Source: a virus
Virus record (IMG/VR): IMGVR_UViG_3300021964_000047
Span: 1 to 64,000 of that record
Direction: 5' to 3' (one strand)
DNA length: 64,000 nt
Shown: positions 1-64,000 of the stretch, in pieces
Position numbering within the stretch: the stretch's first letter is position 1
Layout of the letters: each line of letters begins with the position of its first letter
Made by a program: the position numbers and the translations under genes
The notes under the pieces: generated by a model
The model's input: only the letters and a program-made list of their open reading frames with translations
Database searches by the model: none
What the model was told of the DNA's origin: nothing

Positions 1-10
1 TTTGTTTTTA

Positions 11-24
11 ACTAATTATTGTAT
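11..24 (+). promoter_or_regulatory. Candidate late promoter motif
   Basis: The 14-mer ACTAATTATTGTAT lies 17 nt before the ATG at 42. The identical 14-mer occurs at 10841-10854, and close variants precede other virion genes. No TTGACA element is nearby. A phage-specific late promoter is inferred from recurrence and position only. Confidence 0.5.
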
Positions 25-41
25 AATTTAGGAGTTATAAA

Positions 42-275
42 ATGGGCAAATCTTTTAAAAGATATAAACTTAGAAAAAAATTAGAAGCACAAAACCAACC
101 AGAAGAAGTGGTCGCGCCTATTATTGAAGCAGCACCAGAACCAGTTGTTGAAGAAGCACCTGCTCCTGCGCCTGCTATTGAAGAAGCGGCAGCACCGGTT
201 GCCGAAGAAGTTGCCGAAGATACAAAGCCAAAAAGAAGAAGCAAGAAGAAGTCATCAAAGTCTTCAAAAGAATAA
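42..275 (+). CDS. Small Ala/Pro/Glu-rich protein of the virion block
   Basis: This 77-residue protein has a basic N-terminus (MGKSFKRYKLRKK), a long low-complexity middle of Ala, Pro and Glu, and a Lys/Ser-rich C-terminus. It shows no enzymatic motif and should be largely disordered. The ATG is preceded by TTTAGGAG at good spacing and by a candidate late promoter, so it is likely made late with the structural genes that follow. A decoration or assembly-accessory role is possible, but the sequence does not show it. Confidence 0.7.
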   Translation: MGKSFKRYKLRKKLEAQNQPEEVVAPIIEAAPEPVVEEAPAPAPAIEEAAAPVAEEVAEDTKPKRRSKKKSSKSSKE

Positions 276-296
276 AGGGAATCAAGGCCCTCTTTT
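276..296 (+). terminator. Weak terminator-like hairpin
   Basis: A short AGGG/CCCT stem with an 8-nt loop follows the stop codon directly and is followed by CTTTT. The stem is only 4 bp, so termination would be inefficient. It sits just before the next candidate late promoter. Confidence 0.3.
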
Positions 297-297
297 A

Positions 298-311
298 ACT
301 ATTTACTATGA
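298..311 (+). promoter_or_regulatory. Candidate late promoter motif
   Basis: ACTATTTACTATGA is a variant of the recurring ACTA(A/T)TTA motif. It ends just before the GGAGGG ribosome site of the gene at 327. Confidence 0.45.
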
Positions 312-326
312 TCGGAGGGTTCATGC

Positions 327-1568
327 ATGGCATTTCCAACTTTAACACCAACTTCACAACAATCAGCAATTATTCTTCCACCAACAGGAACGGTAGGTGA
401 TGTTTTAACATCCCTGCCTTTTGGCATTTATACAACCGATGCTTTCCTGTCCGGTGCCGCAGATCAAGTTGCTTATACATACCGAAAGCTAGGCGGTGAT
501 GTTCTTGATCTCGAGATCAAAGCAGAAAATGTTTATGCAAATTATGAAGAAGCCGTTTTAGAATATTCTTATTTGATTAACCTTCATCAAGCAAAGAATA
601 CTCTTGGTTCTGTATTAGGTAATCCAACAGGCTCATTTGACGAAGACGGCAATATTACAGCCGGACAATCAGGTGTTGAGCTAAAATATCCAAAGTTCAA
701 CTTTGGTTACGCAATGAAAGTAGGTTCGCAATTCTCGCATGAAGCAGGAATTGGCGGATCTCTTCCTATTTACTCAGCCTCTTTTGATACAGTTGTTAAT
801 CAACAAGATTATGATCTTCAAGCAATTGTTTCCTCATCAGCAGAAGCCGGCGGTGTTCCTTATGAGGATATTGACAGAACAAAAAGAATCGTAATTAGAG
901 ATGTATTTTATCTTTCTCCTCGACAAATGTGGAGATTCTATGGTTATTATGGCGGATTAAACGTTGTTGGTAACCTTAACTCATATGGACAATTCGCAGA
1001 TGATTCAACATGGCAGGTTGTTCCTGCTTGGCAAAATAAACTGCAAGCTATTCAATACGAAGATCATCTTTATACACGAACCTCTCATTATTCATATGAA
1101 ATTATCAACAATAATCTTCGGCTTTTCCCAACACCTGACTCGGTTTCACCAGAAAAGTTCTGGTTCCGCTTCTCAATTCGTGATTCATCTTGGGAAGATG
1201 ATTATAATGATGGTCAAGACGGCGTAAATAACATGAATACGCTTCCATTCGAGAACATTGCTTTTGAAAATATCAATTCAATTGGAAAGCAATGGATTAG
1301 ACGCTTTGCTTTGGCTCTAAGCAAGGAAACATTAGGCCAAGTTCGCTCAAAATTTGGCAATAATGTGCCAATTCCCGGTGACAATGTAACTCTTAATGGT
1401 TCAGACCTTCTAAGCCAAGCAAAAGAAGAACAAGACAAATTACGCACAGAATTGAAAGAACAATTAGACCTTATGACCTACGATAAACTTATCGAGACAG
1501 ACAAAAATATTGTCGACAACACAAATAACATTCAAAAATATGTTCCTTTAGGAATCTTTGTGGGGTAA
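327..1568 (+). CDS. Probable neck / head-tail connector protein
   Basis: A 413-residue virion protein. The ATG at 327 has GGAGGG 7 nt upstream, which favours it over an out-of-frame ATG at 323. The N-terminal third contains an acidic helical stretch (ENVYANYEEAVLEYS, about residues 72-86) followed by INLHQAKN. I associate this pattern with neck or virion structural proteins of T4-like marine phages. It is followed by other neck-type genes and then the sheath, so a role at the portal-tail junction (T4 gp13 position) fits. Exact orthology cannot be shown here. The C-terminus is a charged, probably coiled-coil segment. Confidence 0.55.
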   Translation: MAFPTLTPTSQQSAIILPPTGTVGDVLTSLPFGIYTTDAFLSGAADQVAYTYRKLGGDVLDLEIKAENVYANYEEAVLEYSYLINLHQAKNTLGSVLGNPTGSFDEDGNITAGQSGVELKYPKFNFGYAMKVGSQFSHEAGIGGSLPIYSASFDTVVNQQDYDLQAIVSSSAEAGGVPYEDIDRTKRIVIRDVFYLSPRQMWRFYGYYGGLNVVGNLNSYGQFADDSTWQVVPAWQNKLQAIQYEDHLYTRTSHYSYEIINNNLRLFPTPDSVSPEKFWFRFSIRDSSWEDDYNDGQDGVNNMNTLPFENIAFENINSIGKQWIRRFALALSKETLGQVRSKFGNNVPIPGDNVTLNGSDLLSQAKEEQDKLRTELKEQLDLMTYDKLIETDKNIVDNTNNIQKYVPLGIFVG

Positions 1569-1570
1569 TC

Positions 1571-4153
1571 ATGAAAGTAAAAGTAAATAACAAAAATAAA
1601 AAGCAAGTTTTAACAGAAATAAACGAAGACGAGTACGCATTAATAGAAGATGCATTAGAGATTCCTATTTCGGAGCTTCCTTATTCAAATATCTTTGGAA
1701 ATAGATACCGTGTTCTTGGCGACTTTGAAACCGTCAATAAGGGCCATCCAATTTATGAGATGATTAAATTTTTTGAAGATAATGATTGGGTTTTGAATAC
1801 ACAAGAAGGTAATAAGTCTCTAACATTCAGCAAAACTTGGGAATATAAGAGACCAAATCCAGAAAATAGAATGGAAATCAGCAGAACTTTTCAAACAAAG
1901 TCAATTACTTTAAAGCTTCAAAACCTTATACCGAAGATGATTGCTTTTTATACAGAATCGCTCCCAAAATTATATAAACAATATTTTGATGCTTTTAAAA
2001 TTGCCACCCAATTAAAGAGAAAAGCATACGATCTTATGGCTGGTACAGATACAGACGAAGGCTATCAAGAATGGTATAAAGCCAATGAAGCTTTTCAAAA
2101 AGCAAAGATGTTTGAGGTTCAAAAATCTGCTACAATGAGAAGCACAATTAATAAGTTTCTCGGAAGAGGTTATAAAAGAATTCCAGCAGTGCAAATAGCA
2201 GACCCAAGTTCTCCTTTGAATGCTCCTATAATTGAGAAATTGCAAAGCTTTCAAAAAGCAGTCTCTGATGAAGCACAGCTTTATAGATGGCAACAAGATC
2301 ATGGCGATCTTTTTATACCTTGCTATGTTATATTCTCGAGACATCCTATCGATGTTTTCAGAATGTCAGATCATGTCCAGATTAAGTCCTGTCATACCCC
2401 TCCGTCATCAGCAGGCGAGGTTAAATTTGATCAATTTAATATTTGTGCTTTGGCAGAGGCTTGGGCTAATGGAATGATTGCCTATGCTGTTGAGGTTAAA
2501 CAATTTAAAGAAAATAATATTCAACCAACTCAACAAGATATCGATCAATACGAAGACTCGGAACTTTTCTGGGACAGAACTCGGGGAGAGGGTGTTATTT
2601 CTCCTATTGCTCGTGTAAGAATTAGAAATACTTCCTTTACAGACCCAGAAACAGGCGAGGTAACTCAAATCGGAGTTCCGGATCAGAAAGTTTATGGCAC
2701 AGACATCGGAGGCTTTAAAGAATACGTTCGAAGTCACATCACCGGAATTCAAAAGTCTTCACTTCAGAAAATATTTAACTCAACCGTCGAGGCAGGAACC
2801 GGCAAATATTCTATTCCTCTGGAAAACTTTGAGAGATTCGGCGGAAGTTATGAAGATACTGGTGCCGCTGTTAGACACAATTTGCCTTTGATGTTTGCGA
2901 CTGCTCTTGATTTTGAAGCCGAAGGTATCGAGACTAGCGGCTATATTAAATACGATAAAAGCATTCAAAACGAACTAGAAGAGAAAGCTGGAGAAAGCGG
3001 GGCATCTTTGGATATATTGCAACTCCAAGCCGATGATGAAGCCGAGGCCGCCAGTCGCAATACAAGATGGCATTTTGATGTTTCCTTGGATTTAGATTAC
3101 GAAGGCGATGTTTATATCGAGGAAATTTTACTTACAGTGTTCGCTATTCTCCCAGATTCTGTCAATGTCGGAGACAATTATACAGCAATCAACGAAGCGT
3201 TTGCAGATTATATAGATAAATTTAATCTTTATTGGGGTAATGAAGAAGTAGAACCAGACTCTATTGCGGCTTATGCCCCTTCTACTTTTATGACTCATAA
3301 TTTCACAAAGCCTTTTATTGCGATTAGATATCCAAATTTAGCTGAGATTTCTTATAATATGGGAGATAGAATTGCTTTCGGAGAACTTCCAGAAGCACTT
3401 GCAAATATGGCGGATACTTCAAGAAATGGCGGCTTAAACCTTAATCTTGTAACTGATCCTTATATTGAAGATGCTTTCGATGCCGTTGCAAGAGACATTT
3501 GTGCTTTACGAGATTTCTATGATGATCCCGAATGGTATTTAAATCAAGCTTATCACCAAACTTTAGATGAAAGCGAATGGCTTATTGATTCTGTTAGCGA
3601 AGGCGAAACAATGACAATGCTTGAGATTATCGAAGAAGTTTCATATGATACTATAATGAATATTGATTTAAAGCAACTTATTGAACGCGGCAAATATACC
3701 CCAAAACAAGCAGCAGCTATACTTATTGCTATTGGCGAAAGCCAAGATTTTCAACAATGGCTTATTCGCGAAATCAACAAAGAATGTCAAATAGCTGCTG
3801 GAAATGGCGAGTCTTTCGTTAATAATAATGAAACTGTTATTCCTTTTACAATAGATGGGCCTCAAACATACCAAACAGTCGAAGATGTCGTGGCCGCTAT
3901 TGAAGTTGCTGGTGATGATTCGTGGTCAAGTGTCGAGGATCATTTTCAATTAAAAATGACAATAACAAAAGACCAAATTGACTCGAAAGAAAAATTCCTT
4001 GCTCTTTATTCTCTTTTATCGCAATACGACCAAGACGAAATGGCAACCTTGATTTTAGCTGATGGCGACGAAATAAAGAATTTGTTTCCAGCAGAACCAC
4101 AAGCCGTAACCGAAAACAAAAGACGAATGAAGATTCGCATGCTCCGAGGATAG
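1571..4153 (+). CDS. Large uncharacterised protein inside the neck gene cluster
   Basis: An 860-residue protein of unknown function that starts 2 nt after the previous stop. About residues 255-400 hold a recognisable pattern: RHPIDVFRMSD, then SCH, then a helix ending in GMIAYAV, then ARVRIRN and a Tyr-Gly. I have seen similar RHP-D-MS...SC...AYLV...R-I-I arrangements in unannotated phage proteins but cannot name the fold. The rest is mixed alpha/beta and acidic, with no transmembrane segment or Walker motif. A virion or virion-associated enzymatic role is inferred only from its place between two neck-type genes. Confidence 0.75.
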   Translation: MKVKVNNKNKKQVLTEINEDEYALIEDALEIPISELPYSNIFGNRYRVLGDFETVNKGHPIYEMIKFFEDNDWVLNTQEGNKSLTFSKTWEYKRPNPENRMEISRTFQTKSITLKLQNLIPKMIAFYTESLPKLYKQYFDAFKIATQLKRKAYDLMAGTDTDEGYQEWYKANEAFQKAKMFEVQKSATMRSTINKFLGRGYKRIPAVQIADPSSPLNAPIIEKLQSFQKAVSDEAQLYRWQQDHGDLFIPCYVIFSRHPIDVFRMSDHVQIKSCHTPPSSAGEVKFDQFNICALAEAWANGMIAYAVEVKQFKENNIQPTQQDIDQYEDSELFWDRTRGEGVISPIARVRIRNTSFTDPETGEVTQIGVPDQKVYGTDIGGFKEYVRSHITGIQKSSLQKIFNSTVEAGTGKYSIPLENFERFGGSYEDTGAAVRHNLPLMFATALDFEAEGIETSGYIKYDKSIQNELEEKAGESGASLDILQLQADDEAEAASRNTRWHFDVSLDLDYEGDVYIEEILLTVFAILPDSVNVGDNYTAINEAFADYIDKFNLYWGNEEVEPDSIAAYAPSTFMTHNFTKPFIAIRYPNLAEISYNMGDRIAFGELPEALANMADTSRNGGLNLNLVTDPYIEDAFDAVARDICALRDFYDDPEWYLNQAYHQTLDESEWLIDSVSEGETMTMLEIIEEVSYDTIMNIDLKQLIERGKYTPKQAAAILIAIGESQDFQQWLIREINKECQIAAGNGESFVNNNETVIPFTIDGPQTYQTVEDVVAAIEVAGDDSWSSVEDHFQLKMTITKDQIDSKEKFLALYSLLSQYDQDEMATLILADGDEIKNLFPAEPQAVTENKRRMKIRMLRG

Positions 4154-4156
4154 TAA

Positions 4157-4651
4157 ATGTCAGAAGACAACAAATGGTCAAAGCCCGCATCCCCACCACC
4201 TCCTTTGTTTCTCGGAGAGAAGGAGCGAAACCTTGTTAAGCAGGTTAATGACGAGATTATTGAAAGAGTCATTGGCCAACAGGTCCTTTACTTTCCTATT
4301 GACATGTCTCGCACCAACTTTCATCCAATATATGGCGAGGCCATTGAAAAAACTTTTCTTCATCCAATAAGAGTCTATGCTTTGGTTGAATATGGTGGAG
4401 TTGAAACTTCTTTCCTTGAAAGTGTCGGTCTTGATAAAACAACCAATATTACAGTCAATTTTCATAAGCGAAGATTAACCGAGGATCAAGATCTTTTCGT
4501 TAGAGAAGGTGATTTCGTACGATACGGTGATATTTACTACGAGATAGTAAAACTTAACGAACCTAAGCAACTTTTTGGACAAATCGAGCATAGATTCGAG
4601 GTAACTGCAACCTGTATTAGAGCAAGAGACGGAGTATTCAACGGTGAGTGA
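4157..4651 (+). CDS. Neck protein, T4 gp14-like
   Basis: A 164-residue protein. Residues about 50-140 carry a pattern I associate with the T4 gp14 neck family: FHPIYGEAIEKTF, a strand with RVYALVEY, and REGDFVRYGDIYYEIVKL. In T4, gp13 and gp14 cap the head after DNA packaging and provide the site for tail joining. The gene overlaps the next one by 8 nt and lies in a typical neck-tail terminator-sheath order. Confidence 0.6.
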   Translation: MSEDNKWSKPASPPPPLFLGEKERNLVKQVNDEIIERVIGQQVLYFPIDMSRTNFHPIYGEAIEKTFLHPIRVYALVEYGGVETSFLESVGLDKTTNITVNFHKRRLTEDQDLFVREGDFVRYGDIYYEIVKLNEPKQLFGQIEHRFEVTATCIRARDGVFNGE

Positions 4652-5483
4652 AGTAGAAGAGATACCATTTTTGCCATCAACAATTGAAACCATTGATGTT
4701 GGTTTTTACAACTGGGTTAATGAAAGCTTGGATCTTCATACTAACACGAACTCTGGATGGAAAAAAGTACCTTGCTTATGGCTCTCGGCAGAAAGAGTTT
4801 TTCAAATCAAGAACGATAAAGATTTAAGAGATTCTTCTGGTAAGCTCAAATTGCCTTTGATTACAGTCACTAGAGAATCAATGGTGAAGGATCCATCTTT
4901 TAGAGGTACACATTATGCTCACTTGCCAGAGAATGGTGATTATAAAGGCGGCGCCACAATAGTCTCTAGAAGAATTGTGCAAGACAAAACAAGAAATTTT
5001 GCAAACGCAGATAAGGCTAGAGAATTAAAAAGCGGAGATGAGACAGGCAAATCAAATAATAAAAAAGTTGTTTATGAAACTATTGAAATGCCTGTTCCAA
5101 CGTACGTTACATGCAATTATAAAATTACAATTAGAACTGAATATTTACAACAAATGAATGAACTTGTCACACCTCTTATCACAAGAACCGGAGGCGTAAA
5201 TCATTTTCTTTTTTCAAATGATGGTCATCGCTTTGAAGCGTTCATTCAGCAAGATTTTAATCCGGATTCAAATATAACCAATCTAGGCGAAGATGAGCGT
5301 TATTTTCAAACCCAAATATCTATTAAAGTTCTCGGATATTTAATGGGTGAAGCCGGCAACAGAGAAAAGCCAAAAGTTGTCGTCAGAGAGAACTATGTTG
5401 AAGTAAAAATGAGCAGAGAAAGAGTGATGATTGGAGACCAATTACCTTGGAATACTGTAAATAAACAGAAATACCGCCAATAA
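4644..5483 (+). CDS. Tail sheath stabiliser / tail terminator, T4 gp15-like
   Basis: A 279-residue protein with a GTG start (GTGAGTGAAGTAG) overlapping the neck gene. The KVPCLWLSAERVFQIKND segment near residues 40-60, the later PVPTYVTCNYKITIRTEYL stretch near 148-166, and 'MNELVTPLITRTGG' match the layout of T4 gp15-type proteins. These cap the tail tube and sheath and join the tail to the neck. Immediate placement before the sheath gene supports this. I am confident of a tail-completion role but less so of strict gp15 orthology. Confidence 0.6.
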   Translation: MSEVEEIPFLPSTIETIDVGFYNWVNESLDLHTNTNSGWKKVPCLWLSAERVFQIKNDKDLRDSSGKLKLPLITVTRESMVKDPSFRGTHYAHLPENGDYKGGATIVSRRIVQDKTRNFANADKARELKSGDETGKSNNKKVVYETIEMPVPTYVTCNYKITIRTEYLQQMNELVTPLITRTGGVNHFLFSNDGHRFEAFIQQDFNPDSNITNLGEDERYFQTQISIKVLGYLMGEAGNREKPKVVVRENYVEVKMSRERVMIGDQLPWNTVNKQKYRQ

Positions 5484-5504
5484 TTACTATTGATCTTCAT
5501 CGAT

Positions 5505-5518
5505 ACTATTTAATATGA
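5505..5518 (+). promoter_or_regulatory. Candidate late promoter motif
   Basis: ACTATTTAATATGA lies in the 60-nt gap before the sheath gene. It matches the recurring late-type motif, here further from the start codon (about 26 nt) than elsewhere. Confidence 0.4.
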
Positions 5519-5543
5519 TTATAAGTTTATAAGGAGTATATTA

Positions 5544-8459
5544 ATGCCTAGAAAATTTGACTTTATTTCACCCGGCATCCAATTAACCGAGGTTGACCAA
5601 AGTACAGTTCCTGCGCAATTGCAAGACGATGGACCTCTTTTGATTGGACGTGCTCTCCGTGGCCCCTCAATGAAGCCAATCAAAGTTAATTCATTTGATG
5701 ATTTTGTTACCGTTTTCGGTAATCCTGTTTATGGTCCACAACCGGGCCCAATGGACGTTTGGAGACAAGGAAATACCATCGCTCCTACATATGCTGCCAT
5801 TGCTGCCGAAGCATGGCTCGCAGCAAATGATTCACCAGTCACATTTGTTCGACTTTTGGGCGAACAGTCAAACAACGCTTCAGCCGCTGGATATGCTGGG
5901 TGGGATGTCGATTCTGATAAATCATTAGGCCGCACTGACTATACTGAATGTGCTGGTGCTTTTGGTCTTTTCATTGGCCCATCTGGGAGTGGTGAGGTTG
6001 GTACCGGATCACTTGGCGCCATTATTTATTGTAATGCCGGAACTGTAGAATTAAAGGGCACTCCTGCTTATCTTGGAGTTTCCATAACTGGTTCTGCTAC
6101 TGTTTTTGAATCTTTGTCTAGCGCCGGCAATCAATCAACTTTTACTTTGATTATTAAAAACGCTTCTGGTACAATTGTTGAGGAAAAAGCAGTTGATTTT
6201 ACTCCCGGAAGTAAAAACTATATTAGATCTGTTTTAAATACAACTCCGCATAAGGTAAATACAACTATCAATGAACCAGCAGATGTATTAACTTATTGGT
6301 TAGGAGAGACATTTGAAGAATCTGTTGATACTGCGTTAAGAAACGCTTCTGCCACCGGTGCTGGAAATCAAATCGGTATTGTCCTAGGACTTGCTAGTGG
6401 TTCTATTGGCGAAACTAAGACAACAATAGCATCCGAATATGCAGATCACAGATTTGGTTCTATTGCCGCCAAATCTGGCTGGATTATTAATAGAGACCCA
6501 TCAGAAGCATCCGCTAACTATGATGCGGCCGCTGCTGAAAAACTTTTCCGCATTATTGCCCTTCATGAAGGTAAAGCATTTCAAGATCAATTCTATTGTG
6601 CAATTGAAAGCATTAAGTTGGGCACACAAATCATAAAAGATGGCACTTTCACTTTAAGTGTTTATGAGTGGGGAACAAATCGTCTTGTCGAACAATTTTC
6701 TAATCTTACTTTAAATCCTGTATCGGACAATTATATTCTTAAAAGAATTGGTGATATGAATATGGTATGGGATTCTAATGATAAAAAATTCAATATGGTT
6801 GGTAAATATAATAATCAATCAGATTATATTAGAATCGAGATGGCAGACGCTCTTAAGAATGATCAACCACCTCAAGATGAATATGCTGTGCCGTTTGGTT
6901 TCATTGGCCCACAAAAATTTAAACCTTTTGTTTTGTCCGGAAGTCATGACGCTCCATTAGTCGAAGATCAATCAGCAGATTTCCTTGATGCAATGGTTTT
7001 AGGATCTGGTAGTACTCCCGGAAATACAGATGCTTTTGATACACTTGATGATAACGATTCTTTTGTTTTGTTATCAAATGCAACATCAAGCTTAAATGGT
7101 CGCGTAGTTTGTTTTGATTGGCCTTCGTTGAGATTGACAACTATCAATTCAAAAGGTTCAACAAATACAAGTTATAGAGCAACCGATCTTTTTGGTGTAA
7201 ATCAGCATCTTTCAGCTTCAAATGCTTTGGATCAAGGATTTAAAGATTTGATACGTGCAATGCCAAGAGGTTTTGATCTTCATACAAATAGCGGTGTACC
7301 CGGTCGTGCAACGGAAACTTCATTTATCTTTTCATTAGATGAAGTTGTTTATGATGCTAATAGTAACTTAGGTTATTATCTCTCTGGTTCTAGGGCAGCG
7401 GGAACTTCTTATACTGCTGTTAATGATGATCAAGCTCTATTAGATGCAAAAATCAAACAATTTACAGTTCCACTCTTCGGTGGTTTTGACGGACTAAATA
7501 TCACAGAATTAGAACCGTTCAATAATGGAGATATTGGGACAGCAGAAGATACAAGCTATACTTATTATTCTCTTAATAAGGCACTTGATATAGCCGAAGA
7601 TCCTGAGAATGTTGAAATGGACCTTCTTTTGATGCCCGGTATTAATAAAGAAGATCTAACGAACAGAATGATTGACATCTGTAATGATAGACAAGATTCT
7701 CTTGCTATTATTGATCTTGATGCTTATACTCCTGCTTCCGAGACCACTCCTACACTAGAAGGAAAGAAATCTCTTGCAAGTGTTATCTCTGGTGTTCGTT
7801 CTAGAAACTTTGATTCCTCATACGCTGCTGCTTATCATCCATGGGTTCGAGTTCAGCAGAAAGGCGACACAGTTGTGACTCCTGTTCCTCCTTCAGTTGC
7901 TGCTTGCGGTGCTCTTGCAAGATCTCAAGCATTGAGTGCTCCTTGGTTTGCTCCTGCCGGATTCAATCGTGGTGGACTTACAAACCTCGGCGGGAATGCT
8001 GGTCCGAGCGTTCTCTCTGTTGTTGAGACCATGAACAAAGCAAATCGTGATGATCTTTACGAACTTGATATTAACCCAATTGCTCGACTTCAAGGAGAAT
8101 TTGTGATCTTCGGTCAGAAGACACTTCAACAAACTCCATCGGCTCTTGACAGAATCAACGTTCGTCGCATGATGATTTATCTTAAGAAGAGAATCGGCAG
8201 AATTGCTAACACTATCCTGTTCGACCAGAACATCCAAGTTACTTGGAACAAGTTCAAGAGCAGAGCAGAACGTGTGCTTAATAGAATTAAAGCACGAGGC
8301 GGAATCACAGAGTTCAAAGTTATTCTTGATTCAAGCACGACCACTCCAGATCTTCAGGACAGAAACATCCTATATGCCAAGATCTATGTGAAGCCAGCCA
8401 AAGCAATCGAGTTTATTGCAGTTGACTTTGTAATCACGAGATCCGGAGTTCAATTCTAA
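5544..8459 (+). CDS. Tail sheath protein (gp18-like)
   Basis: The contractile tail sheath subunit, which assembles around the tail tube and shortens on infection. At 971 residues it is much longer than T4 gp18 (659), with the extra length in the middle. The N-terminus (FISPGIQLTEVDQST) and the C-terminal domain (YAKIYVKPAKAIEFI, then DFVITRSG) are typical of sheath families and form the interlocking core. The ATG has an AAGGAG site. A late-type motif precedes it and two tail tube genes follow. Codon use becomes visibly less AT-rich in the last 700 nt, the conserved core. Confidence 0.93.
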   Translation: MPRKFDFISPGIQLTEVDQSTVPAQLQDDGPLLIGRALRGPSMKPIKVNSFDDFVTVFGNPVYGPQPGPMDVWRQGNTIAPTYAAIAAEAWLAANDSPVTFVRLLGEQSNNASAAGYAGWDVDSDKSLGRTDYTECAGAFGLFIGPSGSGEVGTGSLGAIIYCNAGTVELKGTPAYLGVSITGSATVFESLSSAGNQSTFTLIIKNASGTIVEEKAVDFTPGSKNYIRSVLNTTPHKVNTTINEPADVLTYWLGETFEESVDTALRNASATGAGNQIGIVLGLASGSIGETKTTIASEYADHRFGSIAAKSGWIINRDPSEASANYDAAAAEKLFRIIALHEGKAFQDQFYCAIESIKLGTQIIKDGTFTLSVYEWGTNRLVEQFSNLTLNPVSDNYILKRIGDMNMVWDSNDKKFNMVGKYNNQSDYIRIEMADALKNDQPPQDEYAVPFGFIGPQKFKPFVLSGSHDAPLVEDQSADFLDAMVLGSGSTPGNTDAFDTLDDNDSFVLLSNATSSLNGRVVCFDWPSLRLTTINSKGSTNTSYRATDLFGVNQHLSASNALDQGFKDLIRAMPRGFDLHTNSGVPGRATETSFIFSLDEVVYDANSNLGYYLSGSRAAGTSYTAVNDDQALLDAKIKQFTVPLFGGFDGLNITELEPFNNGDIGTAEDTSYTYYSLNKALDIAEDPENVEMDLLLMPGINKEDLTNRMIDICNDRQDSLAIIDLDAYTPASETTPTLEGKKSLASVISGVRSRNFDSSYAAAYHPWVRVQQKGDTVVTPVPPSVAACGALARSQALSAPWFAPAGFNRGGLTNLGGNAGPSVLSVVETMNKANRDDLYELDINPIARLQGEFVIFGQKTLQQTPSALDRINVRRMMIYLKKRIGRIANTILFDQNIQVTWNKFKSRAERVLNRIKARGGITEFKVILDSSTTTPDLQDRNILYAKIYVKPAKAIEFIAVDFVITRSGVQF

Positions 8460-8467
8460 TGATCTAT

Positions 8468-8481
8468 ACTAATTACAATAA
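8468..8481 (+). promoter_or_regulatory. Candidate late promoter motif
   Basis: ACTAATTACAATAA lies 9 nt after the sheath stop and just before the AAGGGAG ribosome site of the tail tube gene. It would give the tube gene its own late transcript. Confidence 0.45.
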
Positions 8482-8496
8482 AGGGAGATTAATATA

Positions 8497-9159
8497 ATGG
8501 CTTTTTGGACTTCAGCAGGTGTAGAACCTAAAAGAAACTTTAGATTTAGGGTATCATTTATTTCGCAAAACCCTAGCGGCAATACTGTTATTGAAGGTGT
8601 TCTTTGGTGGGCAAAAACTGTAACGACTCCATCCTTTGATGTTGGCGAAACAGAACATCATTATCTTGGTGGCAAATATTACTTCCCCGGAAAAGTGTCT
8701 TGGTCCGAGGTATCAATGACTTTAGTTGATCCTATTTCTCCTGATGCAGTTGGAATTATGAACCAGATTTTAAAAAACTCAGGTTATATGATTCCCGATA
8801 GTACCGCAGATAACCAGTTTCACACCATTTCAAAAAATGCTTCCATTGCAGCCGGTCTTCAACTTATCGTTATTGAGGTTTTAAGGGCTGACGGTGCACC
8901 TGTTGAAAAATGGACTCTTAATCAGCCATTTATTAAATCAGCAAAGTTTGGAGATCTTGATTATTCAAATGAAGATTTGAGAACAGTTGATTTGACAATC
9001 AGATATGATTGGGCTTCTTGTGAGTTTGGTGAGGGTGCTGATCCGGATCTCGTAAATTCACGTTACTTCCTAGCAGGCGATACTCCGGCTGATGGTGCTG
9101 ATTATTCACCAGATGCTACTGGTAGAGAGATTCCAAACAATCCAGATTACGGATCCTAA
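8497..9159 (+). CDS. Tail tube protein, copy 1 (gp19-like)
   Basis: A 220-residue tail tube subunit, compared with 163 in T4 gp19. The start MAFWTSAGVEPKRNFRFRV, the WWAKTVTTPSFDVGE segment and the later 'FGDLDYSNEDLRTVDLTIRYDWA' region are typical of the T4-like tube family. It forms the inner tube inside the sheath. A second, related tube gene follows 10 nt later, so this phage probably uses two tube-type proteins, for example a main tube and a terminal or initiator ring. Confidence 0.92.
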   Translation: MAFWTSAGVEPKRNFRFRVSFISQNPSGNTVIEGVLWWAKTVTTPSFDVGETEHHYLGGKYYFPGKVSWSEVSMTLVDPISPDAVGIMNQILKNSGYMIPDSTADNQFHTISKNASIAAGLQLIVIEVLRADGAPVEKWTLNQPFIKSAKFGDLDYSNEDLRTVDLTIRYDWASCEFGEGADPDLVNSRYFLAGDTPADGADYSPDATGREIPNNPDYGS

Positions 9160-9169
9160 TAGAGGTTAA

Positions 9170-9784
9170 ATGGCTTTTTGGACCGACAACGCAGCCCCTA
9201 AAAGACAATATCGCTTCTCCATTCTTGATTCAAACGAGGGTGGAGAAGGTATTTGGTATTGGGCCAAGTCGGTTACAAAGCCATCATTCGAGATCTCAAC
9301 AAACGAATATCAACTTATAAATCATAAATTTAAATATCCCGGCACTCTAACGTGGAATGATATAACAATATCGATTGTTGACACAGCAGATAAGACGCAA
9401 TTGCTGCTAAATAAAGTATTCAATTTCGGTTATATTTACCCTGACTACCAAAACATAACCGAGTACATAGATGGCATATCTAAATCGCAATCTTCTGCTT
9501 ATTTTGATGAATTTTTGATTAATCAATTAGATGCTGCGGGCAATGCTCTTGAATCGTGGAGATTGCACGGAGCAATTTTAAAATCTGTAAATTTTGGAAG
9601 CCTTGATTATTCTTCTGAAGATTTGGTGACAATTGAATTAACAATAACATATGACTGGGCCCAAATAGAACAATTAACTGAACAGCCAATGGCTGCACCT
9701 GTAACTGTTGATAATGTCCAAGGTGGACAAATGGTAACACAAGATGGTGCAAGCAATACTGTTGGACCCAACCCTGTAGCATAA
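9170..9784 (+). CDS. Tail tube protein, copy 2 (gp19-like paralogue)
   Basis: This 204-residue paralogue of the preceding gene shares the MAFWTDNAAPKRQYRFS start, a 'WYWAKSVTKPSFEIS' segment and a C-terminal 'NFGSLDYSSEDLVTIELTI' region. It ends in a short Ala/Pro/Gln-rich tail. Duplicate tube genes are known in several marine T4-like phages. One copy may be a specialised ring at the baseplate or neck end. The ribosome site is AGAGG. Confidence 0.9.
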   Translation: MAFWTDNAAPKRQYRFSILDSNEGGEGIWYWAKSVTKPSFEISTNEYQLINHKFKYPGTLTWNDITISIVDTADKTQLLLNKVFNFGYIYPDYQNITEYIDGISKSQSSAYFDEFLINQLDAAGNALESWRLHGAILKSVNFGSLDYSSEDLVTIELTITYDWAQIEQLTEQPMAAPVTVDNVQGGQMVTQDGASNTVGPNPVA

Positions 9785-9795
9785 CGAGGTGAAAT

Positions 9796-10638
9796 TTGAC
9801 TACAAGAAATAATGAGGATAGAATCGGACCTCAAACAATCGATTCGGAGCCAACAGCGGCCCTAAATCCGCTTGAGTTTGTTGCTCCTACGGAATTGGTG
9901 GATATTCCATCAAAAGGACAGTTATATCCTGCCGATCATCCGCTCCATGGCAAGGAAGAAGTCGAGATCAGATATATGACAGCTAAAGAAGAAGACATTC
10001 TTACATCAAAGACACTTCTTAAGAAAGGTGTTGCAATTGATCGCTTCATTCAGAATATTATTGTTGATAAAAACATTAAAGTTGAAGACCTTTTGGTTGG
10101 AGATAAGAATGCCATTTTGATTGCTGCTCGTTCAACAGGCTATGGAAGCGATTATGAGACTCAAGTTGTGTGTCCTAGTTGCGGAACCAAATCTCATGAG
10201 TCATTTGATCTTGCAAATCCTCAAATAAATGAATCCAAAGTGGATGAATCCCTAGGAATTCGAAAAACCGAGAACAATAATTTTGTAATTACCATGCCAT
10301 TTAGCAAATTTGAAGTCGAAGTTCGCATTTTGACAGGAAAAGACGAGAAACACATCACAAAACTCGCAGAATCTCGCAAGAAAGGCATGATGCAAGAGAC
10401 CGGTATGACCGATCAATACAAAATGATGATTGTTTCGGTCCATGGCAACTCACAAAGAAATGTTATTAATCATTATGTTGATAATATGCCTTTAAAGGAC
10501 GCAAGATTTTTAAGAAATGCTTACAAAATGGTTAATCCTGATGTCAAAGTTATGAAGCATTTTGAATGTTCTAATTGTGGCTTTGATCAGGAAATGGAGG
10601 TGCCCTTTGGGGCCGACTTTCTTTGGCCTGACCGATAA
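9796..10638 (+). CDS. Baseplate hub assembly protein, T4 gp26-like, with Cys pairs
   Basis: A 280-residue protein with a TTG start supported by ACGAGG just upstream. The PSKGQLYP motif, followed by VEIRYMTAKEEDILTS and LLVGDKNAILIAAR, fits the T4_baseplate (gp26-type) family. Two Cys pairs, CPSC near residue 126 and CSNC near 258, could form a split zinc site. It lies between the tail tube and tape measure genes, where tail-assembly chaperones usually sit, so an assembly role is also possible. The gene overlaps the next by 32 nt. Confidence 0.7.
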   Translation: MTTRNNEDRIGPQTIDSEPTAALNPLEFVAPTELVDIPSKGQLYPADHPLHGKEEVEIRYMTAKEEDILTSKTLLKKGVAIDRFIQNIIVDKNIKVEDLLVGDKNAILIAARSTGYGSDYETQVVCPSCGTKSHESFDLANPQINESKVDESLGIRKTENNNFVITMPFSKFEVEVRILTGKDEKHITKLAESRKKGMMQETGMTDQYKMMIVSVHGNSQRNVINHYVDNMPLKDARFLRNAYKMVNPDVKVMKHFECSNCGFDQEMEVPFGADFLWPDR

Positions 10639-10810
10639 ATACTCGGAAGCAGTATACGAACAATTCTTTTTGCTTAAGCATTTTGGCGGATGGTCTCTTA
10701 TTGAGGCTTATAACCTTCCCGTGGGTCTTCGAAATTGGTTTGTGAAGCGTTTGCAGAAACAATTCGAGGACGAAAAGAAAGAAATGGAAAAAGCACGGAA
10801 GAAATCATAA
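10607..10810 (+). CDS. Small tail/baseplate-region protein (TTG start)
   Basis: A 67-residue protein. The best start is the TTG at 10607, because GGAGG lies 6 nt upstream (10596-10600), inside the end of the previous gene. It carries EQFFLLKHFGGWSLIEAY and LPVGLRNWFVKRL followed by a charged Lys/Glu C-terminus. Small proteins of this type follow gp26-like genes in T4-like phages, from memory. Position suggests a partner of the upstream protein in baseplate or tail assembly. A strong terminator follows at once. Confidence 0.7.
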   Translation: MGPTFFGLTDKYSEAVYEQFFLLKHFGGWSLIEAYNLPVGLRNWFVKRLQKQFEDEKKEMEKARKKS

Positions 10811-10811
10811 T

Positions 10812-10836
10812 AATGCCCGCAAGGGCATTTTTTTTA
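10812..10836 (+). terminator. Intrinsic terminator
   Basis: A perfect 7-bp stem AATGCCC/GGGCATT with a GCAA tetraloop is followed by a run of eight T. It ends the sheath-tube-gp26 transcript 2 nt after the stop codon and is followed 5 nt later by a late promoter motif. Confidence 0.9.
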
Positions 10837-10840
10837 TAAA

Positions 10841-10854
10841 ACTAATTATTGTAT
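10841..10854 (+). promoter_or_regulatory. Candidate late promoter motif (identical to 11-24)
   Basis: ACTAATTATTGTAT is identical to the motif at 11-24. It sits right after a strong terminator and 14 nt before the ATG at 10869. This terminator-then-motif arrangement is the best single argument that the motif starts transcription. Confidence 0.6.
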
Positions 10855-10868
10855 TGGAGAGCGTTGTC

Positions 10869-11216
10869 ATGAAGATTGATTTAACAAGAGACCCTAAACT
10901 CTTAACCGAGTCTTGGATAAGAGCTTTTGGCGAATGGAGCAAAACTTTACTTAAATATATCTATGGTAAAGATGTTAATATGGTTGCGAATCTTAATGAA
11001 GAAGAACAATCATTAAAATTTATCATTCGAGGCGAACAAAAGGACATAAAAGCTTATGCTACCGCTCTTTTTGCTGAAAAAGACTATCTCGAGGCTTATG
11101 CACAATTTGGCAAAGACCATCCAATGACCAATAAACAGCGTATTGTATTAAATCAAGCCGTTGGTGATTTTGAAAATAAAACCGGCATAACATGGCCTTT
11201 TAAAGACGAGGATTAA
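10869..11216 (+). CDS. Uncharacterised protein before the tape measure
   Basis: A 115-residue protein. The ATG at 10869 is chosen because GGAGAG lies 7 nt upstream; an in-frame TTG at 10854 would lie inside the promoter motif. No family is recognised. It is mostly helical and acidic, and ends in KDED. Its position directly before the tape measure gene is that of a tail assembly chaperone, which is the most likely role by context. Confidence 0.75.
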   Translation: MKIDLTRDPKLLTESWIRAFGEWSKTLLKYIYGKDVNMVANLNEEEQSLKFIIRGEQKDIKAYATALFAEKDYLEAYAQFGKDHPMTNKQRIVLNQAVGDFENKTGITWPFKDED

Positions 11217-11219
11217 TAA

Positions 11220-13715
11220 GTGGCTGATCCATTTCCAATAAAAAATATTGATGATCTTGCGCAAGCACTTGGAAAACTATCAAGAGAGCAGCGTAAAGCC
11301 GCCGGATTAGATACGGTATCTGTTGTTGACTCAAAGGATACAGCAGAATTAGAGAAACAACTTGCTTTAAAAAGAGAAGAGTTGATGCTCGAGAAGCAGC
11401 TCGCAGATGCTGTACAAGATGGCACAAAAGCAAGAGTTGCCCAAAAAGAATTAATGTATGAAGAACTTAAAGTACTTCAAAAAGCGTATGAATTAAATAA
11501 AGACGAAATAGCAAATAACGAAGAAGCGCTAGCTCAATTCCAGCAAAGATTAGATATTATCAAACAAACTTATGGTGTTGAAGCACTAACATTAGAAGAG
11601 TTACCAGATAAAATAGCAAAAACCAAAAAAGAATTAGATGAAGCTACTAAATTTAGCAACAAATATGAAAACTCAATCGATAGACTTGCTAGTAAAATGG
11701 TTATTGCCGGTAAAGGACCTATAGTCCAGTTTGCGTTAAAAACACGAGAACTTGGAAAAGAATTAGAAACAAGCGCAGAAGCTCAAATACAATTTCGACA
11801 AGCCATTCTTGATGCGTTCAATTTTACAAATCTTTTTGGTAATTTATTGAATGTTGTGGCCGAATCAACCATGACTCTTGTTAAAGGATTGGACGCCGCC
11901 TCAACATCACTCGCAGCTGCGACAGGTTTTGGAAATCAATTCAATCAAACAATGCGTGATGCACAACAGCAAGGCAATTATCTTGGTGTTACAATGGATG
12001 GCGCCGTTAAAGCGATTCAAGGCTTATCTGCTAACTTTACAAATTTCGTTAATATTTCAGGAGAGTCCCGCAGTGCACTTGTTGCTAATGTAGCCCAACT
12101 TGATAGAATCGGTGTGTCCGCTGATACATCTGCTGGTCTTATTAACTTCTTTAACCAGAACTTGGGCATGACTGCCGAAGAAGGCGTCCGTGTCACAAAA
12201 GAATTAGCCATGATGGGCCGACAATTGGGCATGACCTCCGCTCAAATAACAAAAGATTTCCAAGCAGCACTGCCAACTCTTGCGGTTTATGGCGATCGCT
12301 CTCAAGAGGTCTTCAAAGGTCTTGCGTCGGCTGCTAAGGTTGCTGGTGTCGAAATGAGTAAACTTCTTGGCTTGGCAGGAAAATTTGATACATTTGCTTC
12401 AGCGGCAGAAACAACCGGTAAATTGAACGCAATTCTGGGAACTCAAATGTCTGCTGTTGATCTTCTTCGTCAATCTGAGGAAGGAAGAATCGAGACTCTT
12501 ATTTCTAGTATGCAAGCACAAGGTCGATCGTTTAAGGATATGGATCGTTTCACACAGAAAGCAATAGCCGCTGCTGCTGGTATTGATGATCTTGCTGAAG
12601 CACAACGTATTTTTGGAATGGATATTGGCCAATATAAAGAATACCAAAACCAAATGAGCAGATCAGCAGATGTGCAAAGGAAATTCGAAGAAGCTGTTCA
12701 GAAAACTATTCCAATTCAAGAAAAACTACAATTAATCGCAGCAGAATTTGCGGTTGCTGTCACTCCAATATTAGAGAGGGTCACAAATTTTTTAGATGGT
12801 GTCCTTAAATTTTATTCATCATTTGATCCCGGAACAAAAGATATTATCAATAGCACAATTGTGGCGATTGGGGCTTTAGTATTATCAATTAAAACATTTG
12901 GAGCTGTAATTGCAATTGGTAAAACTTTGTTTCAGCCGCTGGCTTTTATGGGCAAGATTCTTGGCATGTTTTCTTCAACAACTGTTGATGCGGCCGAAGA
13001 AATGCGCGAGGCATCAGAACATGTTCCAGAAACAATGGAAAATATTTCAGAAGGAATTGGATCAGGAATCGAAAGAATTGCTGATGCGGCAGCACATAAT
13101 GCCAAGGGGCTTGGAATCTTGGTTCTTTCACTTATTGGTATTGCAGGCGCTGTTGCTTTGATGGGATACGCAATTAAGGGAACAGATTTCGGTGCTTTCG
13201 CTGGACTATCTTTGTTGATCTTAACATTGGTTGGTGCGGCCGCAGCGGCTGGTGCATTGGCCTCATCTGGAGTTGGTGCGCTTGTGGTTGCGGCTGGTTT
13301 TGGATTGTTAGCTTTAGGTATTGCTGGTATTGGCGCAGCACTACATGCGTTCCCAGTTGATGTTTTAAGTCAAGTTTCTTCAATCATGTCTTCTCTCGTT
13401 AATCTATCAATGGATAATGTAGCAGCCGTTGGAGCCGCATTTACTGCTCTTGCTGCTGGTTTACAAACTGTTTCAGATACTGCTAATCAGCTTGATGGAA
13501 AGAAAGTTAAGATCTCTTCTGTTATTGAGAATCTCGCTTTATTGAGTGTTGGAACTGCCAAAGATTCAATGACAGGAGCAAAAATATCAGCATCAGGCAT
13601 CAATGTTGTTAATAACCTAAAGAATGCAATCAATTTTGACGGAATGGAAGTTAAGGTTTCAATCGGAGGCAAAGAATTTGAGAGTGCAATTCTCGAGGTA
13701 GTACAAAAAAATTAA
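11220..13715 (+). CDS. Tail tape measure protein
   Basis: An 831-residue protein with a GTG start. Residues about 40-190 are a long charged coiled coil. The middle (about 230-470) shows the repeated pattern of phage minor tail/tape measure proteins, with many LGMT and AAAT/ASAAETTG segments. Residues about 630-710 are a long Ala/Gly/Leu/Val hydrophobic region that may form membrane-spanning helices during DNA injection. Tape length sets tail length in this class; this protein is short for a T4-like phage. It is followed by hub-type genes, as expected. Confidence 0.88.
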   Translation: MADPFPIKNIDDLAQALGKLSREQRKAAGLDTVSVVDSKDTAELEKQLALKREELMLEKQLADAVQDGTKARVAQKELMYEELKVLQKAYELNKDEIANNEEALAQFQQRLDIIKQTYGVEALTLEELPDKIAKTKKELDEATKFSNKYENSIDRLASKMVIAGKGPIVQFALKTRELGKELETSAEAQIQFRQAILDAFNFTNLFGNLLNVVAESTMTLVKGLDAASTSLAAATGFGNQFNQTMRDAQQQGNYLGVTMDGAVKAIQGLSANFTNFVNISGESRSALVANVAQLDRIGVSADTSAGLINFFNQNLGMTAEEGVRVTKELAMMGRQLGMTSAQITKDFQAALPTLAVYGDRSQEVFKGLASAAKVAGVEMSKLLGLAGKFDTFASAAETTGKLNAILGTQMSAVDLLRQSEEGRIETLISSMQAQGRSFKDMDRFTQKAIAAAAGIDDLAEAQRIFGMDIGQYKEYQNQMSRSADVQRKFEEAVQKTIPIQEKLQLIAAEFAVAVTPILERVTNFLDGVLKFYSSFDPGTKDIINSTIVAIGALVLSIKTFGAVIAIGKTLFQPLAFMGKILGMFSSTTVDAAEEMREASEHVPETMENISEGIGSGIERIADAAAHNAKGLGILVLSLIGIAGAVALMGYAIKGTDFGAFAGLSLLILTLVGAAAAAGALASSGVGALVVAAGFGLLALGIAGIGAALHAFPVDVLSQVSSIMSSLVNLSMDNVAAVGAAFTALAAGLQTVSDTANQLDGKKVKISSVIENLALLSVGTAKDSMTGAKISASGINVVNNLKNAINFDGMEVKVSIGGKEFESAILEVVQKN

Positions 13716-13727
13716 GGTAACACAAGA

Positions 13728-14456
13728 ATGATTCCAAATTATTATTTTAATTCCTCGGACAAATCTTCCGAATATGCAACCAAAACTGGTGCTTTACTTG
13801 AATTCAAAAGTATGATTTCTGGTGTGAATGTTATATTTAAAGCATTTTTAACAGATTTTTCACAAAACTTTGCTTCAACATGGAACTCAGAGAATGTATT
13901 CGGGCGGATGGATCCAATCCCAACATTTGACAACACAAAAAGAACAATCTCGGTTGGTTGGGATATTCCGTCGTATGATATTACCGATGCAAAAAACAAT
14001 CTTCACAAATGCTCTGTATTGGTTCAAATGCTGTATCCAAATTATTCTGCGACTCAAAATTACACACCTGAAGACGAAGACACAGGAGCTTTCTCTTCAA
14101 CATTAGCCAATTCATTAACAAAGCCTCCTCTTTTAAAACTTAAATTTGCAAACTTAATCTCAACTTCTGCAATGGGAACAGATGATGGTCTTTTGGGCTG
14201 GGTTGATGGTATTAATTGGCAGCCAAAATTAGATGAAGGAATGTTCGCACACAACGGCAAGTTCTATCCAAAAGTTATTTCTTTATCTTGCACATTCAAT
14301 GTTCTTCATCAAGAAAATCTTATTAAAGACAACAAATCACAATTACCCGGTTTTCCATTTAATTCCGATGCCTTACCTTTGGAAGCGGACAATGCTAATG
14401 ATTTAGGTCTTATGCCATTAGCAAATCAAAATATTAAAACTACGATGGGAGACTAA
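13728..14456 (+). CDS. Baseplate / tail-tube initiator-type protein
   Basis: A 242-residue protein. The segment VIFKAFLTDFSQNFAS, then VFGRMDPIPTFDNTKRTIS, then a MLYPNY motif, is characteristic of baseplate hub or tube-initiating proteins placed between the tape measure and LysM genes. It probably forms a ring linking the tail tube to the hub (T4 gp48/gp54 position). Its stop codon overlaps the ATG of the LysM gene, so translation is coupled. Confidence 0.55.
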   Translation: MIPNYYFNSSDKSSEYATKTGALLEFKSMISGVNVIFKAFLTDFSQNFASTWNSENVFGRMDPIPTFDNTKRTISVGWDIPSYDITDAKNNLHKCSVLVQMLYPNYSATQNYTPEDEDTGAFSSTLANSLTKPPLLKLKFANLISTSAMGTDDGLLGWVDGINWQPKLDEGMFAHNGKFYPKVISLSCTFNVLHQENLIKDNKSQLPGFPFNSDALPLEADNANDLGLMPLANQNIKTTMGD

Positions 14457-14791
14457 TGATGTCCAGAAACTCAAACAGAAAGAAAGCAACCAATAATCAT
14501 TCCCAATATGAAGAATTGTTCGAGAACAGAAATATAAAACAAATTCAACAATATCGAACAAAAAAATTAACTTATCCCTCAAAAGAACAAATTGATAATC
14601 TTGAATTAACAAAATATTATTGGCAAGCAAATGACAATTTCTATAAGGTCTCCGAGAAATTCTATGGTGATCCAAAATATTGGTATATTATAGCTCAATT
14701 TAACAAAATCCCTTTCGAGGGAGATATCAAAGTCGGAGACACATTAATGATTCCTCGCCCATTGGCTAGGGTCGTACAGGTGATGAAGTAA
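14456..14791 (+). CDS. LysM-domain baseplate protein (gp53-like)
   Basis: A 111-residue protein with a basic, disordered N-terminus and a C-terminal LysM fold (about residues 58-108). The domain runs YYWQANDNFYKVSEKFYG, then YWYIIAQFN, then IKVGDTLMIP. In T4, gp53 is a LysM-containing baseplate wedge protein, and LysM proteins follow the tape measure in many contractile tails. The gene overlaps both neighbours by one nucleotide, so the three genes form one translational unit. Confidence 0.8.
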   Translation: MMSRNSNRKKATNNHSQYEELFENRNIKQIQQYRTKKLTYPSKEQIDNLELTKYYWQANDNFYKVSEKFYGDPKYWYIIAQFNKIPFEGDIKVGDTLMIPRPLARVVQVMK

Positions 14792-17700
14792 TGGCTTTAA
14801 CAGATTCACAAAAAGAAGAAGTGCTTCGGGCAATTTATGAAGAGTCGGACATATCTGTAGAACTTGCAACATTAATTTTAGAAGACTCTACGTATAGATC
14901 TTATGTTGATAGTGTGGACGAAGATGACTACGATGCATTGGAAAACGGTTCTAGTAATTGGGCAGGGTTTTGGAATACAGTTCTGCCCAATTATCCGGCA
15001 TTAAGTGTCTTTACAGCAAAATATGCAGCACAAATAGCAGATAAAATCAATGGCGGTGGCTCATTTCAAGTTAGTGAATTAGATTTAATAATACGCAATA
15101 AAGATGATTTTAATAAAAATGCTTCTTGGGCGGCGCAAGCATATCGATATTATACGGATCAGTCTTCAAATTATATAGATGCTATTATCAGTGCTATTAT
15201 CGATAATCCTGATTCTATACCAGTCAATGAAATCCTTAAAAGCGGAGCCCAATTTGATATTGAAGGTTCTAAAAAACTGCGTGAGATTTTAGATACTTCT
15301 GGTATTGAAATAAAGGACCTTTATTTTGCTAGAGTGGCCCGAAATAATCTAGATTATATTTTAGATTCAGATAAAGATGGAAGATATGGAATAGGCTCCA
15401 TAGAAAAAACTAGTTTTGAAACAGTTGCTGCTGCAAATACCGAGATCGCAGAATTAAATAATAAACAAATAACATTTACAAAAGACTTGGGCGGCGGCCA
15501 GCAATTCAATGTATCAAATATTAGAAACACTGCTCCTACAATTTTTGAGGCTGTTTATAAAAGATATGTTTTCGCAATTTTCAAGGACGGCACAAATCCT
15601 CTAGACGCATTCAATAATTTAACTCAAGTTTATGCTACAGACGCTGCTCCTTTAATTTTAAGAGATTTTGAAAACGATAGAAGGAAAGCATTGTGGGACA
15701 ATCTTGTTGCTGCTAACGCTGATGGCAAAATAACACCACAAGAAGCTGCTGATGCTCTTAATTCTGCAAATGCTGATGCTTTATCGGATGCTAGTGCTGC
15801 TGGATTATCTGGTCGTATTGATGAAACCGATGGACTCTCTGATGCAGATATCGAGAAAAGACAAAGATTTTTTCAACAATGTGTTCTTTTACTTCGCATG
15901 AATGACCTTAAGACGTATTATTCGAATGATTTGAATTCAGACAATACTTCTGGTTTTCATAGCCCTGCTCCTTATAATGATCGTTTTTATATGATAACAG
16001 ACGGAAAAGATAATTCGACATTTGTCAATACTTTGATTGCGCCAAAAGGCGACACAATTAGAGATTTCATGAATATAACACCAGATATTCAAGCATTTTT
16101 AGTACCAAAAATAAGATTATTTAAAGTTTATGGAACCGGCGAGAGTTTAAATCAAGTAGAATTTGTTTTTCGTAATAATACATATGAAAACAATTACATG
16201 TCTAAATTGTTCTCCGATAATTCTGCTGTCATTAGAGGCTCCGGCTATGGTATCAAAGAAGTATCAATAGGATTTGAAGGAACCTCACCAGCAACAGCAA
16301 AAAATGATATAAAATTTGGTCTCAAGTTATATTTCCAAGATTTCCAAGATTTTGTGAAAACATTTAATACTGTTGATTCAAAGGGCGAAGCAGCAACAGC
16401 AAGATTTGTTGATTTGATTTTATTTGACCAAAAAGAAAATCCGCAAGTAACTGATAATCAATTGCGGCAACAATATGATCCTCAATATTACAGAATCAGG
16501 GCAGATATAGGCTGGCAGGTCCCTGATTCAAATGATCAACAGTTTGTGTCAGTATGCAACAAAAGAGGTTTGAGCGCGGAAGCTATTAAAAATGCAATTG
16601 TTAAAATGAATAAATCTTTTTATTTAACAATGGTCGAGCACAATTTAGATTTTGATAAAACAGGCGCAATCACGATTACCGCTGATTATAGAGCTTATAT
16701 TGAATCTCAATTAAAATCAACAAGATTTGATGCACTTTCCGATCCTACTATTGTTGCTTCTAGAAAACAAAGACAAGAAAAACTAGCGGCCGCACAAAAA
16801 GCCTGTACTCCGGGCGAAATAGCTCAACTAAAGTCAATTTATAATGGACAAGAAAAAGCCGAGATTGCAACAGTTCAAAAAAGAATTATCAACAAATTGT
16901 TTGAAAAAAATAAAATATTTAATATAACAGTTACAGACGACGGTGGCTTCAGGGAATCTGGTGTATTCTCAAAAATGCCAGAATACGAAGCCGCACAAGA
17001 TCCAAAAACATCCTCTGGAGATTCTGAGGATTTAATTCAATTTTTCTATCTTGGAGATTTGTTTTATATCATTCTTGATTCAATGTACGGTGAGTCCGGA
17101 GAACCTAAAATTGATAAAACAAAATTTATATTACCAAGTATTGAATTAGAGGCTTATCTTGGCGGCAATAGCGGGTATACCATAAATGTAGCAGAAATCC
17201 CTATTTCCATCAATTATTTTAAAGAATGGTATACACAGACAGTTGTCAAGCCACAAAGAAAATCATATGCTATTATGTATTTTATAAGAGATTTGCTAAA
17301 CAACTTGGTTGTTGATGCTCTTATAGATACTTGTTTTAATAGAGATTATGTTAAATCTTTTAGGTTTGATACCACAACGGTTACGACAAATGGCGATGTA
17401 CTGTCCAGCAAAGCAAATACAACAGATTATGTAATTAATATTGCAGATCCCGCTAATTCAAATTTGTTTCCTTTAACAGCAGAAAGCGCCACCGGTGAGC
17501 CAGTAGACATAGCTGATTTAGTTTCTTATATTTTTATTATACCGGTTTATAATACAATAACCAACAAGGGTCTTGGAAATTATTACGAGGATATTAATAG
17601 AGGTGTTTATCATTTTGAAATCGGAGCAGACAGGGGTATATTGAATGAAGTTAAGTTCAGCAAAATAGACATGGAATATATTCGCGAAGCTCGATTTGAA

Positions 17701-18387
17701 CAATCAAGAGGAGTTGACGATCTTTTGCAACTTGCGGCTGTTTATAAAGCATCTCTTAATTTATTTGGTAATACTTTATTTTATCCCGGAATGACTTTGT
17801 TTATTAATCCTTTTGGCATTGGTGGGCTTGATTTTATTCCCTCCGATCCTAATTCTATAGCCAATAAACTTGGTCTTGGTGGATACCATCTCGTTACAAG
17901 AGTGAATTCAATTATTTCAAACGGCTCTTTCAAAACTGATGTCGAAGCAATGTTTGTGTATCCGGGCGATGGAATAACCAGAGCTTTAGTTCAAGGAAAT
18001 AATCAGCCAAAAGATAGCCCGAATGAGTCTGTCGAAAACACTTCTCAAACACAGAGCCAAGAAGATGCTTATTTCTGTGATACTTTGATTAGAAGAGAAG
18101 CCGATTATTTGAAAGATATTACCAGATCAGCAGAATCTGATGAAAACAATGATATCGCAGCACCTACAGCAGAAGGAGTTACTGAGTCTTATAATCAAAA
18201 ACAAGGTTCTCCTCAATCAATACCGCCACCAAACGCACCAGCTCAAAGTCAACAAACTACAAATACCGAACCGCAAGGTATTATTCTCGATTCAAATAAT
18301 AGGCCGCAAACTTATTATAGTGTCGAGGTAAATAATAATGTTTTTTATTATTATGATCAAAATGGTAATTTAATTGTGAGTTATTAA
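14791..18387 (+). CDS. Very large baseplate hub-like virion protein
   Basis: A 1198-residue protein coupled to the LysM gene. Most of it is not recognisable. About residues 990-1070 carry NTLFYPGMTLFINPFGIGG, then a 'GYHLVTRVNSIISNGSF' region and VEAMFVYPG. This resembles the C-terminal part of phage hub proteins (gp27/gpD type). The last 100 residues are Gln/Asn/Pro/Ser-rich and end in a Tyr-rich strand. A central position at the tail tip is likely. No lysozyme motif was seen, so cell-wall cutting at entry must lie elsewhere. Confidence 0.6.
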   Translation: MALTDSQKEEVLRAIYEESDISVELATLILEDSTYRSYVDSVDEDDYDALENGSSNWAGFWNTVLPNYPALSVFTAKYAAQIADKINGGGSFQVSELDLIIRNKDDFNKNASWAAQAYRYYTDQSSNYIDAIISAIIDNPDSIPVNEILKSGAQFDIEGSKKLREILDTSGIEIKDLYFARVARNNLDYILDSDKDGRYGIGSIEKTSFETVAAANTEIAELNNKQITFTKDLGGGQQFNVSNIRNTAPTIFEAVYKRYVFAIFKDGTNPLDAFNNLTQVYATDAAPLILRDFENDRRKALWDNLVAANADGKITPQEAADALNSANADALSDASAAGLSGRIDETDGLSDADIEKRQRFFQQCVLLLRMNDLKTYYSNDLNSDNTSGFHSPAPYNDRFYMITDGKDNSTFVNTLIAPKGDTIRDFMNITPDIQAFLVPKIRLFKVYGTGESLNQVEFVFRNNTYENNYMSKLFSDNSAVIRGSGYGIKEVSIGFEGTSPATAKNDIKFGLKLYFQDFQDFVKTFNTVDSKGEAATARFVDLILFDQKENPQVTDNQLRQQYDPQYYRIRADIGWQVPDSNDQQFVSVCNKRGLSAEAIKNAIVKMNKSFYLTMVEHNLDFDKTGAITITADYRAYIESQLKSTRFDALSDPTIVASRKQRQEKLAAAQKACTPGEIAQLKSIYNGQEKAEIATVQKRIINKLFEKNKIFNITVTDDGGFRESGVFSKMPEYEAAQDPKTSSGDSEDLIQFFYLGDLFYIILDSMYGESGEPKIDKTKFILPSIELEAYLGGNSGYTINVAEIPISINYFKEWYTQTVVKPQRKSYAIMYFIRDLLNNLVVDALIDTCFNRDYVKSFRFDTTTVTTNGDVLSSKANTTDYVINIADPANSNLFPLTAESATGEPVDIADLVSYIFIIPVYNTITNKGLGNYYEDINRGVYHFEIGADRGILNEVKFSKIDMEYIREARFEQSRGVDDLLQLAAVYKASLNLFGNTLFYPGMTLFINPFGIGGLDFIPSDPNSIANKLGLGGYHLVTRVNSIISNGSFKTDVEAMFVYPGDGITRALVQGNNQPKDSPNESVENTSQTQSQEDAYFCDTLIRREADYLKDITRSAESDENNDIAAPTAEGVTESYNQKQGSPQSIPPPNAPAQSQQTTNTEPQGIILDSNNRPQTYYSVEVNNNVFYYYDQNGNLIVSY

Positions 18388-18389
18388 TT

Positions 18390-19646
18390 ATGGCTAGATT
18401 TAACGGAAAAAACGATACAAACCAAACCAAAAACCTCATGGCTCAGAGGAATAATTACAATTACGGAGCCTATGCAAGAGATGAGGATGGTCTTGATATA
18501 AAACCAATAACAGATTTCAATTTCGCAGAACGAGCTTATTATGGACGTGTGGATTCTAGATTAAATCCAGTTTATCCGGATAATCAATTTATTAAATCGG
18601 TTCCTTATGTTAGACAACCGGAAACCACTCCATTTTTAATGGATTTTGTTGCAGATATGTTTGGAACATTATCAGAAAAGTTTTTTAGATCTTGCAAACT
18701 AGGCCAAATACCACAAAACGATCCTTATTTTACCGATCTTGTCGCTTATAATTCTTATGTTGATCCTGCTTTTGATTATAAAGAATATATTACAGCAATA
18801 TTAGACAATTTTAACAATGATTATCTATTTGGGGGCAATAGAGAAAAAGATGTTAAAACTGTAGAACAATATGTAATGCATTTAAAGAACTATAGCAAAG
18901 AATTAGGTGCAACTTTTCCCTTGACATTTTCTGGATTTATGTTAAGTAATCAAAGTAGCATTTTTAGTTCTGGTCTCGCAGTAACAATAGCAGACCTTCC
19001 AATGGATGTTGACGAAACCAAGGATGATCTTTTTATTAGAAACAGGAGTTTTCCGCTATTTCTTAATTTTGCAAAAGAAACGGGCTTTTCTGTAAACAAG
19101 AATGTGCCATATATGTTGGTTGCTGATTTGGAATCACCAATAACCAAAAAGTACATGGCTAAATATCTTCTTGGTTCCACCGATAGTATTTTTGGAACAA
19201 GATATAAGCAAACTTACACCTCCGATTTTGATAAGCTTTTAGATAATATTATAACATCTTATAGGGTGTTTGTCAACAAAAAATCTTATATAAAAACTCT
19301 GAAACCTTGTAATGGTAAGACTATATCGGAGATATCTTATAAAGAAAATATTAATAATAATGTTATTAGTAGATTAATTAATAATAATATATTATTTATA
19401 GATTTATATATTAATATAAGAAATATAGAAGAAAATAATCCTTTAAATGAAAATGAATTAATGACATTTAGTAGAGATATGAAAACTTATTTACAAAGAT
19501 ATGATAGATTAAAAGTAATGGAATTAATTAATGATAAGTTCACATCTGTCAGGAAGTTCAAGGACGGAGGGACATTTTCAAAAATAAATAAAAGAAATTT
19601 AAAAAAGGCCTTGACAAAAAAGATGGAGGATGTTACAATATATTAA
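18390..19646 (+). CDS. Conserved-type virion protein with AT-rich 3' end
   Basis: A 418-residue protein of unknown function, last of the contiguous virion block. It contains FMLSNQSSIFSSGLAV and NVPYMLVADL segments and ends in a basic helix. No known domain is seen. From about 19320 to 19550 the base composition changes sharply to almost only A and T (codons TTA, ATA, AAT, AGA), while the frame stays open. A sigma70-type promoter for the next gene is embedded in its last codons. Confidence 0.8.
   Translation: MARFNGKNDTNQTKNLMAQRNNYNYGAYARDEDGLDIKPITDFNFAERAYYGRVDSRLNPVYPDNQFIKSVPYVRQPETTPFLMDFVADMFGTLSEKFFRSCKLGQIPQNDPYFTDLVAYNSYVDPAFDYKEYITAILDNFNNDYLFGGNREKDVKTVEQYVMHLKNYSKELGATFPLTFSGFMLSNQSSIFSSGLAVTIADLPMDVDETKDDLFIRNRSFPLFLNFAKETGFSVNKNVPYMLVADLESPITKKYMAKYLLGSTDSIFGTRYKQTYTSDFDKLLDNIITSYRVFVNKKSYIKTLKPCNGKTISEISYKENINNNVISRLINNNILFIDLYINIRNIEENNPLNENELMTFSRDMKTYLQRYDRLKVMELINDKFTSVRKFKDGGTFSKINKRNLKKALTKKMEDVTIY
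19611..19639 (+). promoter_or_regulatory. Sigma70-type promoter for the mini DNA polymerase
   Basis: TTGACA (19611-19616), a 17-nt spacer and TACAAT (19634-19639) with an extended TGT. It lies inside the end of the upstream gene. A start near 19646 would leave a short leader with GGAGG before the ATG at 19659. Confidence 0.8.
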
Positions 19647-19658
19647 ATCGGAGGCAAG

Positions 19659-20849
19659 ATGACATTTCAAACATTGGACGACAAACGAGACTGTAAAGGA
19701 GTATTCTACAACGGAGATTTTTATTTTGATAAATTGCCTCGCAATCTAGATCTTACATGGTCTTGGTCAGAACATTTGGAGGATTATAATGTCGACTTCG
19801 CAGAACTTTGGGTTAATGGACAGAGCATTGATAATTGCGCTCCTGATCATCTTGTTGATCGTTATGTATTTCGAAAGCGACGGTTGGAAGCACACGTTAA
19901 GGCGATTGTTGGATCGAAAATCAACTTGGATGATAATTGCATTTATGACTTGGTGCCTCGGCATATTCTGCGGCATTATTATCAGTTAAGAAACGAAATC
20001 ACCGAATGGGTCGTTGCAAACAATCCAAAACCAAAGAATTACTCTTTCCTCGTCGAAACACAGTCGACCATCAATAAAATAAGACAGCAGGAATTGCGAA
20101 TAGATTGGGATAATCACAATCTTTTGTTCCTCCAAGACCCAAAGGCAAGATCACTCTACAAACGATTTGCAAAGCAAAAATCTGCTGTTATTTACAATCT
20201 TTTTGGCACAATCACGGGTCGTTTGACCACAACCCAAGACTCATTTCCAATTATGAATCTTAAATCAGAACATCGCAAAATTGTGATGCCACGAAACGAT
20301 CTCTTTGTCGAATTGGACTTCAATGCTGCCGAGATCCGCACGCTTCTGGCTCTTGCCGGCTTGGACCAACCACAGGACGATATTCACAAGTTCAACATCG
20401 AGCAAGTGTTTAAGACCCCGATGAGCAGGGACAATGCGAAGCGACGATTCTTTGCTTGGCTTTATAATCCCGACTCAAAGGACGAGGAACTAAAAAATTA
20501 TTATAATAAAGAAAAAATACTTGACAAGTATTATAAAACAGGTTATATTAATACTATCTTTGGAAGAAAAATAGAATGTGATTCATTTCATGCTTTAAAT
20601 TATCTTCTTCAGAGCACCTCATCGGATAACTGTATGGATAGAGCAAACAAAATAATGAAAATGCTGTCTGGTCGTAAGTCAACAATCGCTTTCTGTCTTC
20701 ACGATTGCGTTGTTCTCGACTTCTCGAATCAAGACGCTCATTTGTTGCCTCAAATCAAGCAGGTATTCGAGCAAACTCGTCTTGGTAAGTTCAAAATTAA
20801 CCTAAAAGCAGGTAAAACTTATGGATTATTGGAGGATTTCTCATGGTAG
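19659..20849 (+). CDS. Minimal family A DNA polymerase (palm/fingers)
   Basis: A 396-residue protein resembling the polymerase domain of Pol I. Motif A is LDFNAAEIR (about 218-226; the catalytic Asp is present). Motif B is RDNAKRRFFAWLY (about 256-268), keeping the Arg, Lys, Phe and Tyr spacing of the fingers helix. Motif C is HDC (about 348-350) instead of the usual HDE. The NLFGTITGRLTT segment before motif A is also typical. No 3'-5' exonuclease domain is visible and the A-to-C distance is short. The phage also encodes a DnaE-type polymerase, so this enzyme may serve repair, gap filling or primer removal with the flap nuclease at 27459. Confidence 0.8.
   Translation: MTFQTLDDKRDCKGVFYNGDFYFDKLPRNLDLTWSWSEHLEDYNVDFAELWVNGQSIDNCAPDHLVDRYVFRKRRLEAHVKAIVGSKINLDDNCIYDLVPRHILRHYYQLRNEITEWVVANNPKPKNYSFLVETQSTINKIRQQELRIDWDNHNLLFLQDPKARSLYKRFAKQKSAVIYNLFGTITGRLTTTQDSFPIMNLKSEHRKIVMPRNDLFVELDFNAAEIRTLLALAGLDQPQDDIHKFNIEQVFKTPMSRDNAKRRFFAWLYNPDSKDEELKNYYNKEKILDKYYKTGYINTIFGRKIECDSFHALNYLLQSTSSDNCMDRANKIMKMLSGRKSTIAFCLHDCVVLDFSNQDAHLLPQIKQVFEQTRLGKFKINLKAGKTYGLLEDFSW
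20521..20549 (+). promoter_or_regulatory. Possible intragenic sigma70-type promoter
   Basis: TTGACA, a 17-nt spacer and TATATT lie within an AT-rich part of the polymerase gene, about 300 nt before the FtsZ-like gene. The match could be chance in AT-rich coding sequence. Confidence 0.35.
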
Positions 20850-21640
20850 TGATTGGTCTTGGTAAAGCAGGCTGCTCAATAGCCGAAATGTTTAAATTTT
20901 ATGATAATTACAAAGTTTTGACCTATGATGGAGGAAAGAATGTACCCCTTAATGAATCTTCAGAAGGATACGAAAATGAATTTCCAAATAAAAAAGAACT
21001 TGCAAAGATCAAAGGAGAAACTATCTGGTTTTTTGTTTGCGGCGCAGGAAAGGTTGCTGGGGCAACTCTACGATTACTTGAACAAATCAGAGAAAACAAA
21101 ATAAATATTGTTTATATCGTACCTGATGTTTCAATTTCATCAGATTTGGCCAAGAAGCGTAACAAAGTAAGCATGGGGGTGCTTCAAGAATACGCTAGAT
21201 CTGGTTTATTCGAGGCAATTTATCTTGTTTCTAATAATTCTCTTCAAGAAATCGTTGGAGAAGCCCCGCTGGCCTCTTATTACTCAAAAATGAACGAATT
21301 AATCTTTAATTGTGTTCATTCAATGAATGTTTTCGCTCATACCGACCCTGTCTTCGGACAATTGCATGAGCCAAAAGAAATCTCAAGAATCAGAACCTTC
21401 TCATTCTCCGAGACCAATAAAAAAGAAAAAAAGTTATTTTTTCCACTTGACAATATAACCGAAACATGTTATATTAATAATATCAAAAAGAGCGAGATTG
21501 AAAATAATTCAAATCTTATCTCTGAGATAAAAAACAGACTAGATGATGATGTTATTTCTTCATTTACTGTTTACCAATCCCCTTACGAGCATTCTTATGC
21601 TTATGGGATTCACTACACTCATTTCATTCAGGAGGTATAA
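20843..21640 (+). CDS. Tubulin/FtsZ-like protein
   Basis: A 265-residue protein whose landmarks follow the FtsZ/tubulin GTPase domain in order. The N-terminal strand-loop is VVIGLGKAGCSIAEMF. The glycine signature is degenerate, FVCGAGKVAGATLRLL (about 65-80), where FtsZ has GGGTGTG. A strand plus IVPDVSISSDLAKKRNKVSMG leads into an amphipathic helix, and IYLVSNNSLQEIV sits at the usual position. Phage tubulins such as PhuZ form filaments that position DNA or replication centres. The altered signature and lack of a clear T7 catalytic loop raise doubt about GTP hydrolysis. The ATG overlaps the polymerase stop and has GGAGGA, so the two genes are coupled. Confidence 0.6.
   Translation: MVVIGLGKAGCSIAEMFKFYDNYKVLTYDGGKNVPLNESSEGYENEFPNKKELAKIKGETIWFFVCGAGKVAGATLRLLEQIRENKINIVYIVPDVSISSDLAKKRNKVSMGVLQEYARSGLFEAIYLVSNNSLQEIVGEAPLASYYSKMNELIFNCVHSMNVFAHTDPVFGQLHEPKEISRIRTFSFSETNKKEKKLFFPLDNITETCYINNIKKSEIENNSNLISEIKNRLDDDVISSFTVYQSPYEHSYAYGIHYTHFIQEV
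21447..21475 (+). promoter_or_regulatory. Possible intragenic sigma70-type promoter
   Basis: TTGACA (21447-21452), 17 nt, then TATATT (21470-21475) with an extended TGT, inside the FtsZ-like gene and about 165 nt before the gene at 21640. The match is as good as the intergenic promoters, so it may drive 21640 separately. Confidence 0.45.
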
Positions 21641-21891
21641 TGAATAATTACGTAGTTTACACTGGTACCTATACCAAGCAAGACGGAACTAACCGTACAA
21701 TGCAATTTGTCCGCACTCAGGACCTTCCAACGGATCTATTTGCTCCTTATGAGCGAAACCCTAAGCGAAAAATGCAAGAAGGCTATGAATTAGTCTTTGA
21801 TGTCCAGCGAATGGGTTTCCGAGCATTTAACTGGAATACCGTTCAAGGTGAAGTTGTCTCAAAAGAACAGAATATCGACTTCCCAGAATAA
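21640..21891 (+). CDS. Sm-like SH3 beta-barrel protein (WYL_2/DUF2693-like)
   Basis: An 83-residue protein. The pattern YTKQDGTNRTMQFVRT, a basic loop, YELVFDVQRMGFRAFNW and a final strand resembles the small Sm-like beta-barrel family seen in T4-like phages (PF10902 from memory). Nucleic acid binding is plausible but unproven. It starts at the last base of the FtsZ-like stop codon with GGAGG upstream. Confidence 0.6.
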   Translation: MNNYVVYTGTYTKQDGTNRTMQFVRTQDLPTDLFAPYERNPKRKMQEGYELVFDVQRMGFRAFNWNTVQGEVVSKEQNIDFPE

Positions 21892-21897
21892 GTCTGT

Positions 21898-21950
21898 GGG
21901 CGTGTTAGCCCCGAGTTCGGGAGATCTCGTAAAAAATCTCCCCTGTTTAA
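21898..21950 (+). terminator. Multi-hairpin region ending in a terminator
   Basis: Three possible stems occur in order: GGGC/GCCC (21898-21911), CCCG/CGGG (21910-21921) and GGGAGAT/ATCTCCC (21919-21942) followed by CTGTTT. The second and third share the GGG at 21919-21921, so they exclude each other. This would separate the polymerase operon from the ssb promoter that follows. An attenuator-like switch is possible but unproven. Confidence 0.55.
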
Positions 21951-21968
21951 AAAAAATACAAAAAACAC

Positions 21969-21997
21969 TTGACAAATGAGTCAAAATATGTTATAAT
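21969..21997 (+). promoter_or_regulatory. Sigma70-type promoter for ssb
   Basis: TTGACA, 17 nt, then TATAAT with extended TGT: a consensus promoter. Transcription would start near 22004 and give a leader of about 70 nt with its own hairpin. Confidence 0.88.
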
Positions 21998-22005
21998 TAT
22001 ATATG

Positions 22006-22028
22006 TTGAAAGTGATATTGGACTTTCA
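22006..22028 (+). promoter_or_regulatory. Leader hairpin in the ssb mRNA
   Basis: TGAAAGT and ACTTTCA can form a 7-bp stem with an 8-nt loop directly after the predicted transcription start, upstream of the ribosome site at about 22063-22067. T4 gp32 represses its own mRNA by binding a leader pseudoknot, so this stem is a candidate for similar autoregulation. The pseudoknot itself is not evident. Confidence 0.45.
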
Positions 22029-22076
22029 GCGTTAGGGTAGATCCCCACAATGATTAACTAATAAGGAGATAAAATC

Positions 22077-22844
22077 ATGGCTATTGATCTAGACGCAATG
22101 CGAGCAAAACTCGAGCAATCAAAGAATGGAGGTAAGAAGAAAACATCAGACACTAAATGGCGACCTCAACAAGGCGACCAAACTATTCGTATCCTACCAA
22201 CAGCAGACGGCGATCCGTTCAAAGAATATTTCTTTCATTATAATGTTGGTAAAAACCCCGGACTTCTTTGTCCAAAAAAGAATCATGGCGGCGACTGTCC
22301 AATTTGTGACTTTGCTTCCAAGTTGTGGCGTGAAGGCGTCGACAACAATGATGAAGTAGCGAAGAAAGAAGCAAAGCAACTCTTTGCCCGAAATCGTTAT
22401 TATTCTCCAATCTTGGTCCGAGGCCAAGAAGAAGAAGGAGTTAAAGTATGGGCTTATGGTAAGCAAGCATATCAAACTCTTCTTGGATATGTTCTTGATC
22501 CAGATTATGGTGATGTAACAGATCCTGAAACAGGCACAGATATTGTTTTGAATTATGATGTTCCCGGAACCCCCGGCACATTTCCAAAGACAACTCTTAA
22601 ACCTCGTCGTCGTCCCTCCGTTTTATGTGACGATGCGGTAGCAGACTGTGCCGAACTTCTTGACTCGGTGCCTGATTTCTCTTCTCTTTTCGATGAGAAA
22701 ACAACTCAAGAATTGGAAACTATTTTGAGCGACTATCTCGCTGGCAATTCGAGTGCCTCCGATGATGATAGTGCTGGAGTTGAGAAGTATGCGTCTTCTG
22801 GCGACGCAGTTCTAGAAGCAATGCAACGACTTCAGGGTAAATAA
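22077..22844 (+). CDS. Single-stranded DNA-binding protein (T4 gp32-like)
   Basis: A 255-residue SSB. The zinc site is visible as H54, C65, C74 and C77 (HYN...CPKKN...CPIC), with spacings close to the T4 gp32 H-C-C-C site. The N-terminus is basic, as in gp32's cooperativity arm. The C-terminus (about 210-240) is Ser/Asp-rich and acidic, the region that binds partner proteins in this family. UvsX follows downstream, so SSB and recombinase are adjacent as a recombination module. Confidence 0.9.
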   Translation: MAIDLDAMRAKLEQSKNGGKKKTSDTKWRPQQGDQTIRILPTADGDPFKEYFFHYNVGKNPGLLCPKKNHGGDCPICDFASKLWREGVDNNDEVAKKEAKQLFARNRYYSPILVRGQEEEGVKVWAYGKQAYQTLLGYVLDPDYGDVTDPETGTDIVLNYDVPGTPGTFPKTTLKPRRRPSVLCDDAVADCAELLDSVPDFSSLFDEKTTQELETILSDYLAGNSSASDDDSAGVEKYASSGDAVLEAMQRLQGK

Positions 22845-22908
22845 CAAAGTCCAGTGAGCAATCGCTCCCCGCAGGGAAGGCACGGGGTTACAGGTGTCTT
22901 TGTTTTTT
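22843..22908 (+). ncRNA. Structured RNA between ssb and uvsX
   Basis: An outer stem AACAAAG/CTTTGTT (22843-22849 with 22898-22904) encloses two hairpins: GAGC-AATC-GCTC (22856-22867) and CCCCG/CGGGG (22867-22887, sharing one base). A T-run follows. The fold resembles a three-way junction ending like a terminator. It could be a terminator or attenuator that lowers uvsX expression, a processed 3' end, or a small RNA. No known class is recognised. Confidence 0.45.
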
Positions 22909-22923
22909 CATTGGAGGCCCATA

Positions 22924-24033
22924 GTGGGAAAAGTTTTAAAAATGGCAAAAGCAGGTAAATTAGATCTGAACTCAATGAAGTCTCTGATCAACAAGACCAC
23001 GGGCATGAATGTAGCCCATAGTCTTGAAGAAGATAACCCAACGGCAGTAAAGGACTGGATCCCAACCGGTTCTCGTTGGTTAGACTCTATTATCTGTAAA
23101 GGCAAAATGGCAGGTATTCCCGTCGGAAAGGTAACTGAGATTGCTGGTCTTTCAGCCTCTGGTAAATCCTTTATGGCAACTCAAATCGCTGCCAATGCTC
23201 AGAAGAAAGGTATTCAAGTTGTTTATTTTGATGCTGAGTCGGCAATTGACCCTGATTTCCTTACCAGAGCAGGCGTTGATAATAGCGAGTTGCTTTACAT
23301 TCAGGCAGTTTCTGTTGAGAAAACTCTCAATCAAATCGAGACCCTAATGACCAATTATCCTGACACTCAGTTTTTGTTTATTTGGGACTCAATTGCTGCC
23401 ACAGCCTCCGAGAAAGATATTGAAGGCGATTTTAATCCACAATCGTCTATGGCTGTCAAGCCTCGTATCTTCTCAAAGGCATTTCCAAAGTTAACGATTC
23501 CTCTTGCGGATTCACAATCAACTTTGGTTCTCATCAATCAGCTTAAGCAAAACATTTCCTCAAATGTTGCTGAAATGATGACGACACCTTATATTGCTCC
23601 CGGCGGTAAGGCTATTGAGTATTTCTGTTCTCTGCGTATTTGGCTCACAAAACGTAAAGCAAAGGCTTCCTTTGTTGAGAACGAAAAAGGTGTCCGAATT
23701 GGCTCCGAGACCAAAATAAAAATTGAGAAATCTCGATTTGGTTCTTATGGTCGAACATGTACCTTCAAAATCTTATGGGGAGATGATGTCGGTATTCAGG
23801 ATGAGGAGTCATGGCTCGAGGCAATCAAGCTGTCAGGAACCGACAGACTTAAGCGAGCCGGTGCTTGGTATACCATTGTGGGCTCTGATGGTAAAGAATT
23901 CAAATTCCAAGCCTCTAAGTGGATTGAACAGCTTCAGGATGAAGCCTTCCGAGCTGTTGTGTATGATATCATGGACAAAGAAATCATTGAGAAATATGAT
24001 AACGATGGAAGTGATATTGATATCGGTGAATAA
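22924..24033 (+). CDS. uvsX: UvsX-type RecA-family recombinase
   Basis: A 369-residue strand-exchange protein. The GTG at 22924 is chosen because TTGGAGG lies 6 nt upstream; an upstream in-frame GTG at 22894 falls inside the structured intergenic RNA. Walker A is GLSASGKS (about 73-80). Walker B-like strand FLFIWDSIAAT and a loop with INQLKQNIS follow, as in RecA/UvsX. It would form filaments on DNA covered by the gp32-like SSB and start recombination-dependent replication. The C-terminus is acidic. A strong terminator follows. Confidence 0.92.
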   Translation: MGKVLKMAKAGKLDLNSMKSLINKTTGMNVAHSLEEDNPTAVKDWIPTGSRWLDSIICKGKMAGIPVGKVTEIAGLSASGKSFMATQIAANAQKKGIQVVYFDAESAIDPDFLTRAGVDNSELLYIQAVSVEKTLNQIETLMTNYPDTQFLFIWDSIAATASEKDIEGDFNPQSSMAVKPRIFSKAFPKLTIPLADSQSTLVLINQLKQNISSNVAEMMTTPYIAPGGKAIEYFCSLRIWLTKRKAKASFVENEKGVRIGSETKIKIEKSRFGSYGRTCTFKILWGDDVGIQDEESWLEAIKLSGTDRLKRAGAWYTIVGSDGKEFKFQASKWIEQLQDEAFRAVVYDIMDKEIIEKYDNDGSDIDIGE

Positions 24034-24058
24034 GTTTTTTCATCTTATTTCCTCCTTT

Positions 24059-24087
24059 GGCCGCTCCCTTCGGGGAGCGGTTTTTTG
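24059..24087 (+). terminator. Intrinsic terminator after uvsX
   Basis: A perfect 8-bp stem CCGCTCCC/GGGAGCGG with a stable TTCG tetraloop is followed by six T. It separates the recombination module from the late-type genes after it. Confidence 0.95.
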
Positions 24088-24115
24088 TTTATGGAGCATG
24101 ATTCATTGTTCAAGA

Positions 24116-24129
24116 ACTATTTAGTATAG
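24116..24129 (+). promoter_or_regulatory. Candidate late promoter motif
   Basis: ACTATTTAGTATAG follows a strong terminator and ends 8 nt before the ATG at 24138. It matches the recurring late-type motif. Confidence 0.45.
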
Positions 24130-24137
24130 GAGTTATT

Positions 24138-24476
24138 ATGGCGAAAACACTATGGCCGGCTGGATCAATTGTATACTTTGAGGGTTTCGAAGATATCCCT
24201 TATCGCCTCATTGATCGAGTGGTCGAGAACCATACTAAAATGATTCCGATTATTGATATTTTGACATTAGAAATAGAATGGACAAAATTTGATGAATTAG
24301 AATATTTAGATAAACCTGAAACCTATAAGGAGTATTACTATGCAGTCCGCAGAGAAAATTCAAAAACAATACGAAGACCTAAAAGAACTATTATTATCGA
24401 TAGAGGGGGATCTTCAAAAGAACTTGGAGAAGGGGAACAAAGCAGCAGGGACGAGAGCCCGAAAAGCACTTCGTGA
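24138..24476 (+). CDS. Uncharacterised protein overlapping the histone-like gene
   Basis: A 112-residue frame with AGGAG before its ATG. The first two thirds read as an ordinary acidic protein with a compact SH3-like look (AGSIVYFEGFEDIPYRLIDRV). The last 45 codons overlap the next gene in another frame and look like low-complexity shadow sequence (GGSSKELGEGEQSSRDES). The original protein may once have ended earlier. Function unknown. Confidence 0.55.
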   Translation: MAKTLWPAGSIVYFEGFEDIPYRLIDRVVENHTKMIPIIDILTLEIEWTKFDELEYLDKPETYKEYYYAVRRENSKTIRRPKRTIIIDRGGSSKELGEGEQSSRDESPKSTS

Positions 24477-24537
24477 AATCAAGAAAGAAGCCGCTGCCCT
24501 TGTTAAAGCAATGATTGAGCTTGAAAAACAAGAATAA
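24340..24537 (+). CDS. Histone H1-like (Hc1-type) small basic protein
   Basis: A 65-residue helical, basic protein. The KGNKAAGTRARKALREIKK segment (about 31-49) matches the signature I know from bacterial Hc1-like histones. The ATG has AAGGAG upstream, inside the previous gene. Such proteins bind and condense DNA. In a late transcript it could help compact phage DNA or be packaged with it. It overlaps the previous frame by 137 nt; of the two, this gene has the stronger family evidence. Confidence 0.75.
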   Translation: MQSAEKIQKQYEDLKELLLSIEGDLQKNLEKGNKAAGTRARKALREIKKEAAALVKAMIELEKQE

Positions 24538-24541
24538 TCAC

Positions 24542-24555
24542 ACTATTTACACTAA
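24542..24555 (+). promoter_or_regulatory. Candidate late promoter motif
   Basis: ACTATTTACACTAA lies 13 nt before the GTG at 24569 and 4 nt after the histone-like stop. It fits the late-type motif, with a weaker right half. Confidence 0.4.
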
Positions 24556-24568
24556 AAGGGCATAAATC

Positions 24569-24982
24569 GTGAGCAATAACTTTTATTACACAAATGGATT
24601 AGGGAATGTTGGGTCTTATCAAGCATCGGCAAAACCTTATTTGACTTCTTCTTTGACGGTTCCAGACAATACATCTGAACCTTTGGAGATTACATTTCCA
24701 AATGTGAGTAGGTTTGTTGTTATAACTAATACAGCAGAACCTTCTGCTCCAAGCAGACCAATAAGATTTGGTTTTTCTTCTGCTGGAGTCCAAGGTTCTG
24801 TTGATAACAACTATGTAGTTCTAGATAATGCCGAAACATTTGAGGCTGAATTTAGAGTGACAAGTGTGTTTCTTCTGTCTAACACTGCCCAAGAAGGATC
24901 TGCTTCCGTTATTGCCGGATTGACTGGAATACATCATAAGCACTTGCTTAATAATTGGTCTGGATCGATAGGAGTAGGATAA
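24569..24982 (+). CDS. Beta-rich virion protein, possible decoration/fibre component
   Basis: A 137-residue protein with a GTG start. It is Ser/Thr/Asn-rich with alternating strands (SRFVVITNTAEPSAPSRPI, then FRVTSVFLLSNTAQEGSASV), like small beta-sandwich virion proteins. No named family is recognised. Its stop overlaps the start of the larger structural gene downstream, so the two proteins probably work together on the particle surface. Confidence 0.6.
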   Translation: MSNNFYYTNGLGNVGSYQASAKPYLTSSLTVPDNTSEPLEITFPNVSRFVVITNTAEPSAPSRPIRFGFSSAGVQGSVDNNYVVLDNAETFEAEFRVTSVFLLSNTAQEGSASVIAGLTGIHHKHLLNNWSGSIGVG

Positions 24983-26529
24983 TGGGATTTAATGATTTAA
25001 GAAAAAAGATTGCTTCTGTAACACCCAACGGCGGACAAGCAGTTGAGATTAAAAGCCCTTTGTCTACTTTCGGTGAACTTACAATTACCGATATGACGCC
25101 CATAGCACAGGGCGATTTTGTTTATGACAACATAAATACACAGATTTTCACAACTTCTTCGTATGGTACTGGAACATCTGTCGCCGTATCTTCTGGTATG
25201 TGCAATTTGGATTCTGGAACAGATGCTTCTGGTTCTGCAACAGTACAATTGCGAAGAGGCTTGAAGTATCGCTCTGGACAAGGTGCTCTTATGAGAGGTA
25301 CTGCCTTGTTTGATGAGCCAGATGCTGGTCATGCTCAATTTATTGGTTTTGGTAATGCTGAATGTGGTTATTTTATCGGCTATTTCGGAAACAACTTTGG
25401 TGTCCTTCATCAGCCAAAGAATCGCCGCGAGATTAGAAAACTCACAGTAACGACAGCAACCGCAACAGGAAATGTAACAGTCACTTTGGATGGCAATGCT
25501 GTAACAGTCCCAGTGAATGCTACAAGCACCAATCAACTTGCTTATCAATTATTTAAACATGATTATAGACAAGTTGCTGGTGGAGGCTTCCTTGTTGATA
25601 TAATTGGCTCAGATGTTTACTTTATAACTGCTCGCTCAAGGCAAACCACCGGTGGCTTTAGTGCTACATTTGGCGGTTCTCCGATAGGGACATTTTCGGT
25701 AGTCCAACCAGCAATTGTAACAGCACCAGATTTTATACCATCTGGATCTTTCAATATAGATAGATTAGATGGAACTGGTCCAAGCCAAATGACTTTGGAC
25801 CCCACAAAGGGAAATGTTTTCCAAATCGGATTCCAATATCTTGGCTTTGGTAATGCTAAATTTTATGTCGAGAACCCTCAATCGGGACATATGCAATTGT
25901 TTCATGAAATACAGAATGCTAATAATAGAACAACTCCTGTACTTGTCAATCCTAATGTCTCTATTTTGGCGACATCTGCCAACATTGGAGGCACAACATC
26001 AAAAAGATTAAAGTCTGCTTCTCTCGCTGCTTTTAATGAGGGTAAAGAAAGAAAACTAGATCCGAAGTATGCTAGAACATTTGACATCCCTGCCGGAACA
26101 GAAGCAACTTATGTTCCGCTAGCCATATTTAAAACAAACAGAGTCTTTAGTGATCAAAGTTGTTTCGGAGAACTTGATTTTTTAAAAGCATCTATTGCCA
26201 ATAATACCGCCTCGTCATCACCAAAATCTATTATTGTGGCTTTTTTCCTGAATGCTACTGTAACTGGTGATGTTAATTTTGAAGAGGTACTGGCAGGTGA
26301 ATCTATTGTATCTTATGCAACAACAGACCCATCATCAGACACAATAGATAATATTGCTAATTTGGTACCTTTTTATACAATTACTTGCGGTGCTGGAACA
26401 TCTAATACACAAAATATCGCTAGTATGGAGTATACATTTGGAGCCGGTCAAACTGTTGTTGTGGCCTATAAAACATCGGGCAACATTACAGCAAGCACAT
26501 TCTCCTTAAACTGGTACGAACAACAATAA
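24982..26529 (+). CDS. Large beta-rich virion surface / fibre-like protein
   Basis: A 515-residue protein. The ATG at 24982 overlaps the previous TAA and has TAGGAG upstream. The middle carries FGNAECGYFIGYFGNNFGVLHQ and REIRKLTVTTATATGNVTVTL. This resembles a repeat-like beta domain I associate with fibre and surface proteins of phages and other large DNA viruses. No collagen repeat or catalytic site is visible. It may bind receptors or decorate the head. Confidence 0.6.
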   Translation: MGFNDLRKKIASVTPNGGQAVEIKSPLSTFGELTITDMTPIAQGDFVYDNINTQIFTTSSYGTGTSVAVSSGMCNLDSGTDASGSATVQLRRGLKYRSGQGALMRGTALFDEPDAGHAQFIGFGNAECGYFIGYFGNNFGVLHQPKNRREIRKLTVTTATATGNVTVTLDGNAVTVPVNATSTNQLAYQLFKHDYRQVAGGGFLVDIIGSDVYFITARSRQTTGGFSATFGGSPIGTFSVVQPAIVTAPDFIPSGSFNIDRLDGTGPSQMTLDPTKGNVFQIGFQYLGFGNAKFYVENPQSGHMQLFHEIQNANNRTTPVLVNPNVSILATSANIGGTTSKRLKSASLAAFNEGKERKLDPKYARTFDIPAGTEATYVPLAIFKTNRVFSDQSCFGELDFLKASIANNTASSSPKSIIVAFFLNATVTGDVNFEEVLAGESIVSYATTDPSSDTIDNIANLVPFYTITCGAGTSNTQNIASMEYTFGAGQTVVVAYKTSGNITASTFSLNWYEQQ

Positions 26530-26557
26530 AAAACAACTTTATTTCATTTTTCTTCCA

Positions 26558-26585
26558 ATGCCCCTTGACAACCGTCTTGGGGCAT
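26558..26585 (+). promoter_or_regulatory. Inverted repeat around a -35 box
   Basis: ATGCCCC (26558-26564) and GGGGCAT (26579-26585) flank the -35 hexamer, with a 14-nt centre. The same layout occurs at 27184-27213. It may be an operator for a repressor, or a hairpin in read-through RNA. Confidence 0.5.
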
Positions 26586-26593
26586 GTTATATT
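26565..26593 (+). promoter_or_regulatory. Sigma70-type promoter
   Basis: TTGACA, 17 nt, then TATATT with extended TGT, before the small secreted-protein gene at 26617. It is almost identical to the promoter at 27192-27220, including the surrounding inverted repeat. Confidence 0.85.
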
Positions 26594-26601
26594 ATATACA
26601 T

Positions 26602-26642
26602 CATTAGGAGGTAAAAATGATAAATAATAAATTTCAATCTTT
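26602..26642 (+). repeat. Direct repeat at gene start, copy 1
   Basis: About 40 nt, covering the ribosome site and the first nine codons, is nearly identical to 26901-26941, with one difference just before GGAGG. It marks a recent tandem gene duplication. Confidence 0.85.
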
Positions 26643-26871
26643 TATGTTGGCTACGATAGCATTGGCTTTGTGTATCTTGGCCGGAGATAAAATATATGAT
26701 ACCCTTGTACCAGAGGCTAGAGCAGGCTCTTATAGGTGGGCTTGTGGCCGCATTGACCATACAGGAGATACTCTACAGCGAATCTTAAATCAAGAAAACA
26801 TTATTCAAGTTTCTTTGGTACAAGATCCAAGTCCCGGATCTGCTGGTATTTTCGTGTGTACCGCTTCATAG
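26617..26871 (+). CDS. Small secreted/anchored Cys-containing protein, copy 1
   Basis: An 84-residue protein. Residues about 8-22 form a hydrophobic signal or anchor (FMLATIALALCILAG) followed by a polar domain ending PEARAG. A VxxA-type cleavage near ARA is possible. The mature part has two Cys (WACGR and FVCTAS) that could form a disulfide outside the cytoplasm. It is a paralogue of the next gene. Envelope modification or exclusion of other phages is possible; nothing shows it directly. Confidence 0.75.
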   Translation: MINNKFQSFMLATIALALCILAGDKIYDTLVPEARAGSYRWACGRIDHTGDTLQRILNQENIIQVSLVQDPSPGSAGIFVCTAS

Positions 26872-26900
26872 CAAGCAGTTCTTTACAAATTTCAATATCA

Positions 26901-26941
26901 TTCGGAGGTAAAAATGATAAATAATAAATTTCAATCTTTCA
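26901..26941 (+). repeat. Direct repeat at gene start, copy 2
   Basis: Second copy of the repeat at 26602-26642, again covering TCATT-GGAGG, the spacer and the first codons. Confidence 0.85.
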
Positions 26942-27153
26942 CAATGGCCATTGTTGCATTGGCCTTTATATTCATAGCAGCAGAGAGAGCTTATAGTCTC
27001 TTCGTCCCCAAAGCAAATGCTTATTCAACATCTTGGGTCTGTGCGACCTATAATGGAACAAGAGAATTGACTTCACATTTGCAAAATAAAGGTGTAATTG
27101 AAGTGGCTTTAGGTTCAGCAGCAGGTCAGGATATGGTCTGCATGAAATACTAA
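26914..27153 (+). CDS. Small secreted/anchored Cys-containing protein, copy 2
   Basis: A 79-residue paralogue of 26617-26871: the same MINNKFQSF start, a hydrophobic segment (TMAIVALAFIFIAA), a VPKANA processing-like site, then WVCATYN and a final MVCMKY. The mature regions diverge widely while the first codons are identical. This suggests duplication followed by rapid change of the exported part. It has no promoter of its own and would be read from 26565. Confidence 0.75.
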   Translation: MINNKFQSFTMAIVALAFIFIAAERAYSLFVPKANAYSTSWVCATYNGTRELTSHLQNKGVIEVALGSAAGQDMVCMKY

Positions 27154-27183
27154 TAAAATCAATAAAAAACCTAAAAAATAATG

Positions 27184-27213
27184 CATGCCCCTTGACAAAT
27201 GTCTTGGGGCATG
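27184..27213 (+). promoter_or_regulatory. Inverted repeat around a -35 box
   Basis: CATGCCCC (27184-27191) and GGGGCATG (27206-27213) are perfect 8-bp arms around the -35 hexamer. See the matching element at 26558-26585. Confidence 0.55.
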
Positions 27214-27220
27214 TTACATT
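27192..27220 (+). promoter_or_regulatory. Sigma70-type promoter
   Basis: TTGACA, 17 nt, then TACATT with extended TGT, before the membrane protein at 27241 and the coupled flap nuclease. Confidence 0.85.
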
Positions 27221-27240
27221 ATATACATCATGGAGGCACA

Positions 27241-27459
27241 ATGAAAATTATAAAATATATTTTTGGAGTTATATCTTATTTATTCTCCGCTGTTTTTGCT
27301 CTTGGCTGTTTTGGCGTAATTATGCGTTTACTCATGCCACAGCCAGTTACAAATACAGGGTTATTCTTGCTTGGCTTATTAATCGAGTTTTGCATCTTGG
27401 CCGCACTTTCTGGCGGTCTTTGGAAAGCAGGCGAATATCTAACCGGAAAGGAGGAATAA
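27241..27459 (+). CDS. Small membrane protein with two transmembrane helices
   Basis: A 72-residue protein. The ATG at 27241 has TGGAGG at good spacing; an upstream in-frame start lies inside the promoter. Hydrophobic segments lie at about residues 4-24 and 36-57, with a short charged C-terminus (GEYLTGKEE). Small two-helix phage proteins can be antiholins, spanins or inner-membrane modifiers; nothing distinguishes these here. Its stop overlaps the nuclease start. Confidence 0.75.
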   Translation: MKIIKYIFGVISYLFSAVFALGCFGVIMRLLMPQPVTNTGLFLLGLLIEFCILAALSGGLWKAGEYLTGKEE

Positions 27460-28412
27460 TGAAACATGATATAATGCTAATTGATGGACTGAACATGTTC
27501 ATCCGGAGTTACATCGTAAACCCCACGATTGACTCAAAAGGGCGACCGCTCGGAGGATGTATGGGATTCCTCAAATCTCTCCAAAAGGTTGTCCGAATGT
27601 TTGCTCCCGACGAAATCGTTATCTGTTGGGACGGACAAGGCGGAAGCCAGAGGCGGAAAGCCCAAAACAAAAACTACAAAGAAGGACGCTCTCCGGTCCG
27701 CTTTAACCGAAGAATGTACGAATTATCCCCCGAGGAACAAGAAAAAAATAAAGCATATCAATTTTATAGGTTAGTTGAGTATCTTAATGAAATGCCGGTT
27801 ATACAAATTATGGTTGATGGAATTGAAGCAGATGATGTGGTCGGTGTTCTCGCAGGATCAGATCATTACAGAGGACGTAGTAAGATCATTGTGTCTTCTG
27901 ATAAAGACTTCCTCCAACTCTGCAACGAGGAAACCACTCTTTACCGACCGATTCAAGACACAATTGTTACCCAAAATAGCGTTGTTTCTGAATTTGGTAT
28001 TCATCCCAATAATTTTGCCCTTGCTCGAGCAATCGCAGGGGATGCATCGGACAACATTCAAGGCGTTCCTCGTGTTGGGCTTGGCACAGTTAAAAAACAT
28101 TTTCCTTTCATGGCTGAGTCAAAAAGTTACAGCAGTCAGGATCTTGTTGAACATTGTCGACAAGTGGGAAAGACTCTCTCTTGTCACAAAAAGATTATCG
28201 ATAATTCTTCTTTAATTCAATCTAATTATGGAATAATGCAACTATATAATCCAATTATATCGCCGATGACCTTAAAACAAATAATGTTTAATGTCACAGA
28301 ATTCGAACCAAAAGTCAATATAACCGAAGTTAAGAAAATGACCCTTGAAGACGGTTTTGTTGCTTATAAATTTGATGATCTCTATGCGGCGTTTAGAAGA
28401 ATTACAGCATAA
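27459..28412 (+). CDS. 5'-3' flap exonuclease (FEN / T4 RNase H-like)
   Basis: A 317-residue nuclease of the Pol I 5'-nuclease/FEN family. Metal-binding acids appear in order: LIDGLNMF (about 6-13), ICWDGQGG, GIEADDVVG, SSDKDFLQL and AGDASDNIQGVP. The last leads into the helix-hairpin-helix GVPRVGLGTVKK. It removes RNA primers and 5' flaps of Okazaki fragments. The phage PolA-like enzyme (19659) lacks this domain, so the two may act together. The ATG at 27459 follows GGAGGA and is coupled to the membrane protein. Confidence 0.9.
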   Translation: MKHDIMLIDGLNMFIRSYIVNPTIDSKGRPLGGCMGFLKSLQKVVRMFAPDEIVICWDGQGGSQRRKAQNKNYKEGRSPVRFNRRMYELSPEEQEKNKAYQFYRLVEYLNEMPVIQIMVDGIEADDVVGVLAGSDHYRGRSKIIVSSDKDFLQLCNEETTLYRPIQDTIVTQNSVVSEFGIHPNNFALARAIAGDASDNIQGVPRVGLGTVKKHFPFMAESKSYSSQDLVEHCRQVGKTLSCHKKIIDNSSLIQSNYGIMQLYNPIISPMTLKQIMFNVTEFEPKVNITEVKKMTLEDGFVAYKFDDLYAAFRRITA

Positions 28413-28434
28413 TTATACAGCGGAGGAAACAACC

Positions 28435-28656
28435 ATGCATTCTTATTTTATTTCTATTCTCACGGCTTGCGTAAGCCCTGTTATAACCTTTGGCGAAGGC
28501 GACGAGTGGGACTATGATTATCAATGGACTTGCGAGGAACCATCATCAGCTTATAATTTGCAGATCAAAGCATATCAGCGACTTCCCGAGACCAAAACCG
28601 AAACAGTTGATCTTTTTAATAGATTTCCTGTGAGTGAGGTGTCAGTTGAACAGTAA
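28435..28656 (+). CDS. Small protein with signal-like N-terminus
   Basis: A 73-residue protein starting at ATG 28435, 8 nt after CGGAGGA. The N-terminus (MHSYFISILTACVSPVITFG) is hydrophobic and looks exported. The rest is acidic and Trp/Tyr-rich (DEWDYDYQWTCEE). No family recognised. It overlaps the membrane protein gene that follows. Confidence 0.65.
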   Translation: MHSYFISILTACVSPVITFGEGDEWDYDYQWTCEEPSSAYNLQIKAYQRLPETKTETVDLFNRFPVSEVSVEQ

Positions 28657-28993
28657 TTTAGTTCTTGCTATTGTTTTCTTTCTTATCGGGCATTTATTAT
28701 CATGGTATGGAGCGAACCTTCAGTTCGTTTCTCCATGGTGGAAAGCCCGTGCGGTTCTGTTAACTTGCATAATAGCAATTCCAACCGGCCTTATGTGGTT
28801 GTTTGGAACGCGATTCATTATGCAGTGGACACCTGAATTGTGGACTTCACGATTTATTGCTTTTTCATTATCTTATTTCACATTCCCTTTAATGACTTGG
28901 TATTACCTCGGCGAATCGCCTTTCACTGCAAAAACCATAATCTGCACTCTTCTTGCTTTTACAATAGTTATAGTTCAATTGTTCATGAAATAG
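28646..28993 (+). CDS. Four-helix membrane protein (DMT/SMR-like look)
   Basis: A 115-residue integral membrane protein. The TTG at 28646 is preferred because GAGG lies 6 nt upstream; a GTG at 28634 is the alternative. Four hydrophobic helices are clear. The last follows YYLGESPFTAKTIICTLLAF, a pattern I associate with a family common in marine phages that looks like drug/metabolite-type transporters. The substrate is unknown. A terminator follows. Confidence 0.65.
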   Translation: MNSNLVLAIVFFLIGHLLSWYGANLQFVSPWWKARAVLLTCIIAIPTGLMWLFGTRFIMQWTPELWTSRFIAFSLSYFTFPLMTWYYLGESPFTAKTIICTLLAFTIVIVQLFMK

Positions 28994-29057
28994 CAAGTCA
29001 TCAAAATAAAATCCAATAACGACTTAGTAATCGTCGGTATAATTAAAAAATTACATA

Positions 29058-29090
29058 AATGCCCCGTAAAAAAGGGCATTTTCTTTTTTC
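29058..29090 (+). terminator. Intrinsic terminator
   Basis: Stem AATGCCC/GGGCATT (29058-29064 with 29074-29080), 9-nt loop, then a T-rich run. It ends the flap nuclease operon. Confidence 0.88.
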
Positions 29091-29116
29091 GAGACTAAAA
29101 AAAAGAAAAAAACAAC

Positions 29117-29145
29117 TTGACATTCCTTTTAAAATATGTTATAAT
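29117..29145 (+). promoter_or_regulatory. Sigma70-type promoter for helicase and RNR
   Basis: TTGACA, 17 nt, then TATAAT with extended TGT. It follows a terminator and precedes the helicase ATG at 29168, likely driving helicase, RNR, cochaperonin and downstream genes. Confidence 0.88.
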
Positions 29146-29167
29146 ATTTATATACAACGGAGCAATT

Positions 29168-30523
29168 ATGCAAACACAAACAGACAACTTTTCCAAGTTC
29201 GGTAAGAGTTTTCAAGAAAAACTATGCCAACTTATGCTTGAGGACAGACCCTTCTGCGATCAAATCACAGAAGTCCTTGATATTCAATTTCTCGAGGTCA
29301 AATACCTTCAAGTTTTTATTCAAACAATTCTTGATTATCGTCACAAATATGGAGTTCATCCTACTTATGAAATACTCGCAACAATCTTCAAGTCTGGCAT
29401 CACAGAACATGATGATGCTGTTCAAAAGCAAGTGCGAGATTATTACACACGAGTCCTCTCCGGAAAGGTCGAGGGTGCTCAATTTGTTAAAGATACGGCA
29501 ATGGATTTCTGCCGCAAGCAAGTTCTAAAGCAAGCGATGATGAAATCAGTTGGACTTCTAAAAACATCGTCATTTGACGAAATTTCAAAGGTAATTAATG
29601 ATGCTCTTAAACTTGGTTCTGATAACAACTTCGGCCATGACTGGCTGGCTGATTTTGAACGTAGATTCGAGATCAGAGCAAGAAACCCTGTCTCAACAGG
29701 ATGGGAACGAATGGACACCCTCTGTAAGGGTGGTCTTGGGCGTAGCGAACTTGGTGTGGTTATCGCTCCTACTGGCGCTGGTAAATCAATGGTCCTTGTC
29801 CATTTAGGGACCCAAGCACTAAAAGAAGGAAAAACCGTTGTACATTATACTTTAGAATTGGCGGATACCGTTGTCGGTTCTCGCTATGACTCCTGCATGA
29901 CTGGCATTCCGCTTAACGATCTGATGCACAACAAAGAGGAGATCTTTGATGCGATCTCTGATGTTGAAGGCTCGCTCATTGTTAAAGAATATCCCACCAA
30001 GTCAGCAACAACTCAATCAATCAAAAATCACCTCGAGAAACTTAAAAAGCGAGGTATTCATCCTGATATGGTTATCGTGGATTATGCTGACTTGTTGAGA
30101 CCAGTCAGGGGTCAATCCGAAAAGCGACACGAATTAGAGTCGTTATACGAAGAACTCCGTGGTATTGCCCAAACCATGGAATGTCCCATTTGGACCGCTT
30201 CACAAACCAATAGGTCTGGGCTAAATGCTGAAGTTATTACAATGGAAGCAATCTCGGAGGCATTCAACAAATGCTTTGTCGCAGATTTTATTTTTACTGT
30301 GTCTCGAACAATCGAGGACAAAAAAGCCAATATGGGTCGTATCTTTGTTGCGAAGAATAGAAATGGTCCCGATGGACTTGTTCTTCCAATCTTCATGGAC
30401 ACAGCGAATGTCTGCATAAAGATCCTTGAAGATCAAGACGAGTTGGAAGAACAACGAGCCAACCCTGTCGCTAATGCCAAAGAACACATTAAAAATAAAT
30501 ATTCACATTTGTTAAACAAATAA
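29168..30523 (+). CDS. Replicative DNA helicase, DnaB/gp41 family
   Basis: A 451-residue hexameric-type helicase. The ATG at 29168 has CGGAG upstream. The N-terminal part (about 1-165) is helical, as in DnaB N-domains. The RecA-like motor shows Walker A APTGAGKS (about 200-207), Walker B MVIVDYADLL, and SQTNRSG followed by a Lys-rich AKNRNGP loop. It would unwind DNA at the fork for the DnaE-type polymerase. No primase domain or primase gene is seen in the window. Confidence 0.93.
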   Translation: MQTQTDNFSKFGKSFQEKLCQLMLEDRPFCDQITEVLDIQFLEVKYLQVFIQTILDYRHKYGVHPTYEILATIFKSGITEHDDAVQKQVRDYYTRVLSGKVEGAQFVKDTAMDFCRKQVLKQAMMKSVGLLKTSSFDEISKVINDALKLGSDNNFGHDWLADFERRFEIRARNPVSTGWERMDTLCKGGLGRSELGVVIAPTGAGKSMVLVHLGTQALKEGKTVVHYTLELADTVVGSRYDSCMTGIPLNDLMHNKEEIFDAISDVEGSLIVKEYPTKSATTQSIKNHLEKLKKRGIHPDMVIVDYADLLRPVRGQSEKRHELESLYEELRGIAQTMECPIWTASQTNRSGLNAEVITMEAISEAFNKCFVADFIFTVSRTIEDKKANMGRIFVAKNRNGPDGLVLPIFMDTANVCIKILEDQDELEEQRANPVANAKEHIKNKYSHLLNK

Positions 30524-30536
30524 TAGGAGAAACAAC

Positions 30537-32510
30537 ATGTTTAAAATAAGCGAAGTCAATGTTCGCAAATTTAAGCTTTCCGATAATTTCATCGGACAGT
30601 ATGCGGAGAAAGAAGTCCCATGGGGACCTGTGGGCTATATTACATTCAAGCGAACCTATGCTCGCCGTTTGAATGAATTCACAGAAGGAGCTGAAGGCAC
30701 AGAAGAATGGTATCAAACCTGTCGTCGTGTTATCGAAGGAATGTTCGATATTCAGAAGCGTCACGTCCATGCTCTTGGTTTAGAATGGAATGATCAGAAA
30801 GCCCAAAGAACCGCAAAGGAAGCATATGACCGTCTTTTCAATCTTAAATGGACACCACCCGGCCGAGGTCTTTGGATGATGGGAACTAAGTTCATTTACG
30901 AACGAACAGGTGCTGGTCTTTTCAATTGCGCTTTCCGATCAACTCGCGAGATTTCCTCAAAAGGTGGCTACATCTTTGCTTGGATGATGGACGCTCTTAT
31001 GGTTGGTATCGGAGTTGGTTTCGATACACTTGGAGCAGGCACATGTACTATCCGAGAACCAGAATATGTTGAGGACAATTATACTATTTCAGATTCTCGT
31101 GAAGGTTGGGTGAAATCGGTCCAGATTCTTCTCGACGGATTTTTCTTCGGCAAAAAAATTCCCCAATTCGATTACTCCGTCATCCGACCACCCGGAGAGG
31201 AAATCAAAGGATTCGGTGGAACTGCATCGGGATATGGCCCGCTAAAGGAACTTCATGATTCACTTAAAGAACTTTACACGCCGCTTATCGGTAAAGAAAT
31301 TGATTCGGTTACAATTGTTGACACTGAAAACCTTATTGGTCGTTGTGTTGTTGCAGGGAATGTACGTCGTTCTGCTGCTCTTGCTTTGGGCCAGCACGAT
31401 GACATGCAATATCTTACAATGAAGAACGATCAAGAGAAATTATACTCTCATCGCTGGGGATCAAACAATTCTTTTGAAGCCCGTGTCGGAATGGATTATA
31501 CTTGGCACGCCGCTCAAAGCCAAAAGAACGGAGAACCCGGTTATATCTGGCTTGATAACGCAAGAACTCGAGGCCGAATGAAAGACGGCTATCGTGACGA
31601 TGATCTTAAGGTTATGGGCTTCAATCCTTGTGTCGAACAACAATTAGAAGACGGTGAGCTTTGTTGTCTTGTTGAGACTTATCCCGCAAAGCACGATTCT
31701 TATGAAGATTATCTGAGAACTCTAAAAATTGCATACCTTTACGGAAAGACCGTAACGCTTGCAAATACCCATTGGCCCGAGACCAACGCTCTTATGTTAA
31801 AAAATCGTCGAATTGGTTTGTCACAGACCGGCGTGGTTCAAGCATTCAATAAGTTCGGTCGTCGTGAAATGTATAAGTGGTGCGACAAAGCTTATGATCA
31901 TGTTAAGGAACTTGACGAGCAATATTCAGATTGGCTTTGTGTTCCAAGATCAGTTCGAATGACTTCTATTAAGCCATCAGGCACCGTGTCTTTGCTTAAT
32001 GGATCAACTCCCGGCATTCATTTTCCCGAGGACGAATATTATATCCGACGCATTCGCTTCGCGAAAGACTCAAAGCTAATCGAGCCGCTTCGTGAAGCAG
32101 GTTATCGTATCGAGGAGGACAAGTACTCTCCAAACACTCTTTGTGTTGAATTTCCGGTAAAAGAGCCACACTTTTTCAAAGGAAAGCGTGACGTAAGCAT
32201 GTGGGAGCAATTGGAGATTGCCGCTCAATATCAGCACTATTGGGCCGATAATTCAGTATCAATCACCGTTACTTTTAAGCCCGAGGAAGCGCACCAAATT
32301 AAGGACGCTTTGGAAATGTATGAGACTCGTCTCAAAGCCGTGTCCTTCCTTCGTTATGAGGAAACCGGATACGAGCAGGCTCCATACGAGCCAATCACCA
32401 AAGAACAATACGAGGACATGATAAAAAATGTTACCCCAATCCAACGAATTGAGACCAATGAAGGCGGAACGGGAACCAAATTTTGTTCAAATGACACTTG
32501 CGAAATATAG
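30537..32510 (+). CDS. nrdJ: Adenosylcobalamin-dependent (class II) ribonucleotide reductase, monomeric
   Basis: A 657-residue enzyme like Lactobacillus-type ribonucleoside triphosphate reductase. It makes deoxynucleotides without oxygen or an iron subunit. Cys131 (FNCAF), the NPCVEQ motif with thiyl Cys365 and Glu367, and Cys376 correspond to the catalytic set. SIKPSGTVSLLNGS follows near 480. The C-terminal CSNDTC pair is the redox shuttle. Phage glutaredoxin (53610) or host thioredoxin could reduce it. No NrdB-type gene is present, as expected. Use of B12 implies a host with cobalamin. Confidence 0.93.
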   Translation: MFKISEVNVRKFKLSDNFIGQYAEKEVPWGPVGYITFKRTYARRLNEFTEGAEGTEEWYQTCRRVIEGMFDIQKRHVHALGLEWNDQKAQRTAKEAYDRLFNLKWTPPGRGLWMMGTKFIYERTGAGLFNCAFRSTREISSKGGYIFAWMMDALMVGIGVGFDTLGAGTCTIREPEYVEDNYTISDSREGWVKSVQILLDGFFFGKKIPQFDYSVIRPPGEEIKGFGGTASGYGPLKELHDSLKELYTPLIGKEIDSVTIVDTENLIGRCVVAGNVRRSAALALGQHDDMQYLTMKNDQEKLYSHRWGSNNSFEARVGMDYTWHAAQSQKNGEPGYIWLDNARTRGRMKDGYRDDDLKVMGFNPCVEQQLEDGELCCLVETYPAKHDSYEDYLRTLKIAYLYGKTVTLANTHWPETNALMLKNRRIGLSQTGVVQAFNKFGRREMYKWCDKAYDHVKELDEQYSDWLCVPRSVRMTSIKPSGTVSLLNGSTPGIHFPEDEYYIRRIRFAKDSKLIEPLREAGYRIEEDKYSPNTLCVEFPVKEPHFFKGKRDVSMWEQLEIAAQYQHYWADNSVSITVTFKPEEAHQIKDALEMYETRLKAVSFLRYEETGYEQAPYEPITKEQYEDMIKNVTPIQRIETNEGGTGTKFCSNDTCEI

Positions 32511-32518
32511 GAGGAATA

Positions 32519-32800
32519 ATGTCATTAATACCAGAAAACCGTCATCTATTGGTTATTCCCGTTGAGGAATCACAAGATAGCAATTACGACAGAGTTCAGT
32601 TATTAATGCCCGACGACTTCAAGCCACCTCAATCATTACATGTAGTGTGCGAGGTGGTGGCCATCGCCAAGGACTCAAAGTTCTATGGCGAGGCCATCGA
32701 TCGGATTGTAACTGAAAGAAGAATGCTTCAAGAGATGCAAATTGAAGGCGAAACATACTATTTAGTGTTAGAAAATTATGTTTTTGGGAGAATAACGTGA
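32519..32800 (+). CDS. GroES-like cochaperonin (T4 gp31-type)
   Basis: A 93-residue protein. The ATG at 32519 follows GGAGGA. The pattern HLLVIPVEE, a mobile-loop region near residues 20-35 (YDRVQLLMPDDF), VVCEVVAIA and a final YYLVLENYVFGRI fits the GroES/gp31 beta-barrel. A full GroEL is encoded at 50779, so the phage may carry a complete folding chamber for its own proteins. The mobile loop is unlike bacterial GroES, so its natural partner may be the phage GroEL. Confidence 0.72.
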   Translation: MSLIPENRHLLVIPVEESQDSNYDRVQLLMPDDFKPPQSLHVVCEVVAIAKDSKFYGEAIDRIVTERRMLQEMQIEGETYYLVLENYVFGRIT

Positions 32801-33363
32801 AACTAACAAAACGATTACTCGAGAAAATGATTCGAGAAGCAGTCAAGCAATATGCTGTTGATCCGGACCAATGGATGACACAAAGTCCTTTGGAACCCGG
32901 TTATGCAGGTTTAAAAAACTTAGCTCAATCTGGAGATATTGAAAATATCAATATGGCGAAAGAACTAGGATATACACCTGAAATCACAGGAGATGAAAGA
33001 GTCTTTGGATCAACTGGTGATCCTATCATGCGCTTCATTATTAATCGCACCGAGGATCTCGAAGCAGAACCAGATGAATTTGATTTGCAAATGAAATTTA
33101 TGATAGGTTTGAGAGAATTATCTGATAAAATGAAAGAATTGCTAAGAACTGGCAACGACAAAGATTCTAGAGATTTTTATGTTTTTGCTGATAATCTTTA
33201 TCATAAATTGATTAACTTGACTTACGAAGGATACGATGATGGTGTTATTCCCTCAATGAAAGAAGCGATTTATGAAAAATCACCAAAGATCATTGAAATG
33301 TTCAGAAAAAATCATCCAATGGTATATTCCAAAGTTCTCGCTGCTATTAAAGAGATCCAATAA
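32797..33363 (+). CDS. Tagged protein 1: candidate internal head protein
   Basis: A 188-residue protein with a GTG start overlapping the cochaperonin stop. It begins MKLTKRLLEKMIREA, a basic amphipathic helix ending in IRE-A. That is the (I/L)xE cleavage pattern used by the T4 prohead protease after capsid-targeting sequences. It also carries a short repeat (LAQSGDIENINMAKEL) shared with the next gene. The rest is helical and acidic with no enzymatic motif. Packaging into the head and delivery with DNA is inferred. Confidence 0.75.
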   Translation: MKLTKRLLEKMIREAVKQYAVDPDQWMTQSPLEPGYAGLKNLAQSGDIENINMAKELGYTPEITGDERVFGSTGDPIMRFIINRTEDLEAEPDEFDLQMKFMIGLRELSDKMKELLRTGNDKDSRDFYVFADNLYHKLINLTYEGYDDGVIPSMKEAIYEKSPKIIEMFRKNHPMVYSKVLAAIKEIQ

Positions 33364-34350
33364 ATGAAACTAACAAGACGATTACTCGAAAGAATGATTC
33401 GAGAAGAATATAAACAATATTATATTGCGCCCGAAGGAACACACTTAATGCCGGGTGCTACTTCCGATGAAAGTGGAATTACCATGACGGATGAGAATTA
33501 TGAAAAATTGATGGTTCTTTTGAATTCTGATGATAGAGAAAATGTTGAAATGGGAATAGAATTGGCCGATACTTTGGGTTTTTCCTTACCGCCAACAGAA
33601 ATCCCAGACAATGAAGAATATGAAAAATTTTTTGTTCCCTCGAATGATCCGATTGCTAATTCAGATATTGTTTACGAATGGATATATGACAGGGTTCATA
33701 GAGCACCTCTGTTGGACAAGGACGGGATTGCGGTGAGCCAGTATGAGAGATTAAACCATAAGTGGACCCGGGTGTTAGAGCATCTTTTTAACCTTGTGAG
33801 ATATCAATCACACGATTGGGTTGGCGGCCCACGTGGTCTCTATAAACAAGATAATGAAAACGCTGGCATGAATAAAGAATACTACCAAGAAGCAGCATTA
33901 ATTGTAGATACAATTACAGAACGTTTTGTAAATGCAAAATTTAGGGCCTATGAAGTGCCTATTCGCATCGACCCCGATAAACCGGCTGGTTCACTCCCTC
34001 GTAGTAATAAATCACTCTCTAGAGAATTGAAAAGTATCTTAAGAGCATTGGCTCAAAGATTACCACGCGGAATGGCGGCATTGGCTTGGATTGTTAAAAA
34101 TAGACAATATCCCCATCGTGGCGACCAGAACCCACGTGATCGCGAAGGCAAAACGATAGCAGATAGAAAAGCGCGCGCCTATAATTTGACATTACCATCG
34201 CGCTCCGATTATATGCAAGATACATGGTCAGACAAAATTGTCGATGCTTATCGTAGGGCAAAAGCGTTTTTAACGAGAAATCGTGTACCAACATCGACAA
34301 CAACAATGTCAGATAAAACTTGGAAAGATTTACCAACGGAGAAAAAATAA
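33364..34350 (+). CDS. Tagged protein 2: candidate internal head protein
   Basis: A 328-residue protein beginning MKLTRRLLERMIREE, nearly the same tag as the previous gene. A related repeat follows (LLNSDDRENVEMGIELA, about 56-72). The C-terminal half is strongly basic (RGMAALAWIVKNRQYPHRG), which suits DNA contact. It starts 1 nt after the previous stop. Function unknown. The shared tag and repeat indicate duplication from a common ancestor followed by divergence. Confidence 0.75.
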   Translation: MKLTRRLLERMIREEYKQYYIAPEGTHLMPGATSDESGITMTDENYEKLMVLLNSDDRENVEMGIELADTLGFSLPPTEIPDNEEYEKFFVPSNDPIANSDIVYEWIYDRVHRAPLLDKDGIAVSQYERLNHKWTRVLEHLFNLVRYQSHDWVGGPRGLYKQDNENAGMNKEYYQEAALIVDTITERFVNAKFRAYEVPIRIDPDKPAGSLPRSNKSLSRELKSILRALAQRLPRGMAALAWIVKNRQYPHRGDQNPRDREGKTIADRKARAYNLTLPSRSDYMQDTWSDKIVDAYRRAKAFLTRNRVPTSTTTMSDKTWKDLPTEKK

Positions 34351-34351
34351 A

Positions 34352-35008
34352 ATGAAATTAACAAGACAATTATTAAAAGAAATGGTTCAACAAGTTGTGA
34401 GACAAAACAAGAAAAGTTTTTTGTTGAACGAATCTTATCAACCTGATCCTTCGCATGCTCAATCGTATGCTGAAATCATGGAAGTTCTTCACGGCATGGG
34501 AGCTTCATCAATCGGAATTATGTCCGGTCAAAACCCAATGGCAAAGGTCGACCAATCAGCCAATAACGCTCAGCTTCATCAATCTTTAATTCGAGACGTA
34601 ACAAATCAAGGTTTGCGTTATATTGAAGTTGGCGGTGTCTTTGGTGGCTTACCAGAAGATTCTTTGGTTATCATTGATCCTTCAATGGACCAAATGGCCG
34701 AGCTCAATAGAAAATACAAGCAATGGGGCTTCGTATACGGACCAGCACAAGGCGGTCAGTTACCTAGCTTCGTAATGATGAAGATGGATGTTGACGCAAA
34801 CGATGAACATACCCAAAATCCTCCAACTATTGACGCAGGGCCTGTTGAAGAAGTTATTATGCATCCGAGAACAATGGCAATTAAAGACGATTATACTTTT
34901 GATATTTCAAGTAAACAAAAGTTTTTAATTCCTCTTTATGGTGTTCCTGATTCTATTAAGAATACACCAGCTACACCAGTAGGTTCTTCACCAGACATGG
35001 AGGTATAA
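34352..35008 (+). CDS. Tagged protein 3 with DUF3293-like domain
   Basis: A 218-residue protein beginning MKLTRQLLKEMVQQV. The first IxE is lost, but an LLNE-S site lies at about residues 27-31. The body (SIGIMSGQNPMAK, then LRYIEVGGVFGG, DSLVIIDP and KQWGFVYGP) matches the layout I know for the DUF3293 family, whose function is unknown. The ATG at 34352 follows GGAG with a long A-rich spacer. It is placed in the same tagged series as its neighbours. Confidence 0.7.
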   Translation: MKLTRQLLKEMVQQVVRQNKKSFLLNESYQPDPSHAQSYAEIMEVLHGMGASSIGIMSGQNPMAKVDQSANNAQLHQSLIRDVTNQGLRYIEVGGVFGGLPEDSLVIIDPSMDQMAELNRKYKQWGFVYGPAQGGQLPSFVMMKMDVDANDEHTQNPPTIDAGPVEEVIMHPRTMAIKDDYTFDISSKQKFLIPLYGVPDSIKNTPATPVGSSPDMEV

Positions 35009-35713
35009 GTGGAATCAATCTATTTATACAACGATGATATCGGGCGAGTTGATTTAATCGATCATATGGGGTCTGACCTCACGATTGTTAACTCTGCCCG
35101 AGTTTCTTTCGGGGTAACCAAAGATCAACTTGATAATCGAGACAAAAAACTTATCAAATATTTGGTTAAGCACCGTCACACGTCGACCTTCGAGCACAAC
35201 GTCGTTACTTTTCGTTTTGTCGTTCCAATGTTTGTGCGATCTCAGCATATGCGTCATAGAACATGGGCCTATAACGAAATATCACGCAGATACACGGATA
35301 AGGACCTTCAGTTTTACACACCGAAGACATTTCGAACGCAGCACGAAACGAACAGGCAAGCATCGAATTTGGATGAAATAAATCCTGTTGTTGTTCCTGA
35401 TCTCGCAGACTTCGGAGAAGGAAAAAGAGCGGATTTGGCCGTAAAATCGCATGTTCGCAATTCTTTGGAACTATTTAATACATTGATGAGAGAAGGTGTG
35501 TGTCGTGAGCAAGCGAGAATGGTTTTACCACAAAATCTTTACACCGAATACTACGGCACGGTCAACCTTAATAATCTTCTTAAGTTTGTTAGCCTCCGCA
35601 GTCACGCCGGCGCTCAATGGGAGATCCAACGAGTTGCAGACGCCTGTTTGGAAATTGCGTCAACGCTTTGGCCGGAGGCTGTGGGAGCGTATAGACAAAA
35701 TGTCGTATCATAA
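35009..35713 (+). CDS. thyX: Flavin-dependent thymidylate synthase ThyX
   Basis: A 234-residue enzyme that makes dTMP from dUMP using FAD, NADPH and methylene-tetrahydrofolate. The ThyX motif appears as MRHRTWAYNEISRRY (about 80-94). The N-terminal HTSTFEH and C-terminal SLRSHAGAQWEIQ segments are also typical. The GTG start overlaps the end of the previous gene and has GGAGG upstream. With RNR and dUTPase it completes a thymidine-supply route. The length is normal for the family. Confidence 0.95.
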   Translation: MESIYLYNDDIGRVDLIDHMGSDLTIVNSARVSFGVTKDQLDNRDKKLIKYLVKHRHTSTFEHNVVTFRFVVPMFVRSQHMRHRTWAYNEISRRYTDKDLQFYTPKTFRTQHETNRQASNLDEINPVVVPDLADFGEGKRADLAVKSHVRNSLELFNTLMREGVCREQARMVLPQNLYTEYYGTVNLNNLLKFVSLRSHAGAQWEIQRVADACLEIASTLWPEAVGAYRQNVVS

Positions 35714-35948
35714 AATCAAATCAGAATTCGAGGTGGGCGACCTTGTTCACCTCGAGGCCTATAATATTGATATCTATACAAATGATAATAAAAAGCTCGC
35801 TGTTATCATTACCGGACCTAATTATGGTAGATCATTAACTTATGAAGATTGGGAAGTTCTCGATGAACCTATGTATGATATTTTGTGCGAAGGTCGAGTT
35901 CAAACAAATATCCCACAAAAGTTTTTAGAAAAGGTAACAAAAAAATGA
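35700..35948 (+). CDS. Small SH3-like 'VGDLV' family protein
   Basis: An 82-residue protein starting inside the thyX end. FEVGDLVHLEAY opens the domain, followed by KLAVIITGP and a strand with YDILCEG. This is the isolated member nearest the left of a family that forms a large array at 60-64 kb. It precedes a tagged gene whose ATG overlaps its stop. Function unknown. Confidence 0.7.
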   Translation: MSYHKIKSEFEVGDLVHLEAYNIDIYTNDNKKLAVIITGPNYGRSLTYEDWEVLDEPMYDILCEGRVQTNIPQKFLEKVTKK

Positions 35949-36643
35949 AATTATTAATGGAAAACTGGAGAACCTTTCTTAAAGAATCAAGAATAACTCT
36001 TGATGATGTTGCTTTGTATCAAGTCCGTCATGACTCTGGTTTTTATTTCATTTTATATCGTGTCTATAACCATCCGGCAATCCAACGAGATGTTGTGAGT
36101 GTTATCGGGAGAATCACTGTCAGCCCGACTCTCGAACCATGTATTCCAGAAACATATCAAGTAGATTCTATTTATGTTGATAAACCTTATCGCGATATGG
36201 GATTCGGTAGTACGTTATATAATATAGCTTTTCTATTTGCCGATTATAGAAAAATGGGACTAACCTCCGATAAAGTGGTCGGAACCAATAAAAAAGCAGC
36301 AGATCAATGGCTAAAGTTTGATAACAGATCGAATTATGTAAAAAAAGCAACCTCTCAAGGAAATGATAAATTCGATTATACAGGCCGCGAAACTCCTTTA
36401 GATCCAGATGATGATTGCTCAATGCCGGCAATGACTCATAAGAATGCCACAGACCACAGTTTTATTAAAACAGATGCTGCTTCTTTCAGAAGCAAATATT
36501 TGGAAATGCATAAGCTACATCCTGTAAATGTTGATAAAGTTTTAAAAACAAGGATGTTCAGAGACCAAGCAGCATTTGAGAAATATATTGAAAGACAAGC
36601 TGAAGATGATTTTCAATTAAATTATGCGGATGAACCAGAATAA
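35945..36643 (+). CDS. Tagged GNAT-type acetyltransferase-like protein
   Basis: A 232-residue protein. It begins MKLLMENWRTFLKES, close in form to T4's capsid-targeting MKTYQEFIAE and with an LKE-S cleavage-like site. About residues 70-125 resemble a GNAT fold: VDSIYVDKPYRDMGFGSTLY supplies the acetyl-CoA loop (R-D-M-G-F-G), then ADYRKMGLTSDKVVG and a YVKK end. If both readings are right, it is an enzyme packaged in the virion and injected at infection, comparable in logic to T4 Alt. The substrate is unknown. Confidence 0.65.
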   Translation: MKLLMENWRTFLKESRITLDDVALYQVRHDSGFYFILYRVYNHPAIQRDVVSVIGRITVSPTLEPCIPETYQVDSIYVDKPYRDMGFGSTLYNIAFLFADYRKMGLTSDKVVGTNKKAADQWLKFDNRSNYVKKATSQGNDKFDYTGRETPLDPDDDCSMPAMTHKNATDHSFIKTDAASFRSKYLEMHKLHPVNVDKVLKTRMFRDQAAFEKYIERQAEDDFQLNYADEPE

Positions 36644-36644
36644 A

Positions 36645-38354
36645 ATGAAGTTATTATTTGAAAATTGGAGAAAATACCTTAATGAATCAAAAGACATCGA
36701 TCTTTTGCATGATCAGATTTATCGCTATGAAGATATGAGAATCTCATTTGCAAAAAAGATTTCTGATATTCTTTTCTTATATCAAGGCAAGAACTCAATT
36801 TCAGGTGTTGATTTGCAAGATAGAATAACACTTGCTGCGAAGCCAAACACACAAGTTCAATTATCTGATGGTTTTGTTGCAAAGACACCAACACAAGAAG
36901 AAATTAATTTGTTCAGACAAGAAGCAGAAATGCTATTCGATTCTCTCGAGGCAGACAGAACTAAGATCGCACAAACATATGACACCCTCGCCAAACAATT
37001 TGACAAATATATTGATTTATTTATTAAACTCACAAACGACTCCGAAGATCAATCTTACGAAGGCCGTCTTGAACACATTCAGGATCTTGTCAAGCAAATA
37101 GGTTACGAAGAAGAGCCAATTTATTCCGAAGAACAACGAGACTTCGTTCAATCTCTTATCGTCAAGCCGCTTAAAGGTACAAAGGACCCAAAGCATCCGT
37201 TCCCTGTTGGTTCTGTCAAAGACAAGAAAATGAAGAAACTTGGTCTTTCGGGGCTTCTCGAGCCTTTGCGAAAGCAATTCAAGCCAACTCGCAACGGCGG
37301 CCTTTCAAAAGGTAAAATCAAAGCTTATAACGATGCTCTTGGAGAGATCTGGGGATCGATGGCCGATTTGGTTCTCAAGCCAACGCACGAAGAAGCAATG
37401 GCCAAGCTGGGACCTGTTGGCGAGTCAATCTTCGCTGGAGATCCTTTGAAATATAAAGTAAGGATTCCTCGAGGACAGAACGTTTTTAAAAGAGAGACAG
37501 ACAGAGAGAACTCCGAGTTTATTCCTGTTACTGAATTCACTAAAGACAAATATCAGCTTGCACTCATGCATTATTTTAATCCCAACAACCTTCGAATGAA
37601 TGCTCAGTTAGCTGACGAAGGGGCAGATAAATCAGACGCAGAGATTAGAGCTCTGCAAGCACAGCTTGGTACGACAAGCGATCCAATGGAACAGCGTATC
37701 ATTCAAGGCCAAATAGCAAGAAAGAAACTTGAACGCAATATGAATCGCAAAAGAGCAAGACTTATACGTAAAGACATGCAAATGTATAAGACTGGCTTCG
37801 AAAACAGAATGGAAGGAAAAGACTCTGCTCTGCCTATTCCTCGACGATATGGTACAGCTCAATATACAGGCTACGGTCAAGCATCCGGATTTGACAATCT
37901 TGCGTTCGGTGGCGCACCAGCCAACATTTACAAAGACACCGGTGTGAAAGGAAGAACTGTTGAGGACGAAGATGATGTTCTTAGAACATTAGAATATTAT
38001 CTAGATGAAGTTGGCGGAGAGATTCCAAGCCCAATGCAAGATATCTATAACAGTGCTAGCGATGAAGATAAATATGCTGTTCAATCAATGTTGTTTTTAA
38101 ATTATGTTCACACAACCAAAGTTTCAGCGGAGCTCGCCCCAAGAGAACCAGAACCAGCATCACCAACCGGAGGCATTGAGTCTCTTGATGATCTCGACAT
38201 GGACGACCTCGATTATTATATGAACGAACTTAACTTCGCCGATGCTCCTGTCCAAGGAACGGGCGATGATGGTGATATCGATCTTGATGATCCAGAGAAC
38301 ATTGAATGGATGGTCGGAGAGATAAATAAAATAATGCAATCGGAGGCAACATAG
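36645..38354 (+). CDS. Tagged protein 5: large candidate internal head protein
   Basis: A 569-residue protein beginning MKLLFENWRKYLNES, with an LNE-S cleavage-like site, 1 nt after the previous stop. Residues 1-170 are helical and charged. A basic centre follows (KKLERNMNRKRARLIRK), and the end is very acidic (DLDMDDLDYYMNEL, DDGDIDLDDPEN). No enzyme motif is recognised. Size, tag and charge pattern fit a major internal or core protein of the head. Confidence 0.75.
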   Translation: MKLLFENWRKYLNESKDIDLLHDQIYRYEDMRISFAKKISDILFLYQGKNSISGVDLQDRITLAAKPNTQVQLSDGFVAKTPTQEEINLFRQEAEMLFDSLEADRTKIAQTYDTLAKQFDKYIDLFIKLTNDSEDQSYEGRLEHIQDLVKQIGYEEEPIYSEEQRDFVQSLIVKPLKGTKDPKHPFPVGSVKDKKMKKLGLSGLLEPLRKQFKPTRNGGLSKGKIKAYNDALGEIWGSMADLVLKPTHEEAMAKLGPVGESIFAGDPLKYKVRIPRGQNVFKRETDRENSEFIPVTEFTKDKYQLALMHYFNPNNLRMNAQLADEGADKSDAEIRALQAQLGTTSDPMEQRIIQGQIARKKLERNMNRKRARLIRKDMQMYKTGFENRMEGKDSALPIPRRYGTAQYTGYGQASGFDNLAFGGAPANIYKDTGVKGRTVEDEDDVLRTLEYYLDEVGGEIPSPMQDIYNSASDEDKYAVQSMLFLNYVHTTKVSAELAPREPEPASPTGGIESLDDLDMDDLDYYMNELNFADAPVQGTGDDGDIDLDDPENIEWMVGEINKIMQSEAT

Positions 38355-38362
38355 AACTCAAT

Positions 38363-39160
38363 TTGCCAAAGATTGTCCTCGGACGAACAATTAAGTCTCT
38401 TCTTTATGCTTACAAGAATGAGATTCCAATTATTGTTCATCAACCAATAAAGCCGAGCGATGTTGAGTTCATTGGAAAGAATCATGACTTTGATTTTCTT
38501 TGTTTCGAACGAAAGCCAACTTACGGAGAAGTGTGGGATCGCTTGACCTTTGCTCTCGGAATGGGCGGCTATATGATCGCCCCAGATTTAATAACAAACT
38601 TCCGTCACGATACCGAAACAAAAACAATAACAATTGTTTCAAAACAAAGTTCTCGATTTATCGTTAAATATCAAGAGGTTATTGAGCCCGATCTCGGAGA
38701 AACAGGCAATGTTTATGTTTATGATTGGTTTGATGTGAGAACAGGCTCAAAAGATTTCCCCGATATAATGAGAGGAGAAGATGATCATCCTCAAAAGTTG
38801 GTGTTCTATGATTCAAGACGACAGAAGGTTCGCAATGGTTTGAAAGACTTTGTTGCAATCTCGAAGGTCAAAGAAACAAAGCTAAACTCTTGGGATTACA
38901 GCGAGGTCGCTGTTGAATACGCTTGCTATAAGTTATTCAAAAAGCACAATCTCAAAGGCGCACCAAACGGCTACACAAGGCACGGCAAGCAAAGATATTA
39001 TCCAGTTAAAATAGAGCATGCTTGGCGCGAGATCAAAAGCGAAATTAAATCTTTACACACATTAGAGGAACTATGCAAAATGAAGCAAAAGGGAAATCAC
39101 CTGACGAACTTAACGACAAACCTTTTCTCGACAACCAAAACTTCCACCTCGCAGGAGTAA
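38363..39160 (+). CDS. Conserved-type phage protein, unusual start region
   Basis: A 265-residue protein of unknown function. The only standard start is TTG 38363, but GGAGG (38342-38346) is 16 nt away. An in-frame ATA at 38351 is only 4 nt from GGAGG and would add IELN. Segments PKIVLGRTIKSLLYAYKNEIPII and MIAPDLITNFRHD resemble a phage protein paired with a nucleotidyltransferase-like gene in marine phages, from memory. It overlaps the next gene by 88 nt. Confidence 0.7.
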   Translation: MPKIVLGRTIKSLLYAYKNEIPIIVHQPIKPSDVEFIGKNHDFDFLCFERKPTYGEVWDRLTFALGMGGYMIAPDLITNFRHDTETKTITIVSKQSSRFIVKYQEVIEPDLGETGNVYVYDWFDVRTGSKDFPDIMRGEDDHPQKLVFYDSRRQKVRNGLKDFVAISKVKETKLNSWDYSEVAVEYACYKLFKKHNLKGAPNGYTRHGKQRYYPVKIEHAWREIKSEIKSLHTLEELCKMKQKGNHLTNLTTNLFSTTKTSTSQE

Positions 39161-40023
39161 TCCCTGTCGCAGGTCATAAGCTTGACTTTGGAATGGAATG
39201 GGATGAAGCCCTTGCTCCAATCTCTCCGAACTATACCTTAATTGAGAACGCTGTCTACGAATGCGCTTGGGCTGGTTGTGATACAATTTGGATTGTCGTG
39301 AACGATGATATGGCTCCTCTGCTTCGCTATCGTCTTGGAGAGCGAGTCCAAGATCCTATTTATGTCAACAGCAAGTTCGCCAAGATGCCGAGGAACTATC
39401 AAAAGCATATTCCAATTTTTTATGTTCCTGTTCATCCAAAGGACAGAGATAAAAGAGATTGTCTTGCTTGGTCTGTTATATACGGAGCGGTTACTTGTTT
39501 AAAGGTCTCCGACTTTCTCTCGAAATGGGTCAAGCCAGATAAATATTATGTCTCGTTTCCTTTCTCCGTCTTTTACTCTCCGGACCTCCGAGAACATCGT
39601 CGCCGGATTAGGTCAAAAGATAACTTCTATGTAACAAAAAATGGATTGTCGGTCGAAGACAACCTCTATGCTTCCTTCACGTTCGGAAAGGAAGAATTCG
39701 TTAAATATAGGCGAATAATTAGGCAAAAAGGCACTGGAATGTATGACCGCTCAAGTCCCAAGAATGAAATGGGAAGACACACCGTTCCGCTTCCAATTGA
39801 ACAAAGATATTCAGCTCGTCATTTTGATTTGCAAGATGTCTTTATTGACCTCGATCTAAGCGAAGAGAATTCAATGGAGCCTGCTTGGTACTACGATGTT
39901 GGCTCGTGGGAACAATACTGCGAGTTCCTATCGTCCGAGGAAAGTAAAAAAATAAAACGTCCAAATCCAATTGTAATGGGATATCGAGAATTTAACAAAA
40001 TAGGACTTGACAATCAGGATTAA
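39073..40023 (+). CDS. Nucleotidyltransferase-like (sugar-nucleotide GT-A fold) protein
   Basis: A 316-residue protein starting at ATG 39073 with GAGGAA upstream. It shows the order of a sugar-phosphate nucleotidyltransferase: AGVIPVAGHKLDFGMEWDEA with a degenerate GxG loop, LIENAVYECAWAGCDTIWIV, then YVPVHPKDRDKRDCLAWSVI. The classical LxxGxGTR signature is missing, so activity may differ. A cupin at 54230 resembles mannose-phosphate isomerase partners. A role in sugar or surface modification is inferred. Confidence 0.6.
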   Translation: MQNEAKGKSPDELNDKPFLDNQNFHLAGVIPVAGHKLDFGMEWDEALAPISPNYTLIENAVYECAWAGCDTIWIVVNDDMAPLLRYRLGERVQDPIYVNSKFAKMPRNYQKHIPIFYVPVHPKDRDKRDCLAWSVIYGAVTCLKVSDFLSKWVKPDKYYVSFPFSVFYSPDLREHRRRIRSKDNFYVTKNGLSVEDNLYASFTFGKEEFVKYRRIIRQKGTGMYDRSSPKNEMGRHTVPLPIEQRYSARHFDLQDVFIDLDLSEENSMEPAWYYDVGSWEQYCEFLSSEESKKIKRPNPIVMGYREFNKIGLDNQD

Positions 40024-40035
40024 ACGTGATATATA
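40007..40035 (+). promoter_or_regulatory. Sigma70-type promoter predicted to start at the ATG
   Basis: TTGACA (40007-40012), 17 nt, extended TGA and TATATA (40030-40035). The predicted start, 7 nt downstream, falls at about 40042, the A of the ATG. The mRNA may be leaderless. Confidence 0.65.
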
Positions 40036-40041
40036 TTATAT

Positions 40042-40680
40042 ATGGGATTTCACGAATTACAATACAAGAAACTGTTAAGCGAACTTAAGTTCAAGAACGA
40101 AGAACTTGAGATTCTCGAAGAGTCTATGCACGAGATTCACATGGAGTTTGAGCAATATTATGCAGACTTTTTGAAAAGAAACGAATTATCCAAAGAAGAA
40201 TTAGAACAATCAAAAACGCCACAATTTCAACAATTCAAGAAAGAAATGGCTGCTCCAATGCCCGAGACCGATGAAACCGGCATAGTTGTCGTTGAGCAAA
40301 TGTCCGAGGAAGACAAAGAAGCAAAGGCTGTCTTTGCGAAACTTTATAAAGAAATTGTTAAGAAGTGTCATCCTGATCGGCTATCAACAGATGACATGGA
40401 TTATTTCAATAAAATGAATACACACTTCAAGGCCGCAACATGGGGCTATAACAATGCGAAATGGTCTATTGTCATTAAGGTTGCTGAAGAACTTGGAATA
40501 AAGCCTCCGAATTATAAAAAGATGAATGGTCATCTAAAGCGCGAGGTCAAAGAATTAGATAAAAAATTAAATCATTATAAGAAATCCTTTGGTTACATGC
40601 TTTACGAAGCCGAGGATGAAAGTTCCAAGGACAATATTATTAAAAACTTTATTTTTGCTTTATTTAGGAGGAGATTGTGA
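40042..40680 (+). CDS. J-domain (DnaJ-like) protein
   Basis: A 212-residue protein. The J-domain core lies at about residues 97-140: AKLYKEIVKKCHPDR with the HPD motif, then FNKMNTHFKAATWGYNN. The N-terminus is a coiled coil (LLSELKFKNEELEILEESMHE). J-domains stimulate host Hsp70. Phages use such proteins to recruit DnaK, as lambda does for replication complexes by another route. No ribosome site precedes the ATG and a promoter lies directly upstream, so a leaderless mRNA is likely. Confidence 0.75.
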   Translation: MGFHELQYKKLLSELKFKNEELEILEESMHEIHMEFEQYYADFLKRNELSKEELEQSKTPQFQQFKKEMAAPMPETDETGIVVVEQMSEEDKEAKAVFAKLYKEIVKKCHPDRLSTDDMDYFNKMNTHFKAATWGYNNAKWSIVIKVAEELGIKPPNYKKMNGHLKREVKELDKKLNHYKKSFGYMLYEAEDESSKDNIIKNFIFALFRRRL

Positions 40681-40889
40681 GCACAAGAAAAACTATATCG
40701 GTTAGCGAGAACATGCATTTATTTGAGGACATATGTGATGGATCTATTTATCTTGAACTTGAAAATGTTGGCGACTGCACATTTGAATTGTGGACCAATG
40801 AAGACGGAACAACGTCGAGAGCTCTTGTTAGAATTAGCAAAGAAGATCTTGAGAAGATTGTAAATGATTATCGATCACGAGAAAGTTAA
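40677..40889 (+). CDS. Uncharacterised small protein
   Basis: A 70-residue protein with a GTG start overlapping the J-domain gene and AGGAGGAG upstream. The beta-rich middle (DCTFELWTNEDGTTSRALV) and a helical end give no known family. It overlaps the next gene by 26 nt. Confidence 0.7.
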   Translation: MSTRKTISVSENMHLFEDICDGSIYLELENVGDCTFELWTNEDGTTSRALVRISKEDLEKIVNDYRSRES

Positions 40890-41124
40890 AATTGGAACCT
40901 TGGTTCGTCTCGAGGAAGGCTCTTACTATTGTGAGATCGCCCAACAATATGTTCCAGTTTCATATTGCCAAATCGGCTTGGTAATTCATATCTTTAGATA
41001 TGAAGTGTCCTCTTATCCTTGGGCCACATTAGGATACAAGTTCCTTGCCGATGTTGTTGTTGGCCCACACAGGCTAAGAGATGTCCCAGATTTCAAATTG
41101 TATGAGGTGAAGAGTGGCGGCTAG
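40864..41124 (+). CDS. Small SH3-like protein ('IGTLVR' variant)
   Basis: An 86-residue protein. VKIGTLVRLEEGSYYCEIA, then QIGLVIHIFRYE, places it with the VGDLV-type small proteins found at 60-64 kb. The ATG lies inside the end of the previous gene. Function unknown. Confidence 0.65.
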   Translation: MIIDHEKVKIGTLVRLEEGSYYCEIAQQYVPVSYCQIGLVIHIFRYEVSSYPWATLGYKFLADVVVGPHRLRDVPDFKLYEVKSGG

Positions 41125-41497
41125 ATATCCGAGAAAATATTCGAGAGAACAAGAATACGAACAACTTTATAATAATTTCGAGCATCTTTTTTGTACGTCG
41201 TTTTGGGGCTTTGAAATTGGTCCCGGATGGTTTGAGTTCATTGCTGACTTTATTCTTAAAATGGACCGTTATATAACAGAGAACGATTTACCAAGAGAGG
41301 ATTACAGAATCATGCAAGTTAAGAACAAATTCGGAACCTTGCGTATCTATCTTGCTGGCTCCGACTTTTATCTTAACACACTAATCGCAGAGACCGAGGC
41401 TCAAGCGAATGATTGCTGCATTATTTGCGGCAAGAAGGCCCTTGGTTCCATTGGGGTCTACACTCAAATGTGCGAGGAACACGTAAAAGAATTTTAA
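41114..41497 (+). CDS. Phage protein with FEIGPGW and Cys-pair motifs
   Basis: A 127-residue protein with a GTG start. FEIGPGWFEFIADFI, then MQVKNKFGTLRIYLAG, then CCIICGKKA and a final MCEEH matches a widespread phage/prophage family I recall only as uncharacterised. The CxxC...C..H set probably binds zinc. Length is typical. Confidence 0.7.
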   Translation: MAARYPRKYSREQEYEQLYNNFEHLFCTSFWGFEIGPGWFEFIADFILKMDRYITENDLPREDYRIMQVKNKFGTLRIYLAGSDFYLNTLIAETEAQANDCCIICGKKALGSIGVYTQMCEEHVKEF

Positions 41498-41507
41498 TAA
41501 AAAATAC

Positions 41508-41536
41508 TTGACAAGTTGCTCTTCGTATGTTATATT
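41508..41536 (+). promoter_or_regulatory. Sigma70-type promoter for dnaE
   Basis: TTGACA, 17 nt, then TATATT with extended TGT. The dnaE ATG at 41568 follows a CGGAGAA ribosome site. Confidence 0.87.
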
Positions 41537-41567
41537 GTATACACAAACAAACACGGAGAACAACATT

Positions 41568-44500
41568 ATGCATTATGTTATATTAGATATTCAACCAATT
41601 GCTAACAACACTGGCTATCCACCGTCAGGCTCTACTATTTCAGCCTTTCCTGCTGATCTGATGGCAGATCTAGGATTTACACAGCAGCAGATTGACGCTG
41701 TAACAGTTAATTTTAGTCATAATTCGGTTAAAACAAGAAATGGCTTCTTTGAATTTACGGCAAAGGTCTGCCCAATTCAAAACGCCAATCAAGCAACAGC
41801 TATTGCATCACAACAAATTGTTGCCAAGAATAATCAATTGCAATCAATAATCGCAAAAAATACAAAAGGTTCAATTGATTTTGTCAATCTCCACGGTCAC
41901 TCTGGTGTGGGCTCACCATTTGATGGGTTTGGTTATCCCGAAGACCATATGAACTTTGCTTACAGTAACGGAGCGAAGGCTCTCGCTTTGACCGATCATG
42001 GCAACATGAATGGCTTGGCTTATCAAATTATGTACGCCAAGAAGATGCAAGCCGAAGGTAAAGACTTCAAGCCAATCTTTGGTGTTGAGGCTTATTTCAT
42101 TCCGTCTGTTGAAGAATGGAAAGAACAACTCGAGGAATACAGAAAAGATAAGAAACTCGCAAAGCAGATTGATGATGATCAATCCGGAACCACGATTGAG
42201 AACGAAGGCGACTCAAAAGGTGTAACCAAACATGATATCAATCGCCGTCGTCACTTGATTCTTCTTGCTCAAAACCAAACAGGATTGAATAACATTTTTA
42301 AAATGGTCTCGCAAAGTTACACTGGAGACAACTTCTATCGTTATCCTCGAATTGACTTTGATTTGCTCTCGAAGCATAGCGAAGGCGTTATCGCTGCCTC
42401 TGCTTGCCTTGGCGGTGTCTATGCTGGCTGCTATTGGGAGAACCGAGAAGAAGGTGACGAAGCCGTGCTTCAAGCAATGCGCGAGGTCACAAAGAAATTC
42501 CAAGATATTCTTGGTGATCGTTGGTATGGCGAGTTGCAATGGAACAATATCCCAGAGCAACATGCGCTAAATCAACATATCATTCAAATTTCAAAAGAAA
42601 CTGGTCTAAAGTTGATCTCGACCTGTGATAGTCATTATCCAAGTCCGGACGCTTGGCAATCCAGAGAACTATATAAAAGATTAGGCTGGCTTGGTAAGAA
42701 GCCAGAATGGGCTAACATGGAGTTGCCTCTCTCAACAGAAGAGATTGGATATGAGTTATATCCAAAGAACGGCAACCAAATGTGGAGGTCCTACAAAAAG
42801 TATTCAGAAGAATGTGGAGTAACATATGACGATGAAATCATCCTTAACTCAATTACAGAAACTTACACTATCGCTTTCGATAGAATTGAATCGTTCACCC
42901 CTGACAACACTGTTAGGTTGCCTAATTTTGTCGTTCCTGCTGGGACTGACGCTACAACATACTTGGGCCAACTTGCTTTCGAAGGTCTTGTAAAGTTATT
43001 CGAGGACAGAGATATTGAAAGTAAAGTTCTCTTTGAGAAATATAGCAAGCGTTTAAACGAAGAACTTGATGTTATCAACTCTCGTGGTTTCGCCAAGTAC
43101 TTCTTGACGATGAAAGCGATTGTAGACAAGACAGCCGAGGTTCAACTCGCAGGTCCCGGTCGTGGTTCAGCAGCCGGCTCTCTTGTTGCTTATGCTCTCG
43201 GCATCACTCAAGTCGATCCAATAAAATATGGTCTTCTGTTCTCTCGTTTCCTTCGTTCAGATGCGAAAGATTATCCTGACATTGACTATGATGTGTCTGA
43301 TCCAATGGTTCTCAAAGACAAGTTGATTGATGCTTGGGGCGACAATGTTGTGGTTCCTATTTCAAACTGGAACACTCTTCAATTGAAATCTCTTATCAAA
43401 GACATTGCTCGTCTTTATGAGATTCCGTTTACAGAAGTAAACACTGTGACCTCGAAGATGCTGTCAGAGGCCACGCCTCTTGCTAAAGCAAGACACGGTA
43501 TCAAGGCTGGTGTCTACACTCCAACTCTCACAGAAGTTATGGAATTCTCCGAGTCTCTTCAAAAGTTCTTCAGATCTTATCCTCAAATCGAAAAGCATTG
43601 TCGTGATCTCGCAGGACAAGTTAAGTCCTGTTCCAGACACGCTGGTGGCGTTGTGATTGGTGAGTCGCTCAACGAGTACATGCCGCTTATCTCTTCAAAA
43701 GGTGTTCGCCAAACTCCTTGGTCCGAAGGTCAGAATGTTCGTCAGCTTGAGCCAATGGGCTTCATCAAGTTTGATATTCTCGGTCTCTCAACTCTGCGAA
43801 TGATTGAAGATTGCATTGAGAAGATCCTTCGTCGGCATCACGGCATCGCCAACCCAACGTTCGAGGACATAAAGAAATTTTATGATGCCAATCTTCATCC
43901 AGATAAGATCGACCTTAATGACCAAGAGGTTTACAAGAACATCTTTCACGAAGGCAAATGGATCGGAATCTTCCAATTCACAGAGAACGGAGCACAAACC
44001 TTTGCTCAACAAGTAAAGCCTTGCTCTATCATTGATATCTCTGCTATCACTTCTATTTATCGTCCCGGTCCTTTGTCTGCTGGCGTTGACCGACAGTATG
44101 TTGCCGCTCACAACAACCCTGAAGATGTGAGATACATCAATGATTATGTTCAAGATGTAACAGAAGAGACACACGGCTTTCTTATCTTTCAAGAGCAGAT
44201 TGCTATGTTGGCTCACAAGTTAGGTCGCAACCTTACCTTGGATGAAGGTAATCTTCTTCGTAAGGTTCTCACAAAGAAAGGAACAGGCAAAGGCCACGAG
44301 GTCAAAGATGCTATTCATGAGAAGTTTGTTCTTGGCTGTCAAGACAAAGGCATGCCGCTGTGGCAAGCAGAAGAGCTTTGGCAAACCTTTGAGTATTTCT
44401 CTGGTTATGGTTTCAATAAGTCTCACGCTGTCAGTTATTCTATTATCTCTTATCAATGCGCTTGGTTGTGTCATTACTACTCAACAGAGTGGACAGCGTC

Positions 44501-45302
44501 CTTTTTGGACAAAGAGCCAGAGGCTCGCAAAGAGAAAGCAATCAACTTGGCAAAGCAGCACGGCTATACAATCCAGCCTCTCAATGTTAACAAGTCAGGT
44601 CGTACTTGGGAAATCCTTGACGACACAACACTTGTTGCTCCTTTGACCACAATCAAAGGCCTTGGTGACAAAGCGATTGATCAGATTCTTGCTCACCGAC
44701 CTTTCGAGAACATAGAAGAATTTTTATTTCATGATAAGATTGTATATTCCAAACTTAACAAAAAGTGTTTGGATGCTCTTGCGAGAGCTGGTGCTTTGAA
44801 AGAATTGCAAGACGATCGCTTCACAGGCGACAAGCATTTCTGGACAGCGACATGTGTTGATCGTCCAAGAAAACTAAAGAACCTTGGAGAGAACATTGAG
44901 AAGTATCGTCCTGAAGGCAACTTCACAGACGACGAACGCATTGACTTTCTTGCCAATCTTACAGGCATCTTCCCAATCAATCTTGTGATTGACGAAGGCA
45001 TTCAAAGAAAGCTCGATCAATACTGTATTCCACCAATCTCGGAGTACGACCCAGAACTAGGAATGTGTTGGTGCATTGTTCGCGAGGTCACAAAAAAGAA
45101 AACTAAAGGCGGCAAGTTATTCTATGTCGCCAAGGTTATCGACAATAACTCTGTCGAAACAACAATTCGTTGTTGGTCTGTAAATCCAGAGCGTGATATC
45201 CTGTATATCAATAAGACTTATATGATCAAACCACAATACAACGAAACATGGGGCTTTTCAACCCGAGGGTCCCTTAATAATGCTTGGGTTATGTTAGGTT
45301 AA
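41568..45302 (+). CDS. dnaE: DNA polymerase III alpha-type (DnaE, family C) replicase
   Basis: A 1244-residue polymerase. About residues 1-95 are an extra N-terminal domain with no recognised match. The PHP domain follows (LHGHSGVGSPFDGFG near 107, ALTDHGNMNG near 144). The palm carries GPGRGSAAGSLVAYALG (about 528-544) and PDIDYDVSD (about 570-578) with the catalytic Asp pair. The fingers contain SCSRHAGGVVIG, and YGFNKSHAVSYS is at the expected place. A C-terminal OB-like region (MCWCIVREVTKKKTKGG) ends the protein. It is probably the main replicase with the DnaB-type helicase. No separate epsilon exonuclease was seen. Confidence 0.95.
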   Translation: MHYVILDIQPIANNTGYPPSGSTISAFPADLMADLGFTQQQIDAVTVNFSHNSVKTRNGFFEFTAKVCPIQNANQATAIASQQIVAKNNQLQSIIAKNTKGSIDFVNLHGHSGVGSPFDGFGYPEDHMNFAYSNGAKALALTDHGNMNGLAYQIMYAKKMQAEGKDFKPIFGVEAYFIPSVEEWKEQLEEYRKDKKLAKQIDDDQSGTTIENEGDSKGVTKHDINRRRHLILLAQNQTGLNNIFKMVSQSYTGDNFYRYPRIDFDLLSKHSEGVIAASACLGGVYAGCYWENREEGDEAVLQAMREVTKKFQDILGDRWYGELQWNNIPEQHALNQHIIQISKETGLKLISTCDSHYPSPDAWQSRELYKRLGWLGKKPEWANMELPLSTEEIGYELYPKNGNQMWRSYKKYSEECGVTYDDEIILNSITETYTIAFDRIESFTPDNTVRLPNFVVPAGTDATTYLGQLAFEGLVKLFEDRDIESKVLFEKYSKRLNEELDVINSRGFAKYFLTMKAIVDKTAEVQLAGPGRGSAAGSLVAYALGITQVDPIKYGLLFSRFLRSDAKDYPDIDYDVSDPMVLKDKLIDAWGDNVVVPISNWNTLQLKSLIKDIARLYEIPFTEVNTVTSKMLSEATPLAKARHGIKAGVYTPTLTEVMEFSESLQKFFRSYPQIEKHCRDLAGQVKSCSRHAGGVVIGESLNEYMPLISSKGVRQTPWSEGQNVRQLEPMGFIKFDILGLSTLRMIEDCIEKILRRHHGIANPTFEDIKKFYDANLHPDKIDLNDQEVYKNIFHEGKWIGIFQFTENGAQTFAQQVKPCSIIDISAITSIYRPGPLSAGVDRQYVAAHNNPEDVRYINDYVQDVTEETHGFLIFQEQIAMLAHKLGRNLTLDEGNLLRKVLTKKGTGKGHEVKDAIHEKFVLGCQDKGMPLWQAEELWQTFEYFSGYGFNKSHAVSYSIISYQCAWLCHYYSTEWTASFLDKEPEARKEKAINLAKQHGYTIQPLNVNKSGRTWEILDDTTLVAPLTTIKGLGDKAIDQILAHRPFENIEEFLFHDKIVYSKLNKKCLDALARAGALKELQDDRFTGDKHFWTATCVDRPRKLKNLGENIEKYRPEGNFTDDERIDFLANLTGIFPINLVIDEGIQRKLDQYCIPPISEYDPELGMCWCIVREVTKKKTKGGKLFYVAKVIDNNSVETTIRCWSVNPERDILYINKTYMIKPQYNETWGFSTRGSLNNAWVMLG

Positions 45303-45314
45303 ATCGGAGGAAAA

Positions 45315-45734
45315 ATGAAAGTTAAAATTAAAAAATTACACCCTGACGCTGTCATTCCATCATACGCTAAACACGGTGATGCAGGAATGGATATTGTTTC
45401 CATAAGAAAGGAAAAGGATAAGCATAATAACGATGTTCATTATACAGGTATTGCTCTTGAAATACCAGAGGGATATGTTGGGCTTATCTATCCTAGATCT
45501 TCTATTTCAAAAACAAGCTGTGCTTTGCGAAACGCTGTTGGAGTTATTGACTCTGGCTATCGTGGAGAGATCATATTTAAGTTTGCTTGTTCGTCAAATC
45601 TAAATTGCTATAAAGTCGGAGATCGTATTGGCCAACTAATTATTATGCCTTATCCTCAAGTTGAACTTGTAGAAGTCCAAGAACTTTCTGACACTGAACG
45701 AGGTGACGGCGGTTATGGATCAACGGGGGTTTAA
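45315..45734 (+). CDS. dut: dUTPase
   Basis: A 139-residue trimeric-type dUTP pyrophosphatase with all five motifs in order: AGMDI, PRSSISK, VIDSGYRGEI, GDRIGQLII and RGDGGYGSTG. It removes dUTP and supplies dUMP for ThyX. The ATG follows CGGAGG 12 nt after dnaE. The stop overlaps the next start. Confidence 0.95.
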   Translation: MKVKIKKLHPDAVIPSYAKHGDAGMDIVSIRKEKDKHNNDVHYTGIALEIPEGYVGLIYPRSSISKTSCALRNAVGVIDSGYRGEIIFKFACSSNLNCYKVGDRIGQLIIMPYPQVELVEVQELSDTERGDGGYGSTGV

Positions 45735-46009
45735 TGAATAGAGCACAACGAAGAGCTGCTGCCAAGCGCAACAAACAGAATGAAAATTCTGAAGTTGAAG
45801 AAAAGATGGCTCTATTCGGTAAGCTGCCTGACGAATGTCAGGCATGCCTTTCCCCGTTCGATAAGAAGGACAGGAACCAAGTTATGACTTGGTCGGTTGT
45901 TGTTCGGTCAGACACCGAACAAGTTAGGCTTTATTGCCCAGACTGTTGGTCAAAGGCTAAAGCAGTTGTTGAAGCATACGAGAAAGAAAATGGACGAGAT
46001 CAAGAATAA
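45734..46009 (+). CDS. Small zinc-binding phage protein
   Basis: A 91-residue protein. It begins MNRAQRRAAAKRNK, then has CQACLSPFDKKDRNQVMTW and YCPDCWSKA, two CxxC pairs likely to bind zinc. This arrangement is familiar from T4-like marine phages, without known function. It overlaps dUTPase by one base and the next gene by 20 nt. Confidence 0.7.
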   Translation: MNRAQRRAAAKRNKQNENSEVEEKMALFGKLPDECQACLSPFDKKDRNQVMTWSVVVRSDTEQVRLYCPDCWSKAKAVVEAYEKENGRDQE

Positions 46010-46319
46010 AGAAAAAAGAGTTGTCTTTACGGACACAGATGTTCGACATGCTCAGTTGAGAATACGTCTTCAGCATGACAACCTTTCGCAAGCAGATTTC
46101 TTTCGCGCATTAATTACAGGATATCTTGAAAATGATGGGCGAATTGTAAAGTTTCTTGCTAATTATAAGGAGAAGCATGGCATCCAAAACAAGAAAAAGC
46201 GAGGCCGTGTTGTTGAGGAGATAGAGCAAGGAGAACATCTTTTGGAAAAATTCGGAATCAAAGACGACGAGTTAGAAGGAATCTTTGATATGATTGCAGA
46301 AGAATTTCCCGACCTTTAA
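45990..46319 (+). CDS. RHH-like small phage protein
   Basis: A 109-residue protein starting at ATG 45990. TDVRHAQLRIRLQHDNLSQ, then ADFFRALITGYLENDGRIV looks like a strand plus two helices of a ribbon-helix-helix unit. A basic linker (KKKRGR) and an acidic C-terminus follow. It could bind DNA as a regulator. No strong ribosome site is visible, so translation is probably coupled to the upstream gene. Confidence 0.65.
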   Translation: MDEIKNKEKRVVFTDTDVRHAQLRIRLQHDNLSQADFFRALITGYLENDGRIVKFLANYKEKHGIQNKKKRGRVVEEIEQGEHLLEKFGIKDDELEGIFDMIAEEFPDL

Positions 46320-46374
46320 TTCCTTTTCTTGTTTTGAATAATAATTAATAACAAACCTAGGAGATATTAATATC

Positions 46375-46899
46375 ATGGCTAAAAAACTTTTATCAGAAGC
46401 GCAAGTACGTAAATTTATGGGACTTGCTAATATGGATGCTAATCTTTCTTCAAACTTTCTTAAAGAAATGTATCACAAGCGTGATGATGAAGAAATGATG
46501 AACGAAGAAGAAGAAATGGAAATGGACGCTGATATGGAAGCGAAAATGGACATGGTAGATGCGGCCCCCGAAGGAGGTGATATGGAGGGTGAAGCCGACG
46601 GACCAGACGTAGAACTTGATGAAGAAGAAGTTGCTGACGCACAAGAAGCAATGTCTAAAGTTCAAGCAGTTCTCGACAAACTTATGGGTGGCGCAGGTGC
46701 CGGAATGGATGACATGCCAGCCGAAGAACCCATGGATGACATGGATATGGGCGGAGAAGAAGAGATTGACGCTGATGTAGAAGTTGAACCTACCGAAGAT
46801 GAAATCGTTCAAGAAGTTGCCCGTCGTGTTGCTCGTCGTATCAACGAAGCCGCTCGTGCTCAAAAGAAAGCCGATCGTCTTCTTGGTCGCAAAAAATAA
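46375..46899 (+). CDS. Very acidic head/core-like protein with LSE-A tag
   Basis: A 174-residue protein, highly acidic in the middle (runs of Glu, Asp and Met) with a basic C-terminus (QEVARRVARRINEAARAQ). It begins MAKKLLSEAQ, with an LSE-A site like the prohead protease consensus. Acidity and helical ends resemble phage scaffold or core proteins. It has CTAGGAG upstream. The minus-strand open frame opposite it is a shadow of its repetitive codons. Confidence 0.7.
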   Translation: MAKKLLSEAQVRKFMGLANMDANLSSNFLKEMYHKRDDEEMMNEEEEMEMDADMEAKMDMVDAAPEGGDMEGEADGPDVELDEEEVADAQEAMSKVQAVLDKLMGGAGAGMDDMPAEEPMDDMDMGGEEEIDADVEVEPTEDEIVQEVARRVARRINEAARAQKKADRLLGRKK

Positions 46900-46900
46900 C

Positions 46901-46929
46901 TTGACAAATCGTTCATAAACGGTTACAAT
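46901..46929 (+). promoter_or_regulatory. Sigma70-type promoter overlapping a terminator
   Basis: TTGACA, 17 nt, then TACAAT. The predicted start near 46936 falls within the 5' arm of the hairpin at 46934-46958. Confidence 0.8.
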
Positions 46930-46933
46930 ATAA

Positions 46934-46958
46934 GGAGAGGGCAACCTCTCCTTTTTTT
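46934..46958 (+). terminator. Terminator hairpin at a transcription start
   Basis: Perfect 7-bp stem GGAGAGG/CCTCTCC, GCAA loop, then seven T, immediately after a -10 box and 4 nt before the GGAGG of the next gene. It can stop transcripts arriving from upstream. Transcripts started at this promoter would lack most of the 5' arm. Confidence 0.8.
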
Positions 46959-46969
46959 ATGGAGGTAAA

Positions 46970-47350
46970 ATGGAAATCATTTTATATGGCCTTTTCTTTA
47001 TAACAGGATACCTTGTTCATAGCACGATTGTTTATGTGTTGTCTCTCGGAATCTCTGTTACAATATATAAGAGAGCCATTGAAGATTGTCTGTTATTATT
47101 TGCAGACAATTATGAAAAGCAAATTCATATGAACGAAGCGCTTTATCTTTCTTTTAAACAAAACGGAGCACCTGATGAGGTGATTGATGATCTTAAGAAG
47201 CGAGACAAGATAAAACTGAAAGAGCATATGAATTCTGTAATCTCGAACATGCTGAAAATCGTCCCGACAAGATTTCGAAACTTAATTGATTTTAATAATT
47301 GGGAAACAGCCGAGAAAGAAATAACAAAAATAATAAAGTCAAGAAAATAA
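46970..47350 (+). CDS. Membrane-anchored small protein
   Basis: A 126-residue protein. Residues about 2-32 form one long or two short hydrophobic helices (ILYGLFFITGYLVHSTIVY). The rest is a charged helical cytoplasmic domain ending in a basic tail (EITKIIKSRK). No family recognised. It is transcribed from its own promoter. Confidence 0.7.
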   Translation: MEIILYGLFFITGYLVHSTIVYVLSLGISVTIYKRAIEDCLLLFADNYEKQIHMNEALYLSFKQNGAPDEVIDDLKKRDKIKLKEHMNSVISNMLKIVPTRFRNLIDFNNWETAEKEITKIIKSRK

Positions 47351-47351
47351 C

Positions 47352-47380
47352 TTGACAACCTATTCAGAACATGTTATATT
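47352..47380 (+). promoter_or_regulatory. Sigma70-type promoter for clpP
   Basis: TTGACA, 17 nt, then TATATT with extended TGT, beginning 1 nt after the previous stop. The ATG at 47404 follows TAGGAGG. Confidence 0.87.
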
Positions 47381-47403
47381 ATATAAGTCATTAGGAGGTA
47401 ATT

Positions 47404-48087
47404 ATGACATTTGGAAAACGTAGAAAAAAAGCTGATGAAGAAATCGATGAAACTTCAGAAGAAACAACCGAACCAACGGAACCAACAAAGCTCAAAATAA
47501 ACCTTGGGCAATTGCTTGGTAACGGAAGTGATAAAGATCCTCGGATTATCGGCTTGTTCGGTGGTGTTGAAGAAGAGAAAGCAGGAGAGCTCTGCTATCA
47601 TCTTATAACAATGTCAGAACCAGAACCGCCTGTATTTGATGAAGAAGGGGAAGAGATTCCACCTGAACTTGTCGAGGACATTACATTTTATATTTCAACA
47701 TACGGCGGCTCTGCTGATGATATGTTCTCAATTTATGATGTAATGAACTTTGCAAAGACTCGTTGCGATGTTGTAACCGTTGGTCTTGGAAAGGTTATGT
47801 CCGCTGGTGTTCTTCTTCTTGCTGCTGGAACCAAAGGAAAGCGCAAGATTGGACGCAACTGTCGTGTTATGATCCACGCTGTCTCTGCTGGTAATGTTGG
47901 AACTATCCATAACCTTGCAAATGAGTTGGAAGAAATTCAGCATCTTCAGGAGGCTTATATTGATGCAATTGTTGAGAACTCGAATTTTACAAAGAGATCT
48001 CTTAAGAAACTTATGGATCGAAAGGTAAATGTATATTTATCTGCTGAAGAGGCCATAGAACATGGAATTGCTGATATTTTGATCTAA
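47404..48087 (+). CDS. clpP: ClpP-like serine protease
   Basis: A 227-residue protein of the ClpP/crotonase fold. YISTYGGSADDMFSIYDVM forms the substrate loop. The catalytic Ser is in GKVMSAGVLL (about residue 133), the His in MIHAVSAG (about 157), and a C-terminal NVYLSAEEAIEHGIAD carries the likely Asp region. The first 35 residues are charged and extra. ClpP-like proteins in phages can be prohead proteases, but the sigma70-type promoter and location away from capsid genes suggest a regulatory protease or host-ClpP modulator. No ATPase partner is present. Confidence 0.88.
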   Translation: MTFGKRRKKADEEIDETSEETTEPTEPTKLKINLGQLLGNGSDKDPRIIGLFGGVEEEKAGELCYHLITMSEPEPPVFDEEGEEIPPELVEDITFYISTYGGSADDMFSIYDVMNFAKTRCDVVTVGLGKVMSAGVLLLAAGTKGKRKIGRNCRVMIHAVSAGNVGTIHNLANELEEIQHLQEAYIDAIVENSNFTKRSLKKLMDRKVNVYLSAEEAIEHGIADILI

Positions 48088-48096
48088 TTATAGTAA
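48083..48096 (+). promoter_or_regulatory. Candidate late promoter motif
   Basis: TCTAATTATAGTAA matches the late-type motif except for the first base. It ends 13 nt before the ATG of the endolysin gene, a late function. Confidence 0.4.
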
Positions 48097-48109
48097 AAAG
48101 GATTCAATA

Positions 48110-49003
48110 ATGGATAAAATTTTCTATAATGAGTCCTCCGCCGTTAAACTTGGGTGGTCCCCCGATTGGTTTGGGGCCTCCCATTTTGACGAGGAGTTGC
48201 TCAAAAAGGTCAAGAAGTTTCAACAAGAGCACGGTTTAACCGCTGACGGCTTGGTTGGGCCAACGACTTATCGTCGTATTTGGACCGAAAGAGAAGCATC
48301 GCTTGCTGATTATCGACCAAAGACTATTGCCAACCGAGGCCAATCTTATATTATATGCAACAATGATTATGTTGAAATTGATTGGCCTCGTGTTGTGCTT
48401 CCAATTGAAGCGGATGGTTTGAGATTAACATCTGGTTTCAAGACTGTCCGAGAAAAAAGAAAAGTAACAAACTTTGTTTGCCATTGGGATGTCTGTCTTT
48501 CATCAGAGTCTTGCTTCAAGGTTTTAAAGAACAGAGGAATCTCTGTTCATTTTGCAATTGATAACGATGGAACGATCTATCAGTTCTTGGATTGCAATCA
48601 TATCGCTTATCACGCAGGCTCAACCAAATGGAACTCAAACTCTGTTGGTGTTGAAATAGCCAATGCTTATTATCCAAAGCATCAAGGCTGGTATAAGTCC
48701 AAAGGCTTTGGCGAGAGACCTTTGTGGGAAAACAAAAAGGTCCACGGCTCAACCCTTGATCCTTTCTTGGGCTTTTATGATGTTCAGCTCCAAGCGCTTC
48801 AGGCTCTTATGAAAGCAATGAACAAAGCCTATGATATTCCGTTTGCGTGCCCGACCGCTCCAAATGGTGAAACATCAACTGGTGTTTCAAGTGTGGCTGC
48901 CGCCGGAAGGTTCAACGGATTTATATCACATTATCATTTAAAGAAGACCAAAATTGATTGTGCCGGTCTTGATCTTAAGCAACTACTCGAGGAAATAAAA
49001 TAA
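48110..49003 (+). CDS. Endolysin: N-acetylmuramoyl-L-alanine amidase with peptidoglycan-binding domain
   Basis: A 297-residue lysis enzyme. An N-terminal peptidoglycan-binding unit is clear (ELLKKVKKFQQEHGLTADG, then LVGPTTYRRI, about 29-60). The Amidase_2 domain follows, with zinc ligands in FVCHWDV (His near 125), YHAGS and the final HLKKTKIDC. GVEIANAY is also typical. No signal peptide is present, so it needs a holin; the holin-like protein at 52361 is a candidate. Its stop overlaps the next gene's start. Confidence 0.92.
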   Translation: MDKIFYNESSAVKLGWSPDWFGASHFDEELLKKVKKFQQEHGLTADGLVGPTTYRRIWTEREASLADYRPKTIANRGQSYIICNNDYVEIDWPRVVLPIEADGLRLTSGFKTVREKRKVTNFVCHWDVCLSSESCFKVLKNRGISVHFAIDNDGTIYQFLDCNHIAYHAGSTKWNSNSVGVEIANAYYPKHQGWYKSKGFGERPLWENKKVHGSTLDPFLGFYDVQLQALQALMKAMNKAYDIPFACPTAPNGETSTGVSSVAAAGRFNGFISHYHLKKTKIDCAGLDLKQLLEEIK

Positions 49004-50481
49004 TGTCAAATAAACTTACAAAAGAAATGATTGATGCTTTGATTCAAGAAGCAATGTTGCAGGAGAGGTTCCCAAATGCTTACACTGCTGCTGAATTGGA
49101 TGCTTTGGATAAAGGTAAAAAACTTGCTAAAGACTTGGCTGGCCTTGAGACAGACACGAGAGAATTAGCCCCAAATGATATTAGGAAAGCATTCGCTTCT
49201 GGCGATCCTGATAAAGTAAAAAAAGTCGTTAAGTTAAAAAACACTAAAGGTTTAGATGCCACATTGAAATCCGATTTAGATGACATAATTGATGACTTGG
49301 GCGGTGAGTTAGACACTACCCAAAAAAGAATGAAAACTGATTCTGACAAGATTACTCAAATTGCCGGTGATATTGATATCGGCACTGGAGTTTCTCCCGA
49401 AGCATCTGCTTTGACGGGCAAAGGCCCAACTGGTAAGGTTCCAAACATTAAAGTTTCCAAATCTGTTATTGAACAAATGAAATTATTTGACTCCCCATCC
49501 GCAGCAGGTAAATTCCAGCAACTTCAAGAAGTTGCAACGAAAGTTGCTAACAAGCAATTTCCACAAGATACACAAGAAATGTTCAAATTTATCACTCAAG
49601 CAAATGTGTTGAATTACTTTGGGAACATGGCGAAGGCCTCTTCTGGTATTGAAGCCGGATTTGAGTTTGAAAAATTTTGTGTTGTATTCATGAATGGATT
49701 CCAAGTTGGCGGAGCGAACGGAGCCGCTGATGTTTTCTTGGCCCTAAAGAATGGCCAAGTTGTACCAACAAGTCAGAAGTTTTATTCAGACATAAAAAAT
49801 GTAAAGCAATCAAACAAAGGTCAAGGCCAAGCAGGATTATATTATTTATTAAATCAACCAGATGTCGATGAAATATATTACTTTGTGGGCATAAAAGAGG
49901 GCGGGAATACCGCAGCAGAATATACAAACCTAAAAATGTACATTATAAAAATCACACAAGATGGAAGTCATTTTTACGGGCAATCTATGGGCCCTGAAGG
50001 AAGTTATACAAGTCCTGAAAAACTTGGAGAGTTTACACTTGATAAGAAAAACGGTAAATCTCGCCAGACCCATATGTTTCCACAAGAAGGTGGAAAAGAT
50101 TATTCTGAGCATTTGGCAACTATACCAATCTTGAATAATCCAAGTGCTGATACCGCCGCAATCGCAGAATATATGTCTGGCCAGATGACTGCTGGAGATA
50201 CAGAATTTGCTGATTTTTCAAAAGCGGTTGTTGGTATTTTTGCATCTCTAAAAAAGATGGAAAAAAATACACAGATCTATAATGCAAAACAAGGACAAGG
50301 TAGAAAAAGTGATGCTTCGAGTTATGTCAATGAGATTGCAGTTAGTTATGTAGCTCTGCGAGATGATTATAATCATGTCTTTGGAGTTGCCGGAGAAACT
50401 AAAAAACTTGCAGAAAACAAAATGACCGAACTTGATCTAATGGTCGAGAACATGGTAAAACAATTTTTAAAAGGAAACTAA
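49003..50481 (+). CDS. Tagged protein with nuclease-like (PD-(D/E)XK-like) core
   Basis: A 492-residue protein. It begins MSNKLTKEMIDALIQEAML, a helix with an IQE-A cleavage-like site resembling the tagged series at 33-38 kb. About residues 215-265 show GFEFEKFCVVFMNG, GAADVFLALKNGQ and SQKFYSD, an arrangement like PD-(D/E)XK nucleases, although Gln stands where Glu/Asp is usual before the Lys. It may be an injected nuclease, a structural relative or an inactive form. Confidence 0.65.
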   Translation: MSNKLTKEMIDALIQEAMLQERFPNAYTAAELDALDKGKKLAKDLAGLETDTRELAPNDIRKAFASGDPDKVKKVVKLKNTKGLDATLKSDLDDIIDDLGGELDTTQKRMKTDSDKITQIAGDIDIGTGVSPEASALTGKGPTGKVPNIKVSKSVIEQMKLFDSPSAAGKFQQLQEVATKVANKQFPQDTQEMFKFITQANVLNYFGNMAKASSGIEAGFEFEKFCVVFMNGFQVGGANGAADVFLALKNGQVVPTSQKFYSDIKNVKQSNKGQGQAGLYYLLNQPDVDEIYYFVGIKEGGNTAAEYTNLKMYIIKITQDGSHFYGQSMGPEGSYTSPEKLGEFTLDKKNGKSRQTHMFPQEGGKDYSEHLATIPILNNPSADTAAIAEYMSGQMTAGDTEFADFSKAVVGIFASLKKMEKNTQIYNAKQGQGRKSDASSYVNEIAVSYVALRDDYNHVFGVAGETKKLAENKMTELDLMVENMVKQFLKGN

Positions 50482-50544
50482 ATGATTAAAATATGCAAAC
50501 GATGCAACAGTCAAGACTGCTGGTGTCACTGGGGAGATCAATGA
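50482..50544 (+). CDS. 20-residue Cys-rich microprotein
   Basis: A 20-codon frame, MIKICKRCNS followed by QDCWCHWGDQ, with AAGGAAA upstream. Its TGA overlaps the ATG of the next gene (ATGA). The Cys/His set CxxC...CWCH could hold one zinc ion. It may be a real microprotein or a short leader ORF coupling translation of the next gene. Confidence 0.45.
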   Translation: MIKICKRCNSQDCWCHWGDQ

Positions 50545-50768
50545 TATATCTATTGATTGCATTGGCTCTCGCTGAGGAGCCGTCACCTGTTATCGTCTAT
50601 AAACAGGAAACAGAGATCGACTTCGAAGCTGTTGACATTGAAGGGCAACTTGTCAAGCCCGAAGGGACCTTGGTCCAAGAAAGACAAGAAGCAACATTCA
50701 ATCCTCTCATTAAATTGAGAATGGATTGGGATGAAGAAATTTCACAAAGCGTTAGCGAAATCAAATAA
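50541..50768 (+). CDS. Small exported protein with VEGQLVKPEG motif
   Basis: A 75-residue protein. The ATG at 50541 follows GGGGAG. The first 13 residues (MIYLLIALALAEE) are signal-like. The mature part, EIDFEAVDIEGQLVKPEG, then QEATFNPLIKLRMDW and SVSEIK, closely recalls a short motif I know from secreted proteins of Myxococcota and related bacteria. This suggests acquisition from, or a shared protein with, such a host. Function unknown. Confidence 0.6.
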   Translation: MIYLLIALALAEEPSPVIVYKQETEIDFEAVDIEGQLVKPEGTLVQERQEATFNPLIKLRMDWDEEISQSVSEIK

Positions 50769-50778
50769 TGGAGGAATA

Positions 50779-52353
50779 GTGAAGCATTATAATAACGGTC
50801 AAGAATTATCAACAAAAGTATTAAACGGAGTTAACAAACTCGCAGACAATGTAGGATCAACATTGGGCCCTCGGGGAAGAACCGTCGGCATTATGTATCA
50901 GGGAGAGAACATCCCAATGGTAACGAAGGACGGCGTGACCGTCGCAGAACATATAACCTTTGAAGATCCTTTTGAGAATATGGGAGCACAGATTGTAAAG
51001 CAAGCAGCTAAGCAATCAGCATCAAATGCCGGAGACGGAACGACAACGGCAACCATTCTCACTCGTGGTATTCTAAACCGAGCACAGAAGTATATCGTGG
51101 CTGGTGCTTCACCAACCGAAATCAAGCGAGGAATGGATAAGGCTTGCGAGGCAATTGTAACAAACCTCAAGGAAATCGCAAGACCTGTCCAATCCAAGCA
51201 AGACATTGAGCATGTCGCAACCATCTCGGCGAACAACGACAAAGGCATCGGAACCCTTATTGCCAATGCTGTTGACTCTGCTGGAAAGGACGGCTCCGTT
51301 CTCGTTGAAGAAGCGAGGTCAATCAATACATCACTGGATCTCATTGAAGGATTCAGAATTGATCAAGGCTGGTTGTCTTCAAAGTTTATTACAAACGAGA
51401 GACAGAACACAGCCGAGTATCATGATCCTTTGATTCTTATCACAGATGAGCAGATTGACACCGTTGAGCAAATCTATCCTGCACTTGAGCTTGCAGCGAA
51501 AGATCAACGTCCTCTTCTGATTGTCGCCAATGAAGTAGAAGGCCAAGCACTCGCAGCTCTAATTGCAAATGCTGTCCGAGGAACCATGAAGGTGTGTGCT
51601 GTCAAATCGCCACGCTATGGTGAAGAACGACGCTCTATTCTAAGAGATTTGGCCGCAACTGTCGGAGGGGTATTCATTACCCGTGAAGATGGTTTGCTTC
51701 TAAAAAACGTTCAATTAAAGCAATTTGGAAGGTCAAAGTCGGCAACCATTTCCAAGTTCGCAACGACTATTGTTGGAGGACAAGGTAATGAAGAAACTAT
51801 TGAGACACGAATTGAAGCAATTAAAAACGAGATTCAAGAAACGGAAGACATGGCAACGTGCGAAAGATTGCAAGAACGAATTACAAGGCTGGCTTCTGGT
51901 GTTGCTGTTATCCGTGTGGGTGCTGCGACCGAAGTCGAAATGATTGAGAAGAAACATAGAATCGATGACGCTCTTGAAGCTGTTCGCTCTGCTTTGGAAG
52001 AAGGTATTCTTCCCGGTGGTGGTGTTGGTTTGTTAAGAGCATCCGTTGGTCTTTATGTTGAGACTGATAACGAAGAGCAAGCACTTGGAGCTAAGATTAT
52101 CCTCGACGCAGCCCAAGAGCCTTTGCGACAATTGTGTGTCAATTCAGGCGAATCTCAAGATCTAATTCTTGATGGTGTTGTTCATAAGTCTCGAGACGAA
52201 GGTTATAATTTTCTTACAAGAAACTATGTAAACATGCTTGACGAAGGAATCATTGATCCTTGCAAAGTAACACGCTGTGCTCTGCAAAATGCTGTGTCAG
52301 CCGCATCAACTTTATTAACAATGAACTATGCTATTGTAAGCACGAAGGACTAA
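50779..52353 (+). CDS. groEL: GroEL-type chaperonin
   Basis: A 524-residue full-length Hsp60. The GTG at 50779 follows GGAGGA. STLGPRGRTV, TKDGVTVA and AGDGTTTATIL form the ATP site, with the magnesium-binding Asp in DGTTT. The apical domain (about 180-370) and a C-terminal GGGVGLLRA are in place. The flexible GGM tail of bacterial GroEL is missing. With the GroES-like gene at 32519 the phage could form its own folding chamber, probably for the large sheath or capsid proteins. Confidence 0.95.
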   Translation: MKHYNNGQELSTKVLNGVNKLADNVGSTLGPRGRTVGIMYQGENIPMVTKDGVTVAEHITFEDPFENMGAQIVKQAAKQSASNAGDGTTTATILTRGILNRAQKYIVAGASPTEIKRGMDKACEAIVTNLKEIARPVQSKQDIEHVATISANNDKGIGTLIANAVDSAGKDGSVLVEEARSINTSLDLIEGFRIDQGWLSSKFITNERQNTAEYHDPLILITDEQIDTVEQIYPALELAAKDQRPLLIVANEVEGQALAALIANAVRGTMKVCAVKSPRYGEERRSILRDLAATVGGVFITREDGLLLKNVQLKQFGRSKSATISKFATTIVGGQGNEETIETRIEAIKNEIQETEDMATCERLQERITRLASGVAVIRVGAATEVEMIEKKHRIDDALEAVRSALEEGILPGGGVGLLRASVGLYVETDNEEQALGAKIILDAAQEPLRQLCVNSGESQDLILDGVVHKSRDEGYNFLTRNYVNMLDEGIIDPCKVTRCALQNAVSAASTLLTMNYAIVSTKD

Positions 52354-52360
52354 TTACATC

Positions 52361-52633
52361 ATGGATAATAACATGGACACTAACGCTCACTTAATATCAT
52401 TAATTCAAGAACTCAGAGGCGATCTCCAGCGAATGGCGGAGAAGCAAGATGAAATGAATCAAGATGTTAAGAAAATAAAAGAAGCGGTTTACAACCCAGA
52501 CTCTGGGCTTTATGCGAGAATAAGAGATCTGGAACAATGGAAAGAAACTTATTCCAAAGTTACTTGGGGTGTCCTTACGACTGTGTTGGGTCTAGTTACT
52601 GCGACAATATATAAAATGATAATTGGGGCTTGA
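52361..52633 (+). CDS. Holin-like protein, XhlA type (coiled coil plus C-terminal helix)
   Basis: A 90-residue protein. An N-terminal coiled coil (LIQELRGDLQRMAEKQDEM) leads to NPDSGLYARIRDLEQWKET and one C-terminal transmembrane helix (VTWGVLTTVLGLVTATIYK). This matches XhlA-type lysis proteins. It lies 3.4 kb after the endolysin. A single-helix holin or holin partner is the likely role. The start may be ATG 52361 or 52373. Confidence 0.65.
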   Translation: MDNNMDTNAHLISLIQELRGDLQRMAEKQDEMNQDVKKIKEAVYNPDSGLYARIRDLEQWKETYSKVTWGVLTTVLGLVTATIYKMIIGA

Positions 52634-52645
52634 CAAAAGCCCCAA
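52623..52645 (+). promoter_or_regulatory. Perfect inverted repeat over a -35 box
   Basis: TTGGGGCTT and AAGCCCCAA are perfect 9-bp arms with a 5-nt centre. The -35 TTGACA lies across the left arm and loop. It resembles, in GGGGC content, the elements at 26558 and 27184. It may be an operator. Confidence 0.55.
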
Positions 52646-52658
52646 AACATGTTATAAT
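52630..52658 (+). promoter_or_regulatory. Sigma70-type promoter
   Basis: TTGACA, 17 nt, then TATAAT with extended TGT, 24 nt before the ATG at 52682. Confidence 0.87.
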
Positions 52659-52681
52659 ATAATATAAACTCTGGAGGTATT

Positions 52682-53101
52682 ATGAGAGTTAGATTATCAT
52701 ATTCTGTAGAACTGGAAGATGTTCCTGATTCTGTTGCAGAATTAATTGAAGGCGAGTTATATCGCATCGATGAAGTAAAGCAAAGCATTGGAAAAGCACT
52801 CGAGGGTCTAAACCAAGATGAACCACACTTAGACCTTGTAGCCAAATCTCTTGATAAAGCGAGACAAGTTCTTGGCGCTATTGATGTACGACTAAACGAG
52901 TGCGAAAGCATTCTTGCTGGTTATGAAAGAGCAATGAACCCTCCTGAAGAGCAGCCACAACTAGCTCCTGCTCCGCAGCAAAGAGTCCCACAACCGGCTC
53001 CTGCTCAAGGTCAACCAAGGGTTCATAAATATAATCCTCCTTATACCGTTCCCGACGACGAGCCAGCCGAGGATCAACAATTCGATGGAGAAACAAATTA
53101 A
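52682..53101 (+). CDS. Helical protein with Pro/Gln-rich tail
   Basis: A 139-residue protein. MRVRLSYSVELEDVPDSV starts a small beta segment. A long helical region follows to about residue 85, then a low-complexity Pro/Gln/Ala tail. No family named. It has CTGGAGG upstream and its stop overlaps the next start. Confidence 0.7.
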   Translation: MRVRLSYSVELEDVPDSVAELIEGELYRIDEVKQSIGKALEGLNQDEPHLDLVAKSLDKARQVLGAIDVRLNECESILAGYERAMNPPEEQPQLAPAPQQRVPQPAPAQGQPRVHKYNPPYTVPDDEPAEDQQFDGETN

Positions 53102-53343
53102 TGTTCTGTTATAGAGAAGGGGATCTTGTAAGCATCCCACAAGACACATGGCTTTTTAATGAAGAATCATTGCATAATAGCCTTCTTTTTCCAAAGAAGG
53201 TTGTCGAGGTACCTTCTATCGCCTGTGTCGTTTCATCTGAAAAAGATGGCAATCTATTGAAGGTTTTTATTAAAAATGAGTATTTTCTGGTCAAGTCTAA
53301 GGACGTTCACTTTGCAAACAGGATGGTCAGCCATGCTAGTTGA
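53101..53343 (+). CDS. Small SH3-like 'EGDLV' family protein
   Basis: An 80-residue protein opening with YREGDLVSIPQDTW and continuing with SIACVVSSEKDGNLLKVFI. It matches the small family repeated at 60-64 kb in the GDLV start and the following strand order. Function unknown. Confidence 0.65.
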   Translation: MFCYREGDLVSIPQDTWLFNEESLHNSLLFPKKVVEVPSIACVVSSEKDGNLLKVFIKNEYFLVKSKDVHFANRMVSHAS

Positions 53344-53608
53344 GTTAACAAGAGTTCAGCCAACTGATGAAACAATCAAGGTTGAAAGGATTTATGTCAA
53401 TCCTTCTCACATTGTCTCAGTTGTCGAGGACAATTTAAAATATCATTCTTTAAAAGAATCTCTGGTCCAAGCAGGAGTTCACAATCAAATGTCCATTTCA
53501 GAAGTCAAAGTCTTTAATGGATCTTCTGTAGAAACAATGCTTGTTCTTGGGTCTCCTCAAGCAATAAAGAGCAAACTAAATCAAGAAAAAAGAATTTTAA
53601 GAGGTTAA
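53333..53608 (+). CDS. Small FlbD-like protein
   Basis: A 91-residue protein. The ATG at 53333 lies in the end of the previous gene. MLVELTRVQP, then YVNPSHIVSVVED and a strand-helix end, recalls the short FlbD-type fold (L-T-R ... VNP--I). This is a weak resemblance. Function unknown. Confidence 0.6.
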   Translation: MLVELTRVQPTDETIKVERIYVNPSHIVSVVEDNLKYHSLKESLVQAGVHNQMSISEVKVFNGSSVETMLVLGSPQAIKSKLNQEKRILRG

Positions 53609-53609
53609 A

Positions 53610-53888
53610 ATGTATTATTATAAAGTTATAGGATATGGCTCATGTCCTTGGTGCCAACGGGCTAACTCTCTTCTTTTACAAGAGAAGTTACCTTTTGTTG
53701 CAACATGGATTGAAAATTCTTGGGTGCTTGTTCATCATTATAAAACTAATTATGGTATGGATACAGTACCAGTTGTTTTGAAAGTTAATTTTGAAACGGG
53801 AGAGGAACATGTCATCGGAGGATTCACAGATCTCAAAGAATACATTGACAAAGGGCTACATGAAGAAAGCGATAAGGAAGCTGACTAA
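53610..53888 (+). CDS. Glutaredoxin-like protein
   Basis: A 92-residue thioredoxin-fold protein with active-site CPWC (about residues 12-15) in GYGSCPWCQRANSLL, then the cis-Pro loop DTVPVVLKV and GGFTDLKEYI. It could reduce the C-terminal Cys pair of the phage RNR. It overlaps the next gene by 29 nt. Confidence 0.88.
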   Translation: MYYYKVIGYGSCPWCQRANSLLLQEKLPFVATWIENSWVLVHHYKTNYGMDTVPVVLKVNFETGEEHVIGGFTDLKEYIDKGLHEESDKEAD

Positions 53889-54240
53889 GTACGCTTATAA
53901 CGAACTTTATGTCCTTGTCGAGTTCGTTGAAGAAAGCCAAGAGTGCTCTTTTGGTTCGGATTATCAAGATGATTATGATCCTGAGTTGGTCGGAGATATT
54001 GAGATAGGAGATGACTTGAAAATAGAAGAGAAATATTATTCCTTAATACACGAAATAGGCCACGCTATTCTTCATTATCAAGACAGAGAACCAGAAAGCA
54101 TAATCCTTCTTGAGACAGCATGCTGGGTTGAAGGCTTGATGAAAGCCAAAGAACTCGGCTTAAAAATAGACGAGGAAGAGTTTGAGAAACAAATGTTTCA
54201 TGCATTAGATTTGTACAGAGAGGTGAGAGATGATAGTTGA
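53860..54240 (+). CDS. HEIGH-type zinc metallopeptidase-like protein
   Basis: A 126-residue protein starting at ATG 53860 with AAAGGG upstream. YYSLIHEIGHAILHY contains a classical HExxH zinc motif, with an acidic helix after it that may give the third ligand. The small size suggests a minimal peptidase of the M78/ImmA kind or a related metal protein. The substrate is unknown. It overlaps both neighbours. Confidence 0.65.
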   Translation: MKKAIRKLTKYAYNELYVLVEFVEESQECSFGSDYQDDYDPELVGDIEIGDDLKIEEKYYSLIHEIGHAILHYQDREPESIILLETACWVEGLMKAKELGLKIDEEEFEKQMFHALDLYREVRDDS

Positions 54241-54577
54241 TAAGCCATGGGGTCATGAGCATATTTGGGCAAAGACCGACAAATATGTTGGCAAGTTGCT
54301 TTATATAAAAGAAGGGCAAAGATTGTCTCTTCAATATCATAGAAAGAAAGAGGAGACGATTTATGTTTTGGAAGGTAAACTGGAATTGGTTTTGGAAGAA
54401 GGATCACGAAGAGATAAACAATCTATACTTCTTGAGCCCGGAGACACGTTTCATATTTCACCTTTAACTGTTCATCGTTTTGCCGCCACACAAGGTACCG
54501 ATGTTAAGTTAATGGAGGTATCAACGACAGAGTTAGACGATGTTGTGAGAATCGAAGACGACTATTCAAGATCATAA
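54230..54577 (+). CDS. Cupin related to mannose-6-phosphate isomerase type II
   Basis: A 115-residue single cupin. KPWGHEHIW, then GQRLSLQYHRKKEETIYVLEG and LEPGDTFHISPLTVHRF, has the His/Glu metal ligands of the sugar-phosphate isomerase branch. It may act on mannose or related sugar phosphates together with the nucleotidyltransferase-like protein at 39073. It could also be a stand-alone sugar binder. Confidence 0.8.
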   Translation: MIVDKPWGHEHIWAKTDKYVGKLLYIKEGQRLSLQYHRKKEETIYVLEGKLELVLEEGSRRDKQSILLEPGDTFHISPLTVHRFAATQGTDVKLMEVSTTELDDVVRIEDDYSRS

Positions 54578-54579
54578 CA

Positions 54580-54593
54580 ACTAATTACTGCAT
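54580..54593 (+). promoter_or_regulatory. Candidate late promoter motif
   Basis: ACTAATTACTGCAT lies 12 nt before the ATG at 54606, with GGGGGGA as ribosome site. It fits the late-type motif. Confidence 0.45.
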
Positions 54594-54605
54594 GGGGGGA
54601 TCGTC

Positions 54606-55295
54606 ATGCGGTACATCAAACATTTATTATTAGGGATCATTGCTCTTTCTTTAATGGGCATTGGTCCCTTTTTCGGTTCAATAGACCATATTGACAAGGC
54701 TAGATCATCTTACATGATTAATTGCTTTGCCAATGATAAATTAATCGGAGCAGGCTCTGGGAATCATTTTACTTATCGAGGGCAGAAGTTTGTTCTTACT
54801 GCTTATCATGTAATCCAAGAGTGTGACAAAATCCTTGTTATTGAAAACAACGATCAAGTTTTTAAATTAAATGCGGTTGTTGTTGATGAACTATTAGACT
54901 GGGCTGTCTTAAAACCAGAGCAAGATCTTGTCTTGAGACCAGTTAAATTTAAAAGAACTTATCCTAGATTAGGAGAAGCAATCGATATGGTATCTTGGCC
55001 TTCCGATTACGGAATGGTTTACACAAAAGGTATTGTTTCCGGCCAACAGTACTTGAGCTATTATGTTCAAACATTCTGTTGGCTTGGATCATCCGGAGCT
55101 TCTGTGTTTACAGATGACGGAAAGTTTGTCGGAGTGCTTCATGGAATTAAGGTTGGATATTATTCAAGTTTAGGCGATGGCCAACTTTTAAATAATATGT
55201 GCTTGGTTCGCCCGCTTGCTAGCATTACCGATAAAGATTTATATGAGGCACTGCGAGACTATGACGGAGGTGAAGCAAGGCACATTACTTACTGA
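54606..55295 (+). CDS. Exported trypsin-like serine protease
   Basis: A 229-residue protein. Residues about 5-24 are a signal peptide or anchor (LLLGIIALSLMGIGPF). The chymotrypsin-fold triad is visible: His in LTAYHVIQ (about 67), Asp in LLDWAVLK (about 98) and Ser in GSSGASVF (about 162). It would act in the periplasm or at the surface. A late-type motif upstream suggests expression late in infection, perhaps for envelope breakdown, processing of virion proteins or protection of progeny. Exported proteases are unusual phage cargo. Confidence 0.8.
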   Translation: MRYIKHLLLGIIALSLMGIGPFFGSIDHIDKARSSYMINCFANDKLIGAGSGNHFTYRGQKFVLTAYHVIQECDKILVIENNDQVFKLNAVVVDELLDWAVLKPEQDLVLRPVKFKRTYPRLGEAIDMVSWPSDYGMVYTKGIVSGQQYLSYYVQTFCWLGSSGASVFTDDGKFVGVLHGIKVGYYSSLGDGQLLNNMCLVRPLASITDKDLYEALRDYDGGEARHITY

Positions 55296-55482
55296 CCAAG
55301 GGAAGGTAGGTATTGTGATCAAGATTTACAAAATAGGAGCAACCTCCGAAGAATACTCTGGTGAACAAAAGATTCATTGGGAAGAATCTTATCACATTTA
55401 TTATTCAGACGGCAACCACGCTTATATTAATAAATCAGCTTTTGATATTTTAGTTATAACAGGAGACATTAAAATTTTATGA
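55261..55482 (+). CDS. Small SH3-like protein ('QGTLLTDQGKVGIV')
   Basis: A 73-residue protein overlapping the protease end. VKQGTLLTDQGKVGIVIKI fits the small SH3-like family, followed by a strand with YHIYYSDGNHAYI. The start (ATG 55261 or GTG 55270) is uncertain because the ribosome site GGAGG lies between them. Confidence 0.5.
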   Translation: MTEVKQGTLLTDQGKVGIVIKIYKIGATSEEYSGEQKIHWEESYHIYYSDGNHAYINKSAFDILVITGDIKIL

Positions 55483-55520
55483 CCTCCTACTACCCTACTA
55501 CTACCCCCCTACCCCCCTCC
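55483..55520 (+). other. Pyrimidine tract with C-runs
   Basis: A run of C and T with few A, containing C3, C6 and C6 runs (55493-55517). The opposite strand is G-rich and might form a two-layer quadruplex. Shorter CTACCCCC elements recur at about 61834 and 63575. It lies between two small genes. Confidence 0.5.
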
Positions 55521-55546
55521 TTTCTCTTTTGTCGTGAGGCGCGGTC

Positions 55547-55831
55547 ATGTATCTGATACCTTTTAACGATTACGAGGTCAAGATCATGGACAAGTATCTG
55601 TGGTTGGACTATTGTATCGAGCGCACATGGAACGAGTATTACAGATGTTATTATGGCAAGGTTGAATTAACCGAGGAAGAAGACGAAAGAATAATTAAAA
55701 TGATGGAATTAATCTATGATTTCGAACAAAAGATAATTGATGTTCTTGATTCTAGTTATATAGATTTCTTCATGATAGATCAATATAAGGAGCAATGCGG
55801 TGTTCGAGATTGGCCAACTCGTGTATGTTAA
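55547..55831 (+). CDS. Uncharacterised acidic protein
   Basis: A 94-residue protein rich in Tyr, Asp and Glu with helical segments (DKYLWLDYCIERTWNEYY). No ribosome site of normal strength precedes the ATG. It overlaps the next gene by 32 nt. Function unknown. Confidence 0.55.
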   Translation: MYLIPFNDYEVKIMDKYLWLDYCIERTWNEYYRCYYGKVELTEEEDERIIKMMELIYDFEQKIIDVLDSSYIDFFMIDQYKEQCGVRDWPTRVC

Positions 55832-56042
55832 GTCTGTGAGCGACCGTGTGTATTTAGGTATGGTTATGAAGAACATATTATACCTGAACAACTTCGAGGA
55901 AGCGTTCTACGAGATCTATCTTATCGGTAGCGGAGACAGAGTTTCTGTCCCTGCCGCTTTTATTGTTCCTGTCCCAAAAGATGAGGTTGCTGGTCTGAAG
56001 GCAGCCGATCCCAAAATCCCGTACTGGCCGGACACAGATTGA
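55800..56042 (+). CDS. Small SH3-like 'IGQLV' family protein
   Basis: An 80-residue protein with a GTG start after AAGGAG. FEIGQLVYVKSVSDRVYLG, then YEIYLIGSGDRVSVPAAFI, fits the SH3-like family with a Pro-rich tail. It is the last gene before the non-coding repeat region. Confidence 0.65.
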   Translation: MFEIGQLVYVKSVSDRVYLGMVMKNILYLNNFEEAFYEIYLIGSGDRVSVPAAFIVPVPKDEVAGLKAADPKIPYWPDTD

Positions 56043-56077
56043 AATTCATCGAAAATGCAGTTTCAAACTGGCATATC

Positions 56078-56340
56078 GACAATTTTGAGTAAGTAATGTT
56101 CGAGAACTTTACATAATTAAATAGTTTCGAGTTTGCTGAAAATTCATCCATTTTGGGCTTTGAACCTTTATTTTGGCCGATTTCAAGTAATTTAGTATTC
56201 ATTACTTTACATAATTAAGAAGGCTTTCGGTCTTTAGATACATTTCGCCATTATGTAAGTTAAACCTTACATTTTGATGATTTTAAGTAAATAAGATCCG
56301 AGAACTTTACATAATTAAAGAGATTTCGGCTCAATACAAA
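56078..56340 (+). repeat. Three tandem degenerate repeats, about 99-nt period
   Basis: The core ACTTTACATAATTAA occurs exactly at 56106-56120, 56204-56218 and 56304-56318, spaced 98 and 100 nt. Each core is preceded by a GA-ATTTT-AGTAA-like segment and followed by TTTCG. The repeated part is about 55 nt long and the rest of each period is less conserved. Confidence 0.8.
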
Positions 56341-56390
56341 CTATAACTTGCCGGACATAATTTGTCCACCTTTTTTGATAACTTTTTTTT

Positions 56391-56413
56391 CATTATTTAT
56401 GTAATAAATAATG
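56391..56413 (+). promoter_or_regulatory. Perfect 23-nt palindrome
   Basis: CATTATTTAT and ATAAATAATG are perfect 10-nt arms around GTA, 10 nt before a -35 box. It may be an operator or initiator protein site. Confidence 0.6.
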
Positions 56414-56423
56414 CCATTTAACC

Positions 56424-56452
56424 TTGACAAAATATACATAACATGATACAAT
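56424..56452 (+). promoter_or_regulatory. Sigma70-type promoter
   Basis: TTGACA, 17 nt, then TACAAT with extended TGA, before the gene at 56499. It begins the right-end transcription unit. Confidence 0.82.
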
Positions 56453-56498
56453 ATAGATGTAACACATACGGTTCTATTTATTATTGGAGGAAAACATT

Positions 56499-56714
56499 AT
56501 GTTACCATTAAATGTAGGTATATTCGGAGAATATGAAAAGCGTTTTGAACAACGCAAAAAGAATATGGCGGCTTATGCTGCTTTGTGCCAATTCGTCGAG
56601 AGCATGGGAGATTATCCCGACACTGACGATCCCGCTGTACAGGCTTTAATTGATAAATTGTGGGATGAAATGATCGAGCAACTCGAAAAAGTTCGTGATG
56701 TTTCAGAGCAATGA
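56499..56714 (+). CDS. Small helical protein
   Basis: A 71-residue protein at ATG 56499 after GGAGGA. It is helical and acidic (ALIDKLWDEMIEQLEKV). No family. Its stop overlaps the ATG of the next gene. Confidence 0.7.
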   Translation: MLPLNVGIFGEYEKRFEQRKKNMAAYAALCQFVESMGDYPDTDDPAVQALIDKLWDEMIEQLEKVRDVSEQ

Positions 56715-56995
56715 GAGCCATGATGCCTCATGAAAGATACCAAGATGTTGACATTGGTGATCTCATTATATTATCAAAAGATAAATATGCAGCCAAGCGA
56801 TACTTCGGAGAAGTGCAGATTGTAACTTGGGTTCCGCACAATTGGGCCGGAAGGACAAGGATAGTACATTTCGATCAGAACGATTGGATCGAGGTTCACT
56901 CTATCAAGCGGAACCAAAAATGGCATGTTCGTCTCGGAGAGTTCGAGGTCTTAAAGAAATATAAAAAAAACATCTTGACAAATAATATAGAATAG
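56711..56995 (+). CDS. Small SH3-like 'IGDLI' family protein
   Basis: A 94-residue protein. VDIGDLIILSKDKYAAKRY, then FGEVQIVTWV and TRIVHFDQNDWIEVHSIK, follows the family order. ATG 56711 or 56720 may be used. Function unknown. Confidence 0.65.
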   Translation: MRAMMPHERYQDVDIGDLIILSKDKYAAKRYFGEVQIVTWVPHNWAGRTRIVHFDQNDWIEVHSIKRNQKWHVRLGEFEVLKKYKKNILTNNIE

Positions 56996-57003
56996 GATAC
57001 ATT
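56975..57003 (+). promoter_or_regulatory. Sigma70-type promoter
   Basis: TTGACA, 17 nt, then TACATT in a GGATACATTAT context. This -10 form recurs at the right end. It overlaps the end of the previous gene. Confidence 0.75.
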
Positions 57004-57044
57004 ATTTATATCAGCGATGATGCTGACCAATCATTGGAGATATG

Positions 57045-57389
57045 ATGCCTAAAATGAGAACATGCCGAGAATGTGGCGACGAGTTTGATAGTAACTCACG
57101 ATGGAAACGAGAGGTCAAAGGATACATAAATGTATGTCCTTTCTGTACTGAAGAAATGGGAGGCGATCCGGCTCCCGAAATACGAGGTTTTGTAACTGGC
57201 TCCGGCAAGATGCAAGACATATCGTTTGTCCGCTTTGAAAGCAAAGCCGATGCCGACAATTATAAAAAGGCTTGGTATGCTGCATCAGGCGGTGGCAATG
57301 CTATCCGTAATGGTCACAAACTTAATAAGATTAAGTATGAACATGCCGGACATAACGGTGGGAACCCGAACCACAAAGGAAAGTCATAA
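57045..57389 (+). CDS. Zinc-ribbon phage protein
   Basis: A 114-residue protein. The ATG at 57045 has GGAG 5 nt upstream. CRECGDEFD and VCPFCTEE form a 4-Cys zinc site; a basic Gly/Asn-rich end (HNGGNPNHKGKS) follows. The middle contains RFESKADADNYKKAW. DNA or RNA binding is possible. Confidence 0.7.
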   Translation: MPKMRTCRECGDEFDSNSRWKREVKGYINVCPFCTEEMGGDPAPEIRGFVTGSGKMQDISFVRFESKADADNYKKAWYAASGGGNAIRNGHKLNKIKYEHAGHNGGNPNHKGKS

Positions 57390-57676
57390 TGGCGTATAAA
57401 AAGAACTGGCGATCCTCCAAATGCACTTTGGAGGAGGCCGCATCAATGCTGCGATTAGTGGCACAAGATTACACAGACCAAAGGTTTACTGTCCGCATCA
57501 TCACTGATGATGGAGGTAGACACTTGGCTGTCTATGCTGAATACGGTGAACACGGTGAAGAACCGTATCACAGCGAAATAGATCCACATTTCATGGACTG
57601 GCGAACCGTATGGTTTCAAGTTCCTCGTGGATATATCGAAGGAATAATGGAGGTAAAGGATGCCGGAGGCGACTGA
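57389..57676 (+). CDS. Uncharacterised small protein
   Basis: A 95-residue protein overlapping its neighbour by one base. It contains TVRIITDDGGRHLAVYAEY and an acidic C-terminus. No family recognised. Confidence 0.65.
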   Translation: MAYKKNWRSSKCTLEEAASMLRLVAQDYTDQRFTVRIITDDGGRHLAVYAEYGEHGEEPYHSEIDPHFMDWRTVWFQVPRGYIEGIMEVKDAGGD

Positions 57677-57833
57677 ACTTGTCGGTAGGCTCGTTAGAAT
57701 TGCCGGTAAAATCGGCATTATTGCGGGCTGCAATTATTCAGAGGCCGACGATGTGTGGTCTGTCAATGTCCGCTTGACTGACGGAGAGGAATTTATATCG
57801 TTCCCAACAATAATATATCGTTTTTTAATATAA
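57660..57833 (+). CDS. Small SH3-like 'GRLVR' family protein
   Basis: A 57-residue protein with GGAGG 6 nt before its ATG, inside the end of the previous gene. ELVGRLVRIAGKIGIIAG and VWSVNVRLTDGEEFISF give the family order. Function unknown. Confidence 0.65.
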   Translation: MPEATELVGRLVRIAGKIGIIAGCNYSEADDVWSVNVRLTDGEEFISFPTIIYRFLI

Positions 57834-57849
57834 AAAATGATTTTTTTTC

Positions 57850-57878
57850 TTGACAAAAGAAACAAAACAAGATACACT
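57850..57878 (+). promoter_or_regulatory. Sigma70-type promoter
   Basis: TTGACA, 17 nt, then TACACT, before the HNH gene. Confidence 0.72.
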
Positions 57879-57901
57879 ATATTTGTCACAAGGAGGTAAT
57901 G

Positions 57902-58426
57902 ATGACAAAACGAACTCTTAATGAGCATTTAACACAACTTGATCAAAACTCACAAGCCACTCAAGAGCAGATTGACCACTTGGCAACACGCTTCAAAGGC
58001 ATCTTTAACAAACTCGGATACAAAAAGTCTGCCAAAGATATAGATACATTGCGAGAATATGTAGATATGATCTTTGAATGTCAAGATTATCGCTGCACTC
58101 ATTGGCTACAAGTAGCAGAAGGCGAATTGAATGGTGTTTGGAACCGCCCATCCAAAGGATATATGGGTTGGAGAACCACCCAAGTATGGTACGAAATAGA
58201 CCATGTTCATCCACGAAATGCCGGAGGAACCGACAGTTTGACCAACTTTCAGTTTCTATCGGCCAATGCCAACCAATTTGTCAAGTGCTCTCTGACATAT
58301 GAGGATCTTTTAAAGCGTGTAGATTTATCTGATGCTCTCAAAGACAGAATAAGAAATGTCCTTGAACGCAGAAAGAAACTATTCCAATCAGAAAGATGGA
58401 CAAATTTTGTCAATAATCTTTCTTGA
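57902..58426 (+). CDS. HNH endonuclease-like protein
   Basis: A 174-residue protein; the ATG at 57902 is 5 nt from GGAGG (57899 is the alternative). VWYEIDHVHPRNAGGTDSLTN, then FQFLSANANQFVKC, is an HNH nuclease core with the DH and Asn residues. The N-terminal half is a helical DNA-binding-like region with CQDYRC. It could be a homing endonuclease, since it stands free among small genes, or act in DNA packaging or host DNA breakdown. Confidence 0.85.
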   Translation: MTKRTLNEHLTQLDQNSQATQEQIDHLATRFKGIFNKLGYKKSAKDIDTLREYVDMIFECQDYRCTHWLQVAEGELNGVWNRPSKGYMGWRTTQVWYEIDHVHPRNAGGTDSLTNFQFLSANANQFVKCSLTYEDLLKRVDLSDALKDRIRNVLERRKKLFQSERWTNFVNNLS

Positions 58427-58450
58427 CAAATCTTTTCAATCGGTTATATT
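58423..58450 (+). promoter_or_regulatory. Sigma70-type promoter
   Basis: TTGACA, 16 nt, then TATATT, at the end of the HNH gene. Confidence 0.7.
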
Positions 58451-58477
58451 ATTATCACACAAAGCATTGGAGGAATA

Positions 58478-58741
58478 ATGCGAACAACATACAGACAAAT
58501 CTTATCTGCCGCTCATGGCGTTCTTGACAAAATTTCAAGCCACTACCGTACTGGTAGGTGGGTGGGTACTTTCGATGATTTTGTCACTTATGACAACTCA
58601 CAGACGCTCACGGTCAAGATGGTAAAAGAACTGCTTTCCTGTATTGAACAAGGAGAGGTGGATCTTCCTATCTCTTTGGTCGGAGGAGACACTATTTATG
58701 TTGACACCGATGTATACGGTTGGTTGGGAGATAAACTATGA
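58478..58741 (+). CDS. Uncharacterised small protein
   Basis: An 87-residue protein with TTGGAGG upstream. Helical N-terminus, then LPISLVGGDTIYVDTDVYGW. No family recognised. Its stop overlaps the next ATG. Confidence 0.65.
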   Translation: MRTTYRQILSAAHGVLDKISSHYRTGRWVGTFDDFVTYDNSQTLTVKMVKELLSCIEQGEVDLPISLVGGDTIYVDTDVYGWLGDKL

Positions 58742-58872
58742 GAATAAAAACTAGAAATTGGCACGCTGTGAACGCTCACCAACGCAAAGGTGGTGCTCAT
58801 ACACATAAGCGTAAGCACCAGTCTAAAAACGCTTGTCGCAAGTCTAAATCACAGAAATGGTCTGATGATTAG
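58738..58872 (+). CDS. 44-residue very basic protein
   Basis: A His/Lys/Arg-rich protein (AVNAHQRKGGAHTHKRKHQS) with one Cys, overlapping both neighbours. Its charge suggests nucleic acid binding. No known family. Confidence 0.6.
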   Translation: MRIKTRNWHAVNAHQRKGGAHTHKRKHQSKNACRKSKSQKWSDD

Positions 58873-59113
58873 TCTTGACGATATAACATACGATAACATA
58901 TACATAGGTGCGGAGGTTCGTGATTTAACGACCATCCCTCCTATTCTTGGTTTTATTGTAGATATAGAAGAATACGGCTGGGCCAATGATTTCAAGGGCA
59001 ACTGTGTTGCTTTTTCTTATTTCATTACGGTAAAAAACTGTGATGGGAACTATTACGAATTCGATATGGCTGAGGCCACCACCCTTAAACTTGTCGTGAG
59101 GACAAAAAAATGA
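58865..59113 (+). CDS. Small beta-rich protein, possible SH3-like family member
   Basis: An 82-residue protein. NIYIGAEVRDLTTIPPILGFI, then CVAFSYFITVKNCDGNYYEF, resembles the GDLV-type family with changes at the first motif. The start is coupled to the preceding stop. Confidence 0.6.
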   Translation: MISLDDITYDNIYIGAEVRDLTTIPPILGFIVDIEEYGWANDFKGNCVAFSYFITVKNCDGNYYEFDMAEATTLKLVVRTKK

Positions 59114-59265
59114 TTGTTATGCCCCCCGAATACTACGAAATGGTCTATCGTGCTATAATTTTAAGCATCGCCTTTGGTCTTGGTGTAATGTACTTGATGA
59201 TATATTTCGACTTTGAAACTTGGTTTTCAAAAAAGTTTAAAAAAAAGTTTGACAAATCAGAATAA
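59110..59265 (+). CDS. 51-residue single-helix membrane protein
   Basis: MIVMPPEYYEMVYRAIIL leads into one transmembrane helix (about 15-33), then a basic C-terminal tail (KKFKKKFDKSE). Its ATG overlaps the previous stop. Likely an inner membrane protein, function unknown. Confidence 0.6.
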   Translation: MIVMPPEYYEMVYRAIILSIAFGLGVMYLMIYFDFETWFSKKFKKKFDKSE

Positions 59266-59277
59266 ACAAGATACATT
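59249..59277 (+). promoter_or_regulatory. Sigma70-type promoter
   Basis: TTGACA, 17 nt, then TACATT, overlapping the end of the previous gene. Confidence 0.75.
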
Positions 59278-59320
59278 ACTAACATCAGCAATTCCGCTGT
59301 TCTAAACTATGGAGGCCACG

Positions 59321-60238
59321 ATGGCCAAACGACAATGCGATTACTGCAAAGGTGATCATACTGAAACAAAATGCCCTCACCTTGAGGGTTGGATGACGCA
59401 TTTCATCAACATTATCAACCTGAACCGTACCAATCAGTATCCTAGTCTTTCTTTTGATTTGGCGACTGCTTTCGATCTATATCCGCTCGGCACATTGTGG
59501 GATAGATTTAACTCGTCTGCGACACAATCCGATTATCTCGGCAAAACACATTGGTTATGGTGGAGCATGGTGAGATCTTACAAAAAGCGGCTAAACTATA
59601 AGAAAGCCGGAGAGAAACGCAGAGGCCAAAAGCGAACTAGATCCGTTCGTTGCGGTTACTGCGGCTCCACAGGCCACACTCGTCGTACTTGTTCCGATTA
59701 CAAGAGCCATGTTGTAACTTTGAAATCTGATACTACCCTCCGTAGGGCTATGTTCGTTGATGCTTGTCGTGAGATAGGTCTAGGCAAGGGCACTTTGTTG
59801 AAATTCACTCTCGGCAAAGAAGGGCGAGAGTACAGAGATAACGGTTGGCTCAAGGATACCGAAGATGAATTTTTGGCTATGGTTATGGAAATACCGGTAG
59901 CAAACATCAATGCTTTCACGAATTCTAACCGTTGGTCGGACTTTTACGAGAGTGCTCATATTATTTGCAAGCCTCTTGCATCAACCAATAACAGAGGTAC
60001 GGTCAGTTTATTTGCCAACAACTCTGTCTTTAACGGTGCTTTCGCTAAAATCACAGAGCAAAACCACACCCCACATTACAATAGTCTGTGGGAGGTTGAG
60101 ATCGTGTCAGCCTCGAAGGATCAATCTTGGAATGAGGCCAATGCCGATGAATACTTGGACATCCTTAAGAAAAGAGAGAAGTCTATCGTTCGTTCCTATG
60201 TGGAGGCTGCAAGTCAATGGCTAGAACAAAACCGCTAG
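59321..60238 (+). CDS. Zinc-knuckle protein
   Basis: A 305-residue protein; the ATG at 59321 has GGAGG 5 nt upstream. Two knuckles are visible: an N-terminal CDYCKGDHTETKC (Cx2Cx3Hx4C) and CGYCGSTGHTRRTC (Cx2Cx4Hx4C, about 112-125), preceded by a basic stretch (KRRGQKRTRSVR). The C-terminal half is a mixed domain of unknown fold. Such knuckles usually bind single-stranded nucleic acid. RNA or ssDNA binding in early infection is plausible. Confidence 0.75.
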   Translation: MAKRQCDYCKGDHTETKCPHLEGWMTHFINIINLNRTNQYPSLSFDLATAFDLYPLGTLWDRFNSSATQSDYLGKTHWLWWSMVRSYKKRLNYKKAGEKRRGQKRTRSVRCGYCGSTGHTRRTCSDYKSHVVTLKSDTTLRRAMFVDACREIGLGKGTLLKFTLGKEGREYRDNGWLKDTEDEFLAMVMEIPVANINAFTNSNRWSDFYESAHIICKPLASTNNRGTVSLFANNSVFNGAFAKITEQNHTPHYNSLWEVEIVSASKDQSWNEANADEYLDILKKREKSIVRSYVEAASQWLEQNR

Positions 60239-60513
60239 TAATAGGCGACCTTGTGTCGTTCCAATCCACCGTTCTATCAGAACAAAATGTTTATCAAAAG
60301 AACTATTCCGATGAACGCAAGATCGGTATGGTTGTGGACACAATGGGTAAAGATATGGTCAAGGTTCAATGGGTCAGCAAGGCTGTCGAGCCTTGTTGGT
60401 ATCAGCGAAAAGCCTTGAGGAAACTGGATACTCAAAAAAGTTTAAATTTTTGCTTGACATATTTCATAAAACAGGATACATTATTTACATCAACAGCAAT
60501 GGAGGCCATATGA
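60217..60513 (+). CDS. SH3-like 'IGDLV' family protein
   Basis: A 98-residue protein. PLVIGDLVSFQSTVLSEQ, then KIGMVVDTMGKDMVKVQWVS, has the core family pattern. The last 25 residues lie over the next promoter and may be less constrained. Confidence 0.7.
   Translation: MARTKPLVIGDLVSFQSTVLSEQNVYQKNYSDERKIGMVVDTMGKDMVKVQWVSKAVEPCWYQRKALRKLDTQKSLNFCLTYFIKQDTLFTSTAMEAI
60454..60482 (+). promoter_or_regulatory. Sigma70-type promoter of the VGDLV array
   Basis: TTGACA, 17 nt, then TACATT in an AGGATACATTAT context, inside the end of the previous frame. Confidence 0.75.
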
Positions 60514-60686
60514 AACAAGGCGATCTAGTAAAACTCAAGGGCAATGATACCCTATACATTATAAACCATTTAACAAAACTCGGCCAAACCGATGTTGCAG
60601 CAATCACGCCAGTCGAAACAATGGACTGGTCGATGACTTGTGTATACCCCTTATCAAGACTGGAGAAATGTAATGAAAACGGGTGA
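60510..60686 (+). CDS. SH3-like 'QGDLVK' family protein
   Basis: A 58-residue protein with GGAGG upstream, beginning MKQGDLVKLKGNDTLYII. It ends YPLSRLEK, a shared C-terminal feature of the family. Overlaps its neighbours. Confidence 0.75.
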   Translation: MKQGDLVKLKGNDTLYIINHLTKLGQTDVAAITPVETMDWSMTCVYPLSRLEKCNENG

Positions 60687-60852
60687 TTTAGTGCGATGTA
60701 TTTACAAATACGGAGGGCATGATAACTGCCGTCTGTATGGAAAGATAGGACTTGTCGTTGCCTCCTACACTATGGGGCCGTATGTCGATGTTTTGATAAA
60801 CAACGAGATACATATGATGCCTTGTCGGAGACTGGAAAAGATATGCAAGTAG
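60673..60852 (+). CDS. SH3-like 'TGDLVR' family protein
   Basis: A 59-residue protein, MKTGDLVRCIYKYGGHDN, then LYGKIGLVVASYTMGPYVDVL and a CRRLEK end. Its first 20 nt are identical to those of the gene at 63162. Confidence 0.75.
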   Translation: MKTGDLVRCIYKYGGHDNCRLYGKIGLVVASYTMGPYVDVLINNEIHMMPCRRLEKICK

Positions 60853-61064
60853 GCGATTTAGTAAGACACAACGGCTCCGGCCCTGTCGGATGGAAGATGC
60901 AAGGTGCTATTGGTCTCATAACCAAACACGAAGCGTGGACTAACGGTGGGGAGCATATCACTGCGGAATGGCGTATTTTGTGGGTTTCCAAGTGGGTGAC
61001 CGACTGGTACAAAGAGGTTCTATGGTACGACACAGAATTGGAGGTGATAAGTGAAAGTCGGTGA
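60843..61064 (+). CDS. SH3-like 'VGDLVR' family protein
   Basis: A 73-residue protein, MQVGDLVRHNGSGPVG, then GAIGLITKHEAWTNGG and WRILWVSKW, ending LEVISESR. The same EVISESR end occurs in 63162-63344. Confidence 0.75.
   Translation: MQVGDLVRHNGSGPVGWKMQGAIGLITKHEAWTNGGEHITAEWRILWVSKWVTDWYKEVLWYDTELEVISESR
61041..61064 (+). repeat. 24-nt gene-junction repeat, copy 1
   Basis: GAGGTGATAA followed by GTGAAAGTCGGTGA, covering one gene's end and the next gene's GTG start, is identical to 63321-63344. Confidence 0.9.
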
Positions 61065-61275
61065 CTTGGTAAGAACAAAGCAGCAATCTTGGATGCACGA
61101 TGACTACGACGATAGCGACTTTGGCTTTGTTGTAAACATAGGTCTAATCTACAAGATTGACGAGACAGGTGTTTGGGTTCGCCACAATGGCGGCCTCCCC
61201 TGTAACGAAGGCATACGATTATTCTATCATTTCGAGATAGACAGAGATTTGGAGGTGGTTTATGCGACGACCTAA
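61051..61275 (+). CDS. SH3-like 'VGDLVR' family protein (GTG start)
   Basis: A 74-residue protein, MKVGDLVRTKQQSWMHDD, then FGFVVNIGLIYKIDETGVWV. GTG start after GGAGGTGATAA. Confidence 0.75.
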   Translation: MKVGDLVRTKQQSWMHDDYDDSDFGFVVNIGLIYKIDETGVWVRHNGGLPCNEGIRLFYHFEIDRDLEVVYATT

Positions 61276-61432
61276 GATAGGTGACTTGGTGACTTGTAAA
61301 CTTTGGCTTGAGCCAGAAATGGCTGTGGTGGTCTCGTTCCTAACGGATCATTTGGCCACAATTATGATGACCGATGGTAGTGCTCGCAATCAGTTTTTAT
61401 GGGAATTGGTGGTGCTCAATGAAGGTCGGTGA
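61262..61432 (+). CDS. SH3-like 'IGDLV' family protein
   Basis: A 56-residue protein, MRRPKIGDLVTCKLWLE, then MAVVVSFLTDHLATIMMTDG and LWELVVL. It overlaps both neighbours. Confidence 0.72.
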   Translation: MRRPKIGDLVTCKLWLEPEMAVVVSFLTDHLATIMMTDGSARNQFLWELVVLNEGR

Positions 61433-61574
61433 TTTGGTAAGACATACAGAACTCGGTTGGCTCGGTATCGTAACGGCCAAGACACTCGTTCACAACGGAC
61501 ATGTTTGGTATCGTATCTATGCCAATGGTATTTCTATCGAGTATACATCGAGCAAATGGGAGGTCGTCAAATGA
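61419..61574 (+). CDS. SH3-like 'VGDLVR' family protein
   Basis: A 51-residue protein, MKVGDLVRHTELGWLGIVTA, then HVWYRIYANGISIEY and KWEVVK. The first 20 nt match the gene at 62233. Confidence 0.75.
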   Translation: MKVGDLVRHTELGWLGIVTAKTLVHNGHVWYRIYANGISIEYTSSKWEVVK

Positions 61575-61825
61575 AAACAATAATACATGTAAATCAGCAC
61601 ATTATCAAAAAGAATAGGAAGGAACAGGATAATCAGCCCGTCCTTACCTGTAAGACATACAAGTCCAATAATTACGGCCATGAGGCGATTATTCGGGACA
61701 AAGAGGGCAATGAGGTAGCAAGGGTCATCTATCGTCCGGACAAACCACTATCCTGTGGGGCACATGTTTGGATAGAAACTACCCTACCGGTCGAGGTCAT
61801 AAATAAAAATAAAAAAAATACTTGA
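61571..61825 (+). CDS. Conserved-type phage protein (HVNQH...LSCGAHVWIET)
   Basis: An 84-residue protein, MKTIIHVNQHIIKKNRK, then PVLTCKTYKSNNYGHEAII and YRPDKPLSCGAHVWIET. I recall this as a widespread phage/prophage protein of unknown function. It is not in the GDLV family. Its VEVINKNKKNT end is copied at 62406. Confidence 0.72.
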   Translation: MKTIIHVNQHIIKKNRKEQDNQPVLTCKTYKSNNYGHEAIIRDKEGNEVARVIYRPDKPLSCGAHVWIETTLPVEVINKNKKNT

Positions 61826-61862
61826 CAAACTGCTACCCCCGTGATACATTACTAACATCAAC
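61788..61862 (+). repeat. 75-nt promoter-bearing direct repeat, copy 1
   Basis: It includes the last codons of one gene and the whole promoter of the next, and is nearly identical to 62369-62443. Most differences are in the -35/-10 spacer. Confidence 0.88.
61822..61850 (+). promoter_or_regulatory. Sigma70-type promoter
   Basis: TTGACA, 17 nt, then TACATT with extended TGA, within the 75-nt repeat. Confidence 0.8.
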
Positions 61863-61882
61863 AACGAACACAGGAGGCCACA

Positions 61883-62233
61883 ATGGCCCTTAAGGTATAT
61901 GTAACTTATATGCAAGACTGGTCTAATGGCGAGGCAGAGCCACTCTCAACCCATGTAACAGAGCAAGGTGCAAAAAAGCGACTAATTGACTATCTCACCT
62001 CTCACATGAGAGAATTGATACGATGGTCTGATCTTTCTGATCTCGACGATTGGCTTGCCGAAACTCTTGATAGTTTCGGTGCATCGTGGAATGGATATGA
62101 TCATACAGTCACAGACCTAGCGGAGGCCGATATAGATAAACTTTGGAATACTTTGTATGAATACAATGATGAAATTGCCGATACTTACGGCTCGGCTTGG
62201 TACAATTATTCAACACACGAACTGGAGGGATGA
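61883..62233 (+). CDS. Uncharacterised acidic protein
   Basis: A 116-residue protein with AGGAGG upstream, acidic and helical (SDLSDLDDWLAETLDSFGAS). No family recognised. Its stop overlaps the next gene's start. Confidence 0.68.
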   Translation: MALKVYVTYMQDWSNGEAEPLSTHVTEQGAKKRLIDYLTSHMRELIRWSDLSDLDDWLAETLDSFGASWNGYDHTVTDLAEADIDKLWNTLYEYNDEIADTYGSAWYNYSTHELEG

Positions 62234-62406
62234 TGAAGGTCGGTGATTTGGTGCGAGTGACCTTCTCCGATGGAGAGGTGGTCATTGGCGAATTCTATAA
62301 AAATGAGCGAGGGTTCATCGTAATACTCTCGCACGGCATAGAGGTTCCTTTCAGAGAAGGCACAGCAACGGTCGAGGTCATAAATAAAAATGAAAAAAAT
62401 ACTTGA
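62233..62406 (+). CDS. SH3-like 'VGDLVR' family protein
   Basis: A 57-residue protein, MKVGDLVRVTFSDGEVVIGE, then RGFIVILSHGIEVPF, ending VEVINKNEKNT like the unrelated gene at 61571. Confidence 0.75.
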   Translation: MKVGDLVRVTFSDGEVVIGEFYKNERGFIVILSHGIEVPFREGTATVEVINKNEKNT

Positions 62407-62443
62407 CAAATTACTACTACCGTGATACATTACTAACATCAAC
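62369..62443 (+). repeat. 75-nt promoter-bearing direct repeat, copy 2
   Basis: Second copy of 61788-61862. The two flank a gene pair, which suggests duplication by unequal recombination. Confidence 0.88.
62403..62431 (+). promoter_or_regulatory. Sigma70-type promoter
   Basis: TTGACA, 17 nt, then TACATT with extended TGA, within the second repeat copy. Confidence 0.8.
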
Positions 62444-62461
62444 GAACAATACGAGGTTCAA

Positions 62462-62644
62462 ATGCAAATAGGCGATTTAGTAAAACACAAACTTAACGAA
62501 GATCTCAACGGAAAGATTGGATTGGTAACCGCTATTCACAAAGGTATGACCTACGGTCGGCAACCATATCACATTGTCAATGTTCTATTCGGCAAGCACA
62601 CATACCAAGTTAGAGCCGAACTCTTGGAGGTATTATGCAAATAA
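62462..62644 (+). CDS. SH3-like 'IGDLVK' family protein
   Basis: A 60-residue protein, MQIGDLVKHKLNEDLNGKIG, then LVTAIHKGMTYG and HIVNVLFGKHTYQV, ending LLEVLCK. Confidence 0.76.
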   Translation: MQIGDLVKHKLNEDLNGKIGLVTAIHKGMTYGRQPYHIVNVLFGKHTYQVRAELLEVLCK

Positions 62645-62796
62645 AAGTCGGAGATCTTGTGAGACACAGGTATTTCACCAAGTATGGCGTTGGCCTAGTG
62701 TTAGATGTCGGCACAATCTATGCTGGCATAAAATGGATTAAAGCCGAACACGGCTATAGATCCCAAAGGGTCGAGAACCTAGCGAGGGTCAAATGA
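62635..62796 (+). CDS. SH3-like 'VGDLVR' family protein
   Basis: A 53-residue protein, MQIKVGDLVRHRYFTKYGVG, then LVLDVGTIYAGIKWIKAEH. Overlaps both neighbours, with GGAGG in the end of the previous gene. Confidence 0.75.
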   Translation: MQIKVGDLVRHRYFTKYGVGLVLDVGTIYAGIKWIKAEHGYRSQRVENLARVK

Positions 62797-63014
62797 ATAA
62801 TGATACTTGGGAGAGAGATCCCGGCCTAGACTTGATTGTAGGCGACTTGGTTGCCATTCGCAAGCACCACACTTATGGTGGAACCATCGGTGTTATCACA
62901 AAGGTTGTCGTTCCTCGCAAGCAGTTTTGGGTACACTGGCTATCTAACGAGCGGTTATCGACATTATGCACTTATCGGCTCATCGAGCCAGTCAAGGAGG
63001 ACAAATGCAAATAG
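62793..63014 (+). CDS. SH3-like 'VGDLV' family protein
   Basis: A 73-residue protein, DLIVGDLVAIRKHHTYGG, then TIGVITKVVVPRKQFWVHWLS and YRLIEPVK. Confidence 0.75.
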   Translation: MNNDTWERDPGLDLIVGDLVAIRKHHTYGGTIGVITKVVVPRKQFWVHWLSNERLSTLCTYRLIEPVKEDKCK

Positions 63015-63175
63015 GCGATTTAGTACGATGTGGACACCACAAAGGCATTATTATTCGGGAAGGCATGGAGGAATTCACAGGGAGAGGCCCCGTATGGTTT
63101 CACATCCTGTGGTTCGACGGTCAACATGGATGGAAACATAAAATGCTATTGGAGAAGGTCGATGAAAACGGGTGA
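63005..63175 (+). CDS. SH3-like 'IGDLVR' family protein
   Basis: A 56-residue protein, MQIGDLVRCGHHKGIIIREG, then VWFHILWFDGQHGWKHKM and LLEKVDENG. The first 20 nt match the gene at 62462. Confidence 0.75.
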   Translation: MQIGDLVRCGHHKGIIIREGMEEFTGRGPVWFHILWFDGQHGWKHKMLLEKVDENG

Positions 63176-63344
63176 TTTAGTTAGACGAAGGAACAATGGG
63201 GATCTTGCGATTGTTATTGAGACCGAGTGGATTGAAGGAGCATATGGGCGAAATTGGCCCGAAAAGGTCAATGTGCTTACAATGCGGGGATACAAGCAAT
63301 ACTGGTTCCCTGTTGAGTGTGAGGTGATAAGTGAAAGTCGGTGA
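63162..63344 (+). CDS. SH3-like 'TGDLVR' family protein
   Basis: A 60-residue protein, MKTGDLVRRRNNGDLAIVIE, then EKVNVLTMRGYKQYWF, ending EVISESR. Confidence 0.75.
   Translation: MKTGDLVRRRNNGDLAIVIETEWIEGAYGRNWPEKVNVLTMRGYKQYWFPVECEVISESR
63321..63344 (+). repeat. 24-nt gene-junction repeat, copy 2
   Basis: Identical to 61041-61064. Confidence 0.9.
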
Positions 63345-63516
63345 TCTTGTCATGGCATCGTGGTACGAATGTGATGATGTAAAGTATGGTGTCATAACCG
63401 ACATTCGTGCCGATGGGTACTTGGCTCGTATTCACTGGATGGATGGAACAATCGGCCTCCTCGATGATAGTTGGTTCAAAGTAATCAGCAATGATCGAGA
63501 CAATAAAAAAACTTAA
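63331..63516 (+). CDS. SH3-like 'VGDLV' family protein (GTG start)
   Basis: A 61-residue protein, MKVGDLVMASWYECDDVKYG, then VITDIRADGYLARIHWMDG and WFKVIS. Confidence 0.75.
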   Translation: MKVGDLVMASWYECDDVKYGVITDIRADGYLARIHWMDGTIGLLDDSWFKVISNDRDNKKT

Positions 63517-63525
63517 ACTTTTTTC

Positions 63526-63554
63526 TTGACAAATGAAACCTAACAGGATACATT
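63526..63554 (+). promoter_or_regulatory. Sigma70-type promoter
   Basis: TTGACA, 17 nt, then TACATT in an AGGATACATTAC context. Confidence 0.77.
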
Positions 63555-63609
63555 ACTTATATCAGACGAACTGATACTACCCCCCTACCGCCAACCAAAG
63601 GAGATTGAC

Positions 63610-63975
63610 ATGGCGTTTTTAAAACCAAACTTACTGATTTTTATTCAAAACAATGGCAAGCCTATCACGGCTATCGTACAGAAGGTCGCTTTCCGCAGAT
63701 ACTGGGGAAAGGGAAAGAACGACGATGGAAAGAAGGTTCGCAAGCAACGCTCGATGCCTTATGCTATATGTAGCGTCATTATGTCACAAGACGAGCAAGT
63801 AAAGATGGGAGCACAATTCACAATTGCTGGCTATATGCTCCAAAATGTCGAGGTCAAGGGCAAAACCTCCCTCGCTTTCCGCAGCAAGTATGTAGCCGAG
63901 TTTGCCGATAAAATGGGGAACGAATGGGTTCAGAGGATGATCAACGAGGAATTTAATCATGATACCGAGCAGTGA
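63610..63975 (+). CDS. Uncharacterised basic protein
   Basis: A 121-residue protein with AAAGGAG upstream. A basic stretch (RRYWGKGKNDDGKKVRKQRS) is followed by beta-type segments. It may bind nucleic acid. It overlaps the partial gene at the window end. Confidence 0.65.
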   Translation: MAFLKPNLLIFIQNNGKPITAIVQKVAFRRYWGKGKNDDGKKVRKQRSMPYAICSVIMSQDEQVKMGAQFTIAGYMLQNVEVKGKTSLAFRSKYVAEFADKMGNEWVQRMINEEFNHDTEQ

Positions 63976-64000
63976 TTATGTCCCACAGATAGGGGATCTA
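63959..64000 (+). CDS. Partial SH3-like 'IGDL' family protein (cut by window end)
   Basis: Fourteen codons, MIPSSDYVPQIGDL, are visible before the window ends. The frame overlaps the previous gene and begins like the GDLV family, so the array continues beyond the window. Confidence 0.6.
   Translation, partial: MIPSSDYVPQIGDL

Follow-up and report, generated by a model that had tools for sequence, protein, structure and literature searches.

Genes for tiny proteins with a G-D-L motif stand in a long tandem array in the window (the whole stretch of DNA analysed, 64 kb long and taken from the start of a virus record of 73,207 bases). This array is probably a string of cassettes that encode single-domain SH3/KOW-fold proteins, presumably small binders, and that are reassorted through a joint shared by neighbouring genes. 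It occupies a stretch rich in promoters in the genomes of an uncultured clade of tailed phages, and its carriers make up a large group of bacterial viruses, uncultured and mostly marine. The typical cassette is one gene of ~50-75 codons, and a virus can carry as many as about 30 of these tiny barrel-protein genes, which hardly resemble one another.

An earlier note on this DNA had proposed at least 15 such mini-proteins in tandem, and on inspection of the window's ORFs all 15 starts (60217 to 63959) belong to open frames with the motif and a nearby ribosome-binding site. Past the window the array runs on to 68107, giving 27 members, all of them on the plus strand (profile E <=2.1e-4). The members in the window are as follows.

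60217..60513, plus strand: member 1, 98 aa, long C-terminal extension; profile E 9.4e-8
60510..60686, plus strand: member 2, weakest sequence score (E 2.1e-4); AlphaFold pLDDT 92.1, five strands
60673..60852, plus strand: member 3, 14-nt overlap with preceding member; profile match
60843..61064, plus strand: member 4, 10-nt overlap; its GTA-GGC codons contain the preceding stop TAG; profile match
61051..61275, plus strand: member 5, GTG start; 14-nt overlap; profile match
61262..61432, plus strand: member 6, 14-nt overlap; profile match
61419..61574, plus strand: member 7, 14-nt overlap; profile match
62233..62406, plus strand: member 8, profile match
62462..62644, plus strand: member 9, AlphaFold pLDDT 89.9, SH3-like barrel; profile match
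62635..62796, plus strand: member 10, 10-nt overlap; profile match
62793..63014, plus strand: member 11, 4-nt overlap; profile match
63005..63175, plus strand: member 12, 10-nt overlap; profile match
63162..63344, plus strand: member 13, 14-nt overlap; profile match
63331..63516, plus strand: member 14, GTG start; 14-nt overlap; profile match
63959..64000, plus strand: member 15, ends at 64192, outside the window, and is followed by 12 more members up to 68107 (this record is locus L003)

The proposal that these genes form a single family is upheld by a leave-one-out profile, with which each of the 27 members outscores the best of 1,440 shuffled decoys. When the sequence up to the motif is removed, 11 of the 27 still score above all decoys, and the kinship of the weaker members therefore rests mostly on the N-terminal strand. 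Scattered members that had been listed outside the array fare unevenly, and about half are weakly supported. Candidates at 35.7, 55.3 and 56.7 kb beat the decoys with a profile from their own genome, and a clade profile gives weak matches at 40.9, 55.3, 56.7 and 57.7 kb (E 0.006-0.07) and none at 35.7, 53.1, 55.8 and 58.9 kb.

56711..56995, plus strand: scattered member, weak support (clade profile E 0.0056)
55261..55482, plus strand: scattered member, weak support (clade profile E 0.0065)

New loci were collected with flanking-gene queries and the joint pattern, the family itself being too variable as a query. Among 160 related loci, the profile finds 1,918 plus-strand matches against 2 on the opposite strand. 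The joint pattern also matched seven prokaryote stretches, six of which contain members and resemble phage contigs that were binned into draft genomes; the seventh (L287) holds no members and was taken as a chance match. In a WOR-3 'chromosome' (L289), bacterial genes stand on one side of a run of N and phage-like genes on the other. The suggestion that no known system contains such an array agrees with searches of 50,697 cultured phage records, which gave no significant match to single members or to the consensus at the sensitivity used, and the DNA of 56-64 kb has no similarity to cultured phages. MH319757, a marine single-cell virus whose tail sheath is related, has no member by profile, and the nearest cultured relatives are less than 46% (GroEL), 34% (DnaE) and 37% (sheath) identical. 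Outside preprints and most subscription papers, a literature search found no described array of this kind.

The joint, ~33 nt long, is the only DNA common to the members of one array: outside it, members of the same array are 27% identical, which is the chance level, and inside it they are 60-90% identical. It is represented in the window by two pattern matches.

61038..61070, plus strand: joint TTGGAGGTGATAAGTGAAAGTCGGTGACTTGGT; the LEV codons of gene n hold a ribosome-binding site, and its stop TGA falls within the start and Gly-Asp codons of gene n+1
63318..63350, plus strand: joint, second exact pattern match within the window

Across the 160 loci, exactly 14 nt of overlap are found in 623 consecutive pairs, the runner-up being 4 nt with 115 pairs, and information in 508 distinct joints from 86 loci is limited to positions -13 to +20. 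The start region, RTG-AAA-GTC-GGT-GAT, encodes M-K-V-G-D; its Gly-Asp codons (GGT-GAT) contain the stop TGA of the preceding gene, whose C-terminal 'LEV' codons contain the ribosome-binding site of the following one. The Glu codon of LEV is GAG in 96% of cases where the next member overlaps by 14 nt, in 66% without a follower and in 44% elsewhere, and when ends are compared by downstream neighbour, LEV[VI] is found in 70% versus 26%. This signature is tied to the downstream neighbour, and the conserved end, read earlier as a protein feature (LEKV/EVI), is largely a nucleotide feature, namely the ribosome-binding site of the next gene. The joint makes up 15% of array bases, and its IUPAC pattern (27 nt) alone retrieves loci, 126 of 127 of which hold members. 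It folds no better than shuffled sequences and has no stable hairpin, and an Rfam search of 52-64 kb gave no match. Conservation of the joint is partly forced, in that overlap in this frame makes the GGT codon and the stop identical, and a ribosome-binding site is required regardless; tight packing, and not selection for exchange, may therefore account for it.

Comparison of arrays between related phages, as had been suggested, confirms gain and loss of members: all 12 clean member-carrying indels break inside the joint and have sizes of one to four whole genes, the breakpoint repeats sharing 13-35 nt. Among unfiltered indels, ~18 of 26 lie at the joint by eye and 16 of 26 by a strict script criterion, and ~4 of the 26 that carry members use promoter repeats rather than the joint; these counts are small, and a locus can enter more than one pair (L042/L140 repeats L042/L143; L045 is counted twice). 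Phages whose backbone genes are 75-90% identical have nearly no members in common, and the sharing of members between phages is 2, 7 and 38%, versus 13, 25 and 70% for non-member genes of the region. The non-member genes of the array region turn over quickly too, though less than members. The family had been called fast-evolving, but it is the presence of members that changes fast: true orthologous members of close phages are under purifying selection, with a pooled dN/dS of 0.27 (range 0.08-0.37) when overlapping ends are masked. Positive selection as the source of diversity is ruled out by these values.

We propose that the 3' end of gene n (its L-E-V codons) serves as the ribosome-binding site of gene n+1, whose start region would in turn supply the stop TGA for gene n. 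Recombination between two such adapters would delete, add or swap whole genes and leave the neighbours correctly started, stopped and ribosome-loaded. Whole-gene exchange would be harmless to neighbours because nearly all members carry the same adapter at both ends, and adapters would be the main short homologies because gene interiors are almost unalignable at the DNA level. The pathway may be short-homology exchange, for which a UvsX-like recombinase and an SSB, both encoded in the genome, are candidates.

22894..24033, plus strand: UvsX-like recombinase (phrog_97, E 5.3e-61), possible engine of short-homology exchange

Related phages would then exchange modules of this pool at a much higher pace than their backbones diverge, and purifying selection presumably holds each module while it is present.

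Members are confidently predicted to be five-strand SH3-like small barrels, a fold that the earlier note had guessed. AlphaFold models of two members, whose input alignments were made of family members, have pLDDT values of 89.9 and 92.1 and five strands each. Their Foldseek neighbours are all small barrels (KOW, Tudor, chromo-barrel, CAP-Gly and HspQ), with E>=0.04 and likeness at the fold level only. Profile searches point tentatively to the KOW domains of NusG and Spt5, with matches to solved structures (NusG 2xhc, E 1.7e-4; 2lq8, 0.0055; Spt5, 0.0032), of which that to 2xhc falls to E 0.049 with a second alignment. PF00467 is matched by 4 of 100 members (the best, a single protein searched against the library, at E 0.002); no scanned member exceeds a curated Pfam cut-off, that of PF00467 included, and the window's own members fall below it. 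By their five-strand models, and perhaps by the NusG profile match, the members resemble KOW/SH3-like barrels such as those of NusG, Spt5, uL24 and the N-terminal domain of T4 MotB, but array members are stand-alone proteins of 50-75 residues without an NGN or other partner domain.

Most probably, every barrel would be a small protein that binds a host or phage target, be it a protein or a nucleic acid, and the host processes or defences affected would vary with the array. Isoelectric points of members span 4.2-10.2 (5th-95th percentile), a wide range that fits varied partners and does not identify them. The array proteins are probably host-directed, and to judge from promoter sequence they would be made early from strong host-type promoters. 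That the array lies under sigma70-type promoters, as had been noticed, is borne out by a count over the 73 kb, which gives 33 TTGACA-type sites on the plus strand against 2 on the minus; 22 of these lie at or after 52.6 kb.

60454..60482, plus strand: sigma70-type promoter TTGACA-17-TACATT
61822..61850, plus strand: sigma70-type promoter with extended -10 (TG)
62403..62431, plus strand: sigma70-type promoter with extended -10 (TG)
63526..63554, plus strand: sigma70-type promoter

Terminator-like sites in 56-64 kb are at chance (7 versus 5.9 expected), with none just upstream of array promoters, and candidate stem-loop folds are weak (one of six significant by z-score).

It is a serious, though not a likely, possibility that the array is a host-takeover or anti-defence bank, in which barrels would chiefly be inhibitors or adaptors that act on host RNA polymerase, the ribosome, proteases or defence proteins, and an arms race would select for variety. 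In the SPO1 host takeover module, strong promoters and ribosome-binding sites serve ~26 genes, most of them small (PMC6873191), and the array likewise clusters small genes behind many strong sigma70-type promoters. However, the description of the SPO1 module shows no single paralogous family with a shared joint, and its gene functions were tested, whereas the array is known here from sequence and models. Fold neighbours that bind RNA polymerase or the ribosome (NusG KOW, the Tudor domain of UvrD/PcrA, and Mfd), the Lon adaptor HspQ, and the early protein MotB of phage T4, active on H-NS-bound DNA and predicted to contain a KOW domain (PMC7827196), are also in keeping with such a bank, as is the rapid turnover of gene content. 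Against it, orthologues carry no sign of positive selection (dN/dS 0.08-0.37), a defence-library search gave no significant match, and the fold is a generic one that serves many tasks.

An old family expanded by tandem duplication, with the joint as an inherited, tightly packed operon boundary and the indels as ordinary unequal crossing-over, is unlikely. In its favour, conservation is to be expected in any case of a ribosome-binding site, a start codon and the motif, and overlaps of 4 nt and 10 nt exist too. Yet the LEV/GAG signature depends on the downstream neighbour, a single overlap length dominates across 86 loci, and the mixing of members among phages also argues against this origin. 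Among 1,417 members from 116 loci, copies within the same locus reach at least 70% identity in 4 cases and at least 80% in none, while 124 of the members have a copy at least 80% identical in another locus. Recent tandem duplication as the main source is ruled out, because close copies occur in other phages and not in the member's own array.

We consider it quite improbable that the array is a passive or selfish pool, in which the joint merely permits the harmless insertion of short genes of little benefit to the phage. High turnover, exchange driven by the joint and near-identical members in phages with distant backbones would suit such a pool, but purifying selection on orthologues, with dN/dS far below 1, already weakens it. 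Moreover, all member frames are intact, members are retained in 158 of the 160 loci, and single loci lack the high-identity copies expected of a spreading selfish repeat.

Integrons hold arrays of exchangeable single-gene cassettes with a shared recombination site. The array similarly consists of one-gene units separated by a common site, but its joint is no folded attC, lies inside coding sequence, and connects translationally interlocked genes of one family. A site-specific recombinase acting on the joint is highly improbable, since, despite one-gene cassettes, a repeated joint and exact whole-gene indels, the joint lacks a stable hairpin or Rfam match, and breakpoint sharing varies over 13-35 nt, as expected of homology and not of a fixed crossover site.

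Cassette exchange through the joint, the reading that we favour, has one of its closest known parallels in the promoter early stem-loop elements (PeSLs) of T4-type phages (Arbiol et al. 2010; Comeau et al. 2014). As discussed in PMC4503421, these are short repeats between accessory genes of a hyper-variable region that act as shuffling sites. The array also has repeated sigma70-type promoters, used by the ~4 indels mentioned above. Unlike PeSLs as portrayed there, its main exchange site lies within coding sequence and couples two gene ends (ribosome-binding site, start and stop), its promoters have no preceding terminator stem-loop, and its shuffled genes all share one fold.

Shuffling of phage accessory genes was thus already known, but the joints described earlier lie between genes; in this array the joint consists of the genes' own coding ends, and this accounts for the in-frame gain and loss of dozens of small overlapping genes. 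More tentatively, and at somewhat less than even odds, the protein motif itself may be the cassette joint of an undescribed architecture, in which an open-ended, single-fold pool of binders is reassorted by ordinary short-homology recombination, without a site-specific enzyme, and provides 10-30 host-directed adaptors per lineage. The 27-nt pattern is a concrete searchable signature (126/127 precision), and the array cautions that where protein ends of phage mini-genes are conserved, the cause can be a ribosome-binding site and not protein function. It also offers a model for the origin and spread of tiny 'orphan' phage genes, and it supplies functional screens with thousands of compact SH3/KOW-like proteins that are probably host-directed.

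All 15 of the small genes that the earlier note had listed from position 60217 are present in the window, and the retrieved rest of the record (contig L003) extends the array to 68107, with 12 additional members and a possible degenerate member at 72674. The members belong to one family, since in leave-one-out profile comparisons all 27 score higher than any of 1,440 shuffled decoys. When the N-terminal motif is removed, 11 of the 27 still score above all decoys, so the weaker members are held together mainly by the first strand, and the family is still real. A profile built across the clade of related uncultured phages detects 27 strong array members and four weak scattered ones in the whole record, and no members on its minus strand. 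This profile misses the scattered members proposed at 35.7, 53.1, 55.8 and 58.9 kb, of which the one at 35.7 kb does beat decoys with a narrower profile.

The record, of which the window is bases 1-64000, is 73,207 bases long and classed by IMG/VR as virus. It encodes a contractile tail sheath, a DnaB-like helicase, ribonucleotide reductase, a UvsX-like recombinase, a gp32-like single-strand-binding protein, GroEL and a DnaE-type polymerase. Because the closest cultured relatives of these proteins are below 46% identity, no well-known group fits the phage. Landmark genes are as follows.

Landmark genes in the record
Window 50731-52353: GroEL; best identity to the cultured-phage collection about 46%
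Window 59309-60238: zinc-knuckle-like protein of ~300 aa, paralogue 1
Record 65634-66485 (L003 5634-6485): zinc-knuckle-like protein of ~300 aa, paralogue 2; near-cut-off zf-CCHC match
Record 68215-69444 (L003 8215-9444): DUF2201 metallopeptidase/VWA-like protein, downstream of the array
Record 69695-70789 (L003 9695-10789): AAA ATPase, downstream of the array

The last two are a conserved pair just 3' of the array, found together in most related loci. The zinc-knuckle-like paralogues flank the first part of the array, and each has two C-x2-C-x3-GH-x4-C motifs. To our knowledge, zinc knuckles are unusual among phages.

The SH3-like barrel proposed previously agrees with structure prediction. 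AlphaFold, using a 100-member alignment headed by window 62462-62641, gave five strands (mean pLDDT 89.9), and five strands were again predicted (pLDDT 92.1) from a smaller family alignment for the member weakest by sequence (60510-60686); in these models the members have one fold in common. The best solved relatives of the family profile are KOW regions of NusG (E 1.7e-4), Spt5 and ribosomal uL24. Foldseek found fold-level matches only in the PDB (E >0.04; KOW, SAWADEE/Tudor, chromo-barrel, CAP-Gly, HspQ and UvrD Tudor) and mostly unnamed phage proteins among viral predictions (best E 0.0025). Because the Foldseek matches are fold-level and Pfam models stay under cut-off, we describe the members as predicted SH3-like small barrels whose kinship to KOW is remote at most.

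Viral contigs searched with the DUF2201 metallopeptidase/VWA protein and the AAA ATPase yielded 159 loci, or 160 (2.6 Mb) with L003, some of which overlap or repeat, so that locus counts are not independent. A 27-member profile has 1,309 plus-strand and no minus-strand matches in these loci (E<=1e-3), and a second-round profile has 1,918 and 2, respectively, in 158 of the 160. Loci with 9 kb of sequence upstream of the ATPase carry 0-27 members there, and matches occur in all 20 whole records of 73-204 kb (2-26 per record).

Consecutive members interlock at their coding ends. In the joint at window 61038-61070, TTGGAGGTGATAAGTGAAAGTCGGTGACTTGGT, the frame of the upstream gene is L-E-V-I-S-E-S-R-stop, and the downstream gene, shifted by two frames, reads (GTG)M-K-V-G-D-L-V from the same bases. 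Within this joint, GGAGGTGAT serves as ribosome-binding site for the downstream gene, and the TGA stop of the upstream gene lies inside the GGT-GAC codons of its neighbor. Across the clade, overlaps between consecutive members are most often exactly 14 nt (623 cases), followed by 4 nt (115) and 10 nt (47); in the 10-nt form, read by eye from the window DNA, the stop is TAG within GTA-GGC. Among 508 distinct 14-nt joints from 86 loci, information is present only at positions -13 to +20. DNA identity between members of the same array is 27% outside this island, which equals chance, and 60-90% inside it, and 43% of same-array pairs share an exact run of at least 12 nt in the island, versus 0.04% in a control stretch.

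The Glu of LEV is encoded by GAG in 96% of cases where a 14-nt-overlapping member is next, 66% where none is next, and 44% elsewhere, and the presence of the LEV motif itself differs likewise, at 70% versus 26%. This C-terminal motif thus goes together with a downstream neighbor. Stops in both other frames of the start region are present in 61% of members versus 26% expected from ordinary codon use, an excess that is largely the overlap viewed from the other side and not independent evidence. In-frame fusion is expected because the joint cannot stop the upstream gene in one frame; one case was seen, in which two members form a 138-aa protein with a joint remnant in its middle (locus L027, 6522-6938).

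A 27-nt degenerate joint pattern that uses no protein information matches at least 120 stretches in viral contigs and 7 in prokaryote genomes (257 Gb). Among the matches listed, 126 of 127 joint-pattern loci have profile-supported members. The prokaryotic matches resemble phage contigs that were binned into draft genomes. In CP070664.1, the "chromosome" of a candidate division WOR-3 MAG, genes change from bacterial to phage-like, array members included, on the far side of a run of N, and therefore a phage contig has probably been joined by mistake into the deposited chromosome. Both strands of an Acidiferrobacteraceae MAG contig carry members, arranged as two divergent groups; it is the only such joint-pattern locus among the matches listed.

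Whole genes are inserted or deleted at the joint. In 12 of 12 clean member-carrying indels between close relatives (of which L042/L140 duplicates L042/L143), a member start lies inside the shared breakpoint sequence of 13-35 nt, such as TGAAAGTCGGTGATTT, and each event gains or loses 1-4 whole genes. Since the clean-indel filter itself demands shared sequence at the break, the analysis was rerun without it. Of 26 member-carrying indels, 16 lie at a member start by our script criterion; inspection of the sequences by eye puts ~18 at the joint, 4 at promoter repeats and the others elsewhere; among memberless indels, 4 of 42 are near a member start. Joints make up 15% of array bases, and binomial chances for the breakpoints are rough because they ignore shared ancestry.

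Members in common (at least 50% identity) amount to 2, 7 and 38% at ATPase identities of 70-80, 80-90 and 90-100%, versus 13, 25 and 70% for long non-member genes of the same stretch. Gene content is thus fluid throughout the region, most strongly among the members. None of 8 comparable members is common to the window and the phages of L006 and L007, whose ATPase is 79% identical. With ends masked, dN/dS of orthologous members is 0.08-0.37 (pooled 0.27); the members are therefore working, not decaying, genes under purifying selection, with no visible positive selection. Members also move among phages: among the 1,417 members of 116 representative loci, copies at least 80% identical never occur within a member's own locus, but 124 members have one in another locus, and 12 have one in a locus with an ATPase <70% identical. 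The set was thus built by inter-phage exchange more than by recent local duplication.

Sigma70-type promoters, also anticipated by the earlier note, are evident in the whole record as 33 TTGACA-type sequences on the plus strand versus 2 on the minus strand, with 22 at or beyond 52.6 kb. Often near-identical 45-nt blocks ending in GATACATTA, they break the array up into a series of short operons. Terminator hairpins were not found ahead of the array promoters, which is the main difference from the PeSL elements of T4-type phages, as cited in PMC4503421. Two MKRIGT... members resembling recent paralogues (L003 4248-4463 and 4715-4921; record 64248-64463 and 64715-64921) each lie directly 3' of a near-identical promoter block and are followed by a member with a 14-nt overlap; this pair is likely a promoter-to-promoter duplication.

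The phage's own recombination, through its UvsX-like and single-strand-binding proteins, may act on the short joints. Array genes are presumably early, and each barrel might, by analogy, bind a host or phage partner, a step with precedents in the SPO1 host takeover module (PMC6873191) and T4 MotB, which has a predicted KOW domain (PMC7827196). Isoelectric points of the members range widely, which fits a variety of partners better than a nucleic-acid role common to all, though it is no proof of such variety. No array of this kind was described in the journal literature searched, which included few subscription titles. Short repeats are already known as sites of modular shuffling of phage accessory genes; what is new, within the literature searched, is the form, in which the exchange site lies where the coding ends of one single-fold family interlock.
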